This document shows positions 1 to 64,000 of a stretch of 64,000 bases of DNA, one piece after another (within the stretch, counting starts at the first letter, position 1; each line of letters begins with the position of its first letter). The notes under the pieces were generated by a model, which was not told the DNA's origin, did not search any database, and saw nothing but the letters and a program-made list of their open reading frames with translations. Both the position numbers and the translations under genes were made by a program. This stretch comes from an uncultured Oscillospiraceae bacterium (GTDB taxonomy: Bacteria > Bacillota > Clostridia > Oscillospirales > Ruminococcaceae), in contig CAJFOX010000019.1 of NCBI GenBank assembly GCA_904397845.1, forward strand, positions 1 to 64,000, written 5' to 3'.

Positions 1-84
1 CATTCCGAACACAGAAGTTAAGCCCATTCGTGCCGAAGATACTTGGCGGGCGACTGCCTGGGAAAATAGGTCGGTGCCGGTACA
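1..84 (+). rRNA. 5S ribosomal RNA, 3' part (5' end outside window)
   Basis: Starts CATTCCGAACACAGAAGTTAAGCCC...GGTCGGTGCCGGTAC, typical 5S loop B/C and 3' half; followed by a strong terminator. Confidence 0.9.
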
Positions 85-85
85 G

Positions 86-119
86 AAAAAAGAGAACACA
101 ATTTGTGTTCTCTTTTTTG
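86..119 (+). terminator. Intrinsic terminator after the rRNA operon
   Basis: AAAAAAGAGAACACAA / TTGTGTTCTCTTTTTT inverted repeat with T-tract. Confidence 0.9.
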
Positions 120-353
120 TATAAATTTTTTGAGCGAAATAGAATCCTTATGCGGATCCGGACAAAAAGGTTCTATAAAAACCGCTAATCGGTCACAATA
201 AAAGTGTCAGTTACCCATTGCAAAAGAAACTCGAAATTGAAAAAGCTATACTACGGCAGGAAAAATTCTGAAAATTTGAATGGATTACTGCTTGACAATC
301 GTATTAAGTGTGAAGTCAGAAATGACTATCCTAAATACTACGGAGGAGTTTTC

Positions 354-665
354 ATGAAAAAAGCAGTAATTGGAGTTTTAATGGTAATTATGGTATTATC
401 CGTAGGAGTGATCAGCGCTTTTGCCACAGAGTCAGAATATGGCCGGAATTTTGTCGATGCAGATAAAAACGGCATTTGTGATTTTGCCGGGGATTTCTGC
501 CGCTATGTTGACGCCGACCATGATGGGATATGTGATAATCGTGGCACCGGCCAGAACGGGTGTGCCAACAATTTCGCAGACGCAGACGGTGATAGTATTT
601 GTGACAATTATCCTGGCCAGGGAATGGGCCAAAAATGTGGTTTCCGGGGCGGACGCAATAAGTAA
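354..665 (+). CDS. Secreted small protein with three acidic (F/Y)xDADxxxICD repeats (calcium-binding-like) and a Cys/Gly-rich tail
   Basis: RBS CGGAGGAG then ATG at 354 (inside ORF 204..665); signal peptide MKKAVIGVLMVIMVLSVGVISAFA; repeats FVDADKNGICD, YVDADHDGICD, FADADGDSICD. Confidence 0.75.
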   Translation: MKKAVIGVLMVIMVLSVGVISAFATESEYGRNFVDADKNGICDFAGDFCRYVDADHDGICDNRGTGQNGCANNFADADGDSICDNYPGQGMGQKCGFRGGRNK

Positions 666-679
666 TAGGTGGCAATATA

Positions 680-1162
680 ATGCGGAGCGAGCAAGAAGTG
701 AACAGAGCAATCGAGCAATATTCTGATATGATTCGACGGCTTTGCATGATACATCTAAAGAATTATGCTGATACTGAGGACATATTTCAAACTGTGTTTT
801 TGAAATATGTCCTTAGCTCCGTTTCGTTTGAAAGTAAAGAACATGAGAAAGCATGGTTTATTCGTGTGACAATTAATGCTTGTAAAGATTTGTTGAAAAG
901 TTTTATTCGAAGTCGGACAATTTCTTTAGATGAAATAATAGAGCAACCGTCAGAAATGTCAGTAGACGATAGAGACGTATTAGAAGCGGTGTTATCTCTT
1001 CCGCAAAAATATAAGGATGTGGTGTATCTTCACTATTACGAAGATTATACCGCTCCACAGATTAGCCGGATTTTAGGAAAAAATGTGAATACAATTTACA
1101 CCCTCATCACTCGTTCCAAGCGGCTGCTTCGAGAAAAGTTGGGAGGTGACGGGTATGAATGA
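680..1162 (+). CDS. ECF-family RNA polymerase sigma factor
   Basis: sigma-70 region 2 (NYADTEDIFQTVFLKY) and region 4 (LPQKYKDVVYLHYYEDYTAPQISRILGKNVNTIYTLITRSKRLLREKL). Confidence 0.9.
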   Translation: MRSEQEVNRAIEQYSDMIRRLCMIHLKNYADTEDIFQTVFLKYVLSSVSFESKEHEKAWFIRVTINACKDLLKSFIRSRTISLDEIIEQPSEMSVDDRDVLEAVLSLPQKYKDVVYLHYYEDYTAPQISRILGKNVNTIYTLITRSKRLLREKLGGDGYE

Positions 1163-1934
1163 TAGGCTAAAACAAGCGTTCAATAAAATACAGGCAGAAG
1201 AAGAATTAAAGAACAGCACAAAAGCATTTCTTTATCAAAAAACAAAAGGGTATGCGAGTGCAAAAATTACTCGTTATCGACGCTTGCTACCTGCTATTGC
1301 GTGTTTTCTGCTTGTAATATTTGGTGGATACTGGCTTTATTTTACTCCTACGGTTGAAATCAGTATTGATGTAAATCCATCGATCGAATTAGGTGTAAAT
1401 CGGTTTGATAAAATCATTTCTGTCAGTAGTTATAATAATGACGGCCAGGAATTAGTGGATTCACTTGATATAAAATATCTGGATTATGCTCAGGCAATCG
1501 ACCAAATATTAAGAAATGAAAGTGTAAATGCATTATTATCAAACAATGAGGTTATGACAATTGGAGTCATTGGATCCGATAATGCGCAATCTGCCAAGGT
1601 GCTCTCAGTCATTGAATCTTACACAGACCAGGAATCAAACACCTACTGCTATTATGCAGATCCAGATGAAGTGGAGCAAGCCCATGAGATGGGCCTTTCC
1701 TATGGAAAGTACAGGGCGTTTCTAAAGCTAGAGACCCTCGATTCCACCATCACTGCCGAAAAAATACAGAATATGACCATGCGAGAAATACGTGATCTCA
1801 TTGACGAGTTGTCGACCTGCAGCGATACGGGAGAAAGTTTGGAAGACAATAAAGAATCCGGCGGTCACGGCGCCGGCAACAGGTTTGGACATGAGCAGGG
1901 AAACGGACGTGGCGCGAGTAGATCAGAAAGATAG
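1155..1934 (+). CDS. Membrane anti-sigma factor with RsgI-like middle domain
   Basis: Overlaps the sigma gene; N-terminal cytosolic helix, one TM segment (LLPAIACFLLVIFGGYWLYF), then TVEISIDVNPSIELGVNRFDKIISV matching the RsgI-type ectodomain core. Confidence 0.8.
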   Translation: MNDRLKQAFNKIQAEEELKNSTKAFLYQKTKGYASAKITRYRRLLPAIACFLLVIFGGYWLYFTPTVEISIDVNPSIELGVNRFDKIISVSSYNNDGQELVDSLDIKYLDYAQAIDQILRNESVNALLSNNEVMTIGVIGSDNAQSAKVLSVIESYTDQESNTYCYYADPDEVEQAHEMGLSYGKYRAFLKLETLDSTITAEKIQNMTMREIRDLIDELSTCSDTGESLEDNKESGGHGAGNRFGHEQGNGRGASRSER

Positions 1935-2134
1935 CCAAGATGATCGACGGCTGACTTTTTTCCGAATGGGAAATGAAGAAGAGAGAGCGAAATCAGGATA
2001 TAGCCCACATTTGCCGGCAGGCTGCCGCTGATACGTTCCTGCCAGAAACAATCAGACGGGACTTTTGGGGAGGAGACGCTTTGTCCTCTTCGAATGTCAT
2101 AGGATACGTTTCAACATATTCTTCGGCGTGTTTG

Positions 2135-2164
2135 TTGACAAGAAGGACCCTATCATTATATAAT
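2135..2164 (+). promoter_or_regulatory. Promoter of the CsoR-family gene
   Basis: TTGACA (2135-2140), 18-nt spacer, TATAAT (2159-2164). Confidence 0.7.
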
Positions 2165-2197
2165 ACGTGTACTCCTAGTGGGGTTGGAGGTTATGGT

Positions 2198-2473
2198 ATG
2201 CGACAGTGTATGGATGCAGAAAATCTGCATCGCAGATTAAAAAAAATTATTGGGCAGGTTCAGGCGATTGATCGGATGATTGACCAGGATATTCCCTGTG
2301 AGGAAATTTTATCACAGATTAACGCCGCAAAATCAGCATTGAACGGGTGCGGCAAGGTGGTTTTAGAGGGACACATTAAACATTGTGTTCGTGACGGCAT
2401 AGAACATGGGGATGCTGAAAAGACCATTGAGAGTTTTACAAAGGCTGTGGAACGCTTTGCGAATATGCAATAA
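2198..2473 (+). CDS. Metal-sensing transcriptional repressor, CsoR/FrmR (DUF156) family
   Basis: MRQCMDAENLHRRLKKIIGQVQAIDRMIDQDIPCEEILSQINAAKSALNGCGKVVLEGHIKHCV; start at ATG 2198 after GGAGG. Confidence 0.9.
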   Translation: MRQCMDAENLHRRLKKIIGQVQAIDRMIDQDIPCEEILSQINAAKSALNGCGKVVLEGHIKHCVRDGIEHGDAEKTIESFTKAVERFANMQ

Positions 2474-2485
2474 ACCTTTTCTGAA

Positions 2486-2512
2486 AGGCGACCTGCCGGT
2501 CGCTCTTTTTTT
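2486..2512 (+). terminator. Intrinsic terminator after the CsoR-family gene
   Basis: GCGACC-TGCC-GGTCGC followed by TCTTTTTTT. Confidence 0.75.
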
Positions 2513-2517
2513 GACCC

Positions 2518-2560
2518 TTGACAACCTATACCCCTATATGTATTATATATGTATATCCCC
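2518..2560 (+). promoter_or_regulatory. Promoter and candidate operator of the P-type ATPase gene
   Basis: TTGACA (2518-2523), 17 nt, TATTAT (2541-2546), overlapping TATACCCCTATATGTATTATATATGTATATCCCC. Confidence 0.65.
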
Positions 2561-2587
2561 TTCAAATACATGGAAAGGAGTTTTTGG

Positions 2588-4468
2588 ATGAAGCAAGCAA
2601 TAGAAAAGTTAGAGAAATTGATAGAATTTGGCGGTATTAAAAAGGATATTGTGTTATTGATGATATCCGGTATTGCGCTGGTGATCAGTATTTTCAAACT
2701 GTTGCCGATGCCTTTCGATGCGGCGTGGGTGGCAATCATCCTCTGCGGTGTTCCCATTGTATTGGAAGCAATGATCGGGCTTGTGACGGCGTTCGATATC
2801 AAAGCCGATGTTTTAGTATCACTGGCGCTGGTTGCTTCTGTGTGCATTGGAGAAGACTTTGCTGCCGGCGAAGTCGCTTTTATTATGCAACTTGGCTCTC
2901 TGCTTGAAGAAATAACTGTTGCAAAAGCGAGGGCCGGTATCGAGAAGTTGGTACATTTAACGCCGCAAACGGCAAGAGTAATCAACAATGGGAAAGAAAG
3001 CGTTATCCCTGCCGAGCAGGTGAAAATCGGGGACATTTTGCGGGTTCTTCCCGGCGAAGCGATCCCGGTGGACGGCGTGATTACGGAGGGACAAACTTCG
3101 GTCAACCAAGCGGTTATGACGGGCGAATCTCTTCCAGTCGATAAAAACGCAGGGGACGAAGTATCTTCCGGTACGGTCAATCAGTTTGGGGCATTTGAAA
3201 TGAAAGCGACGAAAGTCGGGGAAGATAGTTCTATTCAGCAAATGATCCGGCTTGTTCAATCGGTGGATGCAGGCAAAGCCAAGATTGTCGGTATCGCCGA
3301 CCGCTGGGCAACGTGGATTGTGGTGATTGCCCTGACCGCCGCCGCATTGACATGGCTGGTTACTGGGCAGATGATCCGCGCAGTTACAATACTGGTTGTT
3401 TTCTGCCCCTGCGCCTTGGTTCTTGCCACGCCCACCGCTATTATGGCTGCAATTGGAAACGCTACAAAGCACGGTTTTCTCGTGCGGGAAGGAGATGCTT
3501 TAGAGCGGCTCGCCAATGTGACGAAGATCACTTTTGATAAAACCGGAACTTTGACTTATGGTATGCCGAAGGTCATCGCGGTGCACAGTGTATTGCCATC
3601 GTTTTCAGATGAAGCGTTGTATGCCGTTTGTGCCGCAGCGGAACGCTATTCGGAGCATCCCTTGGGAAAAGCGGTCACACGATGTTATCAACAGGATATA
3701 AAAGGCGAGGTTGCCGCTGCTGATGATTTTCGTATGCTGCCAGGACGCGGTGTTTCGGCAGTGATAAATGGAAAGACTATACTGGCCGGAAACGCCAAGA
3801 TGATGACAGAGCAGAAAATTGTCTGGGCAGAAGAAACGGCGGCACAGGCCGACAATTTTTTGACACAGGGCTGCACTGTAATTTACATTGCAGTAGGAGG
3901 GAAGTTTGCAGGATTTCTCGTGCTTTCCGATACGGTTCGAACAGAAAGCGCTGATATAGTGAGCCGACTGAATCATTTACATGTGCAGCCCGTTTTGCTG
4001 ACCGGCGATCACCAAAATGCCGCAGCTGCCATTGCGGGACAACTACATATCCGGGAAGTTCACGCCAATTGCCTTCCAGAGGATAAGCTGAAATGGATTC
4101 GGAGCTACCAGGAGAAGCAGGACGTCGTTTGCATGATTGGCGATGGCGTGAATGATGCGCCGGCTTTAAAGGCTGCGGATGTCGGCATTGCCATGGGAGG
4201 AGTGGGCAGTGACATTGCCGTGGATGCAGCGGATATTGTCCTTGTTGATGATGAGGTGAAAGAGCTGCCTCACCTGATTGCACTTTCCAGACGGATGATG
4301 ACCACGATCAAAGTTAATATGACTTTTTCCATGGGACTTAATTTCCTTGCTATCGTGCTTGCCATCATTGGAACATTGAACCCTGTTGTGGGAGCTTTGG
4401 TGCATAATGCAGGGTCAGTACTTGTTATCATAAATTCAGCTTTGCTGTTAAAATGGAGGAAAAAATAA
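2588..4468 (+). CDS. Heavy-metal translocating P1B-type ATPase
   Basis: CPC motif (VVFCPCALVLATPTAIMAA), DKTGTLT, GDGVNDAPAL, C-terminal HNAGSVLVIINSALL; ATG 2588 after AAAGGAG. Confidence 0.93.
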   Translation: MKQAIEKLEKLIEFGGIKKDIVLLMISGIALVISIFKLLPMPFDAAWVAIILCGVPIVLEAMIGLVTAFDIKADVLVSLALVASVCIGEDFAAGEVAFIMQLGSLLEEITVAKARAGIEKLVHLTPQTARVINNGKESVIPAEQVKIGDILRVLPGEAIPVDGVITEGQTSVNQAVMTGESLPVDKNAGDEVSSGTVNQFGAFEMKATKVGEDSSIQQMIRLVQSVDAGKAKIVGIADRWATWIVVIALTAAALTWLVTGQMIRAVTILVVFCPCALVLATPTAIMAAIGNATKHGFLVREGDALERLANVTKITFDKTGTLTYGMPKVIAVHSVLPSFSDEALYAVCAAAERYSEHPLGKAVTRCYQQDIKGEVAAADDFRMLPGRGVSAVINGKTILAGNAKMMTEQKIVWAEETAAQADNFLTQGCTVIYIAVGGKFAGFLVLSDTVRTESADIVSRLNHLHVQPVLLTGDHQNAAAAIAGQLHIREVHANCLPEDKLKWIRSYQEKQDVVCMIGDGVNDAPALKAADVGIAMGGVGSDIAVDAADIVLVDDEVKELPHLIALSRRMMTTIKVNMTFSMGLNFLAIVLAIIGTLNPVVGALVHNAGSVLVIINSALLLKWRKK

Positions 4469-4934
4469 TCGCTGTCAAAATCATTAGAACAAATATGGAG
4501 CTTAACGGATTCTTATGGAAGTAGTTTGCTATTTCGCAAAAGAAAAGCAATGAGAGATCGCATGAACACGAGCGGGCAGTATAAGCATGGCCGGTGATAT
4601 CTTTGCTTATATTGACGGCATTTGTCTTTGCGGCGAGAGTTTCTTTTTTACTGCTGAATCCCATATTCGGAGGACGGAAGGAAAAGAATACAGGATACGA
4701 TCGCCCGGAGGATCAGCGGTTTTAGGGAGCGGTATATATTTTGCCGCGGCAGGGAATTTTGTTTATAGGGAGCATTTGGCCCAGAGAAAAATAGCGGAGG
4801 TGTGCCGGATATTTTTGAAAGAATCAGAAACAAAATCCTTGCCCCTTTTGCGAAAAAACTGTAATCAAGGTTTACAATTAGAGCCCCAAAAACTGTGCAA
4901 TCGTACCAAAGCTTGATTTTTTGTGCAAATCTTG

Positions 4935-5003
4935 TTTACAAATTCCTCGTTGTGTGATACCATAACGTCATAGGATAACCTTTCAATGAGAAGGGCTGTC
5001 CGG
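4935..5003 (+). promoter_or_regulatory. Promoter/leader element of SIS gene 1
   Basis: TTTACA-N17-TACCAT plus GTGATACCATAACGTCATAGGATAACC...GGGCTGTCCGG, shared with 7276-7343. Confidence 0.65.
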
Positions 5004-5080
5004 ATGGCTGGAGGGAGACCTTCAGCGGCCTGTTCTTTTGCGAGAAGGGCCAGTTTACCAAAATTAAGGAGGAAATTCCA

Positions 5081-6046
5081 ATGGCTTGTTGTCCGAAATC
5101 CATCATTGAAGATGTCTTGAAGAAGCATGACAAAATTACCCATGTGTATTTTGTTGCTTGCGGCGGTTCTTACGCTGGCCTGTATCCTGCAAAATATTTT
5201 CTGCAGAGCGAAGCGAAAGACCTGATTATTGGCCATTACTCTTCTAATGAGTTCTGCCATGCTACCCCCAAAGCACTGGGCAAAGATTCTATCGTGATTA
5301 CCCAGTCTTTCTCCGGCACCACTCCCGAGACCGTTCGTGCCGCTGGCATTGCGCAGGAAGCTGGCGCTGCTTCTATCGCTGTTACCTATGATGCTGAGAG
5401 CCCTCTGGCGAAAAACGGTGATCATGTTGTAACTTACGGTACTACCAAAGAGCCCAATGACAACGGTCATGCAAAAGCCCTGTGGTTGGCGGTTGAGATC
5501 CTGAACCAGATCGAGGGCTATGCTCATTATGATGCATTTATGGCTTCTTATGAGAAATACAACGAGATCGTTCCTGTTGCGAAGGAGAAATTTGCTCCTA
5601 CCGCAAAAGCTTGGGCTGAAAAATATGGCGAAGAAAAACTCATCTATGTTATGGGTTCCGGTCCTAACTTTGGTGTTACCTATTCTTATGCAATCTGCCT
5701 GTTGCAGGAGATGCAGTGGATCCATTCTTCTGCCATTCATTCCGGCGAGTATTTCCATGGCCCGTTTGAGATCACCGACAAAGATATCCCCTTCATCATG
5801 ATGATGAGCACTGGCCGTACCCGTGCGCTGGATCAGAGAGCCCTGGACTTCCTGCACAGATTTGGCGAGAAGATTATGGTTCTGGACAACGAGGAGATGG
5901 GCCTGAATGCTCTGGATCCCAATGTCGCTGAGTTCTTCAACCAGATCTTCACCGCAGCTTTGCTGGATATGTTCTACATGGATCTGTGCGAAGTAAGAAA
6001 GCATCCGCGTCCTACCAGAAGATACATGTGGAAACTGAAATACTAA
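5081..6046 (+). CDS. SIS-domain protein, FrlB-like fructosamine/Amadori-6-phosphate deglycase
   Basis: VACGGSYAGLYPAKYFLQSEA, SFSGTTPETV, SSAIHSGEYFHGPFEITD, C-terminal RKHPRPTRRYMWKLKY, all FrlB hallmarks; RBS AAGGAGG. Confidence 0.85.
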   Translation: MACCPKSIIEDVLKKHDKITHVYFVACGGSYAGLYPAKYFLQSEAKDLIIGHYSSNEFCHATPKALGKDSIVITQSFSGTTPETVRAAGIAQEAGAASIAVTYDAESPLAKNGDHVVTYGTTKEPNDNGHAKALWLAVEILNQIEGYAHYDAFMASYEKYNEIVPVAKEKFAPTAKAWAEKYGEEKLIYVMGSGPNFGVTYSYAICLLQEMQWIHSSAIHSGEYFHGPFEITDKDIPFIMMMSTGRTRALDQRALDFLHRFGEKIMVLDNEEMGLNALDPNVAEFFNQIFTAALLDMFYMDLCEVRKHPRPTRRYMWKLKY

Positions 6047-6085
6047 TTTCAGTCTAAAGCTTCTTTAAAAGAGAACTGTACTTAG

Positions 6086-6128
6086 AAATACCGTTCGTAT
6101 GATATTTATCATACGAACGGTATTTTTT
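6086..6128 (+). terminator. Long perfect-stem terminator after SIS gene 1
   Basis: 19-bp perfect inverted repeat AAATACCGTTCGTATGATA/TATCATACGAACGGTATTT, 2-nt loop, T-tract. Confidence 0.85.
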
Positions 6129-6144
6129 TAAAGGAGAAGATATT

Positions 6145-7246
6145 ATGTATGCGTCTAGAATTGAAAAAGTCTTAAAGAAAATGGAATTATACGATTTTTC
6201 ACAAATCTTGATTTCCGATCCTATTTCAATTTATTATCTTACGGGAAAGATGCTAGAGCCAGATGAGAGACTATGGGCGCTTTATATCGATTGCAATGGT
6301 TCCCATCGTGCTTTTGTCAACGAAATGTTTTTCTGTCCCAGAGGATTTGGGAATGAAAAAATTTTTTTTCAGCGACTTAGACGATCCCGTTGAAGTGCTT
6401 TGCAGTGCGATAGATAAAAATAGTCGTTTGGGGGTTGACAAGCTTTTCCCCGCAAAATTTTTTGTGCCGATGATCCATCGTTTAGGTCTCAAAGATTTTG
6501 AAGTATCTTCCCTTTGTGTTGATGAGGTGAGGGCGGTAAAAGATGCAAAAGAGATTGAATGGATGCGGGAGTCTTCTCGCATAAATGACCTGACGATGGA
6601 AAAAATAGCCCAATTTTTATCTGAAGGAGTAACCGAAATTGAGACGGCGGATAAAATACAGCAGATTTATAAGGAATTGGGGGCGGATATTTATCCCTGG
6701 GGACCTTCTGTATGCTTTGGAACAAATACGGCAGAAGCACACCATACACCGGACAAAACGTCTCTGCGAAAAGGGGATATTATTCTGATTGATACTGGCT
6801 GTAAAGTAAATGAATACGGTTCTGATATGACCAGAGTTTTTTGCTGTGGGCAAGAAGCAACCCCGTTTCAGCAGGAGATTTATCAAATTGTCCGTACAGC
6901 TACAGAAACGGCAGAAAAACTGTGCGGCCCCGGAGTGCCATTGGCCGAAATTGATCGTGCCGCCAGAAAAGTGATAGAAGATGCAGGATACGGAGCGAAT
7001 TTTAACCACCGCACGGGTCATTTTATTGGATTAGAGACCCATGATTATGGAGAGGTTTCTCCAAGAAATAAAGAATGCACCCTGCCGGGCAACATCTTTT
7101 CTATAGAACCCAGCATTTATTTAGAAGGGCAATTCCAGCTGTATGTAGAAGATCTGGTCTTGATTACAGAAGATGGTTGTGAGATTTTAAATCACTATCC
7201 CCATGAAATACAAGTCGTTGGGTTGTCGCACGAAAACCAGAAATAA
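6145..7246 (+). pseudogene. M24-family Xaa-Pro peptidase, apparently frame-disrupted near its N-terminus
   Basis: ORF 6145..6393 (creatinase-like N-terminus) continues in another frame as ORF 6263..7246 (GTNTAEAHHTPDKTSLRKGDIILIDTGCKVNEYGSDMTRVF, HRTGHFIGLETHDYGEV). One extra T at the T5 run 6328-6332 accounts for the shift. Confidence 0.75.
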
Positions 7247-7275
7247 AAAATTTTCTTTTTTTTCGCAAACACATC

Positions 7276-7343
7276 TTTACAAAAGAAAACTGATGTGATA
7301 TTATAACGTTATAGGATAACCCTTGAGGTTATAGGGTGTCCGG
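7276..7343 (+). promoter_or_regulatory. Promoter/leader element of SIS gene 2
   Basis: TTTACA (7276-7281), 17 nt, TATTAT (7299-7304); GTGATATTATAACGTTATAGGATAACC...AGGGTGTCCGG. Confidence 0.7.
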
Positions 7344-7420
7344 AAGCCAAAGCAGTTTTTTGGGGGGTATAATCTGCCAAAGACCATGCAAGGCAAAACA
7401 ATTTTAAGGAGGAATTTTGA

Positions 7421-8395
7421 ATGGCTTGTTGTCCGAAATCCATCATTGCCGACATTCTCAAAGCCCGTGAAGACAAGGGCGGCATCGTCAACGTATATTA
7501 CGTTGCCTGCGGCGGTTCCTATGCTGGCCTGCATCCTGGAAAATATTTTCTGCAGAGCGAAGCGAAAAAGGTAACGGTAGACCATTACACTGCCAATGAG
7601 TTCTGCCATGCGACGCCGAAAGCTCTTGGCCCGAATTCCATCGTCATTACTCAGTCCCATTCCGGTACCACCCCTGAGACCGTAAAGGCAGCTGAAATTG
7701 CACAAAAAGCCGGCGCTGCTTCGGTTGTTATTACTTTTGATGATCAGAGTCCTTTGGCTAAAAACGGCGACTATGTTTTGAAGTATGAAGCCAAAGCGCC
7801 TGCTGATATGAGCGGTATGGCTTTTGGTTTGAAACTGGCTGTTGAGATTCTCAACCAGGTTGAAGGTTATGAGAACTACGATGAGATGATGAACGGCTTC
7901 GATCGTATTGACGGTATTGTAAAACATGCCAAAGAATTCCTGACTCCCAGAGCAAAGATCTTTGCTGAAGAATATAAAGACGAAAAACTGATCTATATGA
8001 TGGGTTCTGGGGCTAACTACCGCGTTGCTTACTCCTTTGCGATCTGTCTGCTGATGGAGATGCAGTGGATCAACTCTTCGGCAATCCATTCCGGCGAATA
8101 TTTCCATGGCCCGTTTGAGATCACCGACCGTGAAACACCCTTTATCATCCTGATGAGCGAAGGCCGTACCCGGCCGCTGGATCAGAGAGCGCTGGATTTC
8201 CTCAACAGATTTGCGGAGAAAGTTATCGTCCTCGACGCGAAAGAACTGGGCTTGGAGACCATTGACGACAAGGTTTCTGAATTTTTCAACCCGTTGCTGA
8301 TGAGCGCTGCTCTGGGCTGCTATTCCTACGAACTGTCCATTGCCAGAAAACATCCGCTGTCCTGCAGAAGATATATGTGGAAACTGCAGTACTAA
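7421..8395 (+). CDS. SIS-domain protein, FrlB-like deglycase (paralogue of 5081..6046)
   Basis: Same motifs: VACGGSYAGLHPGKYFLQSEA, SHSGTTPETV, INSSAIHSGEYFHGPFEITDR, RKHPLSCRRYMWKLQY. Confidence 0.87.
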   Translation: MACCPKSIIADILKAREDKGGIVNVYYVACGGSYAGLHPGKYFLQSEAKKVTVDHYTANEFCHATPKALGPNSIVITQSHSGTTPETVKAAEIAQKAGAASVVITFDDQSPLAKNGDYVLKYEAKAPADMSGMAFGLKLAVEILNQVEGYENYDEMMNGFDRIDGIVKHAKEFLTPRAKIFAEEYKDEKLIYMMGSGANYRVAYSFAICLLMEMQWINSSAIHSGEYFHGPFEITDRETPFIILMSEGRTRPLDQRALDFLNRFAEKVIVLDAKELGLETIDDKVSEFFNPLLMSAALGCYSYELSIARKHPLSCRRYMWKLQY

Positions 8396-8442
8396 TTTCT
8401 CTGTTCTGCTACATAAGAGAAACCATTCTGCTGTTACAGGCG

Positions 8443-8496
8443 AAAAGGAGATCCGGTTGCCGCTTCTTTTGGGAAGCGGTGCCGGATCCTTTTGTG
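8443..8496 (+). terminator. Intrinsic terminator after SIS gene 2
   Basis: GATCCGGttgCCGCTTC ttttg GGAAGCGGtgCCGGATCC TTTTG. Confidence 0.75.
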
Positions 8497-8517
8497 TGGA
8501 GATAATCAGAAAGGAAT

Positions 8518-9012
8518 ATGCAAATGAGAAGAAAAGATCGGGAAGTGACGAATCTAGAAGATCAGCTGGCAGTACTGGATGAATGCAAGGTATGCCGCAT
8601 TGCTTTACGGGACGAGCAGGGGTTATACATTGTCCCGCTGAATTTTGGCTACCAGTATGAAAATGGATGCCTGACACTGTATTTCCACAGCGCCAAGTCC
8701 GGGCGTAAAATCAATGCGCTGGAAAAAAACAGCGCGGTGGCGTTTGAAATGGATTGCGGACACCGGCTGATGGAGGCGGATGAACCCTGCCGGTACAGCT
8801 ACTCTTTTGCCAGCGTCATTGGAAATGGCACAGCTTCCTTGGTGTGGGACGGAGAAGAAAAAAAACGGGCGCTTTCACTGCTGATGAAACATCAAACAGG
8901 CAGAGATTTTGTTTTTGACAACCGAATGGCGGATGCGGTCACGGTTTTTAAAATTTCTGTTTCCACGTTCAGCGCAAAAAGGCATGCGGAAAAAGAAGCT
9001 TTTGGGAAATGA
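8518..9012 (+). CDS. Pyridoxamine 5'-phosphate oxidase-family (NimA-like flavin-binding) protein
   Basis: ECKVCRIALRDEQGLYIVPLNFGYQYENGCLTLYFHSAKSGRKINAL...VAFEMD; start could also be ATG 8524. Confidence 0.8.
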   Translation: MQMRRKDREVTNLEDQLAVLDECKVCRIALRDEQGLYIVPLNFGYQYENGCLTLYFHSAKSGRKINALEKNSAVAFEMDCGHRLMEADEPCRYSYSFASVIGNGTASLVWDGEEKKRALSLLMKHQTGRDFVFDNRMADAVTVFKISVSTFSAKRHAEKEAFGK

Positions 9013-9424
9013 AGAAGGGAAAAGAAGCATATCGACAGAATTGGTGAAAACGCGGCGGCTTTCAACAGAGCCCGCTGCGTTTTCTATTTTTGCGATGGAC
9101 TTCCAGAAGAGGGAACGGCATGTTTCCAAGGGGAAAAAGACATAAGAAGCCTGCGCTTGTAAAACGATAAAAAAGGCCGCTCATATTTATGATCTCTTTG
9201 ATATCAGCATTGGATCAAAGAAATTGCTTTTTTGCCGGTATACGGGCGGCAAAAAGTAAATTAGATAAAAAGTATCCGGCCACTCAAAAAGGCGGCAGAA
9301 TAAAAGTGGCTGGCGACGGCATGGCCATAGGACATCTTAGATTGACTTTTGAATTGCTTCGTGATATTTTGATAATAAATGAAAAACGGTAAAGGATAAA
9401 AAAGGCATGGAAGGGGAAAAGAGG

Positions 9425-10600
9425 ATGAGATATGACTTTGAAACGTTGATCCCGCGCAAGAATATGGGATCCCGTAAATGGGACGTAATGGCACAGCATA
9501 ATCCGGATGCGGCGGAGGACGTGATTCCGCTGTCAGTGGCCGATATGGAGTTTAAAAACCCGCCAGAGCTGGCAGAAGGGTTAAAGGATTATATCGACCA
9601 CTCTATTTTGGGCTATACGATGCCTAACAATGCGTTTTACGAATCGGTAGTCCGTTGGATGAAAGACCGCCATCAGTGGGAAATTAAACCGGATTGGCTG
9701 GTACAGGCTCCCGGCGTAGTCAATGCGCTGTTCGGCATTGTCAAAACTTTTACCGAACCAGGCGACGGGGTCATTATCATGCAGCCGGTATACTATCCGT
9801 TTTCCATGGCCATCACTCAAAACGGTCGGGAATTGGTCAACAACGCGCTGATTTATGAAGACCATACATACCGGATCGACTTTGACGATTTGGAGAAAAA
9901 AGCGAAGGATCCTAAAAATAAAATGCTGATTCTGTGCAGCCCTCATAATCCCATTGGCCGGGTTTGGACCCGGGAAGAGCTGGAAAAGGTTGGCCGCATC
10001 TGCATTGATAACCATGTATTGGTGGTGTCCGATGAGATCCATTTTGATTTTGTTTTAACAGGGCATAAGCATACGGTATTTGCCAACATTTCTGAGGAGT
10101 TTGCTCAGAACAGCATTATCTGCACCGCGCCGAGCAAAACGTTTAACATTGCAGGGCTGAAAATTTCCAATATTGTGATTCCCAACGACGGCCTGCGCGA
10201 AAAGCTGTTAGAAAAAAACCGGCGGGATTTTGCCTCCAATGCATTGGGCATTCAGGCATGCCGAATTTGTTATGACCGCTGTGGCGCCTGGAAGGATGAA
10301 ATGCTTTGCATGATCGAATACAATTATCAGCAGGTGAAAAAATTTATAGAAGAAAAGCTCCCGCAGATCCAGGTGATTGATCTGCAGGGAACTTATCTGC
10401 TGTGGTTGGACTGCACGGCGCTGGGGTTATCTGACAGGGATCTGGAAAAGCTGACCCTGAGCGCAGATCTCTATTTGGACGAAGGGTATTTGTTTGGCCC
10501 CGGCGGCAGTGGCTTTGAGAGGATTAATCTGGCCTGCCCCACACGGTATTTGATGGCGGCAATGGAACGGTTTCAAAAAGCAGTGGTCGCTTTAAAATAA
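9425..10600 (+). CDS. PLP-dependent aminotransferase, MalY/PatB (C-S lyase) family
   Basis: VIPLSVADMEFKNPPELAEGLKDYIDHSILGYTMPN, PHNPIGRVWTREEL, SDEIHFDFVL, CTAPSKTFNIAGLKISNIVIPN. Confidence 0.9.
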   Translation: MRYDFETLIPRKNMGSRKWDVMAQHNPDAAEDVIPLSVADMEFKNPPELAEGLKDYIDHSILGYTMPNNAFYESVVRWMKDRHQWEIKPDWLVQAPGVVNALFGIVKTFTEPGDGVIIMQPVYYPFSMAITQNGRELVNNALIYEDHTYRIDFDDLEKKAKDPKNKMLILCSPHNPIGRVWTREELEKVGRICIDNHVLVVSDEIHFDFVLTGHKHTVFANISEEFAQNSIICTAPSKTFNIAGLKISNIVIPNDGLREKLLEKNRRDFASNALGIQACRICYDRCGAWKDEMLCMIEYNYQQVKKFIEEKLPQIQVIDLQGTYLLWLDCTALGLSDRDLEKLTLSADLYLDEGYLFGPGGSGFERINLACPTRYLMAAMERFQKAVVALK

Positions 10601-10624
10601 TTTAGACGAAAAGAGGAGAGTATC

Positions 10625-11185
10625 ATGGCAAAAATCAATGTTGGCGAGAAAATGGAGAACTTTGTATTTGACACCCCCTATAAAAGAGGAATGGATCTAA
10701 AGACAATTGTAGGCGGCAAAAAAACCGGCCTGCTGTTCTCTCGTTACTATGGCTGCTCCCTATGCCGTTACGATATGATTCAGCTGAAAGAGCAGTATGA
10801 CAAAATCACCGCCACCGGCGGACAGGTTGTTTTTGTGCTCCAGTCTGATCCGGATCTGCTGGCGCGTAATTTTACCGAGAAGGAATATCCTTTCTGGGTC
10901 ATCGCCGATCCCGAACAGAAAATCTACAAGGCTCTGTCCATTGATCCGGCGGCTTCGATTAAAGACGCCATCGATGAAAAGGCGTTGAAAAAAATCCAGG
11001 CGGCCAAAAAGCTTGGCCTAGAACATGGAGAGTACGAGGGAAACGAAGATCAGTTGCCGGCTGCGTTTGTAATTGAACCGGATCTGACCGTAACTTATGC
11101 CCATTATGCCAAAACCGCCGGCGACATCCCAGATGTGGATGAGTTCGCCAAGTTACTGGAGAAAAATTGCTGTTGCTGCAAATAA
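10625..11185 (+). CDS. Redoxin-domain (AhpC/TSA-like) protein with C-terminal NCCCCK tail
   Basis: GLLFSRYYGCSLCRYDMIQLKEQYDKITATGGQVVFVLQSDPDLL, FWVIADPEQKIYKAL. Confidence 0.75.
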   Translation: MAKINVGEKMENFVFDTPYKRGMDLKTIVGGKKTGLLFSRYYGCSLCRYDMIQLKEQYDKITATGGQVVFVLQSDPDLLARNFTEKEYPFWVIADPEQKIYKALSIDPAASIKDAIDEKALKKIQAAKKLGLEHGEYEGNEDQLPAAFVIEPDLTVTYAHYAKTAGDIPDVDEFAKLLEKNCCCCK

Positions 11186-11200
11186 AAAGGCGAGTCAATC

Positions 11201-11233
11201 AAAAAGCCGGCATCTTAGGATGCCGGCTTTTTG
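11201..11233 (+). terminator. Intrinsic terminator
   Basis: AAAAAGCCGGCATCttaGGATGCCGGCTTTTT. Confidence 0.9.
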
Positions 11234-11408
11234 ATTTGAAAACGAAAAGGAACCAATCAAGCAACTGCTTTTTGAAAGGGAGAAAGGTTTTGTAAAAAAG
11301 ATTTTGCCATTTTGCGCGAATTTGGCGGCCTACAGCGTCATGTTCCTTTCAGTGGTCAGACAAAACGGTCGGGCTGCCTGCATAGGATAATGAGTGGGGG
11401 GTTATGCT

Positions 11409-12179
11409 ATGCAACGATTTATGGTAATCAGGCGGAGAAAATCAGTCTGGTTTTTGCTGGGGGCGGCGCTTTATGTCCTGGTCATCCTGCTGGGGCTTGG
11501 CAATATGGTAGCGTCCTTAGCTTCGGTAACTGACAAAGAGCTCCCAGTTTATTCCGTGCAACGGGATGAACCATTGGTAGCGCTGACCTTTAATTGTGCC
11601 TGGGAGGAAAACGATATCCCGCAGCTACTGGATTTGCTGGAAAAAGAGAAGATCAAAGCGACCTTTTTTCTGGTGGGTCAGTGGATTGAACGGTATCCTG
11701 ACTCGGTACGGCAGATCGCCGCCGCCGGGCACGAGATTGGCAATCACTCTTATTCGCATGTGGATTTTGTGGGAGCGGGGGAGGATGTGATTCGGCAGCA
11801 GATGGAAAAAACCGATGCGCTGATCCAGGAATTGACCGGATCGGCGCCCACATTGGCGAGGGTACCATCTGGTTCTTACGACAGCCGTGTCATTCGTCTG
11901 CTGCGGCAGCAGGGATATGAAGTCATTCAATGGGACGTGGATTCGGTAGACTGGCAGAGGCCTCCGGCTGATGAAATCACCGAAAGAATATTAAATAAAG
12001 TGCAAAATGGAAGCATTGTGTTGTTTCATTCCGGCGCTGCCACCACTTTAGAAGCGTTACCAGACGTTATCGCCGGGCTGAGAGAAAAAGGGTATCGTTT
12101 TACGACTGTGGGGGAGATGTTATTAAAAGGGGAAACGGTAATGGATCACACCGGTCGCCAGATGCCAGCAGAATCATGA
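11409..12179 (+). CDS. Polysaccharide deacetylase-family protein, sporulation PdaB-like
   Basis: NodB-like fold motifs LVALTFNCAWEEND, KATFFLVGQWIERYPDSVRQIAAAGHEIGNHSYSH; N-terminal TM anchor. Confidence 0.85.
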   Translation: MQRFMVIRRRKSVWFLLGAALYVLVILLGLGNMVASLASVTDKELPVYSVQRDEPLVALTFNCAWEENDIPQLLDLLEKEKIKATFFLVGQWIERYPDSVRQIAAAGHEIGNHSYSHVDFVGAGEDVIRQQMEKTDALIQELTGSAPTLARVPSGSYDSRVIRLLRQQGYEVIQWDVDSVDWQRPPADEITERILNKVQNGSIVLFHSGAATTLEALPDVIAGLREKGYRFTTVGEMLLKGETVMDHTGRQMPAES

Positions 12180-12227
12180 GAGTGTCAGATATCGTCCATA
12201 TAGAAAAACAGGGGTGCTCCACCAACA

Positions 12228-12262
12228 CAAAGCAGGGCGGGATATTCCGCCCTGCTTTGTTT
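12228..12262 (+). terminator. Intrinsic terminator, convergent with the M3 peptidase gene
   Basis: CAAAGCAGGGCGG atattc CCGCCCTGCTTTG. Confidence 0.8.
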
Positions 12263-12352
12263 GGCGAAGAGAACCTCCCGATTGCCTTTAAAAACAGGAA
12301 AGACCTTAAAAAGCGCGGCCATAAGGCGTAACAGTAAAAAGAATCCATTCGA

Positions 12353-14047
12353 TTACTTTTTCAACTGGTGGGCCAGGCACCATTCTTTGGAAACTTCCGC
12401 CGCTTCTTTCACACAGCCATCTTCAAAGGGGGATTTCAGTCCCGCCGCCTTGACTACGTCAACAAAGGTACCGGTTCCAGCCTGGTTGACCAATGCAAGA
12501 TACCGTTTCCAGGCATCCTGGGGATCCTTCAGATATAACGCCCAGAACTGCAGCGCCACCGTTTGCGCCAAGCAATAGTCGATATAGTAAAAGGGATTGA
12601 GATAGATGTGCATTTGCCGCTGCCATCCGGCTCCCCGTCCATAAAAAGGAAGGTCTCCAAACGTTAGATAAGGCCGGTATTTTTGCTCCAGTATCATCCA
12701 CGCTTCATTGCGCTGTTGGGGTGTCATCTCCGGATTGCCGTATACAATATGTTGGAATTCATCAACCATACAACCATAGGGCAAGAAAAATACTGCGCTT
12801 TCCGCGTGGAAAAGCTGGTATTTGTCGGTCTGATCCGCGAAGAACAGATGATGGTAGTCGGAGGTGAGAAATTCCATGCTCATGGAATGGACTTCGCAGG
12901 CTTCCAGCGTATTATCAGCATATTCCGGCAATAAGTTTTGCTTGGCCGCCTGATAGGCAGCAAACGCATGGCCTGCTTCGTGGGTCAGCACATCTACATC
13001 CCCGGCAGTGCCGTTGAAGTTGGAAAAGATGAACGGGCTTTTCTGGCTGGGAATATAGGTGCAGTATCCGCCAGGCGCTTTTCCCTCTTTGGCAAGTACA
13101 TCAAAAAGTTCGTTACGGAACATAAAATCAATAAATTCTGCGGTCTCCGGCGAGAGGGCGCGGTACATCTGCCGGCCGGCGGTCAAAATTTCATCGGCGG
13201 AACCGAAGGGGACAGGATTGCCGTCCGGGAAAAGGAAAGTGTCGTCAAAATACTGCATGGAATCGGCTCCGATGCGTTTTTGCTGCACTTTTTTTAATTC
13301 TGATACCGCTGGAACCATCTCTTCGACAATTTTTTTACGGTATGCTTCTACCTCTGATATGCCGTAACCGTTCCGTTTCATGCGAATATATCCCAGGGGG
13401 ATAAAATTTTCATATCCCATACGATGGGCCTGCTCAGTGCGATTTTTTACCAGCCTATCGTAAATTTCGTCGAATTTTTCACGGTTTTCATCGAAAAAAC
13501 GCCCCTCCGCCTCAAAAGCAGATTTGCGTACCGCGCGATCCAGATCCTGCTTATAAGGGGCCAGCTGGGCCACAGTCAGGGTCTTACCTGCAAAAGGGAT
13601 CTGCGCGGAGGCATACAACTGCTGATATTCCGTCTGCAGCCTGTTTTCCTCCTGCATCAACGAGAGGATGGATGGGTCGGCTGATTTTACATCGATTTCC
13701 ATTTTATCGAACAACAGCTTCCCCAGTTCTTTTTCCAATTCCGGCCGATGCGGGCAGGAAAGCATCGCGCGGTAAATGTCCAGCTGCCTATCTGTGAAAA
13801 GGGGGAGGTTTTCATCCCAGAAAGCATTTTCCTTTTCATAAAATGGATCTCGAGTATCTACCGTATGGCGGATATAGCAGATGGCAGAGAGGCTCCCGAT
13901 CCGCTCTGTGATTTTTTCAAACGACAGGAAGGCATTTTTTGCTTCCTCCGCTGTTGTGGCGCTGGTAATGGAGCGGGAAAGCGCATCCAGCTGCGCCATA
14001 GCCGCCTGAAGATCCGGACGCTCGTAAGGAAATTCGGCAAATTTCAT
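12353..14047 (-). CDS. M3-family oligoendopeptidase
   Basis: DVDVLTHEAGHAFAAYQ (HExxH), family-typical C-terminus YCLAQTVALQFWAL; start at MKFAEFPYERPD. Confidence 0.92.
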   Translation of the reverse strand: MKFAEFPYERPDLQAAMAQLDALSRSITSATTAEEAKNAFLSFEKITERIGSLSAICYIRHTVDTRDPFYEKENAFWDENLPLFTDRQLDIYRAMLSCPHRPELEKELGKLLFDKMEIDVKSADPSILSLMQEENRLQTEYQQLYASAQIPFAGKTLTVAQLAPYKQDLDRAVRKSAFEAEGRFFDENREKFDEIYDRLVKNRTEQAHRMGYENFIPLGYIRMKRNGYGISEVEAYRKKIVEEMVPAVSELKKVQQKRIGADSMQYFDDTFLFPDGNPVPFGSADEILTAGRQMYRALSPETAEFIDFMFRNELFDVLAKEGKAPGGYCTYIPSQKSPFIFSNFNGTAGDVDVLTHEAGHAFAAYQAAKQNLLPEYADNTLEACEVHSMSMEFLTSDYHHLFFADQTDKYQLFHAESAVFFLPYGCMVDEFQHIVYGNPEMTPQQRNEAWMILEQKYRPYLTFGDLPFYGRGAGWQRQMHIYLNPFYYIDYCLAQTVALQFWALYLKDPQDAWKRYLALVNQAGTGTFVDVVKAAGLKSPFEDGCVKEAAEVSKEWCLAHQLKK

Positions 14048-14314
14048 ATGATCCCTCTTTCCAGAATTTGATGATTTTAGTATAGCATGTCCCAAAAGCA
14101 GAAGAAAGGGGATTGTTGTTTTTTACGATTTTTCTTTTGGCAATGGCGGCTATTTCGGGATGTATACCAAATTTTAAAACTTCTCATGTATTAAAGGGGA
14201 TTTTTACTTGCATTTTACATCCTTTTGGAGCAAAATGAAAAAATAACGCCGCCGCTCGAACCCTTTTTTGTGGGTCGAGCGGGCCATGCCTGCGAAAAAG
14301 GAAGGAGCTCGCAA

Positions 14315-15640
14315 ATGTTTTCCAGAAAACAGCTGGCTAAATTGATTCTGCCTTTGGTGGTAGAGCAATTTTTAGCCATGACAATTGGCATCGCGGATAC
14401 GCTGATGGTAGCGAACTGTGGAGAGGCGGCGGTGTCCGGCATCTCTCTGGTTGATTCCATTAATATTCTGCTGATCAATATTTTTTCCGCCTTGGCTACC
14501 GGGGGCGCCATTGTCTGCTCTCAATACATCGGGAAAGAACAGCCGGAAAACGCGCGGAAAGCCGCCAAACAGCTGGTGCTGATCACGGCGGTTCTGTCTG
14601 TGGCGATTATGGTGGCTTGTCTGTTGTCCCAGCGGGGGCTGCTGAGGGTTTTGTTTGGATCGATTGAAGATGCCGTTATGGAAAACGCGGTGACTTATTT
14701 GTTCCTGTCTGCCCTTTCCTATCCGTTCATCGCCGTCTATAATGCGGGCGCGGCGCTTTTTCGCAGCATGGGCAATTCCAAAATCTCCATGTACGCGTCG
14801 TTGATGATGAATATTGTCAACGTTGGCGGAAACGCCCTGCTGATTTTTGGGTTTCAGATGGGAGTGGCCGGCGCCGGATTGGCTTCCCTGGTATCCAGAA
14901 TGCTGGCGGCGGTATTCGTACTTTACCTGCTGCGAAACCAAAAGAACTTGATCTATATTGAACATTGGATGCACTGGAAGCCCAATTTTGATATGGTGAA
15001 AAACATTCTCCGCATTGGAATTCCCACCGGGTTGGAAAATGGCATGTTCCAGATCGGCAAGATCCTGGTGGCCAGCCTGATTGCCACTTTTGGTACGGCA
15101 AGCATCACGGCGAATGCAGTGGCCAATAATGCAAGTTCTCTGGTTTTTGTTCCAGCGCAGGCAATCGGACTGGGGATGATCACGGTGGTAGGGCAATGCG
15201 TTGGTGCAGGCGACTTTAAACAGGCGAAAAGCTATATGCTTAAGCTTACCGGTGTTGCTTATCTGTTTATGGTTGCCCTGAACGTTTTGATGTATTTCTG
15301 TATCGACCCCATGCTGGCGTTGTATCAGCTTTCAGATGAAACGGCGGCAATTACCCGGGAAATTATGATCTGGCATTGTGTTGCGGCTGCTATCCTGTGG
15401 CCGGCAGCATTTACCCTTCCCAACGGGCTCAGAGCAGCGGGTGATGTGAAATTTACCATGGCGGTTTCGGTGTTTTCCATGTGGGCTTTCCGCATTGGAT
15501 TCAGTTTTCTGATCGGAAAATATATGGGAGTCGGCGTATTGGGCGTATGGATCGCTATGTTTATCGACTGGATTTTTCGGATTATCCTTTTTGCCTGGCG
15601 GGTAGTGAGCGGAAAGTGGAAAAACCGACAGCTGGTATAA
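14315..15640 (+). CDS. MATE-family efflux transporter
   Basis: Twelve-TM protein; QFLAMTIGIADTLMVANCGEAAVSGISLVDSINILLINIFSALATGGAIVCSQYIG. Confidence 0.92.
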   Translation: MFSRKQLAKLILPLVVEQFLAMTIGIADTLMVANCGEAAVSGISLVDSINILLINIFSALATGGAIVCSQYIGKEQPENARKAAKQLVLITAVLSVAIMVACLLSQRGLLRVLFGSIEDAVMENAVTYLFLSALSYPFIAVYNAGAALFRSMGNSKISMYASLMMNIVNVGGNALLIFGFQMGVAGAGLASLVSRMLAAVFVLYLLRNQKNLIYIEHWMHWKPNFDMVKNILRIGIPTGLENGMFQIGKILVASLIATFGTASITANAVANNASSLVFVPAQAIGLGMITVVGQCVGAGDFKQAKSYMLKLTGVAYLFMVALNVLMYFCIDPMLALYQLSDETAAITREIMIWHCVAAAILWPAAFTLPNGLRAAGDVKFTMAVSVFSMWAFRIGFSFLIGKYMGVGVLGVWIAMFIDWIFRIILFAWRVVSGKWKNRQLV

Positions 15641-15729
15641 AAGTGCCGGCTGCTGCGCAGATCAAAGCAAGCTTGCTTAGAAAATGGGCCGCTGTGCCCA
15701 TGGGTAAATGGACAAGCACTGTAGAATTC

Positions 15730-15762
15730 AAAAAGCCTGCCGAAAACCGGCAGGCTTTTGTA
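15730..15762 (+). terminator. Intrinsic terminator (bidirectional-type)
   Basis: AAAAAGCCTGCCGaaaaCCGGCAGGCTTTT. Confidence 0.85.
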
Positions 15763-15779
15763 TTTGTTTATGTTTCAGG

Positions 15780-16208
15780 TTACGATAATTTTTTGTGATA
15801 ATAGAGCTTACAGCCTCCAACGATCAGGGCGATACAATAGGTCGAGGCTAACAAGGTGAAAAACACTGTCCGGTTAAAGTAAGACGATACCAGGGTAGCC
15901 AGTGCCACTGCCGCCTGGATAATCAGAATACCCGAAACTGCGCAGCGACTTTGAATATACTGATTCCGTTCGTCCGTTTCCGCGATATACATTTTTCGGA
16001 GTTTCTCACTATTGCGAAGTGCCCGAGCAGACTGAACGACAAAAAATAACGCAACGGCGGCAATGCCAGTGGCAAACCCCAGCGTAAAGCCGGAAGAAAG
16101 CGTTTCCCCAACGCAAAAATGCAAGACGATGGCAAGCAGGGGAATCAAACAGCAGTATACAGAACCAAAGACAATTCGCTTTTTCAGTTTGTTTCTAAAC
16201 GTTTCCAT
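15780..16208 (-). CDS. Four-TM membrane protein of unknown function, co-transcribed with the HTH regulator
   Basis: Hydrophobic segments and RKMYIAETDERNQYIQSR loop; overlaps the XRE gene end. Confidence 0.7.
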   Translation of the reverse strand: METFRNKLKKRIVFGSVYCCLIPLLAIVLHFCVGETLSSGFTLGFATGIAAVALFFVVQSARALRNSEKLRKMYIAETDERNQYIQSRCAVSGILIIQAAVALATLVSSYFNRTVFFTLLASTYCIALIVGGCKLYYHKKLS

Positions 16209-16413
16209 TTATATCCTCCACTTCTGAAAAATCAAAAACTTCCTCAATGGTCAATCCAAAATACTTTGCGATTTTATAGGCCAGGATCAGGGACGCGGTA
16301 TATTTTTCCACCTCCAGGGAAGTAATCGTCTGCCGGGTGACTCCTACAGCGTTGGCGAGCTCTTCCTGCGAGATCCGGCGTTGTTTTCGAAGCTGCGCAA
16401 TCTTCGATTTCAA
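16195..16413 (-). CDS. XRE-family helix-turn-helix regulator
   Basis: LKSKIAQLRKQRRISQEELANAVGVTRQTITSLEVEKYTASLILAYKIAKYFGLTIEEVFDF; TTG start 16413 with AGGAGG upstream. Confidence 0.88.
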   Translation of the reverse strand: MKSKIAQLRKQRRISQEELANAVGVTRQTITSLEVEKYTASLILAYKIAKYFGLTIEEVFDFSEVEDINGNV

Positions 16414-16435
16414 AAGAACGCCTCCTTTTTGCAAT

Positions 16436-16493
16436 GTTAACTTTGCAATTTTAGTATAGTACACTTTGCATATTGTGTCAAGTACACTTTGCA
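16436..16493 (-). promoter_or_regulatory. Promoter with three phased direct repeats upstream of the XRE gene
   Basis: Minus strand TTGACA (16481-16476), 17 nt, TATACT (16458-16453); plus-strand repeats GTTAACTTTGCA, GTACACTTTGCA, GTACACTTTGCA at 16436, 16459, 16482. Confidence 0.8.
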
Positions 16494-16604
16494 ATTTTAT
16501 ACTTTTTTACCCTCAATGAAAAAATATACTTTTTTCAGAAAGGCCTGTACGAAACAGATCGATTTTGCTATACTAAAAGCAAAGCGATCAAGGAGGTCAA
16601 TGTG

Positions 16605-18050
16605 ATGAATTTAACACAGGAGCAAAAGGAAAAACTGAACGCGCAGCTGGATCAATGGATTGAAGACCATCGCGAGGAATACATTAAAGATGTGTCCGAT
16701 CTTTGCCGGATCCGCAGCGTATCGGAAGAGGCGGCAGGGGATAAACCTTTTGGCGAGGCCTGCCATGAAATGCTGATGGCGTCCTTCCGGCTGGCAGAAT
16801 CCTACGGCTTTCGTACCAAAAACTACGATAATTATTGTGGCAGCGCCATTTATGGCGATAACCCCAATGGCGATTCCATCGGGATTATTGCTCATATGGA
16901 CATCGTACCGGAGGGCAACGGTTGGACGCATGATCCTTTTGACCCGTATCTGTCGGAAGATGGAAAATACCTGTTCGGCCGTGGTACCGCCGATGACAAG
17001 GCGCCGGCGATGGTTGGCCTGTATGCCATGCGGTTTTTAAAAGAGCATGGCATTAAACTGAAAAACGATGTGATGCTGGTATTCGGCCTGAACGAGGAAA
17101 AAGGGAGCGCCGATATGCCGGAATTTTTAAAACGGGAAAAAGCGCCGAAATGGTCTTTGGTTCCTGATTCCAAATTTCCCGTTGGATACGCGGAAATTGG
17201 TTTCATCCGGGCAAAGTTTGCGATCCCGGGCGTAGGAGATGAACTGGTGGATATTCACGGCGGAGAAGCGACCAATTCCGTTCCGGACAGGGCGTATGCG
17301 GTGGTTTCCGGCTGCACGGTTGAGCAGGTTCGGGAAAAACTGGGTGGTATGGATCGGATTACGGTTGAAGAGGATCCTAAGGGCGTTCGCTTTTTGGCCA
17401 CCGGCAACTCTCAGCATGCATCTCGTCCTGCCGGCGCAGTGAACGCCAATCATGTACTGGCACAGGCCCTTTTAAAAGCGCAGGTTCTCCATGGCAAGAC
17501 CAGGGAGGCAATGGAGCTGTTTGAAAAGCTGACCAGCCATTATTATGGCGAGGATCTCGGTATTTCCTGTGAAGACGAGATTTCCGGAAAGCTGACATGC
17601 GTTTTCACGTGGGTACGTAAAGAGGAAGGCAAGCTGATTTTAGAGCCTGATATCCGTTATCCGGTCACAGCGGATCAAAAGTTTTTGATGGCTGCGTTGC
17701 CGGAAAACGCCAAAAAAATGGGCCTGGAAATTCTGGATTTGAGCAACAACCCGGCGTTTAGCTTTCCGCTGGATCATCCGGTGGTGGAGAAACTCATTGA
17801 AGTGCCTCGTGAGGTATTGGGAATGCCGGATATTCCTCCGATCGTTTTGGCTGGCGGCACCTATGCCAGAAGCCTGCCTAATGCGGTGTCCTTCGGGGTA
17901 ACAGTTCCGGATCGCGTGCGCCTGTTCGGGTTTGAAAAGGGCGGCGCTCATCAGGCCGACGAATATGGCGATATCCCCAACCTGATGCGGAGTATCAAAG
18001 TGTATGTCCGTACCTTGATTGAGATCGACGATATTGTGGCGGCGCTGTAA
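16605..18050 (+). CDS. Sapep/PepV-like M20 dipeptidase
   Basis: IIAHMDIVPEGNGWTHDPFDPYLSEDGKYLFGRGTADDKAPAMVGLYAM; GLNEEKGSADMPEFLK; GGTYARSLPNAVSFG. Confidence 0.93.
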   Translation: MNLTQEQKEKLNAQLDQWIEDHREEYIKDVSDLCRIRSVSEEAAGDKPFGEACHEMLMASFRLAESYGFRTKNYDNYCGSAIYGDNPNGDSIGIIAHMDIVPEGNGWTHDPFDPYLSEDGKYLFGRGTADDKAPAMVGLYAMRFLKEHGIKLKNDVMLVFGLNEEKGSADMPEFLKREKAPKWSLVPDSKFPVGYAEIGFIRAKFAIPGVGDELVDIHGGEATNSVPDRAYAVVSGCTVEQVREKLGGMDRITVEEDPKGVRFLATGNSQHASRPAGAVNANHVLAQALLKAQVLHGKTREAMELFEKLTSHYYGEDLGISCEDEISGKLTCVFTWVRKEEGKLILEPDIRYPVTADQKFLMAALPENAKKMGLEILDLSNNPAFSFPLDHPVVEKLIEVPREVLGMPDIPPIVLAGGTYARSLPNAVSFGVTVPDRVRLFGFEKGGAHQADEYGDIPNLMRSIKVYVRTLIEIDDIVAAL

Positions 18051-18062
18051 GAGGTCTTTTTG

Positions 18063-18098
18063 GAAATGCCCCATATCCATTGGATACGGGGCATTTTG
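18063..18098 (+). terminator. Intrinsic terminator
   Basis: AAATGCCCCATATCCATTGGATACGGGGCATTTT. Confidence 0.8.
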
Positions 18099-18182
18099 TA
18101 CGAATTTTTCTGAAGAGGACAAAGCATCTTAAGGCTCCGGTTCTGTAAAAAGGATCAGATAAAAAATATGAGGGGTGTTTCT

Positions 18183-18512
18183 ATGCTGGATGAATTTATT
18201 CACCTGATTTTGCCAAGTATCATCGCTATTATTGAGCTAATTGGTATTTTTGTGGTTGCGGTCTCGGCAGTTCAGGGATTTTATTATTATCTGCGGGGGT
18301 TGTTTGGGCATAAAGATCATAACGTCAAGCTGGATTTGGCCAACGGCATGGCAACCGGTTTGGAGTTTAAAGTCGCATCAGAAATCCTGAAGACTGTTCT
18401 GGTTCGGGACCTTAACGAACTGCTGGTGTTGGGCTCTGTCATTATACTGAGGGCGCTGTTGGCTTTGCTCATTCATTTTGAAATGAAAACCAGCGAGGAG
18501 CACGGCGGATAA
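18183..18512 (+). CDS. DUF1622-like membrane protein
   Basis: IELIGIFVVAVSAVQGFYYYLRGLF...KLDLANGMATGLEFKVASEILKTVLVRDLNELLVLGSVIILRALLALLIHFEM. Confidence 0.8.
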   Translation: MLDEFIHLILPSIIAIIELIGIFVVAVSAVQGFYYYLRGLFGHKDHNVKLDLANGMATGLEFKVASEILKTVLVRDLNELLVLGSVIILRALLALLIHFEMKTSEEHGG

Positions 18513-18672
18513 GCGCCGCCTGCGCAGAAGGGAAAAGATGGCAGAGAAAAGTGATTGCGCTTTTCTTCTGCCGTTTTGCGGTTTTAATCAGTGAAGCGGG
18601 GGTTCAGAAGCTTTTTGACAGTACCCTTGCAGCGCAGAAATACTAAAAATTTTACATAAAGCGGAGGGCGAA

Positions 18673-19710
18673 ATGGTTCATTTGGGAGTTACGCTGTTCA
18701 TAGGCGGTGTCTTCGGATTCCTTTTTTTCAAGCTGAGGGTCCCGGGCGGTATGATGGTTGGAGCATTGCTGGCCGTATCGGTTTTAAGCGTTTGTACGGA
18801 CTGGGCTTACATGCCATCTTACGCACGTGTAGCGGCGCAGATCACTGCCGGGGCCTTTATCGCCTGCACAGTGGAAAAAAGCGATTTAAAACGCCTGCCG
18901 CATATTGTCAAACCGGCAGCGATTCTGCTGGGGGGAATGCTGTGTTTGAATTTGCTCATGGGCTTTCTAATCCACGCAGTCACCGATTTGGACTGGATTA
19001 CCTCCTTTATGTGTGCAGTTCCGGGCGGTATGAGTGATACGCCGATCATTGCGGCGGATATGGGAGGCAATGGCGGTAAGGTGGCTGTTATGCAGTTTGC
19101 CCGCCTTTTAACCGGTATTGGAGTGTTTCCAAGCCTGATTTTGACTGTGACGAAGAAGGAAGCAATCCCCCAACAGGAAGCAAGGGTGCAGACCCATTCT
19201 TCCCGAAGCAAATATCCGGCGGAATTTATACTGACAGTGGTGGTGGCAGGCGTTTTCGGCGTGATCGGCAAGCTGTCCGGCGTGCCAGTTGGAGCGCTGT
19301 TGTTTGCGCTTATCGGCGTGATTGCGTTGAAGCTTTTGTTTGACAGAGCCTACCTTCCCATGTGGATGAAGCGGGCGGCGCAGGTGCTCTCCGGCTGCTA
19401 CATAGGCAGCTCGGTTACCTTGCAGGATGTGGTGGAGCTAAAGGATCTGATCCCTGCGGTGATCTTACTTTTACTGGGTTATATGGTTGCCTGCCTGGCG
19501 ATAGGACGCGTGATGGCCAAAACCTGCGGAATGAGCCGACGGGAATCCATGTTGGCGGCTACTCCGGCAGGAGCCAGCGATATGGCGCTGATTTCTGCGG
19601 ATTTGGGGATTCAAAGCCCGGACCTGATTGTTTTGCAAGTGGTGCGGATGCTGGTCGTCATTTCTCTTTTCCCACAGATCATCCATCTTTTGGTTCGTTT
19701 TTTGACATAG
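18673..19710 (+). CDS. AbrB-family membrane protein (AbrB_dup, putative ammonia monooxygenase-like)
   Basis: Two repeats of the AbrB_dup type: RVPGGMMVGALLAVSVL...CAVPGGMSDTPIIAADMGGN and GVPVGALLFALIG...AATPAGASDMALISADLG. Confidence 0.82.
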   Translation: MVHLGVTLFIGGVFGFLFFKLRVPGGMMVGALLAVSVLSVCTDWAYMPSYARVAAQITAGAFIACTVEKSDLKRLPHIVKPAAILLGGMLCLNLLMGFLIHAVTDLDWITSFMCAVPGGMSDTPIIAADMGGNGGKVAVMQFARLLTGIGVFPSLILTVTKKEAIPQQEARVQTHSSRSKYPAEFILTVVVAGVFGVIGKLSGVPVGALLFALIGVIALKLLFDRAYLPMWMKRAAQVLSGCYIGSSVTLQDVVELKDLIPAVILLLLGYMVACLAIGRVMAKTCGMSRRESMLAATPAGASDMALISADLGIQSPDLIVLQVVRMLVVISLFPQIIHLLVRFLT

Positions 19711-20030
19711 GCGCTTGATCCCTTGTGGAAAAAAGACGAAAGGAAGGAACCAAATCGTTGAAAAAACTATAAAAAACCGATATTTCTTTTGGATCAGCCC
19801 TTGCCATGGCCATCGGCTATGTCACTTGGAACTTCATTGGCAGGGTGACTTTTTCATGGGCTTTTCAAATGTCTGTATGTCATTGTTTCTGGATGGTTCA
19901 CGTATCATGGCAGCAGAAAAGGGCAGCCCATTCTTTTTGCGCCTTTGTTTTGTAAAAAAAGACAGAAAAACTGCCGCTCCCCGTCTGCACACGAACAGCG
20001 TTTGGTTCCTGCCCAGCTGAAAAAAGTATT

Positions 20031-20762
20031 CTATTCCTGCTTCCCCAAAGCGAGGTCCTTGATTACTTCTCCAGCCAGGATCAATCCGGCGGCAGAGGGG
20101 ACAAAGGAAACACTGCCGGGAATTGCGCGGCGGGATGAGCCATCAGGGAGCTGTTCGTCTGTCACAGCAGGAGAAAGCGCCGGTTCTTGGGAATAAACCA
20201 CCTTGCAGTGTTCTATCCCCCTCTTTTTTAGTTCCCGACGCATAACCCTTGCCAATGGACAGACCGAGGTGTGGGAGATGTCCGCTACCTCAAAACGGGT
20301 GGGATCCAGCTTATTGCCGGCTCCCATACAGCTGATAACCGGGATATCCTTTTCTATAGCCAGCTGGATGATACTCAGCTTGGCGGCAACGGTATCTACG
20401 GCATCCACGATATAAGAGCAGCCGGATAGGTCGTATTGTGCCGCGTTCTCTGGCAAAAAAAATACCGGATACTGGATGACGTGGCAGTCCGGATTGATGT
20501 CAGCAATGCGGCGAGCGGCAACCTCTGTTTTCAGCATGCCAACCGTGCTGTGCAATGCGATCAGCTGCCGGTTGATATTGGATACAGCGATCCGGTCGCT
20601 GTCAAACAGAATCAGCGTGCCAATTCCGGCGCGGGCAAGCGCTTCCACGCAGTAAGAACCGACCCCTCCCACTCCGAAGACTGCTACTTTTGCTTGGGAA
20701 AGACGTTCCACCCCATCCTTTCCCAGCAGTAGCGCTGTGCGGCAAAATTCTTCCTTCATCAA
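20031..20762 (-). CDS. tcdA: tRNA threonylcarbamoyladenosine dehydratase
   Basis: E1-like: RTALLLGKDGVERLSQAKVAVFGVGGVGSYCVEALARAGIGTLILFDSDRIAVSNINRQLIALHSTVG; GSVSFVPSAAGLILAGEVIKDL. Confidence 0.93.
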   Translation of the reverse strand: MMKEEFCRTALLLGKDGVERLSQAKVAVFGVGGVGSYCVEALARAGIGTLILFDSDRIAVSNINRQLIALHSTVGMLKTEVAARRIADINPDCHVIQYPVFFLPENAAQYDLSGCSYIVDAVDTVAAKLSIIQLAIEKDIPVISCMGAGNKLDPTRFEVADISHTSVCPLARVMRRELKKRGIEHCKVVYSQEPALSPAVTDEQLPDGSSRRAIPGSVSFVPSAAGLILAGEVIKDLALGKQE

Positions 20763-20974
20763 AACCGCCTCCTTGTTGCTTAACGTTTATCATAGCATAT
20801 CCACATCCTTTTTTTCAATCTGCTATGGGGCCCTTTAAAGGGCAAGGGCGCCCATTCATCTGCGGCAAAGCGGTTCTGTATGAAGAAAAACCGCAGGGCA
20901 CAATCTAGATAAGAGCTTTGCTTGCCTTTTGGAATATACGCCAAGTATGTATATCCTGTGAAGTTTTAGATCAC

Positions 20975-21012
20975 AAAAAGCAGGCCTCCTGTATTTTAAC
21001 AGGCGGCCTGCA
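20975..21012 (-). terminator. Intrinsic terminator of the small ORF below
   Basis: Minus strand GCAGGCCGCCTGTTAAAATACAGGAGGCCTGC TTTTTG. Confidence 0.75.
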
Positions 21013-21025
21013 ATGTCCGGCAGTT

Positions 21026-21184
21026 TTATTTTTGACCGTTTTGCATCAACTTTTCGGCGCATTGGCGCAGTTCTTCCTCCGAGTGCAATGTAATGGCCGT
21101 CTGCTGGATGGTCTCTTGCACCCATGCGGGCAAAGATTGAAAATAAGCATTGGATTTCATATTTTCCGAAAAATTGGTTACCAT
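21026..21184 (-). CDS. Small conserved-looking protein, 52 aa (not in the supplied ORF list)
   Basis: MVTNFSENMKSNAYFQSLPAWVQETIQQTAITLHSEEELRQCAEKLMQNGQK; AAGGGAG upstream, terminator downstream. Confidence 0.7.
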   Translation of the reverse strand: MVTNFSENMKSNAYFQSLPAWVQETIQQTAITLHSEEELRQCAEKLMQNGQK

Positions 21185-21321
21185 AGTAAAAAACTCCCTT
21201 TCGGCTTGGATTTTATGGTAGTTTGCACCGAATGCCCCGTTTTTATTCCCCTTCTGTCAAATGGTAGGTACTATTTTATCGGAAGAGGGCATATCATTTA
21301 GCAGAACAAATAAGGGGGAGC

Positions 21322-22866
21322 GTGCAAAAAATGGAATATAAGCTGAAAAAAGACCGCATTGCCGTTTGCGAAATCGCATTTGATTCCTTTACCGAACTAC
21401 CCGTTGAAAGTGATCTGCTTCTGCCGGACTACTGCCCGGATATTGTGAAAGTACTGAAATGCCAGGCCCGCCCTGCTTTTTCCAAAACGGAGGTCAGCGG
21501 GGATAAATGTATTTTGGAAGGCGCTACCGCGATTACCGTTTATTATACCGGCGAGGATGGGCAACTGCGAACCAGCGAGCACAAAGTGGAATTTCTAAAA
21601 ACGCTTGAATTGAAAACCACACCGCAGAATCCAATGGTATTTTGCTCTTTGAAAGAGGATTATTTAAACTGCAAAGCGGTAAACCAGCGCCGCATAGATG
21701 TCAGAGGCGCTTTTACCGTCACAGTAAAGATCCTTTCCAGTATGGAGGAGGAAATGGTCAGCGCTGCGGAAGGAGCGGGATTGCAGCTGAGTCACCGGTC
21801 GACGCGTACCAGTGAGCTGGTGGGGACCGCTTATAAAAAATTTACGGTTCGGGAAGATCTGGAACTGGGACAGGAAAAGCCGCCGATGGATTATATCATT
21901 CGGCATAGCGAAAGGGTTCGTACGACTGATTGGAAGGTGACGGGAGGAAAAATAATTGTAAAAGGGGAACTGGAAGTCTTTTTGGAGTACCAGCCTCGAG
22001 AGGAGAGCGCACGGCAATCCGTTCATTACCAGATCCCGGTCAGTCAGATGATGGACGTGGATGGAGCGGGAGAAGAATGTCTCTGCCATGTTCAGCTTGA
22101 CCTGCTCTGGTCCGCCCTGCACCTGCAGACTGACGCGGATGGCTTGACGCGTACTGCTTCTGGAGAGTTCACCTTGGGACTGAGGTGCATTGTTCTGAGA
22201 GAAAACACGATTCTTCCTGCGGTCGATGCGTATTCAACCCAATATGAACTGCAGCTGTCTCCAAAGTCCGTCTCTTTGCTGCTGGCGGTGGGCGGGATGC
22301 CGCAAATCTGCGATTTGGAACAAACCATACAGATGCCGGACTATTTGAAAGAACCGGTGGATTTTTGGTGCGAGACAGGTGCTCTGTCCGTCCTGGCGCA
22401 GGAGCAGACCCTGCTAATCAGCGGAAAGCTGCGTTACTGTATGCTGGGAACCGATGCTGACGGTGTTCCCGTTTATTTTGAACAGGCACAGGATGTGGCG
22501 CAGGAGTATCAGCTGGAAACCAAAGCAGATGACTATTTGCCCGAATGGTCCATTACGGTAGAGGACTGCCAATATGCCATCCAGGAAAAAAACAACCTGC
22601 AATGCCGCTGCCGGCTGCGGGTAGACGGAATGATCCTGGGCGTAATGCCAGTTTCGTTTATCACTGCAATCAAAGTGGATGAAACACGGGAAAAAACACG
22701 GGAAAACCAAAGCGCCATGACCATTTATTATGCTGATGCGGGAGAAAATATTTGGAGCATTGCTAAACGGTACAATACTTCTATTTCAGCTGTGATGGAG
22801 GAAAATGGACTGGAAGATGAGATCCTACCAGAGAAGCGGATCGTGTTAATTCCCATGGTGGGTTGA
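21322..22866 (+). CDS. DUF3794 and LysM-domain protein, likely spore-associated
   Basis: DUF3794 segments (ESDLLLPDYCPDIVKVLKCQARP...) and C-terminal LysM (MTIYYADAGENIWSIAKRYNTSISAVMEENGLEDEILPEKRIVLIP); ATG 21331 is an alternative start. Confidence 0.88.
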   Translation: MQKMEYKLKKDRIAVCEIAFDSFTELPVESDLLLPDYCPDIVKVLKCQARPAFSKTEVSGDKCILEGATAITVYYTGEDGQLRTSEHKVEFLKTLELKTTPQNPMVFCSLKEDYLNCKAVNQRRIDVRGAFTVTVKILSSMEEEMVSAAEGAGLQLSHRSTRTSELVGTAYKKFTVREDLELGQEKPPMDYIIRHSERVRTTDWKVTGGKIIVKGELEVFLEYQPREESARQSVHYQIPVSQMMDVDGAGEECLCHVQLDLLWSALHLQTDADGLTRTASGEFTLGLRCIVLRENTILPAVDAYSTQYELQLSPKSVSLLLAVGGMPQICDLEQTIQMPDYLKEPVDFWCETGALSVLAQEQTLLISGKLRYCMLGTDADGVPVYFEQAQDVAQEYQLETKADDYLPEWSITVEDCQYAIQEKNNLQCRCRLRVDGMILGVMPVSFITAIKVDETREKTRENQSAMTIYYADAGENIWSIAKRYNTSISAVMEENGLEDEILPEKRIVLIPMVG

Positions 22867-22917
22867 TCCGGCCGCTGTTTTTCAGGACAGCGCATAAGGG
22901 TGGAAAAATTCGTTTTA

Positions 22918-22972
22918 AAAAGCAAAAAACAGGGCTTGATTTATAAGTCAAGCCCTGTTTTTTGCTTTTTTT
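22918..22972 (+). terminator. Bidirectional terminator
   Basis: AAGCAAAAAACAGGGCTTGA tttataag TCAAGCCCTGTTTTTTGCTTTTTTT. Confidence 0.9.
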
Positions 22973-23315
22973 GAAAAATCCAATCGGCCAGAAAGCCGCA
23001 AAGGATTCCCAGCAGGAAAATAAATGTCCAAATGATCCAGCCGCTGTCGGTCCGCCCTCCACCGGGATCGGTTCCTTCTTTGCCCAGCCAAAGGCCGAGG
23101 AAGAAACCGCCCAGATAGCCGGCAACAGTCGTTGCCGAAGCAATCCGGCATCCGAATCGTGCGGCAATAGCCAGTACGGCGATGCCTGTCACCGCTAAAA
23201 CGGCTGGCCATTGTTTCATCTCGTGGAAGGAAAATAATCCAAACCGGGACAGGAAGTAGGCGGCTGCCAGGCAGGTAGCGGAAAGAAAAAATTGGAACGC
23301 CTTTTTCTTGGACAT
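22941..23315 (-). CDS. Hypothetical membrane protein (four predicted TM segments)
   Basis: MSKKKAFQFFLSATCLAAAYFLSRFG...IIWTFIFLLGILCGFLADWIFQKKQKTG; GGAGG upstream of the start. Confidence 0.65.
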   Translation of the reverse strand: MSKKKAFQFFLSATCLAAAYFLSRFGLFSFHEMKQWPAVLAVTGIAVLAIAARFGCRIASATTVAGYLGGFFLGLWLGKEGTDPGGGRTDSGWIIWTFIFLLGILCGFLADWIFQKKQKTGLDL

Positions 23316-23698
23316 GATTTACCTCCTTCAAAGATATGGGAAAAAAGAAGCATCCCTTTTGTTTTTCCGGCAGAACGGAGGGGCGGGTCATATCCGTTTT
23401 GCCAAAAACAGCGAACGATTAAATGGAAAAACACTCAAAAGCAGACAATATCAATACAATTTTATACTACCACAAAAGAAAAATAGAAACAAGAAAGAAA
23501 ACGCGGTGAAATCCTTTAGCAAAGTGCACAAGGAGATTGCTATTTTACTATTCTTATCGTATAATAAGCATACGTGTGGAAGTTTTTAAAAAGTTTAGAA
23601 AATAACATAGTGTTTGAAATAAGGGCTCCTTTGCCGCAGTTATTATTTTATAGTGGCATTATCTGCACCAGAAAACAGAGGATGCTGGGAGGACGTTT

Positions 23699-25105
23699 AT
23701 GATTCGAGAAAATGAGGCGCTGCTGGATCGTTTGAATATTGTGACAGATTTGGTGGTATTGTTTCTTTCTATTGTATTAAGCTATACGGTTCGGTTTCAT
23801 ATCTTTGATTCGACGGAAAATCATCTGCTGCTTTCCTATTATTTGTTGTTTGTACTGGCGCTTCTGCCGATTTATTATCTTATTTTCAGCACTTTTGACC
23901 TGATCTGTGTTTTTCGAACCCGCACTTTCAGCGAAGAGGTGGTCAAATTGATTCAAGCCAATACGGTAATGGCTGGAATCGTTACGGCAGTACTATTTGT
24001 TATGAAATGGCATTATCTGTCCCGCTGGGTGATGGTACAGTATTTCTTCATCAGCACGCTGTTTTTAGTGGGCAAACATTTTTTGATGCGGTGGCTGATG
24101 AGCTATCTGCGAGAAAAGGGATATCATAAAAAGACTCTGATTATCCTGGGATCCGGCGGCTCCGCCAGGGAATATCTGGAGACGATTCGTTCCCGCAAAG
24201 ACTACGTATACGACTATTTGGGCTATGTGTCCAATTACGCCCGGCTGGACGGGGATTATCTGGGGGATTACGGGTCGCTGTATGAGGTGTTAAACGAACG
24301 TAAGCCGGAGGAATTGATCTGTGCGCTGGACATCAGTGAAGCCGGATATCTGGAACAGATCATGTCCGACTGTGAAAAAACCGGAACAAAGGTTTCGATT
24401 ATTCCCTTTTGTTATCGGTATATTCCCAGCCGGCCCTATATTGATCAAATTGACCGAATTCCTCTGATTAATATTCGAAAGATCCCTCTGGACAATTATG
24501 CCAACGCCTTCCTCAAGCGTGCCATGGATTTTTTCGGCGCTTTGATTTTGCTGATTTTATCTTCTCCAATCCTGTTGGTGACTGCCATCGGCGTTAAGCT
24601 GACCTCGCCAGGGCCTGTGATTTTTAAGCAGGAGCGGGTGGGGTTGAATAAGGAACTGTTCACCATGTATAAATTCCGTTCTATGATCGTCAACGATCAG
24701 TCCGACACCGCATGGAGTACCAATGAGGATCCTCGAAAGACAAAATTCGGAGCCTTTATACGCAAATATTCCATTGATGAGCTGCCGCAGCTTTATAATG
24801 TGCTGAAAGGGGACATGAGCCTGGTCGGTCCACGCCCGGAACTGCCATATTTTGTAGAAAACTTTCAAAAAAGCGTTCCACTTTATATGGTAAAGCATCA
24901 GGTAAAGCCGGGTATCACTGGGCTGGCGCAAGTAAAAGGCTATCGTGGGGATACTTCTATCCCGAAAAGGATTGAATGGGATGTGTATTATATTGAAAAT
25001 TGGAGCCTGTTTTTGGATGTCAAAATCTTATTGATGACAGTTTTCAAGGGCTTGAGAAACGAGGAAGTTCTACCTGGCAGCGGAGAAAAGGAGAAGGAGA
25101 AATAG
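23699..25105 (+). CDS. Polyprenyl-phosphate sugar phosphotransferase (exopolysaccharide initiating transferase)
   Basis: KRAMDFFGALILLILSSPILLVTAIGVKLTSPGPVIFKQERVGLNKELFTMYKFRSM...IDELPQLYNVLKGDMSLVGPRPELPYFVE...PGITGLAQVKGYRG. Confidence 0.93.
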   Translation: MIRENEALLDRLNIVTDLVVLFLSIVLSYTVRFHIFDSTENHLLLSYYLLFVLALLPIYYLIFSTFDLICVFRTRTFSEEVVKLIQANTVMAGIVTAVLFVMKWHYLSRWVMVQYFFISTLFLVGKHFLMRWLMSYLREKGYHKKTLIILGSGGSAREYLETIRSRKDYVYDYLGYVSNYARLDGDYLGDYGSLYEVLNERKPEELICALDISEAGYLEQIMSDCEKTGTKVSIIPFCYRYIPSRPYIDQIDRIPLINIRKIPLDNYANAFLKRAMDFFGALILLILSSPILLVTAIGVKLTSPGPVIFKQERVGLNKELFTMYKFRSMIVNDQSDTAWSTNEDPRKTKFGAFIRKYSIDELPQLYNVLKGDMSLVGPRPELPYFVENFQKSVPLYMVKHQVKPGITGLAQVKGYRGDTSIPKRIEWDVYYIENWSLFLDVKILLMTVFKGLRNEEVLPGSGEKEKEK

Positions 25106-25107
25106 CG

Positions 25108-26934
25108 GTGGAAAAAGGCTTTATCTGGGAAAGAAAAAAGAAAAACTGGTTGTTTTTTCCCGTTGCGCTTTTGTTGGCGGTTATGCCGTTTGTGATCCGG
25201 GCGACACAGCATTTTCTAAGCGGGGATTTGTATCGTTTATTCCTTGTCAATCGAAAAACGGAGATTTTCTCTCAGTATCGCGCCCGGTTTTTATGGATTA
25301 TGGCAGCGGTGATGCTGGTTTTGTTGTTAGTATGCTGCAAAAAGCTTTTTGCGGGAATCGATCGGCTGGGCTGGTTTTATTTTGCAGCATGCGGTGTTTT
25401 TCTGTTGTGCTTGGTTCTTTCCGCTCTTTTTTCCGATCATCGGGACACGGCCTTGTGGGGAATGTATGACAGGGCAGAGGGGATGGTCACACAGATTTGC
25501 TATTTGATTTTATTCTTGTATACGGCTCTTTCTTACCGGTCGGCACAGGATTTGAAGCTGTTGATGGCGGCAATGGGCATTTTGATTGCGATCAATGCAG
25601 TCATGGGCATTTCCCAGTTTGCAGGGCATGATTTCATGACCAGCGACTGGGTGAATAACTTGGTGGTACCGGATGAGATTGGCGGAAAAATCAGTACGCT
25701 CCAATTTGAAAAGGCGAAGATGTATGGTACGGCCAACCATTATAATTACCTGGGAAGCATTGCAGCTATGACATTCCCCGTATGTACGGTGCTGGCGCTG
25801 TTTGAAAAACGCTGGAAGTTCCGGATTCCGTTAATCCTGGCGGCGCTGCTCTCTTTGATGCTGTTGCTGGGTTCCACTTCAAGGGCTGGCCTGATTGGTG
25901 TGGCTGCGGCTATGGTATTGGCCGTGATCTTTTTTCGCCGCCTTCTGCTTCGGCATTGGAAACTGGTGCTTTCTGCCATCGGCGGATTGCTAGTCATAAC
26001 GATTGGTGTGAATTTGATCCTGCACAATGCCATTTTTGAACGGATTCCTATGCTTTTTGACGATATCCGGACTATTTTTTCGGATACGTCCGACTTTGAT
26101 TACAAAGACTATATTCCGATCCGCTCTGTGGAAAATACGCCGTCCGGCGCTGTTATTACCGTGCAAAAAGACGCGTTATCCCTTTCGGTGGAAGACGGAG
26201 AGGTCGTTTTCCGGGATCAGTCGGGGCAAGAGGTTCCTTTTACGCAAAATGATGACGGCGTTTTCGTCACGCAGAATCCTGCGTTTGCCGATCTTTCCTT
26301 CCGCCCTGTCAAATCGGTAGAGGGGAATACCCCTTATACATACCTGCGTCTTCTTTATAATGGAAAGCAGCTGCTACAGTTTTATTATGATGAGACCCAG
26401 GTCTATCTTGCAGAAATAGACTCTACTGATCCCATGACGCTGGAAGAGCCCCCCATCGCCGGCTTTTTGAAAGGAAAAGAGCTGATAGGATCGATGCGTG
26501 GCTATATCTGGTCTCGAACCATCCCCATTTTACCCGATTACCTGGTGCTGGGTGCCGGACCGGATTGCTTTTTGTATGAATTTCCGCAGGACGATATTTT
26601 GGGCAAGCTGTATGCTTATGGCACCGGCAGTATTGTAGTTGACAAACCGCACAACCTGTACCTGCAAATTTTCGTCAATGAAGGTGGCATAGCGCTTCTG
26701 GCATTTTTAGCGGTCTGCGTATCTTATCTATGGGACTGCTTTCGTCTGTACGGCGGGCATCGGCAGAACCGGAACGGCCTTCGGGGGATTGCGGTGGGAT
26801 TAGGTGTTGCCGGTTATCTATTTGCCGGGTTTTTTAATGATTCTACCGTCATGACTTCGACCATGTTCTGGATTTTGTTGGGTGTTGGCGTTGGCATGAA
26901 CCGGCAATATCGAAAAGAAAGCGTGGGACTGTGA
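25108..26934 (+). CDS. O-antigen ligase/polymerase-family membrane protein with a large inserted extracytoplasmic segment
   Basis: Multi-TM Wzy/WaaL-like; GSTSRAGLIGVAAAMVLAV; VLGAGPDCFLYEFP; VDKPHNLYLQIFVNEGGIALLAFL; GTG start 25108 after AAGGAG. Confidence 0.82.
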   Translation: MEKGFIWERKKKNWLFFPVALLLAVMPFVIRATQHFLSGDLYRLFLVNRKTEIFSQYRARFLWIMAAVMLVLLLVCCKKLFAGIDRLGWFYFAACGVFLLCLVLSALFSDHRDTALWGMYDRAEGMVTQICYLILFLYTALSYRSAQDLKLLMAAMGILIAINAVMGISQFAGHDFMTSDWVNNLVVPDEIGGKISTLQFEKAKMYGTANHYNYLGSIAAMTFPVCTVLALFEKRWKFRIPLILAALLSLMLLLGSTSRAGLIGVAAAMVLAVIFFRRLLLRHWKLVLSAIGGLLVITIGVNLILHNAIFERIPMLFDDIRTIFSDTSDFDYKDYIPIRSVENTPSGAVITVQKDALSLSVEDGEVVFRDQSGQEVPFTQNDDGVFVTQNPAFADLSFRPVKSVEGNTPYTYLRLLYNGKQLLQFYYDETQVYLAEIDSTDPMTLEEPPIAGFLKGKELIGSMRGYIWSRTIPILPDYLVLGAGPDCFLYEFPQDDILGKLYAYGTGSIVVDKPHNLYLQIFVNEGGIALLAFLAVCVSYLWDCFRLYGGHRQNRNGLRGIAVGLGVAGYLFAGFFNDSTVMTSTMFWILLGVGVGMNRQYRKESVGL

Positions 26935-28076
26935 TGGCAAAAAAAATCCTGTATGTAGCTTCGACTTTCGGGCATTTAAGGACGTTTCATATCCCCTATC
27001 TGAACGCGCTTCTATCCCAGGGAAGCGAGGTTCACGTTATGGGAGCGGGAGACCCGGTCGGTTTTCCGGACGGCGTGACGGCAATCCCGATCCCATTTGA
27101 AAAAAAGATGACTTCTTTGGGCAATTTTAGGTGTGCTTTCCAAATCCGAAAATGGATCCGCAAAGAGGGATATGACCTGGTCAGCGTCCATACATCACTG
27201 GCAGCATTTTTTACCCGGCTGGGGATTCTGCTCAGCGGCCGGCGGCCTTGGGTCATTAATACTGTACACGGGTATCTGTTTGACGAAAATACCTCTTGGA
27301 AAAAACGTATCATTTTGCTGGCTGCGGAAAAATTGACCCGCCCAGTGACCAATGTAGTAGCGGTGATGAACCGGCAGGATGAGCAGATTGCGCAGAAGCA
27401 TCATTTATATAAAGAACAGCTGGTTTTTATCGACGGCATGGGAGTCGATGTTTCCCGTTTTGAAAAAAGCGACGAAACGATCAGGGCAGTACAGGCTTTG
27501 CGGCGGGAATATTTCCTTTTGCCGCAGGAGTTTGTTATGGTATGTGCAGCGGAGTTTTCCGACCGGAAAAACCAGATGTTCTTGATCCGGGCTATCCGGC
27601 GGCTGAAACAGGAGGGGATTCCCTGCAGGTTGATTCTGGTAGGAGAGGGAGAGCAATTTGAAAGGACAAAGTCCTTGGCGGTTCGGCTTTCGGTTCGCAA
27701 AGAGGTCCGTTTCCCCGGCTACACGCGTGATTTGGCCCCTTATTTTTATCTGGCTGATGCAAGCGTATCTGCCAGTAGAATCGAAGGGCTGCCGTTTCAG
27801 ATTATGGAGGCTATGGCCTGCGGACTTCCGGTTATCGCGAGCCGGATCAAGGGTCATGAGGATTTGATCGAACCGGGTGTCAACGGCCTGTTGTTTGATT
27901 TTGACGATGAGGAGGCTTTTTGCCAGGCCGTCCGGCAGCTGTATGAGGATAAGAAGTTGCGGGAAAAAATGGGAAGGGCAGGGCAGGAAAAAGTACAGCG
28001 GTACCGGCTGGAGAGGGTTCTGCCGGAAAATATGAAAAAGCTGTATGCAGAAACGTCGCCGGAACAGGAATCATGA
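26934..28076 (+). CDS. GT4-family glycosyltransferase
   Basis: ILYVASTFGHLRTFHIPYLNALLSQGSEVHVMG; ADASVSASRIEGLPFQIMEAMACGLPVIASRIKGHEDLIEPGVNGLLFD. Confidence 0.93.
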   Translation: MAKKILYVASTFGHLRTFHIPYLNALLSQGSEVHVMGAGDPVGFPDGVTAIPIPFEKKMTSLGNFRCAFQIRKWIRKEGYDLVSVHTSLAAFFTRLGILLSGRRPWVINTVHGYLFDENTSWKKRIILLAAEKLTRPVTNVVAVMNRQDEQIAQKHHLYKEQLVFIDGMGVDVSRFEKSDETIRAVQALRREYFLLPQEFVMVCAAEFSDRKNQMFLIRAIRRLKQEGIPCRLILVGEGEQFERTKSLAVRLSVRKEVRFPGYTRDLAPYFYLADASVSASRIEGLPFQIMEAMACGLPVIASRIKGHEDLIEPGVNGLLFDFDDEEAFCQAVRQLYEDKKLREKMGRAGQEKVQRYRLERVLPENMKKLYAETSPEQES

Positions 28077-28079
28077 TTG

Positions 28080-28120
28080 GGCGCGCAGTAGGCGGAAAGG
28101 CCTGCTGCGCCGTTTGTTTT
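28080..28120 (+). terminator. Intrinsic terminator after the glycan cluster
   Basis: GGCGCGCAGTAGGC ggaaa GGCCTGCTGCGCC gtttgtttttt. Confidence 0.8.
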
Positions 28121-28218
28121 TTGGAAAGGAATTTGACGTTTCCTTCATGAAAAAAATTTTTCCGTAACGGTCGGCATCCGTAGAATAGCTGGGAGAGGTG
28201 CTATTGAAAAGAAAATAT

Positions 28219-28271
28219 TTGACAAATCCAGTTTAAAATTATACAATGAAGAAAATGACGCTACAAATGTA
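28219..28271 (+). promoter_or_regulatory. Promoter and BlaI/CopY-type operator
   Basis: TTGACA (28219-28224), 17 nt, TACAAT (28242-28247); CTACAAATGTAG at 28261-28272 contains TACAnnTGTA. Confidence 0.75.
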
Positions 28272-28283
28272 GGAGAATGCTGT

Positions 28284-28664
28284 ATGAAAATGAGAAAGCT
28301 ACCGGAATCGGAACTGGAAATTATGATTGCATTGTGGGAAGCGGACGGCCCTGTGCCGCGTAATTATTTTGATAGAAAATTAAAGGAAAGAAAAAATTGG
28401 GCGGATTCTACGATTTTAAGCTTGTTGGGCAGGCTTCAGGAAAAAGGCTTCTTGTCCAGTAGCAAGCAGGGAAACCGCAACCTTTATGTGCCGCTTGTTT
28501 CAGAAGAGGAATACTTGGCTTATGAAGACAGGAATTTCCTCCAAAAGCTTCACGGAAATTCCATTCGAAATCTGGTGGCCTCCATGGTCGAAAGCCGGGA
28601 CTTGACTCAATCCGATTTAGATGATCTGCAGCACTACCTGGATCAGATGAAAAAGGAGAAATAG
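28284..28664 (+). CDS. BlaI/MecI/CopY-family transcriptional repressor
   Basis: KLPESELEIMIALWEADGPVPRNYFDRKLKERKNWADSTILSLLGRLQEKGFLSSSKQGNRNLYVPLVSEEEYLAYE. Confidence 0.92.
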   Translation: MKMRKLPESELEIMIALWEADGPVPRNYFDRKLKERKNWADSTILSLLGRLQEKGFLSSSKQGNRNLYVPLVSEEEYLAYEDRNFLQKLHGNSIRNLVASMVESRDLTQSDLDDLQHYLDQMKKEK

Positions 28665-28667
28665 CAT

Positions 28668-31292
28668 ATGGTGGGCCTGTTTGCAAATCTCATGCGCGTT
28701 ACGCTGAACATGTCGGCGTTGGCAGCACTGATTTTGTTTTGTACCCCGCTTTTAAAAAAGAGATATTCGGCCAGCTGGCGTTATTGGGTTTGGATGGTCA
28801 TTACCGTGCGTCTTTTGATTCCCTTTCAAATGCCTGCGATCGAATTACCGGATTTGAGCGGACCGTTCCAGTCCGCTATATCTGCCGCATGGACAGCGCC
28901 ACAGGATTCGAAAACGCAGATTTCTCAGGAAGCGGAGGGGCAGACTCGGCAGGATGCCCCTACCTTGCAAGAACAGTCGAACCAGATAGAACAACAGAAA
29001 ACTTCTGAATCAAGTTCCCTGGCAGAGAAGAAAGCGCAGACGGTTCAAACAGAGCATTTATGGTCGGATTGGAAGACAAAGCTGCAGACGTTCCCATGGA
29101 AAGAAGCGGGAGTTGTCATTTGGGGGTTGGGCGCCGTGGCGGTACTGGCGATCCGCCTGGTATCCTACTGCAGAGTTCGGTGTGTTTTGCGTGCCTATGC
29201 GCGGCCGCTTCAGAATCCTGATTGTCAGACTATTTTGGAGGAAATCCAAAATGAACTGGGGTATCACGGTCCGCTGCGCCTGATGTGCTGCCCGGCGGCA
29301 GCTTCCCCGATGGTGAGTGGCTTGTACCGTCCGTTGCTGCTGCTGCCCCGGCAGGATTATCCGATTATGACGCTCAAGATGATTTTCCGGCACGAACTGG
29401 TTCATGTGATGCGTCATGATTTGTGGTATAAGCTTTTACTGGTTGCGGTGTCTACCGTGCACTGGTTTAACCCGATTATCCATTGGATGGTTCGTGCGGC
29501 AGACCGGGATCTGGAGATTTCCTGCGATGAAAGGGTGACTCGACAGAAGGACAAGGCTTTTCGCATCCAATACAGCGAGGCGATTTTTGAAGTGTTGCAG
29601 CAGGGGGTTGGACGGCGCTTTCTTTTTACCACTGGTTTTTGCAATGAGAAAAAAACGTTGATGCAGCGTTTTTCTGCCATATTTGACACTGATCGGAAAC
29701 CTCGGGGCGCTGTAGTAATGAGCGTTGTCTTGGTCGCGTGCCTACTGACCGGCAGCTTGTTCGGCTGCCGGGCCGACTCGATGCAGACGGCGTCGCTGCC
29801 GGAAGGATTGGCTTCTTCTCAACTTCTTACTGGCAGTACCGGCATAAATGTGGAAGAGGAAGCGCTGGCACAAATGGATTGGACCGCACAGTTATATGAA
29901 ACCTATCGTTTTGGCCATGACCTGGCAGAGTCCGAAGCGCCGGAGGGAGAGGCCGATCTCGGATATGGCTATCTGAAAGAAAAAGGGCTGCTGGATCCAT
30001 ATCTGGATGCGTCAGGCTGGGCGTACGATATCCCATTTGACCAGTTGGCGGAGATCCAAGATTTCTTTATGGTTTCCCCCGTCAGCCGCCCAGACGATGC
30101 AGGTTGGCTCAACCGTTATTCCACGGATTACGCAGAGGATGACCGCTTTGCCTTTTCGTTGGAGAAAAGCGGGGTGAAACAGAAGGAAAACGGGGATATC
30201 ATCATTGATTACCGTCGTTTGGCAGGTGAATCGCATCTGCGCCCGGTACGTTATGTATTCCGTCCTGTTACGGTGCAGAAGGTACCGGAAGCGCTGAAAG
30301 AGGATTTTTCAGAGGGAGACGTTGTATATCAGATTGTCGGCGTAACGAATTTGGATATGGAGCAGCAGCCGGGGCGGCAAACGATTGAGATATCCAATGT
30401 ACAGGAATTATTGGAGGCTGCTGAACGGATTAACGCAGGTGGTTGGCTGAATCAGTATGATACCTATTTGCTGACGGCGGACATTGATCTGTCCGGTGTC
30501 GTGTTCACCCCCATGGGGCAAAACGAGCGTTATTTAGGCCATTGGGACGATGACGATGCCAGAGATCCAACTTTGCGGGGATTCAACGGCGTTTTTGACG
30601 GGCAGGGCCATACCATTTCCGGGTTGCGGTTGGAAGCATCCGAGCAGGACTATCTGGCCGATCCGGACTATGCGCCCGACGGCATTGGCCTGTTCTCTCT
30701 TATCGGTTCAGATGGTGTGGTGAAAAACCTGAATCTGAAAGAATGTATAGTGACTTCTCCATGCCAGTATGGGTCGGAGTACGGCGCGGCGGGCCTTTTG
30801 GCGGGAACGTGCAATGGAACGCTGGAGTCGGTGTCAGTAGAGGGAACAGTAGAAGGCGGTTATGAGGTGGGAGGCATTGCGGGCCAAATAGGAGGCAGCG
30901 CCAGTCACTGTAAGGCTTCGGTAACAGTCAGCGGATTTGGCGAGGTTGGTGCTTTTGCGGGTTCCTTTTGTTATGGGGAGCTAGAAGATTGTACGGCGTC
31001 TGGTCAAGTTCTCTCCATTCAGGCGCAGGATGTGAACAATCAGGAAGCACCGCCCAAAAGCATCGGCGGCTTTATTGGATTTAGCGTGCAGGGAACGGTG
31101 ATTGACTGCGAGGCTTCTGTGTACGTTTCGACAACGGTCAGCTCTAACTGGGTTGGTGCTTTTGCTGGATATGTTCAGAGCTTTCGGGCAGAAAGCTGCA
31201 TGTATGATGCACAAAAAGCATCGGGCTGGAAGACGGTCGGTGTCGTATACAATACCTCGGCGGATGACCAGCAGGATATCCAAGCGGCATAA
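28668..31292 (+). CDS. M56 (BlaR1/MecR1-like) metallopeptidase fused to an extracytoplasmic GLUG-like repeat region
   Basis: N-terminal M56 domain with HELVH and DLEISCDERV; C-terminal FNGVFDGQGHTISGLRL followed by repeats GLLAGTCNGTLESVSVEG, GGIAGQIGGSASHCKAS, GAFAGSFCYGELEDCTAS, GGFIGFSVQGTVIDCEAS, GAFAGYVQSFRAESCMYDA. Confidence 0.88.
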   Translation: MVGLFANLMRVTLNMSALAALILFCTPLLKKRYSASWRYWVWMVITVRLLIPFQMPAIELPDLSGPFQSAISAAWTAPQDSKTQISQEAEGQTRQDAPTLQEQSNQIEQQKTSESSSLAEKKAQTVQTEHLWSDWKTKLQTFPWKEAGVVIWGLGAVAVLAIRLVSYCRVRCVLRAYARPLQNPDCQTILEEIQNELGYHGPLRLMCCPAAASPMVSGLYRPLLLLPRQDYPIMTLKMIFRHELVHVMRHDLWYKLLLVAVSTVHWFNPIIHWMVRAADRDLEISCDERVTRQKDKAFRIQYSEAIFEVLQQGVGRRFLFTTGFCNEKKTLMQRFSAIFDTDRKPRGAVVMSVVLVACLLTGSLFGCRADSMQTASLPEGLASSQLLTGSTGINVEEEALAQMDWTAQLYETYRFGHDLAESEAPEGEADLGYGYLKEKGLLDPYLDASGWAYDIPFDQLAEIQDFFMVSPVSRPDDAGWLNRYSTDYAEDDRFAFSLEKSGVKQKENGDIIIDYRRLAGESHLRPVRYVFRPVTVQKVPEALKEDFSEGDVVYQIVGVTNLDMEQQPGRQTIEISNVQELLEAAERINAGGWLNQYDTYLLTADIDLSGVVFTPMGQNERYLGHWDDDDARDPTLRGFNGVFDGQGHTISGLRLEASEQDYLADPDYAPDGIGLFSLIGSDGVVKNLNLKECIVTSPCQYGSEYGAAGLLAGTCNGTLESVSVEGTVEGGYEVGGIAGQIGGSASHCKASVTVSGFGEVGAFAGSFCYGELEDCTASGQVLSIQAQDVNNQEAPPKSIGGFIGFSVQGTVIDCEASVYVSTTVSSNWVGAFAGYVQSFRAESCMYDAQKASGWKTVGVVYNTSADDQQDIQAA

Positions 31293-31310
31293 TAGAAACA
31301 ATAAAAGAAG

Positions 31311-31343
31311 ACAAAAGGAGATCCTATGGGATCTCCTTTTGTT
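31311..31343 (+). terminator. Intrinsic terminator
   Basis: ACAAAAGGAGATCC tat GGGATCTCCTTTTGT. Confidence 0.85.
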
Positions 31344-31672
31344 CTGCCGGCCCCAATAACAAAAAATGCCGGCGTTCGCGTTTGCTGTGGACAATGCGAA
31401 AAGACAGCGGTTTTGAAATGATGAAGAGAAACAGTGAATTCCAAGAAAACAACTTGTATTTATCAAGCAGCTACGGTAAAATAGAATCGGTTTCAGTTGA
31501 AAATCAGTTTTTCAGGCGGGTATGAGGGGTACGAAAATTCGAATGTGCAAACAGCGCAAGGCGATTTTTTCGCCGCCTGCCTGATTTTGCATGAAAAGAT
31601 TCAGTGCTGAAACAAGATTGCGTCATTGCAAAGATAATAATCAAACGGAAAGACTTTACGGAGGTTTTGTAT

Positions 31673-32917
31673 TTGGATCATTTTTCTTTTTTAACGTTTT
31701 GGGCGCAGTATGGCGATTTTATAAAATTAGCCCTTATTTTTGTGGGGATTATCATTCTGCTGAAATTTAAAATTCCGCTGTCCGGCGCCATCGGGATCGG
31801 AGCGGTGTTGACAGTGGTTTTGTACGGAATCCCTATTTGGGATGCCCTGCTGATTACTGGAAAATCCATGGTCGGTGAATCGACTATTATGGTTATTCTT
31901 AACTGCTATCTCATTACCTTTTTGCAGCGCATGATGGAACTGCGCGGCCATTTGGATTTGGCGCAGCGTTCCCTTTCGCGGCTGTTCAACAGCCGGCGGA
32001 TCAATGCGTCTATCGCACCGGTTTTTATCGGGTTATTGCCATCCCCCGGCGCTATTTTTATTGCGGGTTCCATGGTAGATACCGCTTGCGGGGATTATAT
32101 CAGCAAAGAGGATAAGACTTTTGTCGCGTCCTACTTCCGCCATATCCCAGAAAGCTTTTTGCCGACCTATTCTTCCATTATTTTAGCCTGCCAGCTGACG
32201 GGAGTGCAGATGGGGGCGTTTGTTCTGGGGATGGTGCCGATGGTGGCCTGCTTGATGTTGCTGGGCTATCTGTTTTATCTGCGCCGAGTGCCGAAAGAAA
32301 CAGGAGAAGCTGCTTCAACGGACAAGCTTGCAGACTTGCAGAGTCTATGCCGCAGCCTGTGGACAATTGCGGTTATCATTTTTTTGATCGTTGCATTCAA
32401 CGTTCCGGTATATATTGCTACAGTGGGAGTTATTGTTGTCTATTTCTTTACCAGCCGGTTTACTTGGCAGGAGATTAAGCCCTTTTTCTTATCTGCGTTG
32501 GAGTCCCGTATTGTCATCAATACCTTTGTGGTCATGATTTTCAAAGACCTTCTGACACACACCAATGTTATTACCGAATTGCCCGGCCTGTTTGAGGCGT
32601 TGCCTATTCCCAGCTTTTTAGTATTCGGCCTGATCTTTTTCATTGGCTCCATTGTTGCAGGATCCACCGCGATCATTACGCTGTGCCTGCCTATGGCGTT
32701 TGCTGCAGTGCCTGGTGCGGGCATGCCTTTGATGGTTTTTCTAATGAGCTGTACTTATACGGCGATGCAAATTTCCCCTACCCATTTATGCCTGACCCTG
32801 GCATGCGAGCATTTTAAAACGGATTTTGGTGCGCTGGTCAAACGGACCTTGCCGATTATCGGTATTTTCTACATAATTTTAACAGGATACTATCTGCTTT
32901 TGAACCTGTTTTTTTGA
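31673..32917 (+). CDS. DUF401-like membrane protein
   Basis: Multi-TM; IVGESTIMVILNCYLITFLQRMMELRGHL-like segment, FIGLLPSPGAIFIAGSMVDTACGDYISKEDKTFVASYFRHIPESFLPTYSSI; TTG start after GGAGG. Confidence 0.8.
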   Translation: MDHFSFLTFWAQYGDFIKLALIFVGIIILLKFKIPLSGAIGIGAVLTVVLYGIPIWDALLITGKSMVGESTIMVILNCYLITFLQRMMELRGHLDLAQRSLSRLFNSRRINASIAPVFIGLLPSPGAIFIAGSMVDTACGDYISKEDKTFVASYFRHIPESFLPTYSSIILACQLTGVQMGAFVLGMVPMVACLMLLGYLFYLRRVPKETGEAASTDKLADLQSLCRSLWTIAVIIFLIVAFNVPVYIATVGVIVVYFFTSRFTWQEIKPFFLSALESRIVINTFVVMIFKDLLTHTNVITELPGLFEALPIPSFLVFGLIFFIGSIVAGSTAIITLCLPMAFAAVPGAGMPLMVFLMSCTYTAMQISPTHLCLTLACEHFKTDFGALVKRTLPIIGIFYIILTGYYLLLNLFF

Positions 32918-32929
32918 CAGCTTTCTTGG

Positions 32930-32968
32930 AAAAAGGGCAAAACCCTTTAAGGGTTTTGCCCTTTTTGT
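32930..32968 (+). terminator. Intrinsic terminator
   Basis: AAAAAGGGCAAAACCCTTTAAGGGTTTTGCCCTTTTT. Confidence 0.88.
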
Positions 32969-33022
32969 TTGGCCTAAATACAGAGGCAAAACTGCGTTTC
33001 AACCTATCTTTTTCGGCCATAC

Positions 33023-33071
33023 AAAAAGCCCGGCTTTGCAAATGCTTTTGCTTGTGAAACCGGGCTTTTTT
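33023..33071 (-). terminator. Intrinsic terminator of gltX
   Basis: AAAAAGCCCGGCTTTGCAAATGC...GTGAAACCGGGCTTTTTT. Confidence 0.75.
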
Positions 33072-33107
33072 GCTTTTGGATTTCTTTTGCGAAGAACGAT
33101 ACCACGC

Positions 33108-34565
33108 TTATTTGCTCAACAGATCAATCCCTTTTCGGATGCGGGCAAGGGATTCTTTCTTGCCCAAAATAGAACAGATTTCAATTCCGCCGCCAGGGGT
33201 AAACTGCTTTCCGCTTACAGCCACGCGGATCGGCCAAAGCAGATACCCATTTTTCACACCCAGTTTGGCGATTAAATCAAACAGGGCGGTATGAATGGAT
33301 TCTTCGGAAAAATTGTCCAGCGCTTCCAATACGGGTAATGCAGCCTTGAGCGCCTCCAAAGAGGTCTCCTTATTGGTCTTCATTTTTTTATGGATATACA
33401 GCGCTGTATCGTATTCCGGCAGGCAGTCGATAAAGTCCACCTGCTCTGGAATCTGATTGAGCACCTCCGTCCGCGCCTGCAGCACCTTAGCGATGAGCCG
33501 GGTATCCACGTCCTCGCGTTTCACCGTTTGCCGGATCCAGGGCAGAGCGATTTGGTGAAACTGATCCAGCGGGAGGCGGCGGATGTATTCCGCGTTAATG
33601 TAGTCCAGTTTTTGATTGTCAAAAATCGAAGGAGATTTGCTGATGCCGGAAACAGAGAACTCCTTTTTGAGTTCCTCCATCGTGAAGATCTCCTGTTCGC
33701 CTTTGGGTGCCCAGCCTAACAGCGCCAGATAATTGACGATAGCAGGAGGAAGATACCCCTTGGCGACCAAGTCTTGATAAGATGCGTCTCCATTTCGTTT
33801 GGACAGTTTTTCGGTGGCGTTTTTCATCACCGGTGGGCAATGGATATAGGTAGGGATTTCCCAGCCAAACGCCTCGTACAAAAGATTATATTTGGGAGTG
33901 GAGGACAAGTATTCAGATCCGCGGATTACGTGGGTAATGCCCATGGTATGGTCATCTACCACATTGGCAAAGTTGTAGGTAGGCATACCGTCGGCTTTGA
34001 TGAGCACCTGATCGTCCAGCGTATCATTATCTACGGTGATCAGGCCGTATACTTCATCGTGAAAAGAAGTGGTTCCTTCGGTAGGCATTTTCTGCCGGAT
34101 GACGTAAGGAATTCCTGCCGCCAGCTTTTCTGCCACTTCTTCTTTGGAAAGGTTGCGGCAGTGCCCATCATACCGAGGGACAATACCGGAAGCTTTTTGC
34201 AGCACTCGAACTTCCTCCAAGCGATCCTTATCACAGAAGCAGTAGTAGGCATGTCCGCTTTCCACCAGCTGTTCGGCATATTTTTTGAACATGGGCATGC
34301 GCTCGCTTTGGACGTAAGGCCCCACCGGACCGCCGATATCCGGCCCTTCATCCCAATAAAGCCCCGCTTCCTTCAACGTGTTATAAATGATGTCCACAGC
34401 GCCTTCCACATAACGTTCCTGGTCAGTGTCTTCGATGCGGAGAATAAAGGTGCCGCCCTGGGATTTGGCCATCAGATAGGCATAAAGAGCAGTTCTAAGG
34501 TTTCCCACATGCATATAGCCAGTGGGACTGGGTGCAAAACGAGTACGCACGCCTTCCAGTTTCAT
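33108..34565 (-). CDS. gltX: Glutamate--tRNA ligase
   Basis: [82 protein letters not shown]. Confidence 0.96.
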
Positions 34566-34835
34566 GTTGTTTCCTCCTGTTGCCGCAGTCACGGCGATTG
34601 CTGATCATTCCATTTTTTAGAAAAATCGATATAAATATATATTACCTTTGCCCAGTTTGCTTGTCAAGGTAGGTTTTGGGGCAGAATGGGCCGCCCGCTG
34701 CTGGAGGACGACCGGTTCCGACAGGTTACGCTATGGAAAACAGCTATACTAAAAATGCCGGAAACCATATTTTATGCACAAACAAAGGGAAAAATACCTG
34801 ATGGGCCGGCCGGATAAAAGAAATGAGGGATAATT

Positions 34836-37166
34836 GTGTTAAAAACAAAGGAAAAACCCATGCCTGCCGTCTCTCATCTGGCAGGATTTTTAAAGAGGCA
34901 GGCCGTGCTGCTGGAATATCTGGCCTGTGTTGTCTGCGGATTCATACTGTCCAACGCTTTTTTGCTAGGGCAGTTGGCGCCGTTTGGGGTAGCCTTTGCC
35001 GCAGCCGGAAAAAAAGAGCGAGCCACTGCAGCGGGTGCGGGTGCGCTTTTGGGATATATTTTTTCCGTTCACCCGGAGAACAATACTCGCTATATCGCGG
35101 CGGTTGCGCTGACGGTAGCCGTCAAATGGCTTTTGCCGCCGCACCTGATGAACAAAAATCAACGCTGGACAGCACCCGCTATTGCGTTCGGCGCGGTTTT
35201 TCTGCCCGGGGTTGCGCTGGCCTCCCTGCGGGGATATCTTTTGTATGATGTAGTGATCTGCCTATCCGAATCCGTACTGGCGGCTGGAACCTGCTTTTTC
35301 TTTCAGCGCGCGGTGGAGGCTTTGCTGCGCCGGGAAAAACTGGCGACATTAAACGGCAAAGATGTCTCCTGCCTGATTATTGCCTATGCGCTGCTGGTAA
35401 TGGCGCTGGGCTCTTTTTCCATTGGCGATGTCTCCATCGGGCGGGTTGTGGCGGTAGTGACAATTCTGCTGGCGGCAAAGTGCGGCCGGGAATCCGGCGG
35501 CGCCATTGCAGGAGTGACAGCAGGAATTGCGATGGGAATTTTGGGAGGAGATTTTTCCTTTTTGGCGGCGGCTTATGGCTTCGGCGGCATGCTGGCTGGG
35601 ATGTTTGCAGAGCTGGGATCGGTCGTACAGGCGCTGGTATTTGTGGTCGTAAACGGCCTGACGGCTTTGATTATGGGGAGCGAATATCAGGCATACAGCG
35701 TTTTGTATGAGATTTTTCTCGGCGCAGTACTATTTTTGCTGATCCCATCCTCGGCGGTGCGAAGCTTGATTTTCTGGGGCCGGCAACGGTCGGACGCCTT
35801 TTCCAAAACGGCCCGGGAAGTGGTATTATCCAAACTGAAATTCGCTTCGGCTGCGCTGGCGGATATCGGGGAGACTACCCGGCAGGTTCACCAAAAGATC
35901 AGTTCCTCCAAATCGGGCACGGTGGCGGATGTTTTTGCTGCCGCGGCAGAAGATGTGTGCAAGTCCTGCGCGCAAAAGCCGGTGTGTTGGGGAGAACAGT
36001 ATCATTCGGTGATGGACGGTTTTAACAACCTGACTGAGGTTTTGCGCCGGAAAGGGAAGATAACAGCAGAGGATTTTTCCGGCTATATGGAAGAACATTG
36101 TGATCACAAATGGGAGCTGGCAAGCGAGATCTGCACCGGATATGAGCGCCTGTCCGGCAAAAAGGAGGCGTATATGCAGGCTCAGACTCTGCGCGGTGTA
36201 GTCACCGACCAGTTTCAAGGGATGAGCGGTATGCTGGATTCCCTGGCACAGGAGCTGACCGGCATTGAACAGGCGGAGTTCCCATTGGCCGACCGGATCA
36301 GCGCGCTGTTGGAGCGGGAAAACCTTTCCCCTATTTCAGTCAGCGCCTACACCGATCAGACCGGCCGGCTGACGGTAGAAGCGGCAATTCCGCCTTTCAA
36401 GCTGGCCCGTATGAATCAGACTTCCATGACCTTATGGCTTTCCGATCTGTGCCAGCGAAGGCTGCAGCTGCCGGTGGTGAGCGAAGTGGAAAACGCATCC
36501 CATCTGCGGTGGATCGAGAGAACCGTCTATTCGGTGGAAACGGCGAAAATTCAGCATTCCTGTGACGGACAGAAAGTGTGTGGGGATGCGCTGGAAGAGA
36601 TCTGGGACGGCCGGGGAAGAGTTCATCTGCTTTTGTCCGATGGAATGGGCAGCGGAAGCAGAGCGGCTTTGGATTCGGCCATGACCGTCTGCCTGCTCAA
36701 AAAGCTGGTAACGGCGGGATTTTCTTTTGATTCCTCTTTGGAGTTAGTCAATGCCGCGCTGCTGGCTAAATCGGAGGAAGAATCTCTTTCTACGATAGAT
36801 GTGGCAACAATAGATCTCTACTCGGGCGAAACGCAGTTCTTGAAAGCAGGCGCGGCGCCGACTTTTGTTTATCGGGATGGCTCGGTGGTTAAGGTGGAGG
36901 CAGCTTCCATGCCGGCAGGTATCCTCAAAGGGGTAGATTTTGCAAAAAGCCGCCTGAAATTGCACGAAGGGGATTGGATCGTCATGCTTTCAGATGGGAT
37001 GCTTTTGGGAGGCAGTGAGTGGATTTTTGACCAGATAAAGCTGTCTGCTAAGAAAAGTGCCGAAGAGCTGGCTCAGGATCTGTGGCAAACCGCACAAAAA
37101 AGAAAACCCAGCGGTCATGATGACGATGCTAGCGTAATGGTCTGCAAAGTGATTGAAAAACCTTAG
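34836..37166 (+). CDS. spoIIE: Stage II sporulation protein E (SpoIIE) phosphatase
   Basis: N-terminal multi-TM region, C-terminal PP2C domain: VHLLLSDGMGSGSRAALDSAMTVCLLKKLVTAGFSFDSSLELVNAALLAKSEEESLSTIDVATIDLYSGETQFLKAGAAPTFVY. Confidence 0.95.
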   Translation: MLKTKEKPMPAVSHLAGFLKRQAVLLEYLACVVCGFILSNAFLLGQLAPFGVAFAAAGKKERATAAGAGALLGYIFSVHPENNTRYIAAVALTVAVKWLLPPHLMNKNQRWTAPAIAFGAVFLPGVALASLRGYLLYDVVICLSESVLAAGTCFFFQRAVEALLRREKLATLNGKDVSCLIIAYALLVMALGSFSIGDVSIGRVVAVVTILLAAKCGRESGGAIAGVTAGIAMGILGGDFSFLAAAYGFGGMLAGMFAELGSVVQALVFVVVNGLTALIMGSEYQAYSVLYEIFLGAVLFLLIPSSAVRSLIFWGRQRSDAFSKTAREVVLSKLKFASAALADIGETTRQVHQKISSSKSGTVADVFAAAAEDVCKSCAQKPVCWGEQYHSVMDGFNNLTEVLRRKGKITAEDFSGYMEEHCDHKWELASEICTGYERLSGKKEAYMQAQTLRGVVTDQFQGMSGMLDSLAQELTGIEQAEFPLADRISALLERENLSPISVSAYTDQTGRLTVEAAIPPFKLARMNQTSMTLWLSDLCQRRLQLPVVSEVENASHLRWIERTVYSVETAKIQHSCDGQKVCGDALEEIWDGRGRVHLLLSDGMGSGSRAALDSAMTVCLLKKLVTAGFSFDSSLELVNAALLAKSEEESLSTIDVATIDLYSGETQFLKAGAAPTFVYRDGSVVKVEAASMPAGILKGVDFAKSRLKLHEGDWIVMLSDGMLLGGSEWIFDQIKLSAKKSAEELAQDLWQTAQKRKPSGHDDDASVMVCKVIEKP

Positions 37167-37265
37167 TGGCTTAAGAAAAAAACCGGACGGTTGACATTTT
37201 TTCACCCATCCGATATGCTGAAATCAAAGGCAGAGCGGCCCAAACGCCGCAAAAGAAAAGGAGGG

Positions 37266-37295
37266 AAGGCGCCCTGCACGCAGGGCGCCTTTTTA
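37266..37295 (+). terminator. Intrinsic terminator after spoIIE
   Basis: AAGGCGCCCTG cacg CAGGGCGCCTTTTT. Confidence 0.88.
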
Positions 37296-37302
37296 GAAGA
37301 AA

Positions 37303-38229
37303 ATGGATTTATTGGATTTTTGCAACAGCCATATCCCTCAGGCAAAGCGCCTTGCCTGGGAAAATTACCAGCAGGAACGCCAGGCCGTGCCAGCGCTGCC
37401 GCCAGATCCGCGGATACCGGATTTGAGCGAGCTGGCCGAAAACGGTTTAGGATGCGCCGCATTTGAAAATGGAGAAATGATAGGTTTCCTCTGTTGCCTG
37501 GCACCCATGGACAATGCTTTTACCACTACAGCTCGGGGGACTTTTTCTCCGATCTACGCCCATGGCGCAGCGAGGGAGGACCGTATTCGAATTTATCAAA
37601 AGCTGTATCAGGCAGCGGCCCAAAAATGGGCGAATGCCGGTATTTCCAGCCATTCTATTGGGTTATATGCTCACGACCGGGAAGCAATAACGGCATTTTT
37701 CCAGTATGGTTTCGGACTGCGGTGTATTGACGCCATCCGCCCCATGACACCGATACGGTCGCCTGCCTGCGAAGGTTTTTCTTTTTTTGAAATACCCCCA
37801 GAATCCCGCGGCCGACTGGAACCTCTGCATCGGATGTTAAACGCTCATTTTGAAAAAAGCCCCTGCTTTATGAAGCATACTGGGCCAGACCTGTGGATAA
37901 CGAAAAAAACCCGTCTGTTTGCAGCAGAAAATTCGGAAGGGGTTGCCGCTTATATTGAAACGGCGGATGCGGCGGAAAATTTTGTTACAGAGCTGCCACA
38001 AGTACAGAATATCTGTGGTGCTTTCTGTCTGCCAGCGCACCGGGGAAAGGGACTGTATCCCAGCCTTTTGAATTTCCTCATCAATGTGCTGGCATCCGAG
38101 GGATATACCCTTCTGGGAGTGGATTATGAAAGCTTTAACCCGACTGCCGCCGGGTTTTGGCAGAAGCACTTTACCCCATATACAAACGGTGTGGTCCGGA
38201 GGATTGATGAAAATGTCCTGGGATGGTAA
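37303..38229 (+). CDS. GNAT-family N-acetyltransferase (probably two GNAT modules)
   Basis: GIFSHSIGLYAHD-like segment (AGISSHSIGLYAHDREAITAFFQYGFGLRCIDAIRPM) and AFCLPAHRGKGLYPSLLNFLINVLASEGYTLLGVDYESFNPTAAGFWQKHF. Confidence 0.8.
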   Translation: MDLLDFCNSHIPQAKRLAWENYQQERQAVPALPPDPRIPDLSELAENGLGCAAFENGEMIGFLCCLAPMDNAFTTTARGTFSPIYAHGAAREDRIRIYQKLYQAAAQKWANAGISSHSIGLYAHDREAITAFFQYGFGLRCIDAIRPMTPIRSPACEGFSFFEIPPESRGRLEPLHRMLNAHFEKSPCFMKHTGPDLWITKKTRLFAAENSEGVAAYIETADAAENFVTELPQVQNICGAFCLPAHRGKGLYPSLLNFLINVLASEGYTLLGVDYESFNPTAAGFWQKHFTPYTNGVVRRIDENVLGW

Positions 38230-38312
38230 AAAAATGGGATAAAAGAGCGCTTTCATTTTTTGAAAACCCGCATTTGAATGCGTTTTGCCAAATTGACAGA
38301 GGGATAGCAGGA

Positions 38313-39167
38313 TTACGCCCGTACCAGTGATGGCTGGCGAAGATCCGCGGCGTGATGCCGTGCGTAGTGAAACAGAAATTGCTGGGCAATTCCCATCCAG
38401 GGCGAGAGCCGCTGGGGAAAACCGTCAGGGTATAATACGGCCAGAACCCTTTTCATCCAGACGTCCATTGGCACTACCTCTGTTTTGTGAAAGCCGTACA
38501 GCAGTACGCAGTCTGCAACTTTGGGGCCTACGCCGCAAATACTGGTCAGGACCCGTCGGGCATTGTCACTATCCAGTGTATCGACGGTTTTTAGATTGAC
38601 AGCGCCGGAAGACACTTTTTGCGCCGCATCCAGAAGGTACCTGGCCCGAAATCCGCTGCGCAGCGGTGCAAGATCCTCTATCGTACATGAGGAGAGCCGT
38701 TCCGGCGTGGGAAAAGCCGGCGGGCCTTTTTCCATCGGATCGCCCAAAAGAGAACAAAACCGCTCTATAATGCCGCGAATGCGAGGGATATTGTTGTTTT
38801 GACTGATGATAAAAGAGCACAGGGTTTCCCACGGATCCTGGCGCAGCAGACGGATGCCCGGCGCGAACCGGACAGCCCGGCATAAAACAGGATCGGTGCA
38901 AAAGTTCCGGCACAAAGTAGTATAATCCTCGTCCAGGCCGAAATAAGGGATCCAAAAGTCCCGGATGAGCCCGCGGCTTGTATGGGTAAAAATCAAAACA
39001 GTGCGCTCCTGCCTGACCCGGCAGAAGGTTCCGCAGCAAACGCCCTCCCAGAAGCCGTCGGGACAGCGTTTCCATCGAAAGCACTGTCCGCAGTCCAGCG
39101 TGCGCCCTAAATCGAAACAGGAGACACCCTGCAGCAGAATCTGTCCATTTTTTTCAACCATTCGCAT
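38313..39167 (-). CDS. OGG1/AlkA-type HhH-GPD DNA glycosylase
   Basis: LDCGQCFRWKR, QDPWETLCSFIISQNNNIPRIRGIIERFC, GFRARYLLDAAQ, LTSICGVGPKVADCVLLYGFHKTEVVPMDVWMKRVL. Confidence 0.92.
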   Translation of the reverse strand: MRMVEKNGQILLQGVSCFDLGRTLDCGQCFRWKRCPDGFWEGVCCGTFCRVRQERTVLIFTHTSRGLIRDFWIPYFGLDEDYTTLCRNFCTDPVLCRAVRFAPGIRLLRQDPWETLCSFIISQNNNIPRIRGIIERFCSLLGDPMEKGPPAFPTPERLSSCTIEDLAPLRSGFRARYLLDAAQKVSSGAVNLKTVDTLDSDNARRVLTSICGVGPKVADCVLLYGFHKTEVVPMDVWMKRVLAVLYPDGFPQRLSPWMGIAQQFLFHYARHHAADLRQPSLVRA

Positions 39168-39537
39168 GAAATTCTCGCTCCTTGCCCCCTTAAAAAAGCA
39201 AAGTCAGTCTCATTTTTCATTCAGACATTGAATGCCGGGACTGCCATCTCAACCGCCGTACCCGTAGATGCTTGGCGGACATGGCAGACAGCAGGCTGTT
39301 ATTTTGCCTTTTGCAAACAGCTTTTTCCAGCGGATTTCCCGTTTACGGGCTATGCTTTTGCCTAAGGAGACGATTTTTCGGATATTGGATGTACCCTTAT
39401 CCTTTTGGCAGCTAAAGCCGCTGAATCTTATTATAGCACCTTTTGCACAGATGTGATATACTATCCATAAATAACCAACGGTGCCGGGGCGAATTGACGC
39501 GGCCTGTGTGCGCCGTTTGATGAAAGGGCGCTTTATC

Positions 39538-40230
39538 ATGAAAGATTCCATTTATACCATCCCACTCAGCGAAGTGTTGGAACCGAAAGACGGCTGCCCG
39601 ATCTGCCGTTTGCGCAATATTCTGGAGAACCGGTGCCTGGAATATATTATGGGGGCGGCCATGATGGAACCGGATATCCGCATGGAAACCAACAGGGAGG
39701 GCTTTTGTTTTTCCCACTTTCAGCGGATGCTCAAGGCGAAAAATCGTTTGTCCCTCGCGCTTATGCTGGAAAGCCGTTTGGCTTATGTGGCGGAAAATGA
39801 GCTGTCTGCACATCCGGCTAAGGGCGGGCTGTTTAGGAAGAATGTGCCGGTCGCTCCCCAAAAGCAAAGCTGCTTTGTCTGCAGCGAAGTCAACCGGGTC
39901 ATGGACCGGATGCTCCAAACATTGATTCATACGTGGGAGAAAGATGAAAGCTTCCGGAGTTTATACGATCAGCAGCCGGTGATCTGCCTGGAACACTGCC
40001 GGCAGCTGACGGCGCTGGCACCCAATGTGATAGGAAAGCGCGCTGCCCCATTTATCGCGCAAACACAGCGGATTACACGGGCATATTTGGAGGCGCTTGG
40101 AAAAGATGTAACGCATTTCTGCCGGATGTATGATTACCGGAACAAGGGGCAGGATTGGGGAAACAGCCGGGATTCTATCGAGCGGGCAATTTGGTTTTTA
40201 ACGACTAGAAAGCCGGAAGAGGAAAAATAA
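39538..40230 (+). CDS. DUF6062-like protein with CxxC motifs
   Basis: MKDSIYTIPLSEVLEPKDGCPICRLRNILENRCLEYIMGAAMMEPDIRMETNREGFCFSHFQRM; KQSCFVCSEVNRVM; ICLEHCRQL. Confidence 0.8.
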   Translation: MKDSIYTIPLSEVLEPKDGCPICRLRNILENRCLEYIMGAAMMEPDIRMETNREGFCFSHFQRMLKAKNRLSLALMLESRLAYVAENELSAHPAKGGLFRKNVPVAPQKQSCFVCSEVNRVMDRMLQTLIHTWEKDESFRSLYDQQPVICLEHCRQLTALAPNVIGKRAAPFIAQTQRITRAYLEALGKDVTHFCRMYDYRNKGQDWGNSRDSIERAIWFLTTRKPEEEK

Positions 40231-40238
40231 ATGTCTCA

Positions 40239-40274
40239 AAACGCGCCGTATGAGTGGTAATACGGCGCGTTTCC
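40239..40274 (+). terminator. Hairpin, possible weak terminator
   Basis: AACGCGCCGTAtgagtggtaaTACGGCGCGTT, few Ts downstream. Confidence 0.5.
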
Positions 40275-40467
40275 TTTAACCCGGGGAGTAAACGGGATAC
40301 ACCCTCCTTGGCGGGAATTCCGAACGTGTAAGACATGTCATAACCATTTGTAATTTGTAAAAACAGGAAAAATTTTTTCTTACATTGCCAACCGGCATAA
40401 AAAGTGGTTTTGCAGCTGCTTTTTATAAAATTTCCTTTTTTTCAATTAAATGGAATTTTTGTGTCAA

Positions 40468-40615
40468 GTGGAAAACAAAATTTTGTAAAAATAATTTTAA
40501 GTAGCTCATTTATCGGAAAAAATATGCTCTTTTCCACCTTTTCCACAAGCTTTTCCACTAAAAAGGCGTGGTAAGGGGAGATTACTGTTAGTATATTTGT
40601 TGAAAAGGTGGAAAA
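40468..40615. repeat. Cluster of five TTTTCCAC/GTGGAAAA octamers in an AT-rich intergenic region
   Basis: GTGGAAAA at 40468 and 40608; TTTTCCAC at 40530, 40539, 40551; includes 14-bp inverted repeat TTTTCCACCTTTTC/GAAAAGGTGGAAAA. Confidence 0.8.
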
Positions 40616-40710
40616 GGCGAAAAACAAGGAGATTTATCCAATCTATCTGCATAGTTTGAAATGCGATGTCAAAAATATTCCAAGGAGCAGAACAAAGGGA
40701 GGAATTTGAC

Positions 40711-40977
40711 ATGGTGCGTGGCGTACACAAAAAAATCATTGAGGTAGCGGATACGCAAAATGAATTTTTTGAACGGGCTATTTTGATTGTAAAAGAAGGA
40801 TCCCGGGACGAAGATCCGGAGCGTCTGCGCCAAAAAGCGGGGGATTACGTTTCTCAAATGGGAAACGTAGCGCTGGCTCGGCGGAAAAAGGAAAAATTTT
40901 TACGCCGTTTGGGGAAGGCATTGGCAATCGCTGCTTTTAGTATCGCTGTGGTATTGATGATCATTTTTTTGTTTTGA
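40711..40977 (+). CDS. Small hypothetical protein with C-terminal TM segment (88 aa)
   Basis: GGGAGG upstream of ATG 40711; MVRGVHKKIIEVADTQNEFFERAILIVKEGSRD...KALAIAAFSIAVVLMIIFLF. Confidence 0.75.
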   Translation: MVRGVHKKIIEVADTQNEFFERAILIVKEGSRDEDPERLRQKAGDYVSQMGNVALARRKKEKFLRRLGKALAIAAFSIAVVLMIIFLF

Positions 40978-41140
40978 TTGCGAAAGATAGCGGAAGATGC
41001 TTTTTTCTCTGTCAACTTTATGTTATAATATTACAAATATAGTGTTTTTTCGTCTTTTCGGCGCAGGGGCAAAAAGAGAAGGTTACAGGCGCAGAAAGTA
41101 GAGCGAAAAAGCGTTTGACAGTTGGAGGGGATTAAAAAGC

Positions 41141-41908
41141 ATGTCGGATCGGGCACAGAAAAATGACAGCCAGCTGATTTTTGGCAGAAATGCTGTATTG
41201 GAAGCAATTAAGGCTGGCGTAGCGATTGATAAGCTTTATGTGGCGCCAGTAGAACAAAGGGGAAGCATGGGGCAAATTATTTCCCTGGCAAAAGCGGCGG
41301 GCGTTCCGGTTAAAGATGTGACCGGCCAAAAGCTGGACGCCATGACTGGCAATCAGGCGCATCAGGGTGTTGCGGCGACGGTTGCGGCAGTTGCTTATAC
41401 CACAATAGATCAGGTCTGGGAATTGGCCCGGCAGAAGGGAGAAAATCTTTTTTTGATTCTTGCGGATGAAATAGAGGATCCGCACAACCTCGGCGCTTTG
41501 ATCCGGACGGCAGAATGCTGCGGCGCTCATGGGATTGTCATACCGAAACGGCGCAGCGCAGGATTGTCGCCCACAGTGTATAAAAGCTCGGCAGGGGCGG
41601 TAAGTCACCTGCCGGTAGTACGGGTGGCAAATCTGGCATCTTTTATCGACGAGCTGAAAAAGCAAGGCGTGTGGTTTTACTGTGCCGATATGGACGGACA
41701 GACTTGGTGCCAAACAGATTTCAGCAGCCATACGGCATTGGTAGTTGGCTCAGAGGGAAACGGTGTGGGCCGCTTGATCAAAGAAAAGTGCGACTTTGCG
41801 GTTTCGCTGCCGATGTTGGGCAAAATCAGCTCGTTAAACGCTTCTGTAGCTGGCGGCGTGCTGATGTATGAAATTGCCAGGCAGCGTCTTGCCATTAAGG
41901 CGCGGTAG
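41141..41908 (+). CDS. rlmB: 23S rRNA (guanosine-2'-O-)-methyltransferase RlmB (SpoU/TrmH family)
   Basis: LIFGRNAVLEAIKAGVAIDKLYV; LADEIEDPHNLGALIRTAECCGAHGIVIPKRRSAGLSPTVYKSSAGAVSHLPVVRV; VVGSEGNGVGRLIKEKCDFAVSLPMLGKISSLNASVAGGVLMYE. Confidence 0.94.
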   Translation: MSDRAQKNDSQLIFGRNAVLEAIKAGVAIDKLYVAPVEQRGSMGQIISLAKAAGVPVKDVTGQKLDAMTGNQAHQGVAATVAAVAYTTIDQVWELARQKGENLFLILADEIEDPHNLGALIRTAECCGAHGIVIPKRRSAGLSPTVYKSSAGAVSHLPVVRVANLASFIDELKKQGVWFYCADMDGQTWCQTDFSSHTALVVGSEGNGVGRLIKEKCDFAVSLPMLGKISSLNASVAGGVLMYEIARQRLAIKAR

Positions 41909-41924
41909 GAAAGGAGGAACCGGT

Positions 41925-44312
41925 ATGCCCAATTCTTATGATGTAGACGATATTTTGGAAGAAATTAAGCGGAAAAAAAGCGCGAAGTCGGCGCAGGAGC
42001 ACAATGCGCAACGAATGAAGCCCACAGCCTGGGACCGGGTGGAAACGCCGGCGCCGGTCAATACGCCGGCACCTGAACAGGTACAGCAGGCGTCCTCTTT
42101 GGAAGGACTGGCAGATTTTTTTGGCAGCAATGCCAAGTTTGACATCGGCGTACAGGATAAAAAAGCGTCTTGGCGCTCTGCCGTATCGGATCGGAAGGAA
42201 CCGGAGGAAAAGACAGAAGAGGCGTCAGAGATTCCCGCTCAGTTGGAACCGTCATTTTTGGATGCGCAGCAGCCGGAGGATAAAGAAAGCGTAGAATCTT
42301 CTCATTCGGTAATCCATTTTGATTTGGAGCGGTGGCAGCAGGAAGAAGAGCTACCCCGGGAACCCAGTCTGGAAAAAACGCAGCTGAATATCCCCCTTTC
42401 GGCAGTTCGAGAGACGGAGGAGGATCAGCCGGAAAATTTGGAAAAAACCCAAAGCATTCCAGCACCCGGCCCGGCGGATCATTTTGATTTTGAAGGCCTG
42501 CAGCGTACGCTGCGGGATCAGGAGAACGATTTCGGGGAGGAACCGTTCTCCGACGAAGAGGAATTGGGGGACGAAGAAGACATTGAAGATTTTCGCACGC
42601 CGGCGGATATTGCACCGATTCGTCATGATCTGCAATCTTCGCTGTTTTCTCTGAACGTCCGAATTGCAGTGGTGGCGGTGCTGTTTGCCGGCACGCTGTA
42701 TTTTGCGCTGGCCCAGACGGCGGGACTGCCGTTGCCTGCCTTTATGGATTTGGAAACTCAGCCGCGCATCTATATGATTGTAAATCTGGCGCTGGTGATC
42801 CTGTCAGCGCTGGTCTGCAATACCACCGTCGGCGGCGGGCTTGCATCCCTTTTGACGATGCATGCCGATGGGGATTCTCTGGCCGCGCTGGCGGTGATTT
42901 CTACAATCGTGCAGGGCGTTGCGATAGCGGCATTCCCCCAAAAGCTGCAGGAGCAAACGCTGGGGCTTTTCTTTTCAGCGGCTGTTTTTGGGCTTCTTTG
43001 CAATGTGTGGGGGAAGAAGACACTCGTTTCCCGGATTGAAGGAAATTTCAGGATTGTTTCTTCTGAACGGCCGAAAAAAGCAGTTTTATATTTGAAAAAT
43101 AAAGAACTGGCCCGGGAATTGAGCCGGGGGATGGATCTAAATCCGCCCAATCTGGCCTATGCCAGCAAAACGGGCTTTCTTACTCGCTTTTTAGAACAGT
43201 CTTACGAGCCGGACAATAGCGAAGGATTGTTCCGGGTCATTGCACCAGTGGTGGCATTGTGCAGCTTAGTGGTCGGCGGAGTCAGCTATTATCTGACCCG
43301 GGACATTTTTACGGCGTTGACCGCATTTAGTGCGGTAACCTGCGTTGCTTCTCCGATTACAGCCACGCTTTACGCTAATTATCCACTGTTGCGCGCGCAG
43401 AGATCCCTTTCCAAAGAAGGAGCACAGCTGACCGGTTTTGAGGCGGTGGATACTTTCAGTACGATTAACGGCGTGACAGTGGACGCCAGCGAGCTGTTTC
43501 CCAGCGACAATGTCCTGCTGCACAACATCAAAATGTTTGAAAAGCGCAGGATCGACGAAGCGATTCTGGATGCGTCCAGCGCTTTATGTTCCTTTGACGG
43601 CACCATCAAAAATATATTTATGAAAATCATACAGGGCAAAATGGAGATCTTAAAAAAGGTTGAGAACCTGGTGTATGAAGAGGGAATGGGGCTGTCCGCC
43701 TGGGTAGATGGCAAGCGAGTGCTGATCGGCAACAGCGCACTGATGCGCCATCATGAAATTTATACCCCTTCTGCCGATTACGAGGCGAAATACCGCGTTG
43801 GCGGCCGGGAACTGATCTATCTTTCCAATTCCGGCGAGCTGACAGCTATGTTTGTCGTCAGTTATCAGCCGGATCCTGAAATTGCGCGATGGCTATATGA
43901 GTTGGAACGCAAGGGAATCGGTCTGATCGTCCGCTCCACCGATCCTAACCTGACAGCCGAAAAAATCGCTCAGGTATATGACCTGCCGGTGGAGATGGTA
44001 CATGTCCTCCCGGCAAAACTGCACAGCGATTTCGATATTATGACTGCTCGAAAGGACACGGCACCGTCCGGACTGTCCTTTACCGGCGGCATTGTATCAT
44101 TATTTCATGGTGTGACTGCTGCGATCTCGGTGAAAAGCGCCATTGCATTGGGGACAGTGCTTCAGATTGTAGGAATTTTGCTGGGATACGGCATTATGAC
44201 GGTGTTTACCCTGCTGGGTGCGATGCAAAACGCCAATGGATTGGCGGTATTGGCTTTCCAGCTTTTGTGGGGAGCCGGAACCATGCTGTTTTCTAATTTG
44301 CGAAAAATCTGA
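41925..44312 (+). CDS. Large acidic-N-terminal membrane protein with degenerate P-type ATPase-like C-terminal half (pseudo-ATPase)
   Basis: PITATLYANYPLLRAQRSLSKEGAQLTGFEAVDTFSTINGVTVDASELFP aligns by eye with the P1B segment preceding DKTGTLT; KRVLIGNSALMRHHEI resembles the N-domain; no DKTGT and no GDGxND. Confidence 0.65.
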   Translation: MPNSYDVDDILEEIKRKKSAKSAQEHNAQRMKPTAWDRVETPAPVNTPAPEQVQQASSLEGLADFFGSNAKFDIGVQDKKASWRSAVSDRKEPEEKTEEASEIPAQLEPSFLDAQQPEDKESVESSHSVIHFDLERWQQEEELPREPSLEKTQLNIPLSAVRETEEDQPENLEKTQSIPAPGPADHFDFEGLQRTLRDQENDFGEEPFSDEEELGDEEDIEDFRTPADIAPIRHDLQSSLFSLNVRIAVVAVLFAGTLYFALAQTAGLPLPAFMDLETQPRIYMIVNLALVILSALVCNTTVGGGLASLLTMHADGDSLAALAVISTIVQGVAIAAFPQKLQEQTLGLFFSAAVFGLLCNVWGKKTLVSRIEGNFRIVSSERPKKAVLYLKNKELARELSRGMDLNPPNLAYASKTGFLTRFLEQSYEPDNSEGLFRVIAPVVALCSLVVGGVSYYLTRDIFTALTAFSAVTCVASPITATLYANYPLLRAQRSLSKEGAQLTGFEAVDTFSTINGVTVDASELFPSDNVLLHNIKMFEKRRIDEAILDASSALCSFDGTIKNIFMKIIQGKMEILKKVENLVYEEGMGLSAWVDGKRVLIGNSALMRHHEIYTPSADYEAKYRVGGRELIYLSNSGELTAMFVVSYQPDPEIARWLYELERKGIGLIVRSTDPNLTAEKIAQVYDLPVEMVHVLPAKLHSDFDIMTARKDTAPSGLSFTGGIVSLFHGVTAAISVKSAIALGTVLQIVGILLGYGIMTVFTLLGAMQNANGLAVLAFQLLWGAGTMLFSNLRKI

Positions 44313-44326
44313 TGAAAAATGATGAG

Positions 44327-44358
44327 TAAAAAAACACCCGTGTATGCGGGTGTTTTTT
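44327..44358 (+). terminator. Intrinsic terminator
   Basis: AAAAAAACACCCG tgtatg CGGGTGTTTTTTT. Confidence 0.9.
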
Positions 44359-44564
44359 TACGGGGGAAAAGGGGATTGATTCTATCCATCCTGACGATCC
44401 GCAATAAAAGAAAAAACGTACGCGAGATCTGTTTAAAACAGCAGGGATTTGGAAAAAAGTTGACTTTTCCGGGATATCTTTATATGATAACTGTGGATTT
44501 TTTTATAAATCAGCATAATTTATATGGGGTTCATATTCCCAAAAATGATGGAAGGACTTTTATA

Positions 44565-45110
44565 ATGAGAGAATTACTGGATTTGTTTTGGACCTTTGCC
44601 CGCGTCGGAGGCCTGACCTTCGGAGGCGGATATGCGATGTTACCGATTTTACAGCGGGAAATGGTGGAAAAACGCCAATGGGTAAGCGATGAGGAACTGA
44701 TGGATTATTATGCCATTGGGCAGTGCACTCCCGGTATTATTGCTGTGAATACGGCAACCTTTGTGGGACAAAAAAGGAAGGGGATTGTGGGCGGTATTGT
44801 AGCTACACTTGGGGTTGTATTCCCATCGCTGGTGATTATTACGATTATTGCTGCTTTTATCCAGAACTTCGCGGATCTAGCGGTCGTGAAGAACGCTTTT
44901 GCGGGAATCCGGGTCTGTGTTTGCGTTTTGATCCTTAATGCGGTAATCAAGCTGTTAAAAAGCTCGGTGATCGACAAAGCGACGCTGGTCATTTATGTGG
45001 TGGTGGCTGTAGGGTCGATTTTGACCAGCCTTTCGCCTATTGTTTTTGTATTGCTGGCCGCTGTTGCCGGTATCCTGCTGCAAAACTGGAAGGGGGCCGT
45101 TTCGAAATGA
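44565..45110 (+). CDS. Chromate transporter family protein, first half-size subunit
   Basis: FWTFARVGGLTFGGGYAMLPILQREMVEKRQWVSDEELMDYYAIGQCTPGIIAVNTATFVGQKRKGIVGG. Confidence 0.9.
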   Translation: MRELLDLFWTFARVGGLTFGGGYAMLPILQREMVEKRQWVSDEELMDYYAIGQCTPGIIAVNTATFVGQKRKGIVGGIVATLGVVFPSLVIITIIAAFIQNFADLAVVKNAFAGIRVCVCVLILNAVIKLLKSSVIDKATLVIYVVVAVGSILTSLSPIVFVLLAAVAGILLQNWKGAVSK

Positions 45111-45682
45111 TTTACCTGCGTCTGTTTTATGAGTTTTTCAAGGCGGGTTTATTTTCCATTGGCGGCGGGCTTGCTACTCTTCCGTTCTTGTATGATATTT
45201 CCGACACGACGGGGTGGTTTACCCACGGGCAGTTGGCGGATATGTTGGCAATCTCTGAATCGACGCCTGGACCGATCGGTATCAATATGGCCACGTATGT
45301 GGGCTTTACTACCGGCGGAATCCCTGGCGCGGTGATTGCTACCGTCGGGATTATTACGCCTTCCATTATTGTTATTTTATTAATTGCCAAATTTTTACAA
45401 GCTTTCCGGGACAACAAATATGTCAAGGGGGCGTTTTACGGACTTCGGCCGGCTTCGACCGGCCTGATTACCGCCGCCGGGTTTTCGGTTGTAATGATTT
45501 CTTTGGTACAACTGGACTTGTTCCGGGCCAGCGGCTCCATTTTAGATTTATTGAACTGGAAGGGTCTGCTGTTGGCAGCGGTTATTTTTGTGTCGACACG
45601 GCTTTTTAAAAAGCTTCATCCGGCGGTATTCATCGGTGCGTCTGCTGTGGCGGGGATTTTGTTCAAATTTGCGGGAGTTTAA
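45107..45682 (+). CDS. Chromate transporter family protein, second half-size subunit
   Basis: FYEFFKAGLFSIGGGLATLPFLYDISDTTGWFTHGQLADMLAISESTPGPIGINMATYVGFTTGGIPGAVIATVGIITPS; 4-nt overlap with preceding gene. Confidence 0.9.
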   Translation: MIYLRLFYEFFKAGLFSIGGGLATLPFLYDISDTTGWFTHGQLADMLAISESTPGPIGINMATYVGFTTGGIPGAVIATVGIITPSIIVILLIAKFLQAFRDNKYVKGAFYGLRPASTGLITAAGFSVVMISLVQLDLFRASGSILDLLNWKGLLLAAVIFVSTRLFKKLHPAVFIGASAVAGILFKFAGV

Positions 45683-45685
45683 GAT

Positions 45686-46558
45686 ATGAATATCAAACAG
45701 CTGCAATATTTTGTCACCATTGTGGAAAACGGCACGATTACTGCCGCAGCGAAAAAGCTGGGCATTTCCCAGCCGCCGTTGAGCGCGCAGATGAAGCTGC
45801 TGGAGGAAGAATTGGGTGTTACGCTGATGGAGCGGGGAGGCAGACAGATCCGCTTGACAGATGCGGGAAGAATTTTGTACCGGCGGGCGGTTTCCATTGT
45901 GGAATTGACCGACACCACATTAAAAGAATTGACCGACTTTCGAACCGGTATTTCTGGCGTGTTGCGGCTGGGCACTGTGTCTTCCTGCGGGATCGGGCTG
46001 CTGAAAAGCAAAATGGCCGCCTTCCGGAACCGGTTTCCAGATGTATGCTTTGAAATCTGCGAGGGGAATACCTTGGATCTGGCCGACCAGATTCGAAATG
46101 GGGTGATCGATCTGGCGATTGTGCGGGCGCCTTTCCGGTCGGAGGAATTTTCTTGCGTTTTTTTAGAGGAAGAGCCCATGGTAGCAGTGGGAGATGAAAG
46201 CTATTTTTCCAAGATTCCATGGGATTCCGCTGTTTTGTCGGATTTAGAGGGGCTGCCGCTGATTTGCTACCGGCGATGGGAATCTCTGATTCGCGCTACC
46301 TTTGAAGAAGAAGGGATCGTCCCCAATATTTATTGTCTAAACGACGATGCACGCACTTCTTTGATGTGGGCCGCAGCAGGGCTGGGCGTCGCTATTGTGC
46401 CCCGTTCTATTTGCTCGGTGATTGCACGAAAAGGGATTGCTTACAAAAGGCTCAGGGAAAAAGGGATGTATACTCGTGTGGCGGCAATCCGAAAGAAAGG
46501 CGGGTACTGTTCCCCGCTGATGCAGGAGTTTTTGAATATTTTTGCGCAGCAAGAATAA
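45686..46558 (+). CDS. LysR-family transcriptional regulator
   Basis: MNIKQLQYFVTIVENGTITAAAKKLGISQPPLSAQMKLLEEELGVTLMERGGRQIRLTDAGRILYRRA. Confidence 0.94.
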   Translation: MNIKQLQYFVTIVENGTITAAAKKLGISQPPLSAQMKLLEEELGVTLMERGGRQIRLTDAGRILYRRAVSIVELTDTTLKELTDFRTGISGVLRLGTVSSCGIGLLKSKMAAFRNRFPDVCFEICEGNTLDLADQIRNGVIDLAIVRAPFRSEEFSCVFLEEEPMVAVGDESYFSKIPWDSAVLSDLEGLPLICYRRWESLIRATFEEEGIVPNIYCLNDDARTSLMWAAAGLGVAIVPRSICSVIARKGIAYKRLREKGMYTRVAAIRKKGGYCSPLMQEFLNIFAQQE

Positions 46559-46776
46559 AAACAATCCGTGCGCAGGGTGGAACAAATGCAGTAGAAATAA
46601 GCGCTGCTATAAAAAATTTTAATGGAATACATGATGTAAGCGCTCTGGATAGGTATAACAAGGAAATACGCAATAAAGGGTTGGTGCAGTGTAGCTTTAT
46701 GGGCGGAGTTGCCTAGGACCGGGCAAAAGGTGCGTTTGAGAGGCCCTGTATTTTCTAAGGATAGGATACGGGATAA

Positions 46777-46812
46777 AATGAAAACCACTAGTAAGCTAGT
46801 GGTTTTCATTTT
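46777..46812. terminator. Bidirectional terminator between LysR and S1-domain genes
   Basis: AATGAAAACCACTA gtaagc TAGTGGTTTTCATT. Confidence 0.75.
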
Positions 46813-46856
46813 ACTAATCAGTATGCGATTATACGACGAGAAGATGATGGCTAAAA

Positions 46857-47810
46857 CTATGTAGCGCTTTCCTCCTCCTGGAGTTCGTCAAACCTTGTCT
46901 CGATCCGTTTGCTGCAGGAGGCCGGGGAATAACGCCAATAGGAAAGATGATTACCCTGCACAAAGTAATGGAAGGGTTGAACGGGGTAAGACGCATCAAA
47001 GGCATCTACTAAAATCAGCTTTACCTTCATTTTTTCTGGAATCAGGCTTTTGATGAATACGCTGGCATGCTGTCCGGGAAAGACATCGTCCCGCGGTTCT
47101 GCCAGCCCAGCCAGATTAGGAGTCAGTTCGATAAACACGCCGTAACTCTCTGAGGAACGGATTACGCCTGCCACTGTTTCTCCCGGGGAGAATAGGGCTG
47201 CGTTTTCCTCCCAGCTGCCAAGCAGTTCCTTGTGGCTTAAAGCGACCCGGCCGTTCGGCTCGACTTGGCGTACCACCGCTTGGATTTCCTGGCCGGGAGA
47301 AAACCGGTCCCGAGGATGCGCAATGCGAGAGACAGAAATGGCGTCGATAGGGATGAGGGAGGGAATGCCACAGCCAACGTCCACAAAAGCGCCAAAGGGC
47401 TCCAGATGAGTGACCCGAACGGGAATGATGTCGCCGGGATGCAGCTTTTTGACATAGCGTTCCATACATTCTTCCTGCACCTGCCGCCGGGAAAGAATTG
47501 CCACCGGCTCTCCATTTGCTCCCCGGTCAAAACGCTGGATGCGAAAACACACAGCTTTGTTGACGCGGGAGATCAGGGCGATATCTTTGGTAGAACCGTC
47601 CTGGATTCCAATGGCGCCTTCCTCTTTGGGAATAATTCCTTTCATGCTGACTAAATCTACAATCAGGTTGTGCCCGGAATCGCACAGAGTAACGCGGGCC
47701 TCCAGGATCCGCCCTTCCCGCCAGCTTTCCTGCAAGGATGCGGCGTTCCTTAGTGATGCGGCATTTTCTACAGTATTCCATAAACAGCCTTCCGGCAGAT
47801 ATCGTTCCAT
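46857..47810 (-). CDS. S1 RNA-binding domain protein (RpsA-like)
   Basis: S1 repeats: KKLHPGDIIPVRVTHLEPFGAFVDVGCGIPSLIPIDAISVSRIAHPRDRFSPGQEIQAVVRQVEPNGRVALSHKELLGSWEEN; FSPGETVAGVIRSSESYGVFIELTPNLAGLAE; start after TGGAGGAAAAA. Confidence 0.85.
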   Translation of the reverse strand: MERYLPEGCLWNTVENAASLRNAASLQESWREGRILEARVTLCDSGHNLIVDLVSMKGIIPKEEGAIGIQDGSTKDIALISRVNKAVCFRIQRFDRGANGEPVAILSRRQVQEECMERYVKKLHPGDIIPVRVTHLEPFGAFVDVGCGIPSLIPIDAISVSRIAHPRDRFSPGQEIQAVVRQVEPNGRVALSHKELLGSWEENAALFSPGETVAGVIRSSESYGVFIELTPNLAGLAEPRDDVFPGQHASVFIKSLIPEKMKVKLILVDAFDASYPVQPFHYFVQGNHLSYWRYSPASCSKRIETRFDELQEEESAT

Positions 47811-47919
47811 TTTTTCCTCCATTCTGCCCGGCTTGTGTAAGGCAGCTGCCGCGCATTTTTTGTCCGTTGGGACTTCTCTGGAAAATATATATGAAACGAA
47901 TCGGCAGGATATGACGGTT

Positions 47920-48252
47920 TTACTGGATAGACGCGCCGGAGCCACCCAGGCTCAGCAGCCGACTGCGAATCCGGCCGACCTGCTCATCTGGACAAGAAAG
48001 ACGGAGCGTGCAACCCATCGCGCGGGGCTCTGTTTGGCTTTCAGAATGCAAAATGACGAACCCGTCCGGGACTGGCTGGGAGGGAAAACCCATGAGCTGA
48101 CCGGCCATAGCGACCGGAGGCGTTTTCGCCGGATATTCTTTTGCTTCAAAGCTCTCTTCCAAAATAGAATAACCCTGCTGGCGCAGCGAGTGGGCGGCCT
48201 GCTCGGCCAGATCATGATCGGAAAATTCACAAACGATCTGTTTCATTTTCAT
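47920..48252 (-). CDS. Small hypothetical protein (110 aa)
   Basis: MKMKQIVCEFSDHDLAEQAAHSLRQQGYSILEESFEAKEYPAKTPPVAMAGQLMGF...; AGGAGAAATG context. Confidence 0.65.
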   Translation of the reverse strand: MKMKQIVCEFSDHDLAEQAAHSLRQQGYSILEESFEAKEYPAKTPPVAMAGQLMGFPSQPVPDGFVILHSESQTEPRAMGCTLRLSCPDEQVGRIRSRLLSLGGSGASIQ

Positions 48253-48383
48253 TTCTCCTTTTGTTCTTAAGAATCCCTATTATTTTTACCGGGCCGCAGC
48301 AAATAATCGGTGAAAAGAATTGGCATTTGGATACAAAATCTGGTATACTAATTTTTATGTATTAGTAAAGTGAGGTGCGCACG

Positions 48384-48575
48384 TTGGACGTCCAGGTAGG
48401 CGATGTGCTGACGATGAAAAAAAAACATCCTTGCGGAGAAAATCATTTTCTAGTTTTGCGGGTCGGAATGGATTTTAAGATCCGCTGTTTGGGTTGCGGC
48501 CGGGAAGTAATGGTGCCGCGCAGCAAGGCGGAAAAAAATATCAGGAAGATTTCCCGCGAGGAGGAGCATACTTAG
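48384..48575 (+). CDS. DUF951-like small protein
   Basis: [56 protein letters not shown]. Confidence 0.88.
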
Positions 48576-48640
48576 CGCGGCGGTATTGTAACAGGTCCGG
48601 AAAAAACCAGAGGGATCGTCTGAATGAACGGAGGATTTTT

Positions 48641-49717
48641 ATGTTTGAAAAATTGAAAGATGTTGCCGCACGTTATGAGCAGATTAACGAAAAACTGATG
48701 GATCCGGTGGTGGTAAGCGATAACAGCCAATATAAAAGCCTGATGAAAGAACACAAAAACCTGACTCCGATTGTGGAAAAATACCGGGAGTACGAAAAAG
48801 CCGAGGCGTCTTTTGAGGAAGCCAGAGAGTTGTTGGATGAGGGCGGGCTGGATAAGGATTTTAAAGAAATGGTGGAGGAACAGCTGAATACCAGCCGGGA
48901 CGAGATGGAACGACTGGGGGAGGAATTAAAGATCCTGCTTCTGCCCAAAGATCCAAACGATGACAAGAACGTGATCATCGAGATTCGCGGCGGCGCCGGC
49001 GGCGATGAGGCGGCTCTGTTTGCCCATTCACTGTTCCGCATGTACTCGATGTACGCGGAGAATAAGCGGTGGAAAACTGAGATTTTGAGCGCCAACGAAA
49101 CGGAACTGGGCGGCTTTAAAGAGGTGAGTTTTTCCATCGAAGGGGAAGGCGCTTACTCTAAGCTGAAATTTGAAAGCGGCGTGCACCGGGTGCAGCGGGT
49201 GCCGGAGACGGAAACTCAGGGCCGTATCCACACTTCTACTGTAACGGTGGCGGTACTGCCGGAAGCGGAGGAAGTGGAATTGGAGATCGCGCCCGGCGAC
49301 CTGCAGATTGATACCTATCGTTCCAGCGGCGCCGGCGGTCAGCACGTCAACAAGACCGAATCGGCGATCCGCATCACCCATCTGCCTACTGGCACGGTAG
49401 TAGAATGCCAGGACGAGCGCAGCCAGCATAAGAACAAGGAAAAAGCGATGAAAATCCTGCGTTCCCGCCTGTATGAACGGATGCTTGAGGAGCAAAATGC
49501 CAAGATTGCCTCGGAACGGAAGCTTCAGGTAGGTACGGGCGACCGGTCGGAGCGCATCCGCACTTACAATTATCCTCAGGGCCGCTTGACCGATCACCGC
49601 ATTGGACTGACGCTGTACCGGCTGGAGGCGATTCTAAACGGGGATCTGGATGAGGTGGTGGACGCCCTGCGGGCTTATGACCAGGCGGAAAAGCTCAAAA
49701 GCCAGGGAGAGGAATAA
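48641..49717 (+). CDS. prfA: Peptide chain release factor 1
   Basis: [86 protein letters not shown]. Confidence 0.96.
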
Positions 49718-49718
49718 A

Positions 49719-50750
49719 ATGGAGACCAAGATTTTGAAAGTCGCTTCGATTTTTGAAAATCCGGATGAATTGCAGCAGGCGGCGGATATTCTGGCGCAAG
49801 GTGGGCTGGTGGCTTTTCCCACGGAAACGGTCTACGGGCTGGGCGCCAACGGTTTAAACGAGGATGCAGTGCGCGCTATCTACAGGGCAAAAGGACGCCC
49901 CAGCGATAATCCATTGATCCTGCACATCTGTGATATGGAGATGCTGCCTCAGCTGGCCCGGGAGGTCCCTTCGGCGGCGGTCAGGCTGGCGCTGGAATTT
50001 TGGCCGGGGCCGCTGACTATGGTATTGCCCAAGACTTCCCAGGTGCCGGATGCGGTTTCCGGCGGGCTGGACACGGTGGCGATACGATTCCCCGGCAACC
50101 TCATTGCCCGTGAACTGATCCGGCGTTGTGGCAAGCCTGTCGCGGCCCCCTCTGCCAATCTGTCCGGCAGTCCCAGCCCCACGACGGCTCAACACTGTAT
50201 TGATGATCTGATGGGAAGAGTGGACGCCATTGTCGACGGCGGCATCTGCGGGGTGGGACTGGAATCCACTGTCATTTCGTTGGCAGGGGAAGTCCCCACT
50301 GTATTACGACCTGGAGGAATAACGGTTGAACAGCTGCGGAAGGTGCTGGGTGATGTTCAGGTGGATCCAGCGGTGACTCATCCCATGGCGGAAGGTCAGA
50401 AGGCCGCTTCGCCGGGGATGAAGTACAAACATTATGCACCGAAAGCCAGGGTGATTTTGGTGGACGGAAATCAGGCTGATTTTGCCGGGTATGTCAATGA
50501 GCGAAAGGCTGACGGTGTATTTGCACTGTGTTTTTCGGAGGACATAGCGGCACTGGAGGTGCCAGCGGTCTGTTACGGTGGGGAAAAGCGGCCGGGAGAG
50601 CAGGCGCATGCGCTGTTTGATGCGCTGCGCCGGCTGGATGATCAGAATGCGCAGCTGGTGTTCGCTCACTGCCCCAACCAGGACGGCCTTGGACTGGCGG
50701 TATATAACCGGCTTTTGCGGGCGGCGGCATTCGATGTGGTAAGGTTATAA
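49719..50750 (+). CDS. L-threonylcarbamoyladenylate synthase, Sua5/YwlC family
   Basis: ILAQGGLVAFPTETVYGLGANGLNEDAVRAIYRAKGRPSDNPLILHICD; GKPVAAPSANLSGSPSPTTAQH; C-terminal Sua5 domain SPGMKYKHYAPKA. Confidence 0.95.
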   Translation: METKILKVASIFENPDELQQAADILAQGGLVAFPTETVYGLGANGLNEDAVRAIYRAKGRPSDNPLILHICDMEMLPQLAREVPSAAVRLALEFWPGPLTMVLPKTSQVPDAVSGGLDTVAIRFPGNLIARELIRRCGKPVAAPSANLSGSPSPTTAQHCIDDLMGRVDAIVDGGICGVGLESTVISLAGEVPTVLRPGGITVEQLRKVLGDVQVDPAVTHPMAEGQKAASPGMKYKHYAPKARVILVDGNQADFAGYVNERKADGVFALCFSEDIAALEVPAVCYGGEKRPGEQAHALFDALRRLDDQNAQLVFAHCPNQDGLGLAVYNRLLRAAAFDVVRL

Positions 50751-50767
50751 CGGCAAGGGGGATATGG

Positions 50768-51379
50768 ATGGGATGTTTCGTGATCGGTTTGACCGGCCAG
50801 ACCGGCGCGGGAAAAAGCACGGTCAGCCGAGTGCTGGCAGACTGCGGCATTCCGGTGGTTGACTGCGACCGTCTGGCGAGGGAAGCGGTGAAGCCGGGCA
50901 GTGAATGTCTTTTGCAGCTGGTCCGTGCGTTTGGCCGTAAAATCCTAAAGCCGGATGGCAGCCTGGATCGGGCTGGGATGGCGGCGATGGCTTTCCCTGA
51001 TCCGGAAAAGCTGGCGGTGCTCAACCGGATTACCCATAAGGCGATTTTGCAGCTGCTAAAAAATCGGCTGAAAGAGTTGGAAGCCGCCGGACAATCTTTG
51101 GTGGTCGTCGATGCACCGACTTTATTTGAAAGCGGCGCAGACCGACTCTGCGGCGCCGTAGTCAGTGTGACCGCACCGGAAGCTTTCCGTTTGGAGCGGA
51201 TCCTGGCACGGGACCATTTGGAACCGGAGGCGGCGAAAAGGCGGATGGATGCGCAGAAAGAGGAAGCCTACTATACCGAACGCTCCGATTATATATTGGT
51301 AAACGATGGCTCGGTAAAGGATTTGGAAGAAAAAGCCCGGCAGTTAGCCCGGCATTTACAAGAGAAAGCAGGTGGATGA
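50768..51379 (+). CDS. coaE: Dephospho-CoA kinase
   Basis: FVIGLTGQTGAGKSTVSRVLADCGIPVVDCDRLAREAVKPGSECL; LVVVDAPTLFESGADRLC. Confidence 0.93.
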   Translation: MGCFVIGLTGQTGAGKSTVSRVLADCGIPVVDCDRLAREAVKPGSECLLQLVRAFGRKILKPDGSLDRAGMAAMAFPDPEKLAVLNRITHKAILQLLKNRLKELEAAGQSLVVVDAPTLFESGADRLCGAVVSVTAPEAFRLERILARDHLEPEAAKRRMDAQKEEAYYTERSDYILVNDGSVKDLEEKARQLARHLQEKAGG

Positions 51380-51951
51380 TGGTCATTCGAAAAGGCGGCG
51401 CGCTGCTGCTGGCGGCGATTTTGTTGATTTCAGGCATCTTTGGTCTGACAAAAGCGATGCGGTATTTCTATCAGAAAGCGTATCCGCTGGGGTATGAGCA
51501 GCTGGTTTTGCCTGCCTGCGAGGAACAGGAGCTGGAGCCGTCTTTTGTCTTTGCCGTCATCCGTACTGAAAGCAGCTTTCGTCCACAAGCGCAGTCCAGC
51601 GTTGGGGCTCGGGGACTAATGCAGATCACGGAGGAGACGTTTCAATGGATCCAGTTCCGCATGGAGGATGAAAGCGGCGTAGACTATGATGATCTGTTTG
51701 ATGAAAAAACCAATATCCAATACGGTACTTTCCTGTTGCGGACGCTGCTGGATGAATTCGGCAGCGAAACCAACGCCCTGTGCGCGTATCATGCGGGCTG
51801 GGGGAATACGAAGAAATGGCTGCAAAATGAGGAATATGCGCCAGATGGGCAGAATATCGAGAATATCCCATTTGGAGATACCGGGCGGTATGTGAAAAAG
51901 GTTTTAGAAACGAAAAAAATGTACGAAAAATTATACGATTTTTCCGCCTGA
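51376..51951 (+). CDS. Lytic transglycosylase (SLT domain) with N-terminal anchor
   Basis: LEPSFVFAVIRTESSFRPQAQSSVGARGLMQITEETFQWIQFR; ALCAYHAGWGNTKKWL. Confidence 0.93.
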   Translation: MMVIRKGGALLLAAILLISGIFGLTKAMRYFYQKAYPLGYEQLVLPACEEQELEPSFVFAVIRTESSFRPQAQSSVGARGLMQITEETFQWIQFRMEDESGVDYDDLFDEKTNIQYGTFLLRTLLDEFGSETNALCAYHAGWGNTKKWLQNEEYAPDGQNIENIPFGDTGRYVKKVLETKKMYEKLYDFSA

Positions 51952-52029
51952 AAACAGGTGTAACAAAAATAGCCTATGGCTTTCCATGAAAAGAAAACAG
52001 AATCAGATCAATTGCAAGGAGGATACGAC

Positions 52030-53433
52030 ATGTCAAACCAAAACAAAACTCAGGGTCAGCTTTTGGAAGAACAGCTTTTGATGGCGCCGAAAAACGGAGC
52101 GGAGATACTCTCGGATGAGGAGATTGCCAAAGCCGACGAGTTCTGCGAAGGGTATAAGGCCTTTTTGAAATGCGCCAAAACAGAGCGGGAGGCAGTGGCT
52201 CAGACGGTCAAAATCTTAAAGGATCACGGTTACGTGGAGTTTGATCCCGATAAAAAATATGGGCCCGGGGATAAGGTTTACTATAACAACCGCGGTAAGG
52301 CATTGTGCTTTGCTACCATCGGCACCCGCTCCATGAAGGAGGGCATTCGCCTGGTTGCCTCCCATATCGATTCCCCACGGGTGGATTTAAAGCCCAACCC
52401 ATTGTATGAGGATGCGGAAATCGGCTATTTTAAAACCCACTATTACGGAGGTATCCGCAAATACCAGTGGACGGCAATTCCGCTGTCTTTGCATGGCGTG
52501 ATTGTGAAAAAAGGCGGCGAGGCGGTTACGGTTTCGGTAGGCGATGAGCCGGGCGAGCCGGTGTTCTCCATCACCGACCTGCTGCCCCATCTGAGCAAGG
52601 ATCAAGATGCCCGTAAGCTGGGGGATGGGATACGGGGTGAGGAGCTCAACATTGTAATCGGCTCGCGGCCCTTCCGGGACGACAAGGCCAGCCAGAAGGT
52701 CAAGCTGGCAATTGCAAAGATCCTGTTTGATAAATACGGTGTTGTGGAAAGCGATTTCCAAGCGGCCGACCTGCAGGCGGTTCCGGCATTCGATCCACGG
52801 GATGTAGGGTTTGACCGCAGCATGGTGGGCGCCTACGGCCAGGATGACAAAGTCTGTGCCTATACCTCTTTGATGGCGGCGATCGAGGCGCCGGCACCGG
52901 AGTATACCCATGTGACGGTGATGGCGGATAAAGAGGAGGTAGGATCCCCTGGCGCTACTGGCATGGGGTCTGATTATTTTGTTTATTTTATCAGCGATCT
53001 GGCCAAACATTACGGGATTGAAGGCCGGACGGTGCTGACCCATACCAAATGCCTGTCTGCCGACGTAAACTGTGCATTTGATCCATCTTTCCCAGATGTG
53101 GCAGAGCGGCGTAATATCGCCTATGCAAATCATGGCACCGTGCTGACAAAATACACAGGTGCCCGGGGCAAATCCGGTTGCAACGAGGCGACGGCTGAAT
53201 TCATGGGCTTTGTCCGTGATTTGTTTGATGCGGAAGGCGTGCTCTGGCAGACTGGAGAGATCGGCAAGGTGGATCAGGGCGGCGGAGGGACCGTCGCGGT
53301 GGAAATTTCCAAACATAATGCGGATGTGGTAGACATCGGCGTGCCGGTGCTTTCCATGCACGCGCCGTTCGAGCTGGTTTCCAAGATTGACACCTATATG
53401 ACCTACCGGGCGTTTAAAGCCTTTTTAAAATAG
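52030..53433 (+). CDS. M18-family aminopeptidase
   Basis: IRLVASHIDSPRVDLKPNPLYEDAEIGYFKTHYYGGIRKYQWTAIPLSLHGVI; VMADKEEVGSPGATGMGSDYF; VLSMHAPFELVSKIDTYMTYRAFKAFL. Confidence 0.94.
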   Translation: MSNQNKTQGQLLEEQLLMAPKNGAEILSDEEIAKADEFCEGYKAFLKCAKTEREAVAQTVKILKDHGYVEFDPDKKYGPGDKVYYNNRGKALCFATIGTRSMKEGIRLVASHIDSPRVDLKPNPLYEDAEIGYFKTHYYGGIRKYQWTAIPLSLHGVIVKKGGEAVTVSVGDEPGEPVFSITDLLPHLSKDQDARKLGDGIRGEELNIVIGSRPFRDDKASQKVKLAIAKILFDKYGVVESDFQAADLQAVPAFDPRDVGFDRSMVGAYGQDDKVCAYTSLMAAIEAPAPEYTHVTVMADKEEVGSPGATGMGSDYFVYFISDLAKHYGIEGRTVLTHTKCLSADVNCAFDPSFPDVAERRNIAYANHGTVLTKYTGARGKSGCNEATAEFMGFVRDLFDAEGVLWQTGEIGKVDQGGGGTVAVEISKHNADVVDIGVPVLSMHAPFELVSKIDTYMTYRAFKAFLK

Positions 53434-53467
53434 AAACAGGCTCCTTTTGCAAAAGGATAAGAAATAG

Positions 53468-54511
53468 ATGGAAGGAAAGATGAATATGAGTAGTGTGATC
53501 CTGGGGAAAAGCGGGATTCATTCTCCCAAAAACGGGTTTGGCGCACTTCCGATTCAGCGGGTATCAAAGGAATATGCTGCCATGCTGCTGCGGAAGGCTT
53601 ATGATGCCGGCTTTACCTTTTTTGATACGGCACGGGCTTATACCGATAGCGAAGAAAAGATCGGTGATGCCTTATCGGATGTACGGGACAAAATTACCAT
53701 TGCGACCAAGACCGGCGCTACCGATGGAAAGACCTTTTGGGAGCACCTGGAGACCAGCCTGAAAAACCTCGGGACCGACTACATTGATCTGTATCAGTTT
53801 CATACGCCGTCTTTCTGCCCCAAGCCGGGCGATGGCACCGGATTGTATGAGGCGATGCTGGAGGCCAAGGCCCAGGGCAAAATCCGGCACATTGGCATTA
53901 CCAACCATCGGCTGGATGTGGCGGAAGAGGCGGTGCGATCGGGATTATACGAGACGCTGCAGTTTCCATTTTGCTACCTCGCTACGGAAAAAGATCTGGC
54001 GCTGGTCAAGCTTTGCCGGGAGCACCAAGTGGGCTTTATTGCGATGAAAGGCCTTTCTGGAGGCCTTTTGACCCGTTCTGACGCCGCTTACGCCTGGCTG
54101 GATCAGTTTGACAATGTACTGCCCATCTGGGGGATACAGCGGGAAACCGAACTGGATGAGTTTATCCGCTATTTTGAGCAGCCGCCGGTCCTCACCGGTG
54201 AAATTCAGCAGTTGATCGAAAAGGACCGCCAGGAACTGATCGGCAATTTCTGCCGTGCCTGCGGCTACTGCATGCCCTGCCCGATGGGAATCCAGATCAA
54301 CTCCTGTGCACGGATGTCCCAGTTGATCCGGCGCAGCCCATCAGCCGGATGGTTGAGTGAAAAAAGCCAGCAGATGATGATGGACATCGAAAAATGTATC
54401 GGCTGCGGCCAGTGCAAGTCCAAGTGTCCGTATGAGCTGGACACGCCTACCCTTTTAAAGCAAAATCTGGAGGATTACAAAAATATCCTGGCGGGAAAAA
54501 CAAAAATCTAA
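53468..54511 (+). CDS. Aldo/keto reductase with C-terminal ferredoxin-like 4Fe-4S region
   Basis: AYDAGFTFFDTARAYTDSEEKIGDALSD; YIDLYQFHTPS; CRACGYCMPCPMGIQINSCARM; CIGCGQCKSKCPYELDTP. Confidence 0.93.
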   Translation: MEGKMNMSSVILGKSGIHSPKNGFGALPIQRVSKEYAAMLLRKAYDAGFTFFDTARAYTDSEEKIGDALSDVRDKITIATKTGATDGKTFWEHLETSLKNLGTDYIDLYQFHTPSFCPKPGDGTGLYEAMLEAKAQGKIRHIGITNHRLDVAEEAVRSGLYETLQFPFCYLATEKDLALVKLCREHQVGFIAMKGLSGGLLTRSDAAYAWLDQFDNVLPIWGIQRETELDEFIRYFEQPPVLTGEIQQLIEKDRQELIGNFCRACGYCMPCPMGIQINSCARMSQLIRRSPSAGWLSEKSQQMMMDIEKCIGCGQCKSKCPYELDTPTLLKQNLEDYKNILAGKTKI

Positions 54512-54537
54512 TCAGAGAGGATCCTTCTATTACATCG

Positions 54538-54577
54538 AAAAAGGCCGTGGCCCTATTTCCCTGGGCCACGGCCTTTT
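54538..54577 (+). terminator. Intrinsic terminator upstream of rpoB
   Basis: GAAAAAGGCCGTGGCCC tatttccct GGGCCACGGCCTTTT. Confidence 0.9.
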
Positions 54578-54679
54578 CCAGCTTTGTTTGAAACCAGAAA
54601 ATTTTGCCAATGCTATCAAAACAAACAGCCTTTTTGAAAAAAACTGCCCGGAAATCCCGGACAGCCCTGCAAAAATCTA

Positions 54680-54708
54680 TTGACAAGCCTTTTAAAGTAT
54701 CATATAAT
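54680..54708 (+). promoter_or_regulatory. rpoBC promoter
   Basis: TTGACA (54680-54685), 17 nt, TATAAT (54703-54708). Confidence 0.85.
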
Positions 54709-54874
54709 TATTAAATGTATCACAATGGATAGTTATGCCATTTGACATAGCTATTATAGCAGAAGATAAGGGGAAAAGCAATAGGGTTTTGCAAAAACTA
54801 CAGGAAGATCCGGCGCAGTGTTTGTAGTGTTTGCATAACCGCATTGGCAATAGATGAATGGAGTGAGTAAGCCT

Positions 54875-57800
54875 ATGGTGAATGTCAAGCCTGTACATCT
54901 GGGTAAAAATGTCCGTATGAGCTTTAGCCGTATCAATGAGGTTCTGGAAATGCCAAACCTGATTGAGGTGCAGAAAAACTCGTACCAGTGGTTTTTAGAT
55001 CAGGGCCTCAAAGAGGTGTTCCAGGATGTATCCGCCATTACCGACTACACCGGCAACCTGGTATTGGATTTCATCGACTACCATCTGGATGACACGCCCA
55101 AATACACGGTGGAAGAGTGCAAAGAACGGGACGTCACCTATGCAGCACCTTTGCGTGTCCGCGCCAGCCTTTTAAACAAGGAGACTGGAGAGGTGAAAGA
55201 GCAGGATATCTTCATGGGCGATTTCCCGCTGATGACCGAAAGCGGCACTTTTGTCATCAATGGCGCAGAACGCGTTATTGTTTCCCAGCTGGTGCGTTCT
55301 CCGGGTGTGTATTACGGCATGAGCTATGACAAAACGGGTAAAAAATTGTTTACCTCTACCGTGATTCCCAATAGGGGAGCGTGGCTTGAATATGAAACCG
55401 ACGCCAACGATATTTTCTATGTTCGTATCGATAAAAACCGTAAAATTCCAATCACGACCTTTATCCGCGCTTTGTTAAAAATGCAGGATGACAAAGCGAC
55501 TATGACTGGCGACGGCTTGACGGATCGATATGGTACCGACCAGGAAATCTACGAGATCTTTGGTGAGGACGAGCGCCTGGTCAAAACGATTCAGGACAAG
55601 GACAATACCAAAAATGGTGAAGAAGGCCTGCTGGAAGTTTACCGCAAGCTGCGCCCTGGTGAGCCGCCGACAGTAGATAGCGCTGTGACACACCTGCAGA
55701 ACCTGTTCTTCGACTCCAGAAGATATGATCTGTCCCGGGTGGGACGCTACAAATACAACAAAAAACTGGGGATCGCTTTCCGCATTGCAGGAAAAACCAT
55801 TGCGGAGCCTATTGCCAACCCCATGACTGGTGAGTTGATGGCAAACGCAGGGGATGTCCTCACCGTTGATCAGGCACTGGAAGTGGAAAGGGCCGGCGTT
55901 TCCAAGGTCAAGTTATCAGTGGAGAACAAGGAGTTTTATGTGATTTCCAACGGCATGGTCGATATCAAGGATTTTGTGGATTTTGACTGTTCCGAGTATG
56001 GGATCAACGAAAAGGTCCGTTTTGTTGTGCTCAAGGAGATTTTGGAACAAAACGAGGACGAGGAATCGCTGCGGGAAGCGATCAAAGCCAATGTAGACAG
56101 CCTGATTCCCAAGCATATTATCAAAGACGATATTTTTGCATCCATCAATTATATCAACAACCTGTGCTACGATGTGGGCAATACCGACGATATCGACCAT
56201 CTGGGCAATCGCCGTATCCGTTCGGTGGGCGAGTTGCTGCAAAACCAGTTTAGAATTGGTTTTTCCAGAATGGAGCGGGTTATTCGTGAGAGAATGACGA
56301 TCCAAGCGCAGGATACCGATATGATTACGCCCCAGGCGCTGGTTAACATTCGCCCGGTGGTGGCAGCCATCAAGGAGTTTTTTGGATCTTCGCCCTTGTC
56401 CCAGTTTATGGATCAGACGAATCCACTGGCGGAACTGACCCATAAGCGGCGCCTGTCCGCCCTGGGCCCCGGCGGTTTGTCCCGTGACCGTGCCGGGTTT
56501 GAAGTACGTGACGTTCATTACAGCCATTATGGGCGCATGTGCCCCATCGAGACTCCCGAGGGCCCGAACATCGGCTTGATCTCATATTTGGCGACTTTTG
56601 CGCGCATCAATGAGTATGGCTTTATTGAAGCGCCTTACCGCCGGGTAGACAAAACCACCCATAAAGTCTTGGATGAAGTGGTTTATATGACCGCCGATAT
56701 GGAGGATAATTATGTGGTGGCGCAGGCCAATGAGCCTCTGGATGAAGAAGGCCGTTTAGCCCGCCCAAGAGTCAATGCCCGCTTCCGTGATGAGATTTTG
56801 GAAGTAGAGCGCGACCGTGCCGACTTTATGGATGTTTCGCCAAAGATGGTCGTTTCAGTGGCGACAGCAATGATTCCCTTCCTGGAAAATGACGACGCCA
56901 ACCGCGCGCTGATGGGTTCCAACATGCAGCGGCAGGCGGTTCCGCTGCTGAAGACCGAGTCCCCGATTGTTGGTACCGGCATGGAATATAAAGCGGCGGT
57001 GGATTCCGGCGTTACGGTTGTTTCCAAACACAACGGCGTGGTGGAAAAGGTTTCGGCTACCGAAATCGTGATTCGCACCGATGAAGGCGCACTGGAGACC
57101 TACAAGATTTTGAAATTTATGCGGTCCAACCAGGGTACCTGCATCAACCAGCGCCCGATTGTGGAAAAAGGTGAGAGGGTTACCAAAGGCATGGTTATTG
57201 CTGACGGACCCGCTACCAGCAATGGTGAGATCAGTTTGGGAAAAAATGCGCTGGTCGGCTTTATGACTTGGGAAGGCTACAACTACGAGGATGCGGTCCT
57301 CATCAATGAAAAAATTGTGCGCGACGATGTGTATACCTCCATTCATATCGAGGAATATGAGATCGAAGCGAGAGATACCAAACTGGGCGCGGAGGAAATT
57401 ACCCGTGATATTCCCAATGTGGGCGAAGATGCGCTCAAAGAATTGGATGAGCGGGGTATTATTCGTGTTGGCGCGGAGGTGCGTGCCGGGGACATCCTGG
57501 TCGGCAAGGTAACACCCAAAGGAGAAACGGAGCTGACGGCAGAGGAACGCCTGCTGCGCGCCATCTTCGGTGAAAAGGCGAGAGAAGTGCGCGATACTTC
57601 TTTGCGCGTGCCCCACGGTGAATATGGCATTATTGTAGATGTAAAAGTATTCACCCGCGAAAACTGCGATGAGCTGAATCCCGGCGTGAACATGGTTGTC
57701 CGCTGCTACATTGCGCAGAAAAGAAAAATTTCGGTAGGGGACAAGATGGCCGGACGTCACGGCAATAAAGGCGTTGTTTCCCGTATCCTTCCGCAGGAGG

Positions 57801-58645
57801 ATATGCCCTTCCTGCCCGATGGGACCCCGCTGGATATTGTATTGAACCCGCTGGGCGTACCGTCTCGTATGAATATCGGGCAGGTATTGGAAGTCCATTT
57901 GGGCCGCGCTGCCGCCGCTTTGGGCTGGAAGATCATGACGCCGGTGTTTGACGGCGCCCATGAAGAAGATATCCGCGAATGCCTGAAAGAAGCCGGTCTG
58001 CAGGAGGATGGCAAGACCATCCTGTACGATGGGCGTACCGGAGAACAGTTTGACAATCCGGTGACGGTCGGCTACATGTATTATCTGAAGCTGCACCATC
58101 TGGTTGATGATAAGATTCATGCCCGTTCCACTGGTCCATATTCGCTGGTAACGCAGCAGCCTTTAGGCGGTAAGGCCCAGTTTGGCGGTCAGCGTTTTGG
58201 CGAGATGGAGGTTTGGGCGCTGGAGGCTTACGGCGCCGCCTATACCCTGCAGGAGATTTTGACTGTTAAGTCTGACGATACGGTAGGACGGGTTAAAACC
58301 TTTGAAGCAATTGTAAAGGGCAACAATATCCCGAAGCCGGGTGTGCCGGAATCCTTCAAAGTCTTAATTAAAGAGCTGCAGAGCCTGGCGCTGGATGTCA
58401 AGGTGCTGGATAAAGATAACCAGGAAATTGATCTGAAGCAGACCTTTGACGATGATGAAGACGTGGGTCTGGGCCATATGGACGACGATCTGATGGATAT
58501 GGAACACGTGAAGAATGAGGATGAATTGGCGGATTCTTATACGATTGACGAGCCGGAGACAGATGAAGTAGACAGCATGTTGGATGCCGATGATCTGTTG
58601 GGTCTGGACAATGCCGACGATTTGTTCGAGGATGAAAATTTTTAA
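54875..58645 (+). CDS. rpoB: DNA-directed RNA polymerase subunit beta
   Basis: [70 protein letters not shown] 54854 is an alternative start. Confidence 0.98.
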
Positions 58646-58747
58646 TCGGTGATTTGGCCGGGCATCGCGTTGAAATATTAGGATGCAGCCTGGCAAAACC
58701 TGTTTTGGATTGCCACTCACGAGTTTATACAGGAAGAAGGATCGCAC

Positions 58748-61700
58748 TTGGAATTTAATGTTTTTGAATCGATCAAAATTGGTTTGGCTTCCCCCGATCA
58801 GATCCGCCAGTGGTCGCACGGTGTGGTGGAAAAACCGGAGACAATCAATTACCGCACCCTGAAGCCGGAGCGGGACGGCCTGTTTTGTGAGCGTATTTTT
58901 GGGCCGACGAAGGACTGGGAATGCTACTGCGGCAAATACAAACGGCTGCGTTACAAAGGCAAGGTCTGTGAACGTTGCGGCGTAGAAGTGACCCGTGCCA
59001 AGGTTCGCCGGGAGCGGATGGGCCATATTGAGTTAGCAGCGCCGGTTTCCCATATCTGGTATTTTAAAGGGATCCCCTCGCGGATGGGCCTGATTTTGGA
59101 TATGTCCCCCCGCCTTTTGGAAAAAGTGCTGTATTTTGCATCCTATGTTGTGACTGACCCGGGTCGGACCCCATTAGAGCTAAAACAGCTGCTGAATGAA
59201 AAAGAATACCGTGAAATGCGGGAGAAATACGAGGACGACTTCAAGGCAGGCATGGGTGCGGAAGCCATCAAAGAGTTGCTGGCCCAAATCGACCTGGAGA
59301 AGCTTTACAATGAGTTAATGGAAGAGATGGAGAATGCTTCCGGTCAAAAACGCATCCGGCTGCTCAAGCGGTTGGAAGTAGTAGAAGCGTTCAAAAAATC
59401 AGGTAACGATCCTACGTGGATGATTCTGGACGTAGTGCCGGTTATCCCGCCGGATCTCCGCCCTATGGTACAGCTGGATGGCGGTCGTTTTGCCACCAGC
59501 GACCTGAATGACCTTTACCGCAGGGTTATTAACCGGAACAACCGCCTGAAGCGCCTGCTGGAGCTGGGCGCACCGGATATCATTGTGCGTAACGAAAAAC
59601 GAATGCTGCAAGAAGCGGTGGATGCCTTGATTGATAACGGCCGCCGCGGACGTCCAGTTACCGGGCCCAATAACCGCCCGCTGAAATCCTTGTCCGATAT
59701 GCTCAAGGGCAAGCAGGGACGATTCCGTCAGAATCTGCTGGGTAAGCGCGTCGACTACTCCGGCCGTTCGGTTATCGTCGTGGGTCCGGAACTGAAAATG
59801 TATCAGTGCGGCCTCCCGAAAGAGATGGCGCTAGAGTTGTTCAAACCTTTCGTCATGAAGCGTCTGGTAGATACCGGCGCGGCGACTAATATCAAAAACG
59901 CTAGAAAAATGGTGGAGCGCGCCCGCACAGAGGTTTGGGATGCTCTGGATATTGTGATTAAGGATCATCCGGTTTTGTTGAATCGTGCTCCTACCTTGCA
60001 CAGACTGGGCATTCAGGCTTTTGAACCGGTGCTGGTGGAGGGCCGTGCGCTGAAACTGCATCCACTGGTTTGTACCGCTTACAACGCCGACTTTGACGGC
60101 GATCAGATGGCGGTTCATGTGCCGCTGTCCGCGGAGGCACAGGCGGAAGCGCGCTTTTTAATGCTGGCGGCTAACAACCTGCTGAAGCCTTCTGACGGCC
60201 GCCCGGTAACAGTTCCGACCCAGGATATGGTGCTCGGCTCCTATTACCTGACATTGGAAAAAGATGGAGAACCTGGCGAAGGCAAAGCGTTTACAAGCGT
60301 GGAAGAGGCGATGATGGCTTACGATGAAGGCGTTATCGGTCTGCATGCAAAAATAAAGGTCCGCAAGACAAAGATGATCGAAGGGGAGATGTATTCTCAG
60401 ATCATCGAAACCACTATGGGACGGATTATTTTTAACGATCCAATCCCCCAGGATTTGGGTTACGTGGATCGCAGCAAACCGGAAAACATGTTCAAGCTGG
60501 AAGTCGAGTTCTTAGTTGGCAAAAAGGAATTAGGGCAGATCATAGAAAAATGCATCCGCGTCCACGGTACCGCTACCACCGCTGAGGTGCTGGACAAGAT
60601 CAAAGCGCAGGGTTTTAAATATTCTACCCGCAGCGCGATTACTGTCGCTGTATGTGATGCCGTAATCCCGCCCCAGAAAAAGGTTTTGATGGAAGAAGCC
60701 GATCAGAAGATCGAAAAAATCACCAAGCAGTACCGCAGGGGACTTATCTCTGATGAGGAGCGGTATCAGATGGTCATTAAGACCTGGAATGAAACCACTG
60801 ACAAGGTGGCGGATGCGCTAAAAAATAACCTTGACAAATATAATCCTATCTTTATGATGGCGGATTCCGGCGCCCGTGGTAGTATGAACCAGATCCGCCA
60901 GCTGGCGGGTATGCGCGGACTGATTGCCAACACCTCTGGTAAGGCCATCGAAATCCCGATCCGTGCGAACTACCGCGAGGGATTGAACATTTTGGAATAT
61001 TTCATTTCCTCGCGAGGTGCGCGGAAAGGTCTGGCAGATACTGCGCTGCGTACTGCGGACTCGGGATATCTGACCCGCCGTTTGGTGGATGTTTCCCAAG
61101 AAGTTATTATCCGGCAGCACGATTGCGGCACCCACGAAGGAATTGAGGTCTGTGATATCCGTGATGGCAATGAGATGATTGAACCGTTCTCTGAACGCCT
61201 GATAGGTCGTTATCCAGTGGAGGACGTGCTTCATCCTGAAACCGGGGAACTGCTGGTGTCCAAGGACAAGATGATGAATGAAAGCGACGCCAAGAAAATT
61301 ATGGATGCAGGCATTACCAAGCTGAAGATTCGCTCCATCCTCAACTGTGAGTCGAAGTACGGCGTCTGTGCCAAATGCTATGGCGACAACCTGGCCAACG
61401 GCAAGCCTGTTGCGGTTGGCGAAGCGGTGGGCATTATCGCGGCGCAGTCCATCGGCGAACCCGGCACGCAGCTGACGATGCGTACCTTCCATACAGGAGG
61501 CATTGCATCGGCAGACGATATTACGCAGGGCTTGCCGCGTGTAGAAGAACTGTTTGAAGCCAGAAAACCCAAGCACCAGGCGATCATCAGCAAGACTTCT
61601 GGCGATGTCCGGATAGAAGAAATCAAGAAAAACCGCCATATTGTAGTGTTTAATAAAGAGACTCTGGAGGAGGAAAGCTACCTCATCCCTTATGGTTCCC

Positions 61701-62302
61701 GTTTGAAGGTTGCTGAGGGTGATCACGTGGAAGCCGGCGATATGTTGACCGAGGGATCGGTGAATCCCCATGACGTATTGGCTATTAAAGGGCCGCTGGC
61801 AGTGCAGGATTACCTGATCCAAGAGGTACAGCGTGTTTATCGGATGCAAGGTGTTGATATCAACGACAAGCACATAGAAGTCATTGTCCGCCAGATGATG
61901 CGCAAATGCCGTGTCGAGGATGCGGGCAGCACCAGTCTGATTACCGGTTCGCTGATTGACAAATCAGAGCTGATGGAAAAGAACCGCGAAATCCGTGAGC
62001 GGATTGCCGCTGGGGAAGAAGGCCTGCATGAGGCAACTGCTTCCACGCTGCTTTTGGGTATTACGAAAGCTTCGCTGGCTACCGACAGCTTTTTGTCAGC
62101 TGCGTCTTTCCAGGAGACCACTCGTGTATTGACCGAAGCTGCCATCAAGGGTAAGGTCGATCCGCTGTTGGGGCTGAAGGAGAACGTTATTATTGGCAAG
62201 CTGGTTCCGGCTGGCACTGGCATGAATTGTTATTCTAAGGTAGAATATCAAAGCGTCAATGCAAACCCTTATTTTAATGATATCAAGATCGATGTCGAAT
62301 AG
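58748..62302 (+). CDS. rpoC: DNA-directed RNA polymerase subunit beta'
   Basis: [71 protein letters not shown]. Confidence 0.98.
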
Positions 62303-62496
62303 TGCAAAAAGCAGTTTATGAAAATACAGGGGGATCAAATGTTTCCCCTGTATTTTTGCGTGTTTTCTTCGGTGGTTTCAGGAAATAATATTCCAAACAA
62401 ATGCGATTTTCATGCCGCTTTTTCGTTTTACGCATAAAACGTGAGAAATATACAATAATTTTTTCGGGAAACTGTACGTGTTTGATAAATCCGCTA

Positions 62497-62526
62497 TTGA
62501 CAAGGTTTGACTCGTAATGATAAAAT
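62497..62526 (+). promoter_or_regulatory. Candidate promoter of rpsL-rpsG-fusA
   Basis: TTGACA (62497-62502), 18 nt, TAAAAT (62521-62526). Confidence 0.65.
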
Positions 62527-62592
62527 AGTTAAGCTGTGTTCAATAGGTGAAGTATGCCTATTTGCAACACGAATCGTTGTTCTGTGTATCTG

Positions 62593-62619
62593 TGTAAAAG
62601 AGAGGTTCCTCTCTTTACA
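62593..62619 (+). other. Hairpin in rpsL 5' leader
   Basis: TGTAAAAGAGAGG tt CCTCTCTTTACA, no T-tract following. Confidence 0.6.
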
Positions 62620-62645
62620 ATATCATTCATGTAAGGAGGTGCAAT

Positions 62646-63071
62646 ATGCCTACTTTTAACCAGCTCGTTCGCAAAGGCAGAGAGGTGGTTGAGAAAAAGT
62701 CGACTGCGCCGGCATTGCTGAAAGGATGGAACTCCAAAAAGCGTGTGGCCATTGACCAGAACTCTCCCCAAAAACGCGGTGTATGTACTGCTATCAGAAC
62801 CGCAACACCGAAAAAACCGAACTCTGCATTGAGAAAGATCGCCAGAGTCAAGCTGACCAACGGAATCGAGGCTACCGCCTACATCCCCGGTATCGGCCAC
62901 AACCTGCAGGAGCATAGCGTTGTACTGATTCGTGGTGGACGTGTTAAGGACCTTCCTGGTGTTCGTTACCACATTATCCGTGGTACTTTGGATGCGCAGG
63001 GCGTTGCAAAAAGAATGCAGGCCCGTTCCAAATACGGCGCCAAACGTCCGAAGGCTGGTGCTTCGAAGTAA
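62646..63071 (+). CDS. rpsL: 30S ribosomal protein S12 (uS12)
   Basis: [24 protein letters not shown]...[32 protein letters not shown]. Confidence 0.98.
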
Positions 63072-63208
63072 GAAATTTCCGATTCAACTGATTTTTGCTG
63101 CTGATGCAGCGGTTAACATATAGATATGTTGCCGTCGTATTGGCACAACGGGAGTTTCGTCACTTTCGAGTACCAATGAATTCATACTATGTGAAGGAGG
63201 GAAGCAAA

Positions 63209-63679
63209 GTGCCAAGAAGAGGTAATATTGCAAAACGTGATGTTTTGCCTGATCCGCTTTACAATTCCAAACTGGTGACACGCCTGATTAACAGCGTAAT
63301 GTACGATGGAAAAAAAGGCGTTGCTCAGAGGATTGTATATGATGCGTTTGATATCGTAAAGGAAAAAACTGGCAAAGATCCTTTGGAAGCTTTCGAGGCT
63401 GCTATGGAGAATATCATGCCTGTTTTGGAGGTAAAGGCTCGCCGTGTCGGTGGTGCTACCTATCAAGTCCCGATTGAAGTCCGTCCGGAAAGGCGTGAAA
63501 CACTGGGTCTGCGCTGGGTAACCCTGTACGCCAGAAATCGTTCAGAAAGAACGATGAAGGAAAGACTGGCAGGAGAAATCATGGACGCCATCAACGAGCA
63601 GGGCGGCGCATTCAAAAAGCGTGAGGATACCCATAAGATGGCGGAGGCGAACAAAGCTTTTGCTCATTACAGATGGTAG
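63209..63679 (+). CDS. rpsG: 30S ribosomal protein S7 (uS7)
   Basis: [51 protein letters not shown] start 63209 after GAAGGAGG. Confidence 0.98.
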
Positions 63680-63805
63680 TTTGTTATCCGATATTGGGTA
63701 ATATGCGGGTTTTGCACCCGCTGAAAACAAGGAAGCCCGGTTTGCGTGAGCTTTTTCAAAAGCTTTTGCAGACCTATTTGAGTGATTATCTTGAAGGAGG
63801 ACACT

Positions 63806-64000
63806 ATGCCAAGAGACGTTTCGCTTGAGCAAACTCGTAATATCGGCATAATGGCCCACATTGATGCTGGTAAAACTACCACAACCGAACGTATTTTGTA
63901 TTACACCGGCGTAAATCATAAAATCGGTGAAACGCATGATGGTTCGGCAACAATGGACTGGATGGCGCAGGAGCAGGAGAGAGGTATTACCATTACTTCG
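63806..64000 (+). CDS. fusA: Elongation factor G, N-terminal part (runs off window)
   Basis: [65 protein letters not shown]. Confidence 0.97.

Follow-up and report, generated by a model that had tools for sequence, protein, structure and literature searches.

A BlaI/M56 repressor-receptor gene pair in an uncultured Oscillospiraceae bacterium with a lipoprotein-like GLUG module in place of a penicillin-binding domain

Introduction

The closest described relatives of the locus reported here are the BlaI-BlaR1 and MecI-MecR1 systems of Staphylococcus aureus and Bacillus licheniformis. Like our gene pair, these systems combine a repressor with an adjacent M56 membrane protease bearing zincin motifs, use the operator TACANNTGTA, and place an extracellular C-terminal domain past the last helix of the receptor. 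In the beta-lactam receptors BlaR1 and MecR1, this domain is a class D-like penicillin-binding domain with SxxK, SxN, and KTG motifs, and the HExxH site of BlaR1 faces the cytosol. M56 proteases are a zincin family separate from the site-2 (M50) proteases, so that “site-2-like,” the term an earlier note on this DNA had used for the proposed relay, is inexact.

Other clostridial M56 receptors also join the M56 domain to an extracellular domain that is not penicillin-binding, often with a lipobox in the last helix. Examples are receptors with Germane (L044), IseA (L021), and BNR (L028) domains and the DUF4352-M56 proteins, whose DUF4352 domain has been proposed to aid extracellular ligand recognition (PMC3924330). 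The receptor described here differs from BlaR1 and MecR1 in that a possibly NTF2-like domain and a GLUG module stand in place of the penicillin-binding domain, a lipobox closes the last helix, and no beta-lactamase or PBP gene was recognized near the pair.

Results

In the window (the whole 64,000-nucleotide stretch of DNA that we analyzed), two intact open reading frames on the forward strand are spaced 3 bases apart. The first (28284-28664) encodes a 126-aa BlaI/MecI/CopY-family repressor with a Penicillinase_R winged-helix domain (5e-28), and the second (28668-31292) encodes an 874-aa M56 receptor protease matching Peptidase_M56 (PF05569, 2.6e-43) over residues 7-338 (28686-29681, membrane helices included) and Glug (PF07581, 1.2e-6), all three above the curated Pfam cut-offs. 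By hydropathy, membrane-type segments begin near residues 11, 40, 147, 257, and 349. This multi-helix segment holds the HExxH motif as HELVH (zinc-binding/catalytic, 29391-29405) and, downstream, the C(D/E)E motif within DLEISCDERV (29508-29537), the second conserved M56 motif, which by analogy would provide the third zinc ligand; both had been read correctly in the earlier note. A phmmer search of the receptor against the PDB returned BlaR1 only, across residues 132-362.

Past the last helix (residues 348-367, 29709-29768), 507 residues lie outside, in agreement with the earlier estimate of about 500. They comprise a Ser-rich tether after the lipobox cysteine (29769-29846, from the module alignment), a first domain of ~184 aa (29847-30398), and a GLUG beta-helix (30399-31289) with the cap FNGVFDGQGHTISGL and G(G/A)hhG repeats; FNGVFDGQGHTISGLRL is located at 30582-30632. 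Five GLUG-type repeats had been claimed here, and while the Pfam Glug match supports the repeats themselves, detecting two to three stretches, we counted only four perfect ones (at 30870, 30948, 31065, and 31155). Domains, motifs, and intact reading frames thus agree on a BlaI/M56 pair with a GLUG-containing, non-penicillin-binding outside part.

Upstream of blaI, a sigma-70-type promoter matches the consensus at 11 of 12 positions (TTGACA-17-TACAAT, 28219-28247, forward strand), and an operator of the TACA-NN-TGTA type, TACAAATGTA, lies downstream of the -10 box at 28262-28271, 12 bases before the gene. This is the only perfect TACANNTGTA within the window. The operator is identical in a close relative (L006) and reads ACAAGTGTAGG or ACATTTGTAGG at a similar position in the other congeners, and a TTGACA box and an AT-rich second hexamer precede blaI in all four congeners. 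Two hairpins, both consensus matches only, separate the pair from its neighbors. One is terminator-like and closes the upstream polysaccharide gene cluster (28083-28110, forward strand; 11-pair stem, 8 GC pairs, T-rich tail), and the other is a palindrome after the receptor gene and a possible operon end (31311-31342; 14-pair stem), which scored as a reverse-strand terminator and may plausibly stop forward-strand transcription as well.

A pattern-only search over the genome found no target gene beyond the pair's own operon. The general pattern TACANNTGTA was not enriched (9 sites vs. 15 for the reversed pattern), and TACAARTGTA occurred only at 28262-28271 and at two sites before the blaI on contig C37, a distribution which suggests that, as far as the sequence shows, BlaI directly controls only its own operon. 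By DAP-seq, the regulons of two C. thermocellum BlaI proteins comprised just one operon and three operons (PMC8457756). The source genome carries two further blaI-M56 systems, on contigs C37 (L044) and C30 (L043). In the C37 system, the sensor shows a borderline match to Germane (GerMN), and the two operators, TACAAGTGTA and TACAAATGTA, lie 24 bases apart.

Five genomes represent the genus; four contain the receptor, and the pair lies at the same locus in three of the four other congeners. A full-length relative with 65% identity is found in Ruminococcaceae bacterium UBA3818 (L006, counted once with G220), and two further congeners have full-length orthologs at 52% and 38% identity. In all three, the same sugar transferase, O-antigen-ligase-like, and glycosyltransferase genes lie upstream of the pair. 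Such full-length orthologs at one locus exclude chance, and they also ruled out an assembly chimera. The fifth genome (G048) has the same upstream neighbors, an intact blaI (84% identical), and the operator core ACAAGTGTAGG, but the M56 gene is absent at this locus, where an HxlR-like ORF is found instead. This orphan BlaI (L169, 7429-8223) suggests that BlaI may be useful, or at least persistent, without the receptor.

The polysaccharide-type cluster (23699-28076; a Bac_transf sugar transferase, a Wzy_C O-antigen-ligase-like protein, and a group 1 glycosyltransferase) is directly 5' of blaI in five of five species of the genus. Any connection between this cluster and the ligand of the receptor is no more than a guess because the terminator-like hairpin separates the cluster from the pair. 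A DUF401 family membrane protein (31604-32917) follows the operon and is kept in L006 and G150, and a SipL/SPOCS-domain protein of spore assembly (21322-22866) is a sign of a spore-former lineage.

The domain between tether and GLUG, a linker of about 184-190 aa, had been called novel. This holds insofar as it matches no Pfam family (29847-30398), and its profile found no significant sequence match among solved structures in the PDB. Yet it is not unique, as linker and GLUG together make up a single module that is found elsewhere as a free-standing lipoprotein. A model of medium confidence (pLDDT 63, pTM 0.66) shows helices followed by four strands, an order that fits the cone-shaped NTF2-like alpha+beta fold with its curved four-strand sheet. 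The top matches of the fold search were mostly NTF2-like, with VirB8 third, but none was significant (best E 0.05). An AlphaFold model of the entire module, built from two sequences, was not confident (mean pLDDT 44) and was left out of that search. The linker is therefore possibly NTF2-like, which we treat as a lead and not a result. It would fit a survey that repeatedly places extracellular NTF2-like domains behind lipoboxes and interprets them as small-molecule sensors (PMC3924330). If this is so, a small-molecule pocket would be as likely as the polymer, adhesion event, or protein ligand suggested earlier.

The GLUG profile matches the beta-helix region of the Streptococcus pneumoniae IgA1 protease (PDB 6xjb, E 4e-6), where the beta-helix gates access to a secreted protease and moves about 10 Å upon substrate binding (PMC7695701). 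The likeness is confined to that region, the remainder of the protein being unrelated to our receptor.

When 299 genomes of the family were searched at the protein level, the matches included, in addition to M56 proteins, ORFs of ~540 aa whose similarity is confined to the C-terminal part of the receptor, beginning at residue 355 at the earliest. These start with a lipoprotein signal (e.g., LLIALSGC, ALMFSGC, or MLFTVAGC), followed by the same two domains, and are secreted lipoproteins, mostly of ~500-550 aa. They are homologous to the window module from lipobox cysteine to end (G062, G187, G006, G004, G101, and others), with 30-36% identity to five of them, and nine modules aligned over this length share 42 invariant columns. 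Unlike the receptor, the free lipoproteins have no protease domain, and none of their genes is adjacent to blaI or M56, which ruled them out as partners of nearby M56 genes.

With a linker-only profile, the domain was detected in 17 of 398 genomes of the family; in 6 it is fused to M56, and in 11 it is free. Beyond the family, there was one weak match in a sample of 245 genomes from the order, and the GLUG half alone turns up commonly in the secreted proteins of the class. No M56-GLUG fusion was found outside the family among the other class loci inspected, within the stretches examined, and no full-length relative was found on plasmids. Because linker and GLUG form a single module that also occurs as a free lipoprotein, the sensor is best explained as a co-opted lipoprotein, and its free occurrence in 11 family genomes marks the module as an autonomous extracellular unit.

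Four of the six fusions are in the source genus, and the other two (G771 and G098) also adjoin blaI. The M56 tree grouped the genus with G771, with weak support (84), and placed G098 in another M56 subgroup. Holding the M56 domains of all six fusions in a single clade was rejected (p-AU 8e-63), which indicates from the trees that module and M56 came together on at least two occasions. With its long branches, the tree of the module lacked resolution and could not date the fusions. Repeated joining argues for a repeatedly useful sensor. The G098 locus (L152, 4389-8332) encodes BlaI and an M56 receptor of ~1,090 aa, which lacks a lipobox and carries additional extracellular sequence ahead of the NTF2-like/GLUG module.

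In this phylum, M56 receptors ordinarily lack a penicillin-binding domain. BlaR1 scored above its NCBIfam cut-off in only 1 of 300 phylum genomes, and an M56 protein was present in 36 of 59 genomes of the order. Among ten other M56 C-termini scanned, three had a recognizable domain (Germane just under the cut-off, IseA, and BNR), seven had nothing known, and none had GLUG (0/10). The earlier note had allowed that its proposed architecture might turn out common and already characterized. M56 receptors without a penicillin-binding domain are indeed common, so the GLUG receptor is not a new kind, but the GLUG version itself is rare (6 of 398 family genomes). Within the open-access literature searched, we found no paper that brings BlaR1 and GLUG together.

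Discussion

We consider it probable, at about 60%, that the locus is a two-gene autoregulated repressor/protease relay of the BlaI-BlaR1 type with a co-opted lipoprotein module as its sensor. BlaI would repress its own operon by binding TACAAATGTA, the operator seen just past the -10 box. The M56 zinc protease would sit in the membrane with its HExxH site towards the cytosol, and its outside part, with its clear lipoprotein homology, would be a module from a secreted lipoprotein made of a possible NTF2-like domain and the GLUG beta-helix. This module may meet an outside cue, the likeliest candidates being a cell-envelope component, a polysaccharide component, or a small molecule in the NTF2-like pocket, and the resulting movement would travel via the last helix to the protease. 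As modeled on BlaR1 and MecR1, the protease would then cleave BlaI and release the operon and any further targets.

Support for the relay comes from the domain scores above the Pfam cut-offs and the intact M56 motifs, from same-locus orthologs in three of four congeners with operator and promoter kept, from the restriction of TACAARTGTA elsewhere in the genome to another blaI, and from the G771 and G098 fusions beside blaI. In other M56 proteins, the same position is taken by different extracellular domains (borderline Germane, IseA, and BNR), and the equally tiny C. thermocellum regulons and the ligand proposal for DUF4352-M56 point in the same direction. Against it stand the lack of target genes beyond the own operon in the pattern search, the G048 BlaI without an M56 gene at this locus, and the limited confidence of the structural models (a medium pLDDT of 63, with non-significant fold matches, for the NTF2-like lead and 44 for the full module).

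It seems extremely unlikely that the receptor senses beta-lactams after all, through a diverged penicillin-binding fold hidden in the linker, even though NCBIfam blaR1_generic matches the M56 half at 4e-33. The NCBIfam BlaR1/MecR1 models match that half only, with scores far under their cut-offs, and Pfam gave no transpeptidase match. At ~184 aa, the linker is smaller than a class D-like sensor, its predicted helices and four strands rank NTF2-like rather than beta-lactamase structures at the top, and the remainder of the C-terminus is GLUG. Chance SxxK tetrapeptides do occur in the C-terminus, along with a single KSG, but their order is not that of a PBP, and the 65%-identical L006 does not keep the KSG. 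The earlier reading that no SxxK/KTG signature is present therefore stands, and the absent transpeptidase match, fold results, and motif order led us to reject a penicillin-binding fold, class D-like with SxxK, SxN, and KTG, in Pfam, NCBIfam, motif, predicted-structure, and fold searches alike. Alternatively, the module could be a structural or adhesive anchor that holds the protease at the cell wall or glycans, with BlaI answering to another cue or another M56 protein. GLUG beta-helices are indeed common in large secreted proteins, the G048 BlaI persists alone, and the source genome offers two more blaI-M56 systems. Yet the one-to-one pairing with blaI is conserved in three congeners and two other genera, and the same module was repeatedly joined to M56, making this an unlikely account.

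Another reading concerns the last helix, which ends in ...LLTGSLFGC before the Ser-rich tether. Its basic stretch, hydrophobic core, and lipobox (SLFGC, cysteine at residue 367) have the make-up of a lipoprotein signal, internal in the receptor (in the helix after the M56 domain) and N-terminal in the free homologs, where the module begins at the equivalent cysteine. Tentatively, the receptor could be a protease-lipoprotein polyprotein, with Lgt lipidating Cys367 and signal peptidase II cutting before it. It is similarly doubtful, though conceivable, that the mature sensor exists separately as a lipid-anchored protein and acts non-covalently on a three-helix protease. This would modify, not exclude, the relay with a co-opted lipoprotein sensor. 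The lipobox is conserved in all four genus members and in G771, and the loci that keep it include L006, L008, L009, and L137. By a scan pattern that we adapted from published ones, and with clades taken from a quick-search tree, so that the counts are indicative, a lipobox signal past the last helix occurred in 17 of 22 proteins of the window protein's M56 clade (shuffled mean 2.8, maximum 8 in 200 draws), in 8 of 26 in the other M56 clade (shuffled 1.8), and in none of five PBP-type BlaR1 (L156 and L172-L175). In G701 (L143, 2121-4002, reverse strand), blaI, a 298-aa M56-type protein without an extracellular domain, and a lipoprotein gene follow consecutively, possibly a split version of the design with its parts as separate genes; it was the one clear case, most short M56 genes preceding another membrane protein. 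On the other side, five clade members and the G098 fusion have no lipobox, and lipoboxes inside polytopic proteins are not known to be generally processed. Cleavage would also sever the helix-to-sensor link on which the BlaR1/MecR1 models rely (PMC7593790).

Lipobox-like endings of the last helix are widespread in clostridial M56 receptors (e.g., L002, L003, L012, L013, L017, L021, L027, L028, and L033). We would lean away from, but still entertain, the broader idea that a large clade of Clostridia M56 receptors consists of such polyproteins, with the last helix processed by Lgt and signal peptidase II and the sensor detachable and lipid-anchored. Sensors would then have been exchanged as already existing lipoproteins became fused to a generic BlaI/M56 core, and the GLUG receptor would be one product, made at least twice.

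Implications

What this analysis adds is the module as a free lipoprotein with at least two joinings to M56, the lipobox in the last helix, and the operator before blaI. BlaI-BlaR1 pairs are easily annotated as regulators of beta-lactam resistance, and the pair described here has no recognizable beta-lactam sensor, a warning that clostridial blaR1-like genes should not be called resistance genes. The origin of this sensor could be traced to a free lipoprotein module of the same family, which suggests a modular rule of a generic protease core plus a borrowed lipoprotein, marked by the lipobox. A recycled surface lipoprotein as the outside part is a sign that switches of the BlaI/BlaR1 type sense non-antibiotic signals.

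Follow-up and report, generated by a model that had tools for sequence, protein, structure and literature searches.

P-type ATPases are defined by the phosphorylated Asp in their DKTGT motif, and a gene in the window (the whole stretch of 64,000 nucleotides that was analysed) raises the question of what such a pump may serve for once this motif is gone. A sequence-only reading had proposed here a pseudo-P-type ATPase of P1B ancestry with a long acidic N-terminal arm. We found it to be a real gene on the forward strand (41925-44312), recognised by its open reading frame and by a family profile and encoding 795 aa plus the stop codon; the coordinates and the Asp codon at 43482-43484 (D520) were as first read. 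Immediately 5' of it, across a gap of 16 bases, lies rlmB (23S rRNA methyltransferase family; 41141-41908, forward strand), with which it presumably shares an operon. A strong Shine-Dalgarno sequence, AAAGGAGGAA, is read directly on the same strand at 41911-41920, just 5' of the ATG at 41925, and the start was set at this ATG because the site precedes it and because orthologues share the same beginning. The mechanical ORF start at 41868 was rejected, since it falls within rlmB, whose end is at 41908. Fourteen bases 3' of the stop codon, a terminator-like inverted repeat (44326-44361) probably marks the end of the operon.

The resemblance to P1B pumps goes far beyond chance. The window protein alone matches the NCBIfam model TIGR01525 with E=4.3e-12, far under its cut-off, and Legionella CopA (LpCopA, 3RFU) with E=1.2e-7, and a profile of 55 family members matches LpCopA with E=7.9e-38 in three collinear blocks, which cover its residues 81-216, 336-611 and, weakly, 654-700. 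Profile positions 9-144 align with LpCopA 81-216, the membrane helices MA-M2, and the parts of LpCopA that are skipped are 217-335, the actuator (A) domain, and 612-653, which holds GDGxND. CopA/P1B models are matched by 40 of the 55 members, the first member scoring far below the model cut-offs, and searches of Pfam and NCBIfam (above curated cut-offs) and of PADLOC (any match) assigned the window protein to no family. Eight hydropathy peaks with a consistent positive-inside charge predict eight transmembrane (TM) helices with both termini in the cytosol: four that correspond to MA, MB, M1 and M2 (about residues 247-361; 42663-43007; hydropathy, positive-inside charge and profile), M3 and M4 (43242-43376; LpCopA alignment and hydropathy), and M5 and M6 (44154-44288; hydropathy and the weak third profile block), all on the forward strand like the further features of the gene given below. 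When an AlphaFold model was used as the Foldseek query, P1B structures took each of the top 22 places (E=2.3e-11 to 8.9e-7), so that the fold search returns the pumps which the sequence-only reading had pointed to; a search against viral models gave weak P-type matches at most. The model was built from seven sequences and is of low confidence (mean pLDDT 56, the cytosolic head mostly 60-85), and the exact shape of the head therefore stays undefined; a separate model of the head was worse (pLDDT 54) and was set aside. Judged from these alignments, the family is derived from a P1B (CopA-like) ATPase, and its head and membrane part are, going by the profile match and by the fold search from a low-confidence model, of the P-type ATPase fold.

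The catalytic parts of this pump have been lost, as had been proposed, and the loss extends beyond the earlier claim to the A domain with its TGE. At their sites DKTGT and TGE are found in none of the 64 aligned orthologues, and neither is GDGxND, whose loop is deleted in the profile alignment; blocks 2 and 3 are separated there by about 10 residues (approximate junction at 44037-44072). The few matches to DKTG, TGD or TGE[SA] in orthologues all lie away from the catalytic sites. The A-domain segment measures 45-60 residues in the family against about 119 in LpCopA, and in the window protein the profile alignment leaves a remnant of about 54 residues (379-432; 43059-43220). A search of the window genome with PF00122 matched four other genes and missed this one; four further P-type ATPases, all of them with DKTGT, TGE and GDGxND, were identified in that genome. 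At the metal site, the replacement of CPC holds, but the reported ASP was off by one position: in the LpCopA alignment it is S476-P477-I478 (43350-43358) that faces Cys382-Pro383-Cys384, so that no CPC, SPC or CPH site is present, and the M4 proline alone is common (47/64). Similarly, DASELFP (residues 520-526; 43482-43502) does stand in place of DKTGTLT in the LpCopA and orthologue alignments, but it is the version of the window's genus; the family consensus of this new loop is [DE]-[LIV]-[FY]-P, and the former phosphorylation Asp is kept in 29 of 64 orthologues. Position 523 is D or E in 51 of the 64, position 525 is F or Y in 62, position 526 is P in 58 and position 536 is K or R in 61. The N-domain-like KRVLIGN stretch is present as claimed, and the orthologue alignment places a glycine motif, YEEGMGLSAWVDGKRVLIGN, at residues 584-603 (43674-43733), where the second G of GxG (G589) is kept in 63/64 and the G of GN (G602) in 64/64, together with a GN asparagine in 29/64 and an HP histidine in none. 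In the profile and orthologue alignments STDPN (residues 671-675; 43935-43949) replaces TGDxx, and D673, the D of the former TGD, is kept in 63 of 64 orthologues. The alignments argue strongly for a family that is catalytically dead, a pseudoenzyme.

For the N-terminal arm, the composition and the alignment of 64 orthologues delimit an acidic, low-complexity stretch (residues 1-234; 41925-42626), which is proline-rich as the sequence-only reading had it. Family-wide the arm holds 15% Glu and 8% Pro, with D+E at 23% and a net negative charge, and its length runs from 0 to 705 aa (median 276). It is presumed to be disordered and, from the predicted topology, cytosolic. A pattern search found near its tip the motif [YF]-x-[ILV]-[DE]-[DE]-I-L-x-E, which in the window protein reads YDVDDILEE (residues 5-13; 41937-41963) and which we propose as a docking motif. 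Of the 64 orthologues, 32 have the strict motif; a search of 592 neighbouring predicted proteins did not find it. In 21 whole genomes a degenerate DNA pattern for the motif gave 16 matches, 11 of them within the family, and the reversed-pattern control gave none; in the window's own genome the sole match is the pseudo-ATPase gene. By this pattern search across the 21 genomes, the motif appears to be nearly unique to the family. The arm is absent in some members, those of f10 and part of those of f14 (proteins of 523-564 aa), and docking through the arm would for this reason not be universal.

The gene is a single-copy core gene of one order. The family profile matches 188 of the 199 genomes of the window's order, Oscillospirales, and 153 of the 157 good ones, with one match per genome, except for a contaminated assembly (G044) with two. 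In the class sample all 12 positive genomes belong to this order, and no full-length member was found in 280 genomes of other orders; in the phylum sample, full-length matches were limited to three genomes, again all of this order. Full-length members being seen nowhere else in what was sampled, the family has most simply a single origin, in the ancestor of the order. Phylum-sample matches outside the order were rejected, as they are limited to the P-N part of ordinary pumps, and so were matches in other classes and in G063, G090, G106 and G135, which cover the P-N and M1-M2 parts only and look like real pumps. The family is under strong selection: comparisons between close relatives give a core dN/dS of about 0.04-0.13, and in several of the pairs synonymous sites are nearly saturated. 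The P-N region (0.03-0.13) has the lowest value of the regions in most close pairs, and in most of them the cytosolic head changes more slowly than the TM segments.

In 32 of the 42 loci examined, the gene immediately 5' of the family member is rlmB, in the same orientation and mostly across a gap of 4-40 bases. The pseudo-ATPase gene is kept where this link is not seen, for example in f13, and its role is therefore probably independent of rlmB. A small protein gene at 40666-40977 of the window (forward strand), whose product has a C-terminal TM helix (MVRGVHKKIIEV...), recurs close to rlmB in five related loci (L001, L003, L005, L006, L060). An elongation factor G paralogue of about 690 aa lies immediately or almost immediately 3' of the pseudo-ATPase gene in about a dozen loci (for example at 6976-9048 of L005); the window itself has none. 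In f19 genomes, the gene that flanks rlmB on its other side encodes another dead P-type ATPase, derived from the P2/P3 group and without DKTGT, TGE or GDGxND, so that rlmB sits between two pseudo-pumps; it was seen directly on the reverse strand in L049 (10551-12761) and L071 (11322-13778), and it occurs in L085, L086, L087, L092 and L096 as well. A single in-frame TGA was seen in each of two different P1B-like genes from two families, the pseudo-ATPase of G022 (locus L136) and a canonical CopA of G025 (L137), apparently at the same Gly of the LGK end of M2. The spoIVA matches in both genomes have no internal stop, and a recoded TGA in G022 is unlikely, since its spoIVA match covers the full length of the model with the frame open; the paired TGAs are perhaps a coincidence or an assembly error.

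We hypothesise that a P1B gene lost catalysis and was kept as a single-copy pseudoenzyme, a membrane scaffold or receptor that docks a partner through its arm in a general cell process, and we regard this as somewhat more probable than the other explanations taken together. For the catalytic parts of the P1B-type (CopA-like) pump, the simplest course is a single loss in the order's ancestor: the sequence shows that the A domain was cut down, that the GDGxND loop was deleted and that DKTGT gave way to the conserved [DE][LIV][FY]P loop, and it shows that the membrane part of eight helices and the P/N head, glycines included, are retained. Such a protein would not pump. Its arm may reach into the cytosol, where the tip motif would dock a putative partner, and the dead P/N head with the [DE][LIV][FY]P loop could provide a further surface for binding. 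The best fit, we infer, is a scaffold or receptor anchored in the membrane, because a dead enzyme is under strong selection, because its head is more constrained than its membrane part in most close pairs, and because it carries a tethered linear motif; against docking through the arm stands the restriction of the strict tip motif to half of the aligned orthologues. The wider formulation, an order-defining family of P-type pseudo-ATPases in which the whole architecture of a pump has come to serve signalling or scaffolding, with a cytosolic partner docked via a clade-specific linear motif, seems to us about evenly balanced.

The retained N-domain glycines could point to ligand binding instead of mere scaffolding. 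In a nucleotide- or ligand-sensing receptor, the N domain would still bind ATP or another nucleotide without hydrolysis and binding would alter the arm or the membrane part. A sensor would suit G589, G602 and the former TGD aspartate, which belong to the best-conserved positions (63-64 of 64), and it would suit the dN/dS of the P-N region, lower than that of the other regions in most close pairs, but the HP histidine is lost in 64/64, the GN asparagine is present in 29/64 and the glycines may be structural, and we consider this reading rather unlikely. A channel or permease that conducts ions or solutes passively after being uncoupled from ATP would explain why eight TM helices and the M4 proline (47/64) are retained; it is improbable in view of the lost M4 metal ligands and of the faster evolution, in most close pairs, of the TM segments than of the head in the cytosol. 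Equally improbable is a regulatory subunit, the dead heterodimer partner of a real cellular P-type ATPase, an arrangement to which the shared family descent and the second dead P-type ATPase of f19 genomes would lend themselves, although the loci examined showed no recurring association with copA or with other active pumps.

The suggestion of a sporulation factor has been weakened. That spoIVA is present in 176 of the 199 genomes of the order speaks for it, but among the 10 good-quality genomes that lack spoIVA, 9 keep the gene, four of one genus included (G053, G069, G083, G111), and none of the genomes sampled from the other orders of the class carries it. Because of this retention a sporulation-only function is unlikely, a dedicated factor being very doubtful, and a side role in sporulation is possible. 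The genus in question belongs to f10, and two further genomes of it (G034, G184) do carry spoIVA, which suggests that sporulation was lost recently. As to a decaying pseudogene or a chance resemblance, degenerate catalytic motifs might be expected of it, but the core dN/dS, the order-wide single-copy retention and the new conserved motifs leave it next to no probability, and the selection data already refute it. The scaffold or receptor remains the reading that we prefer.

A search of the literature (mostly open-access, the review PMC10654040 included) turned up neither the gene nor any comparable P-type pseudo-ATPase, and an order-wide, single-copy, strongly selected family without any catalytic motif is, as far as this search shows, undescribed. 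The family shows that the scaffold of a pump can be exapted, and it represents an uncharacterised core gene in one of the major groups of gut bacteria. The nine-residue tip motif offers a specific and testable handle on the putative binding partner. If our hypothesis is true, a docking device would serve a process in nearly all members of a dominant order of gut bacteria.

The proposed architecture can be compared with several known systems. MapZ, ZipA and similar disordered tethers also join a membrane anchor to a long cytosolic linker of low complexity in which a binding element is located; they are single-pass anchors with no P-type ATPase part, and FtsZ as a partner is unsupported here. 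Comparable as well are iRhoms and other membrane pseudoenzymes, which we take to be catalytically dead relatives of polytopic enzymes that serve as binding platforms and bear a large cytosolic N-terminal extension; unlike the present family, iRhoms have the unrelated rhomboid protease fold, and their clients are known. The second dead P-type ATPase of f19 genomes resembles the window family in adjoining rlmB and in missing DKTGT, TGE and GDGxND, and differs in belonging to another P-type subfamily, in keeping an A-domain-like region and in being seen only in f19. With P1B ATPases such as Legionella CopA (3RFU) the family shares a collinear eight-helix membrane part, with M3-M4 followed by the P-N head and M5-M6, and the GxG/GN region of the N domain; in contrast to them it has a reduced A domain, has lost TGE, DKTGT, GDGxND, HP and CPC, and carries a long acidic arm where the metal-binding domains stand in the pumps.
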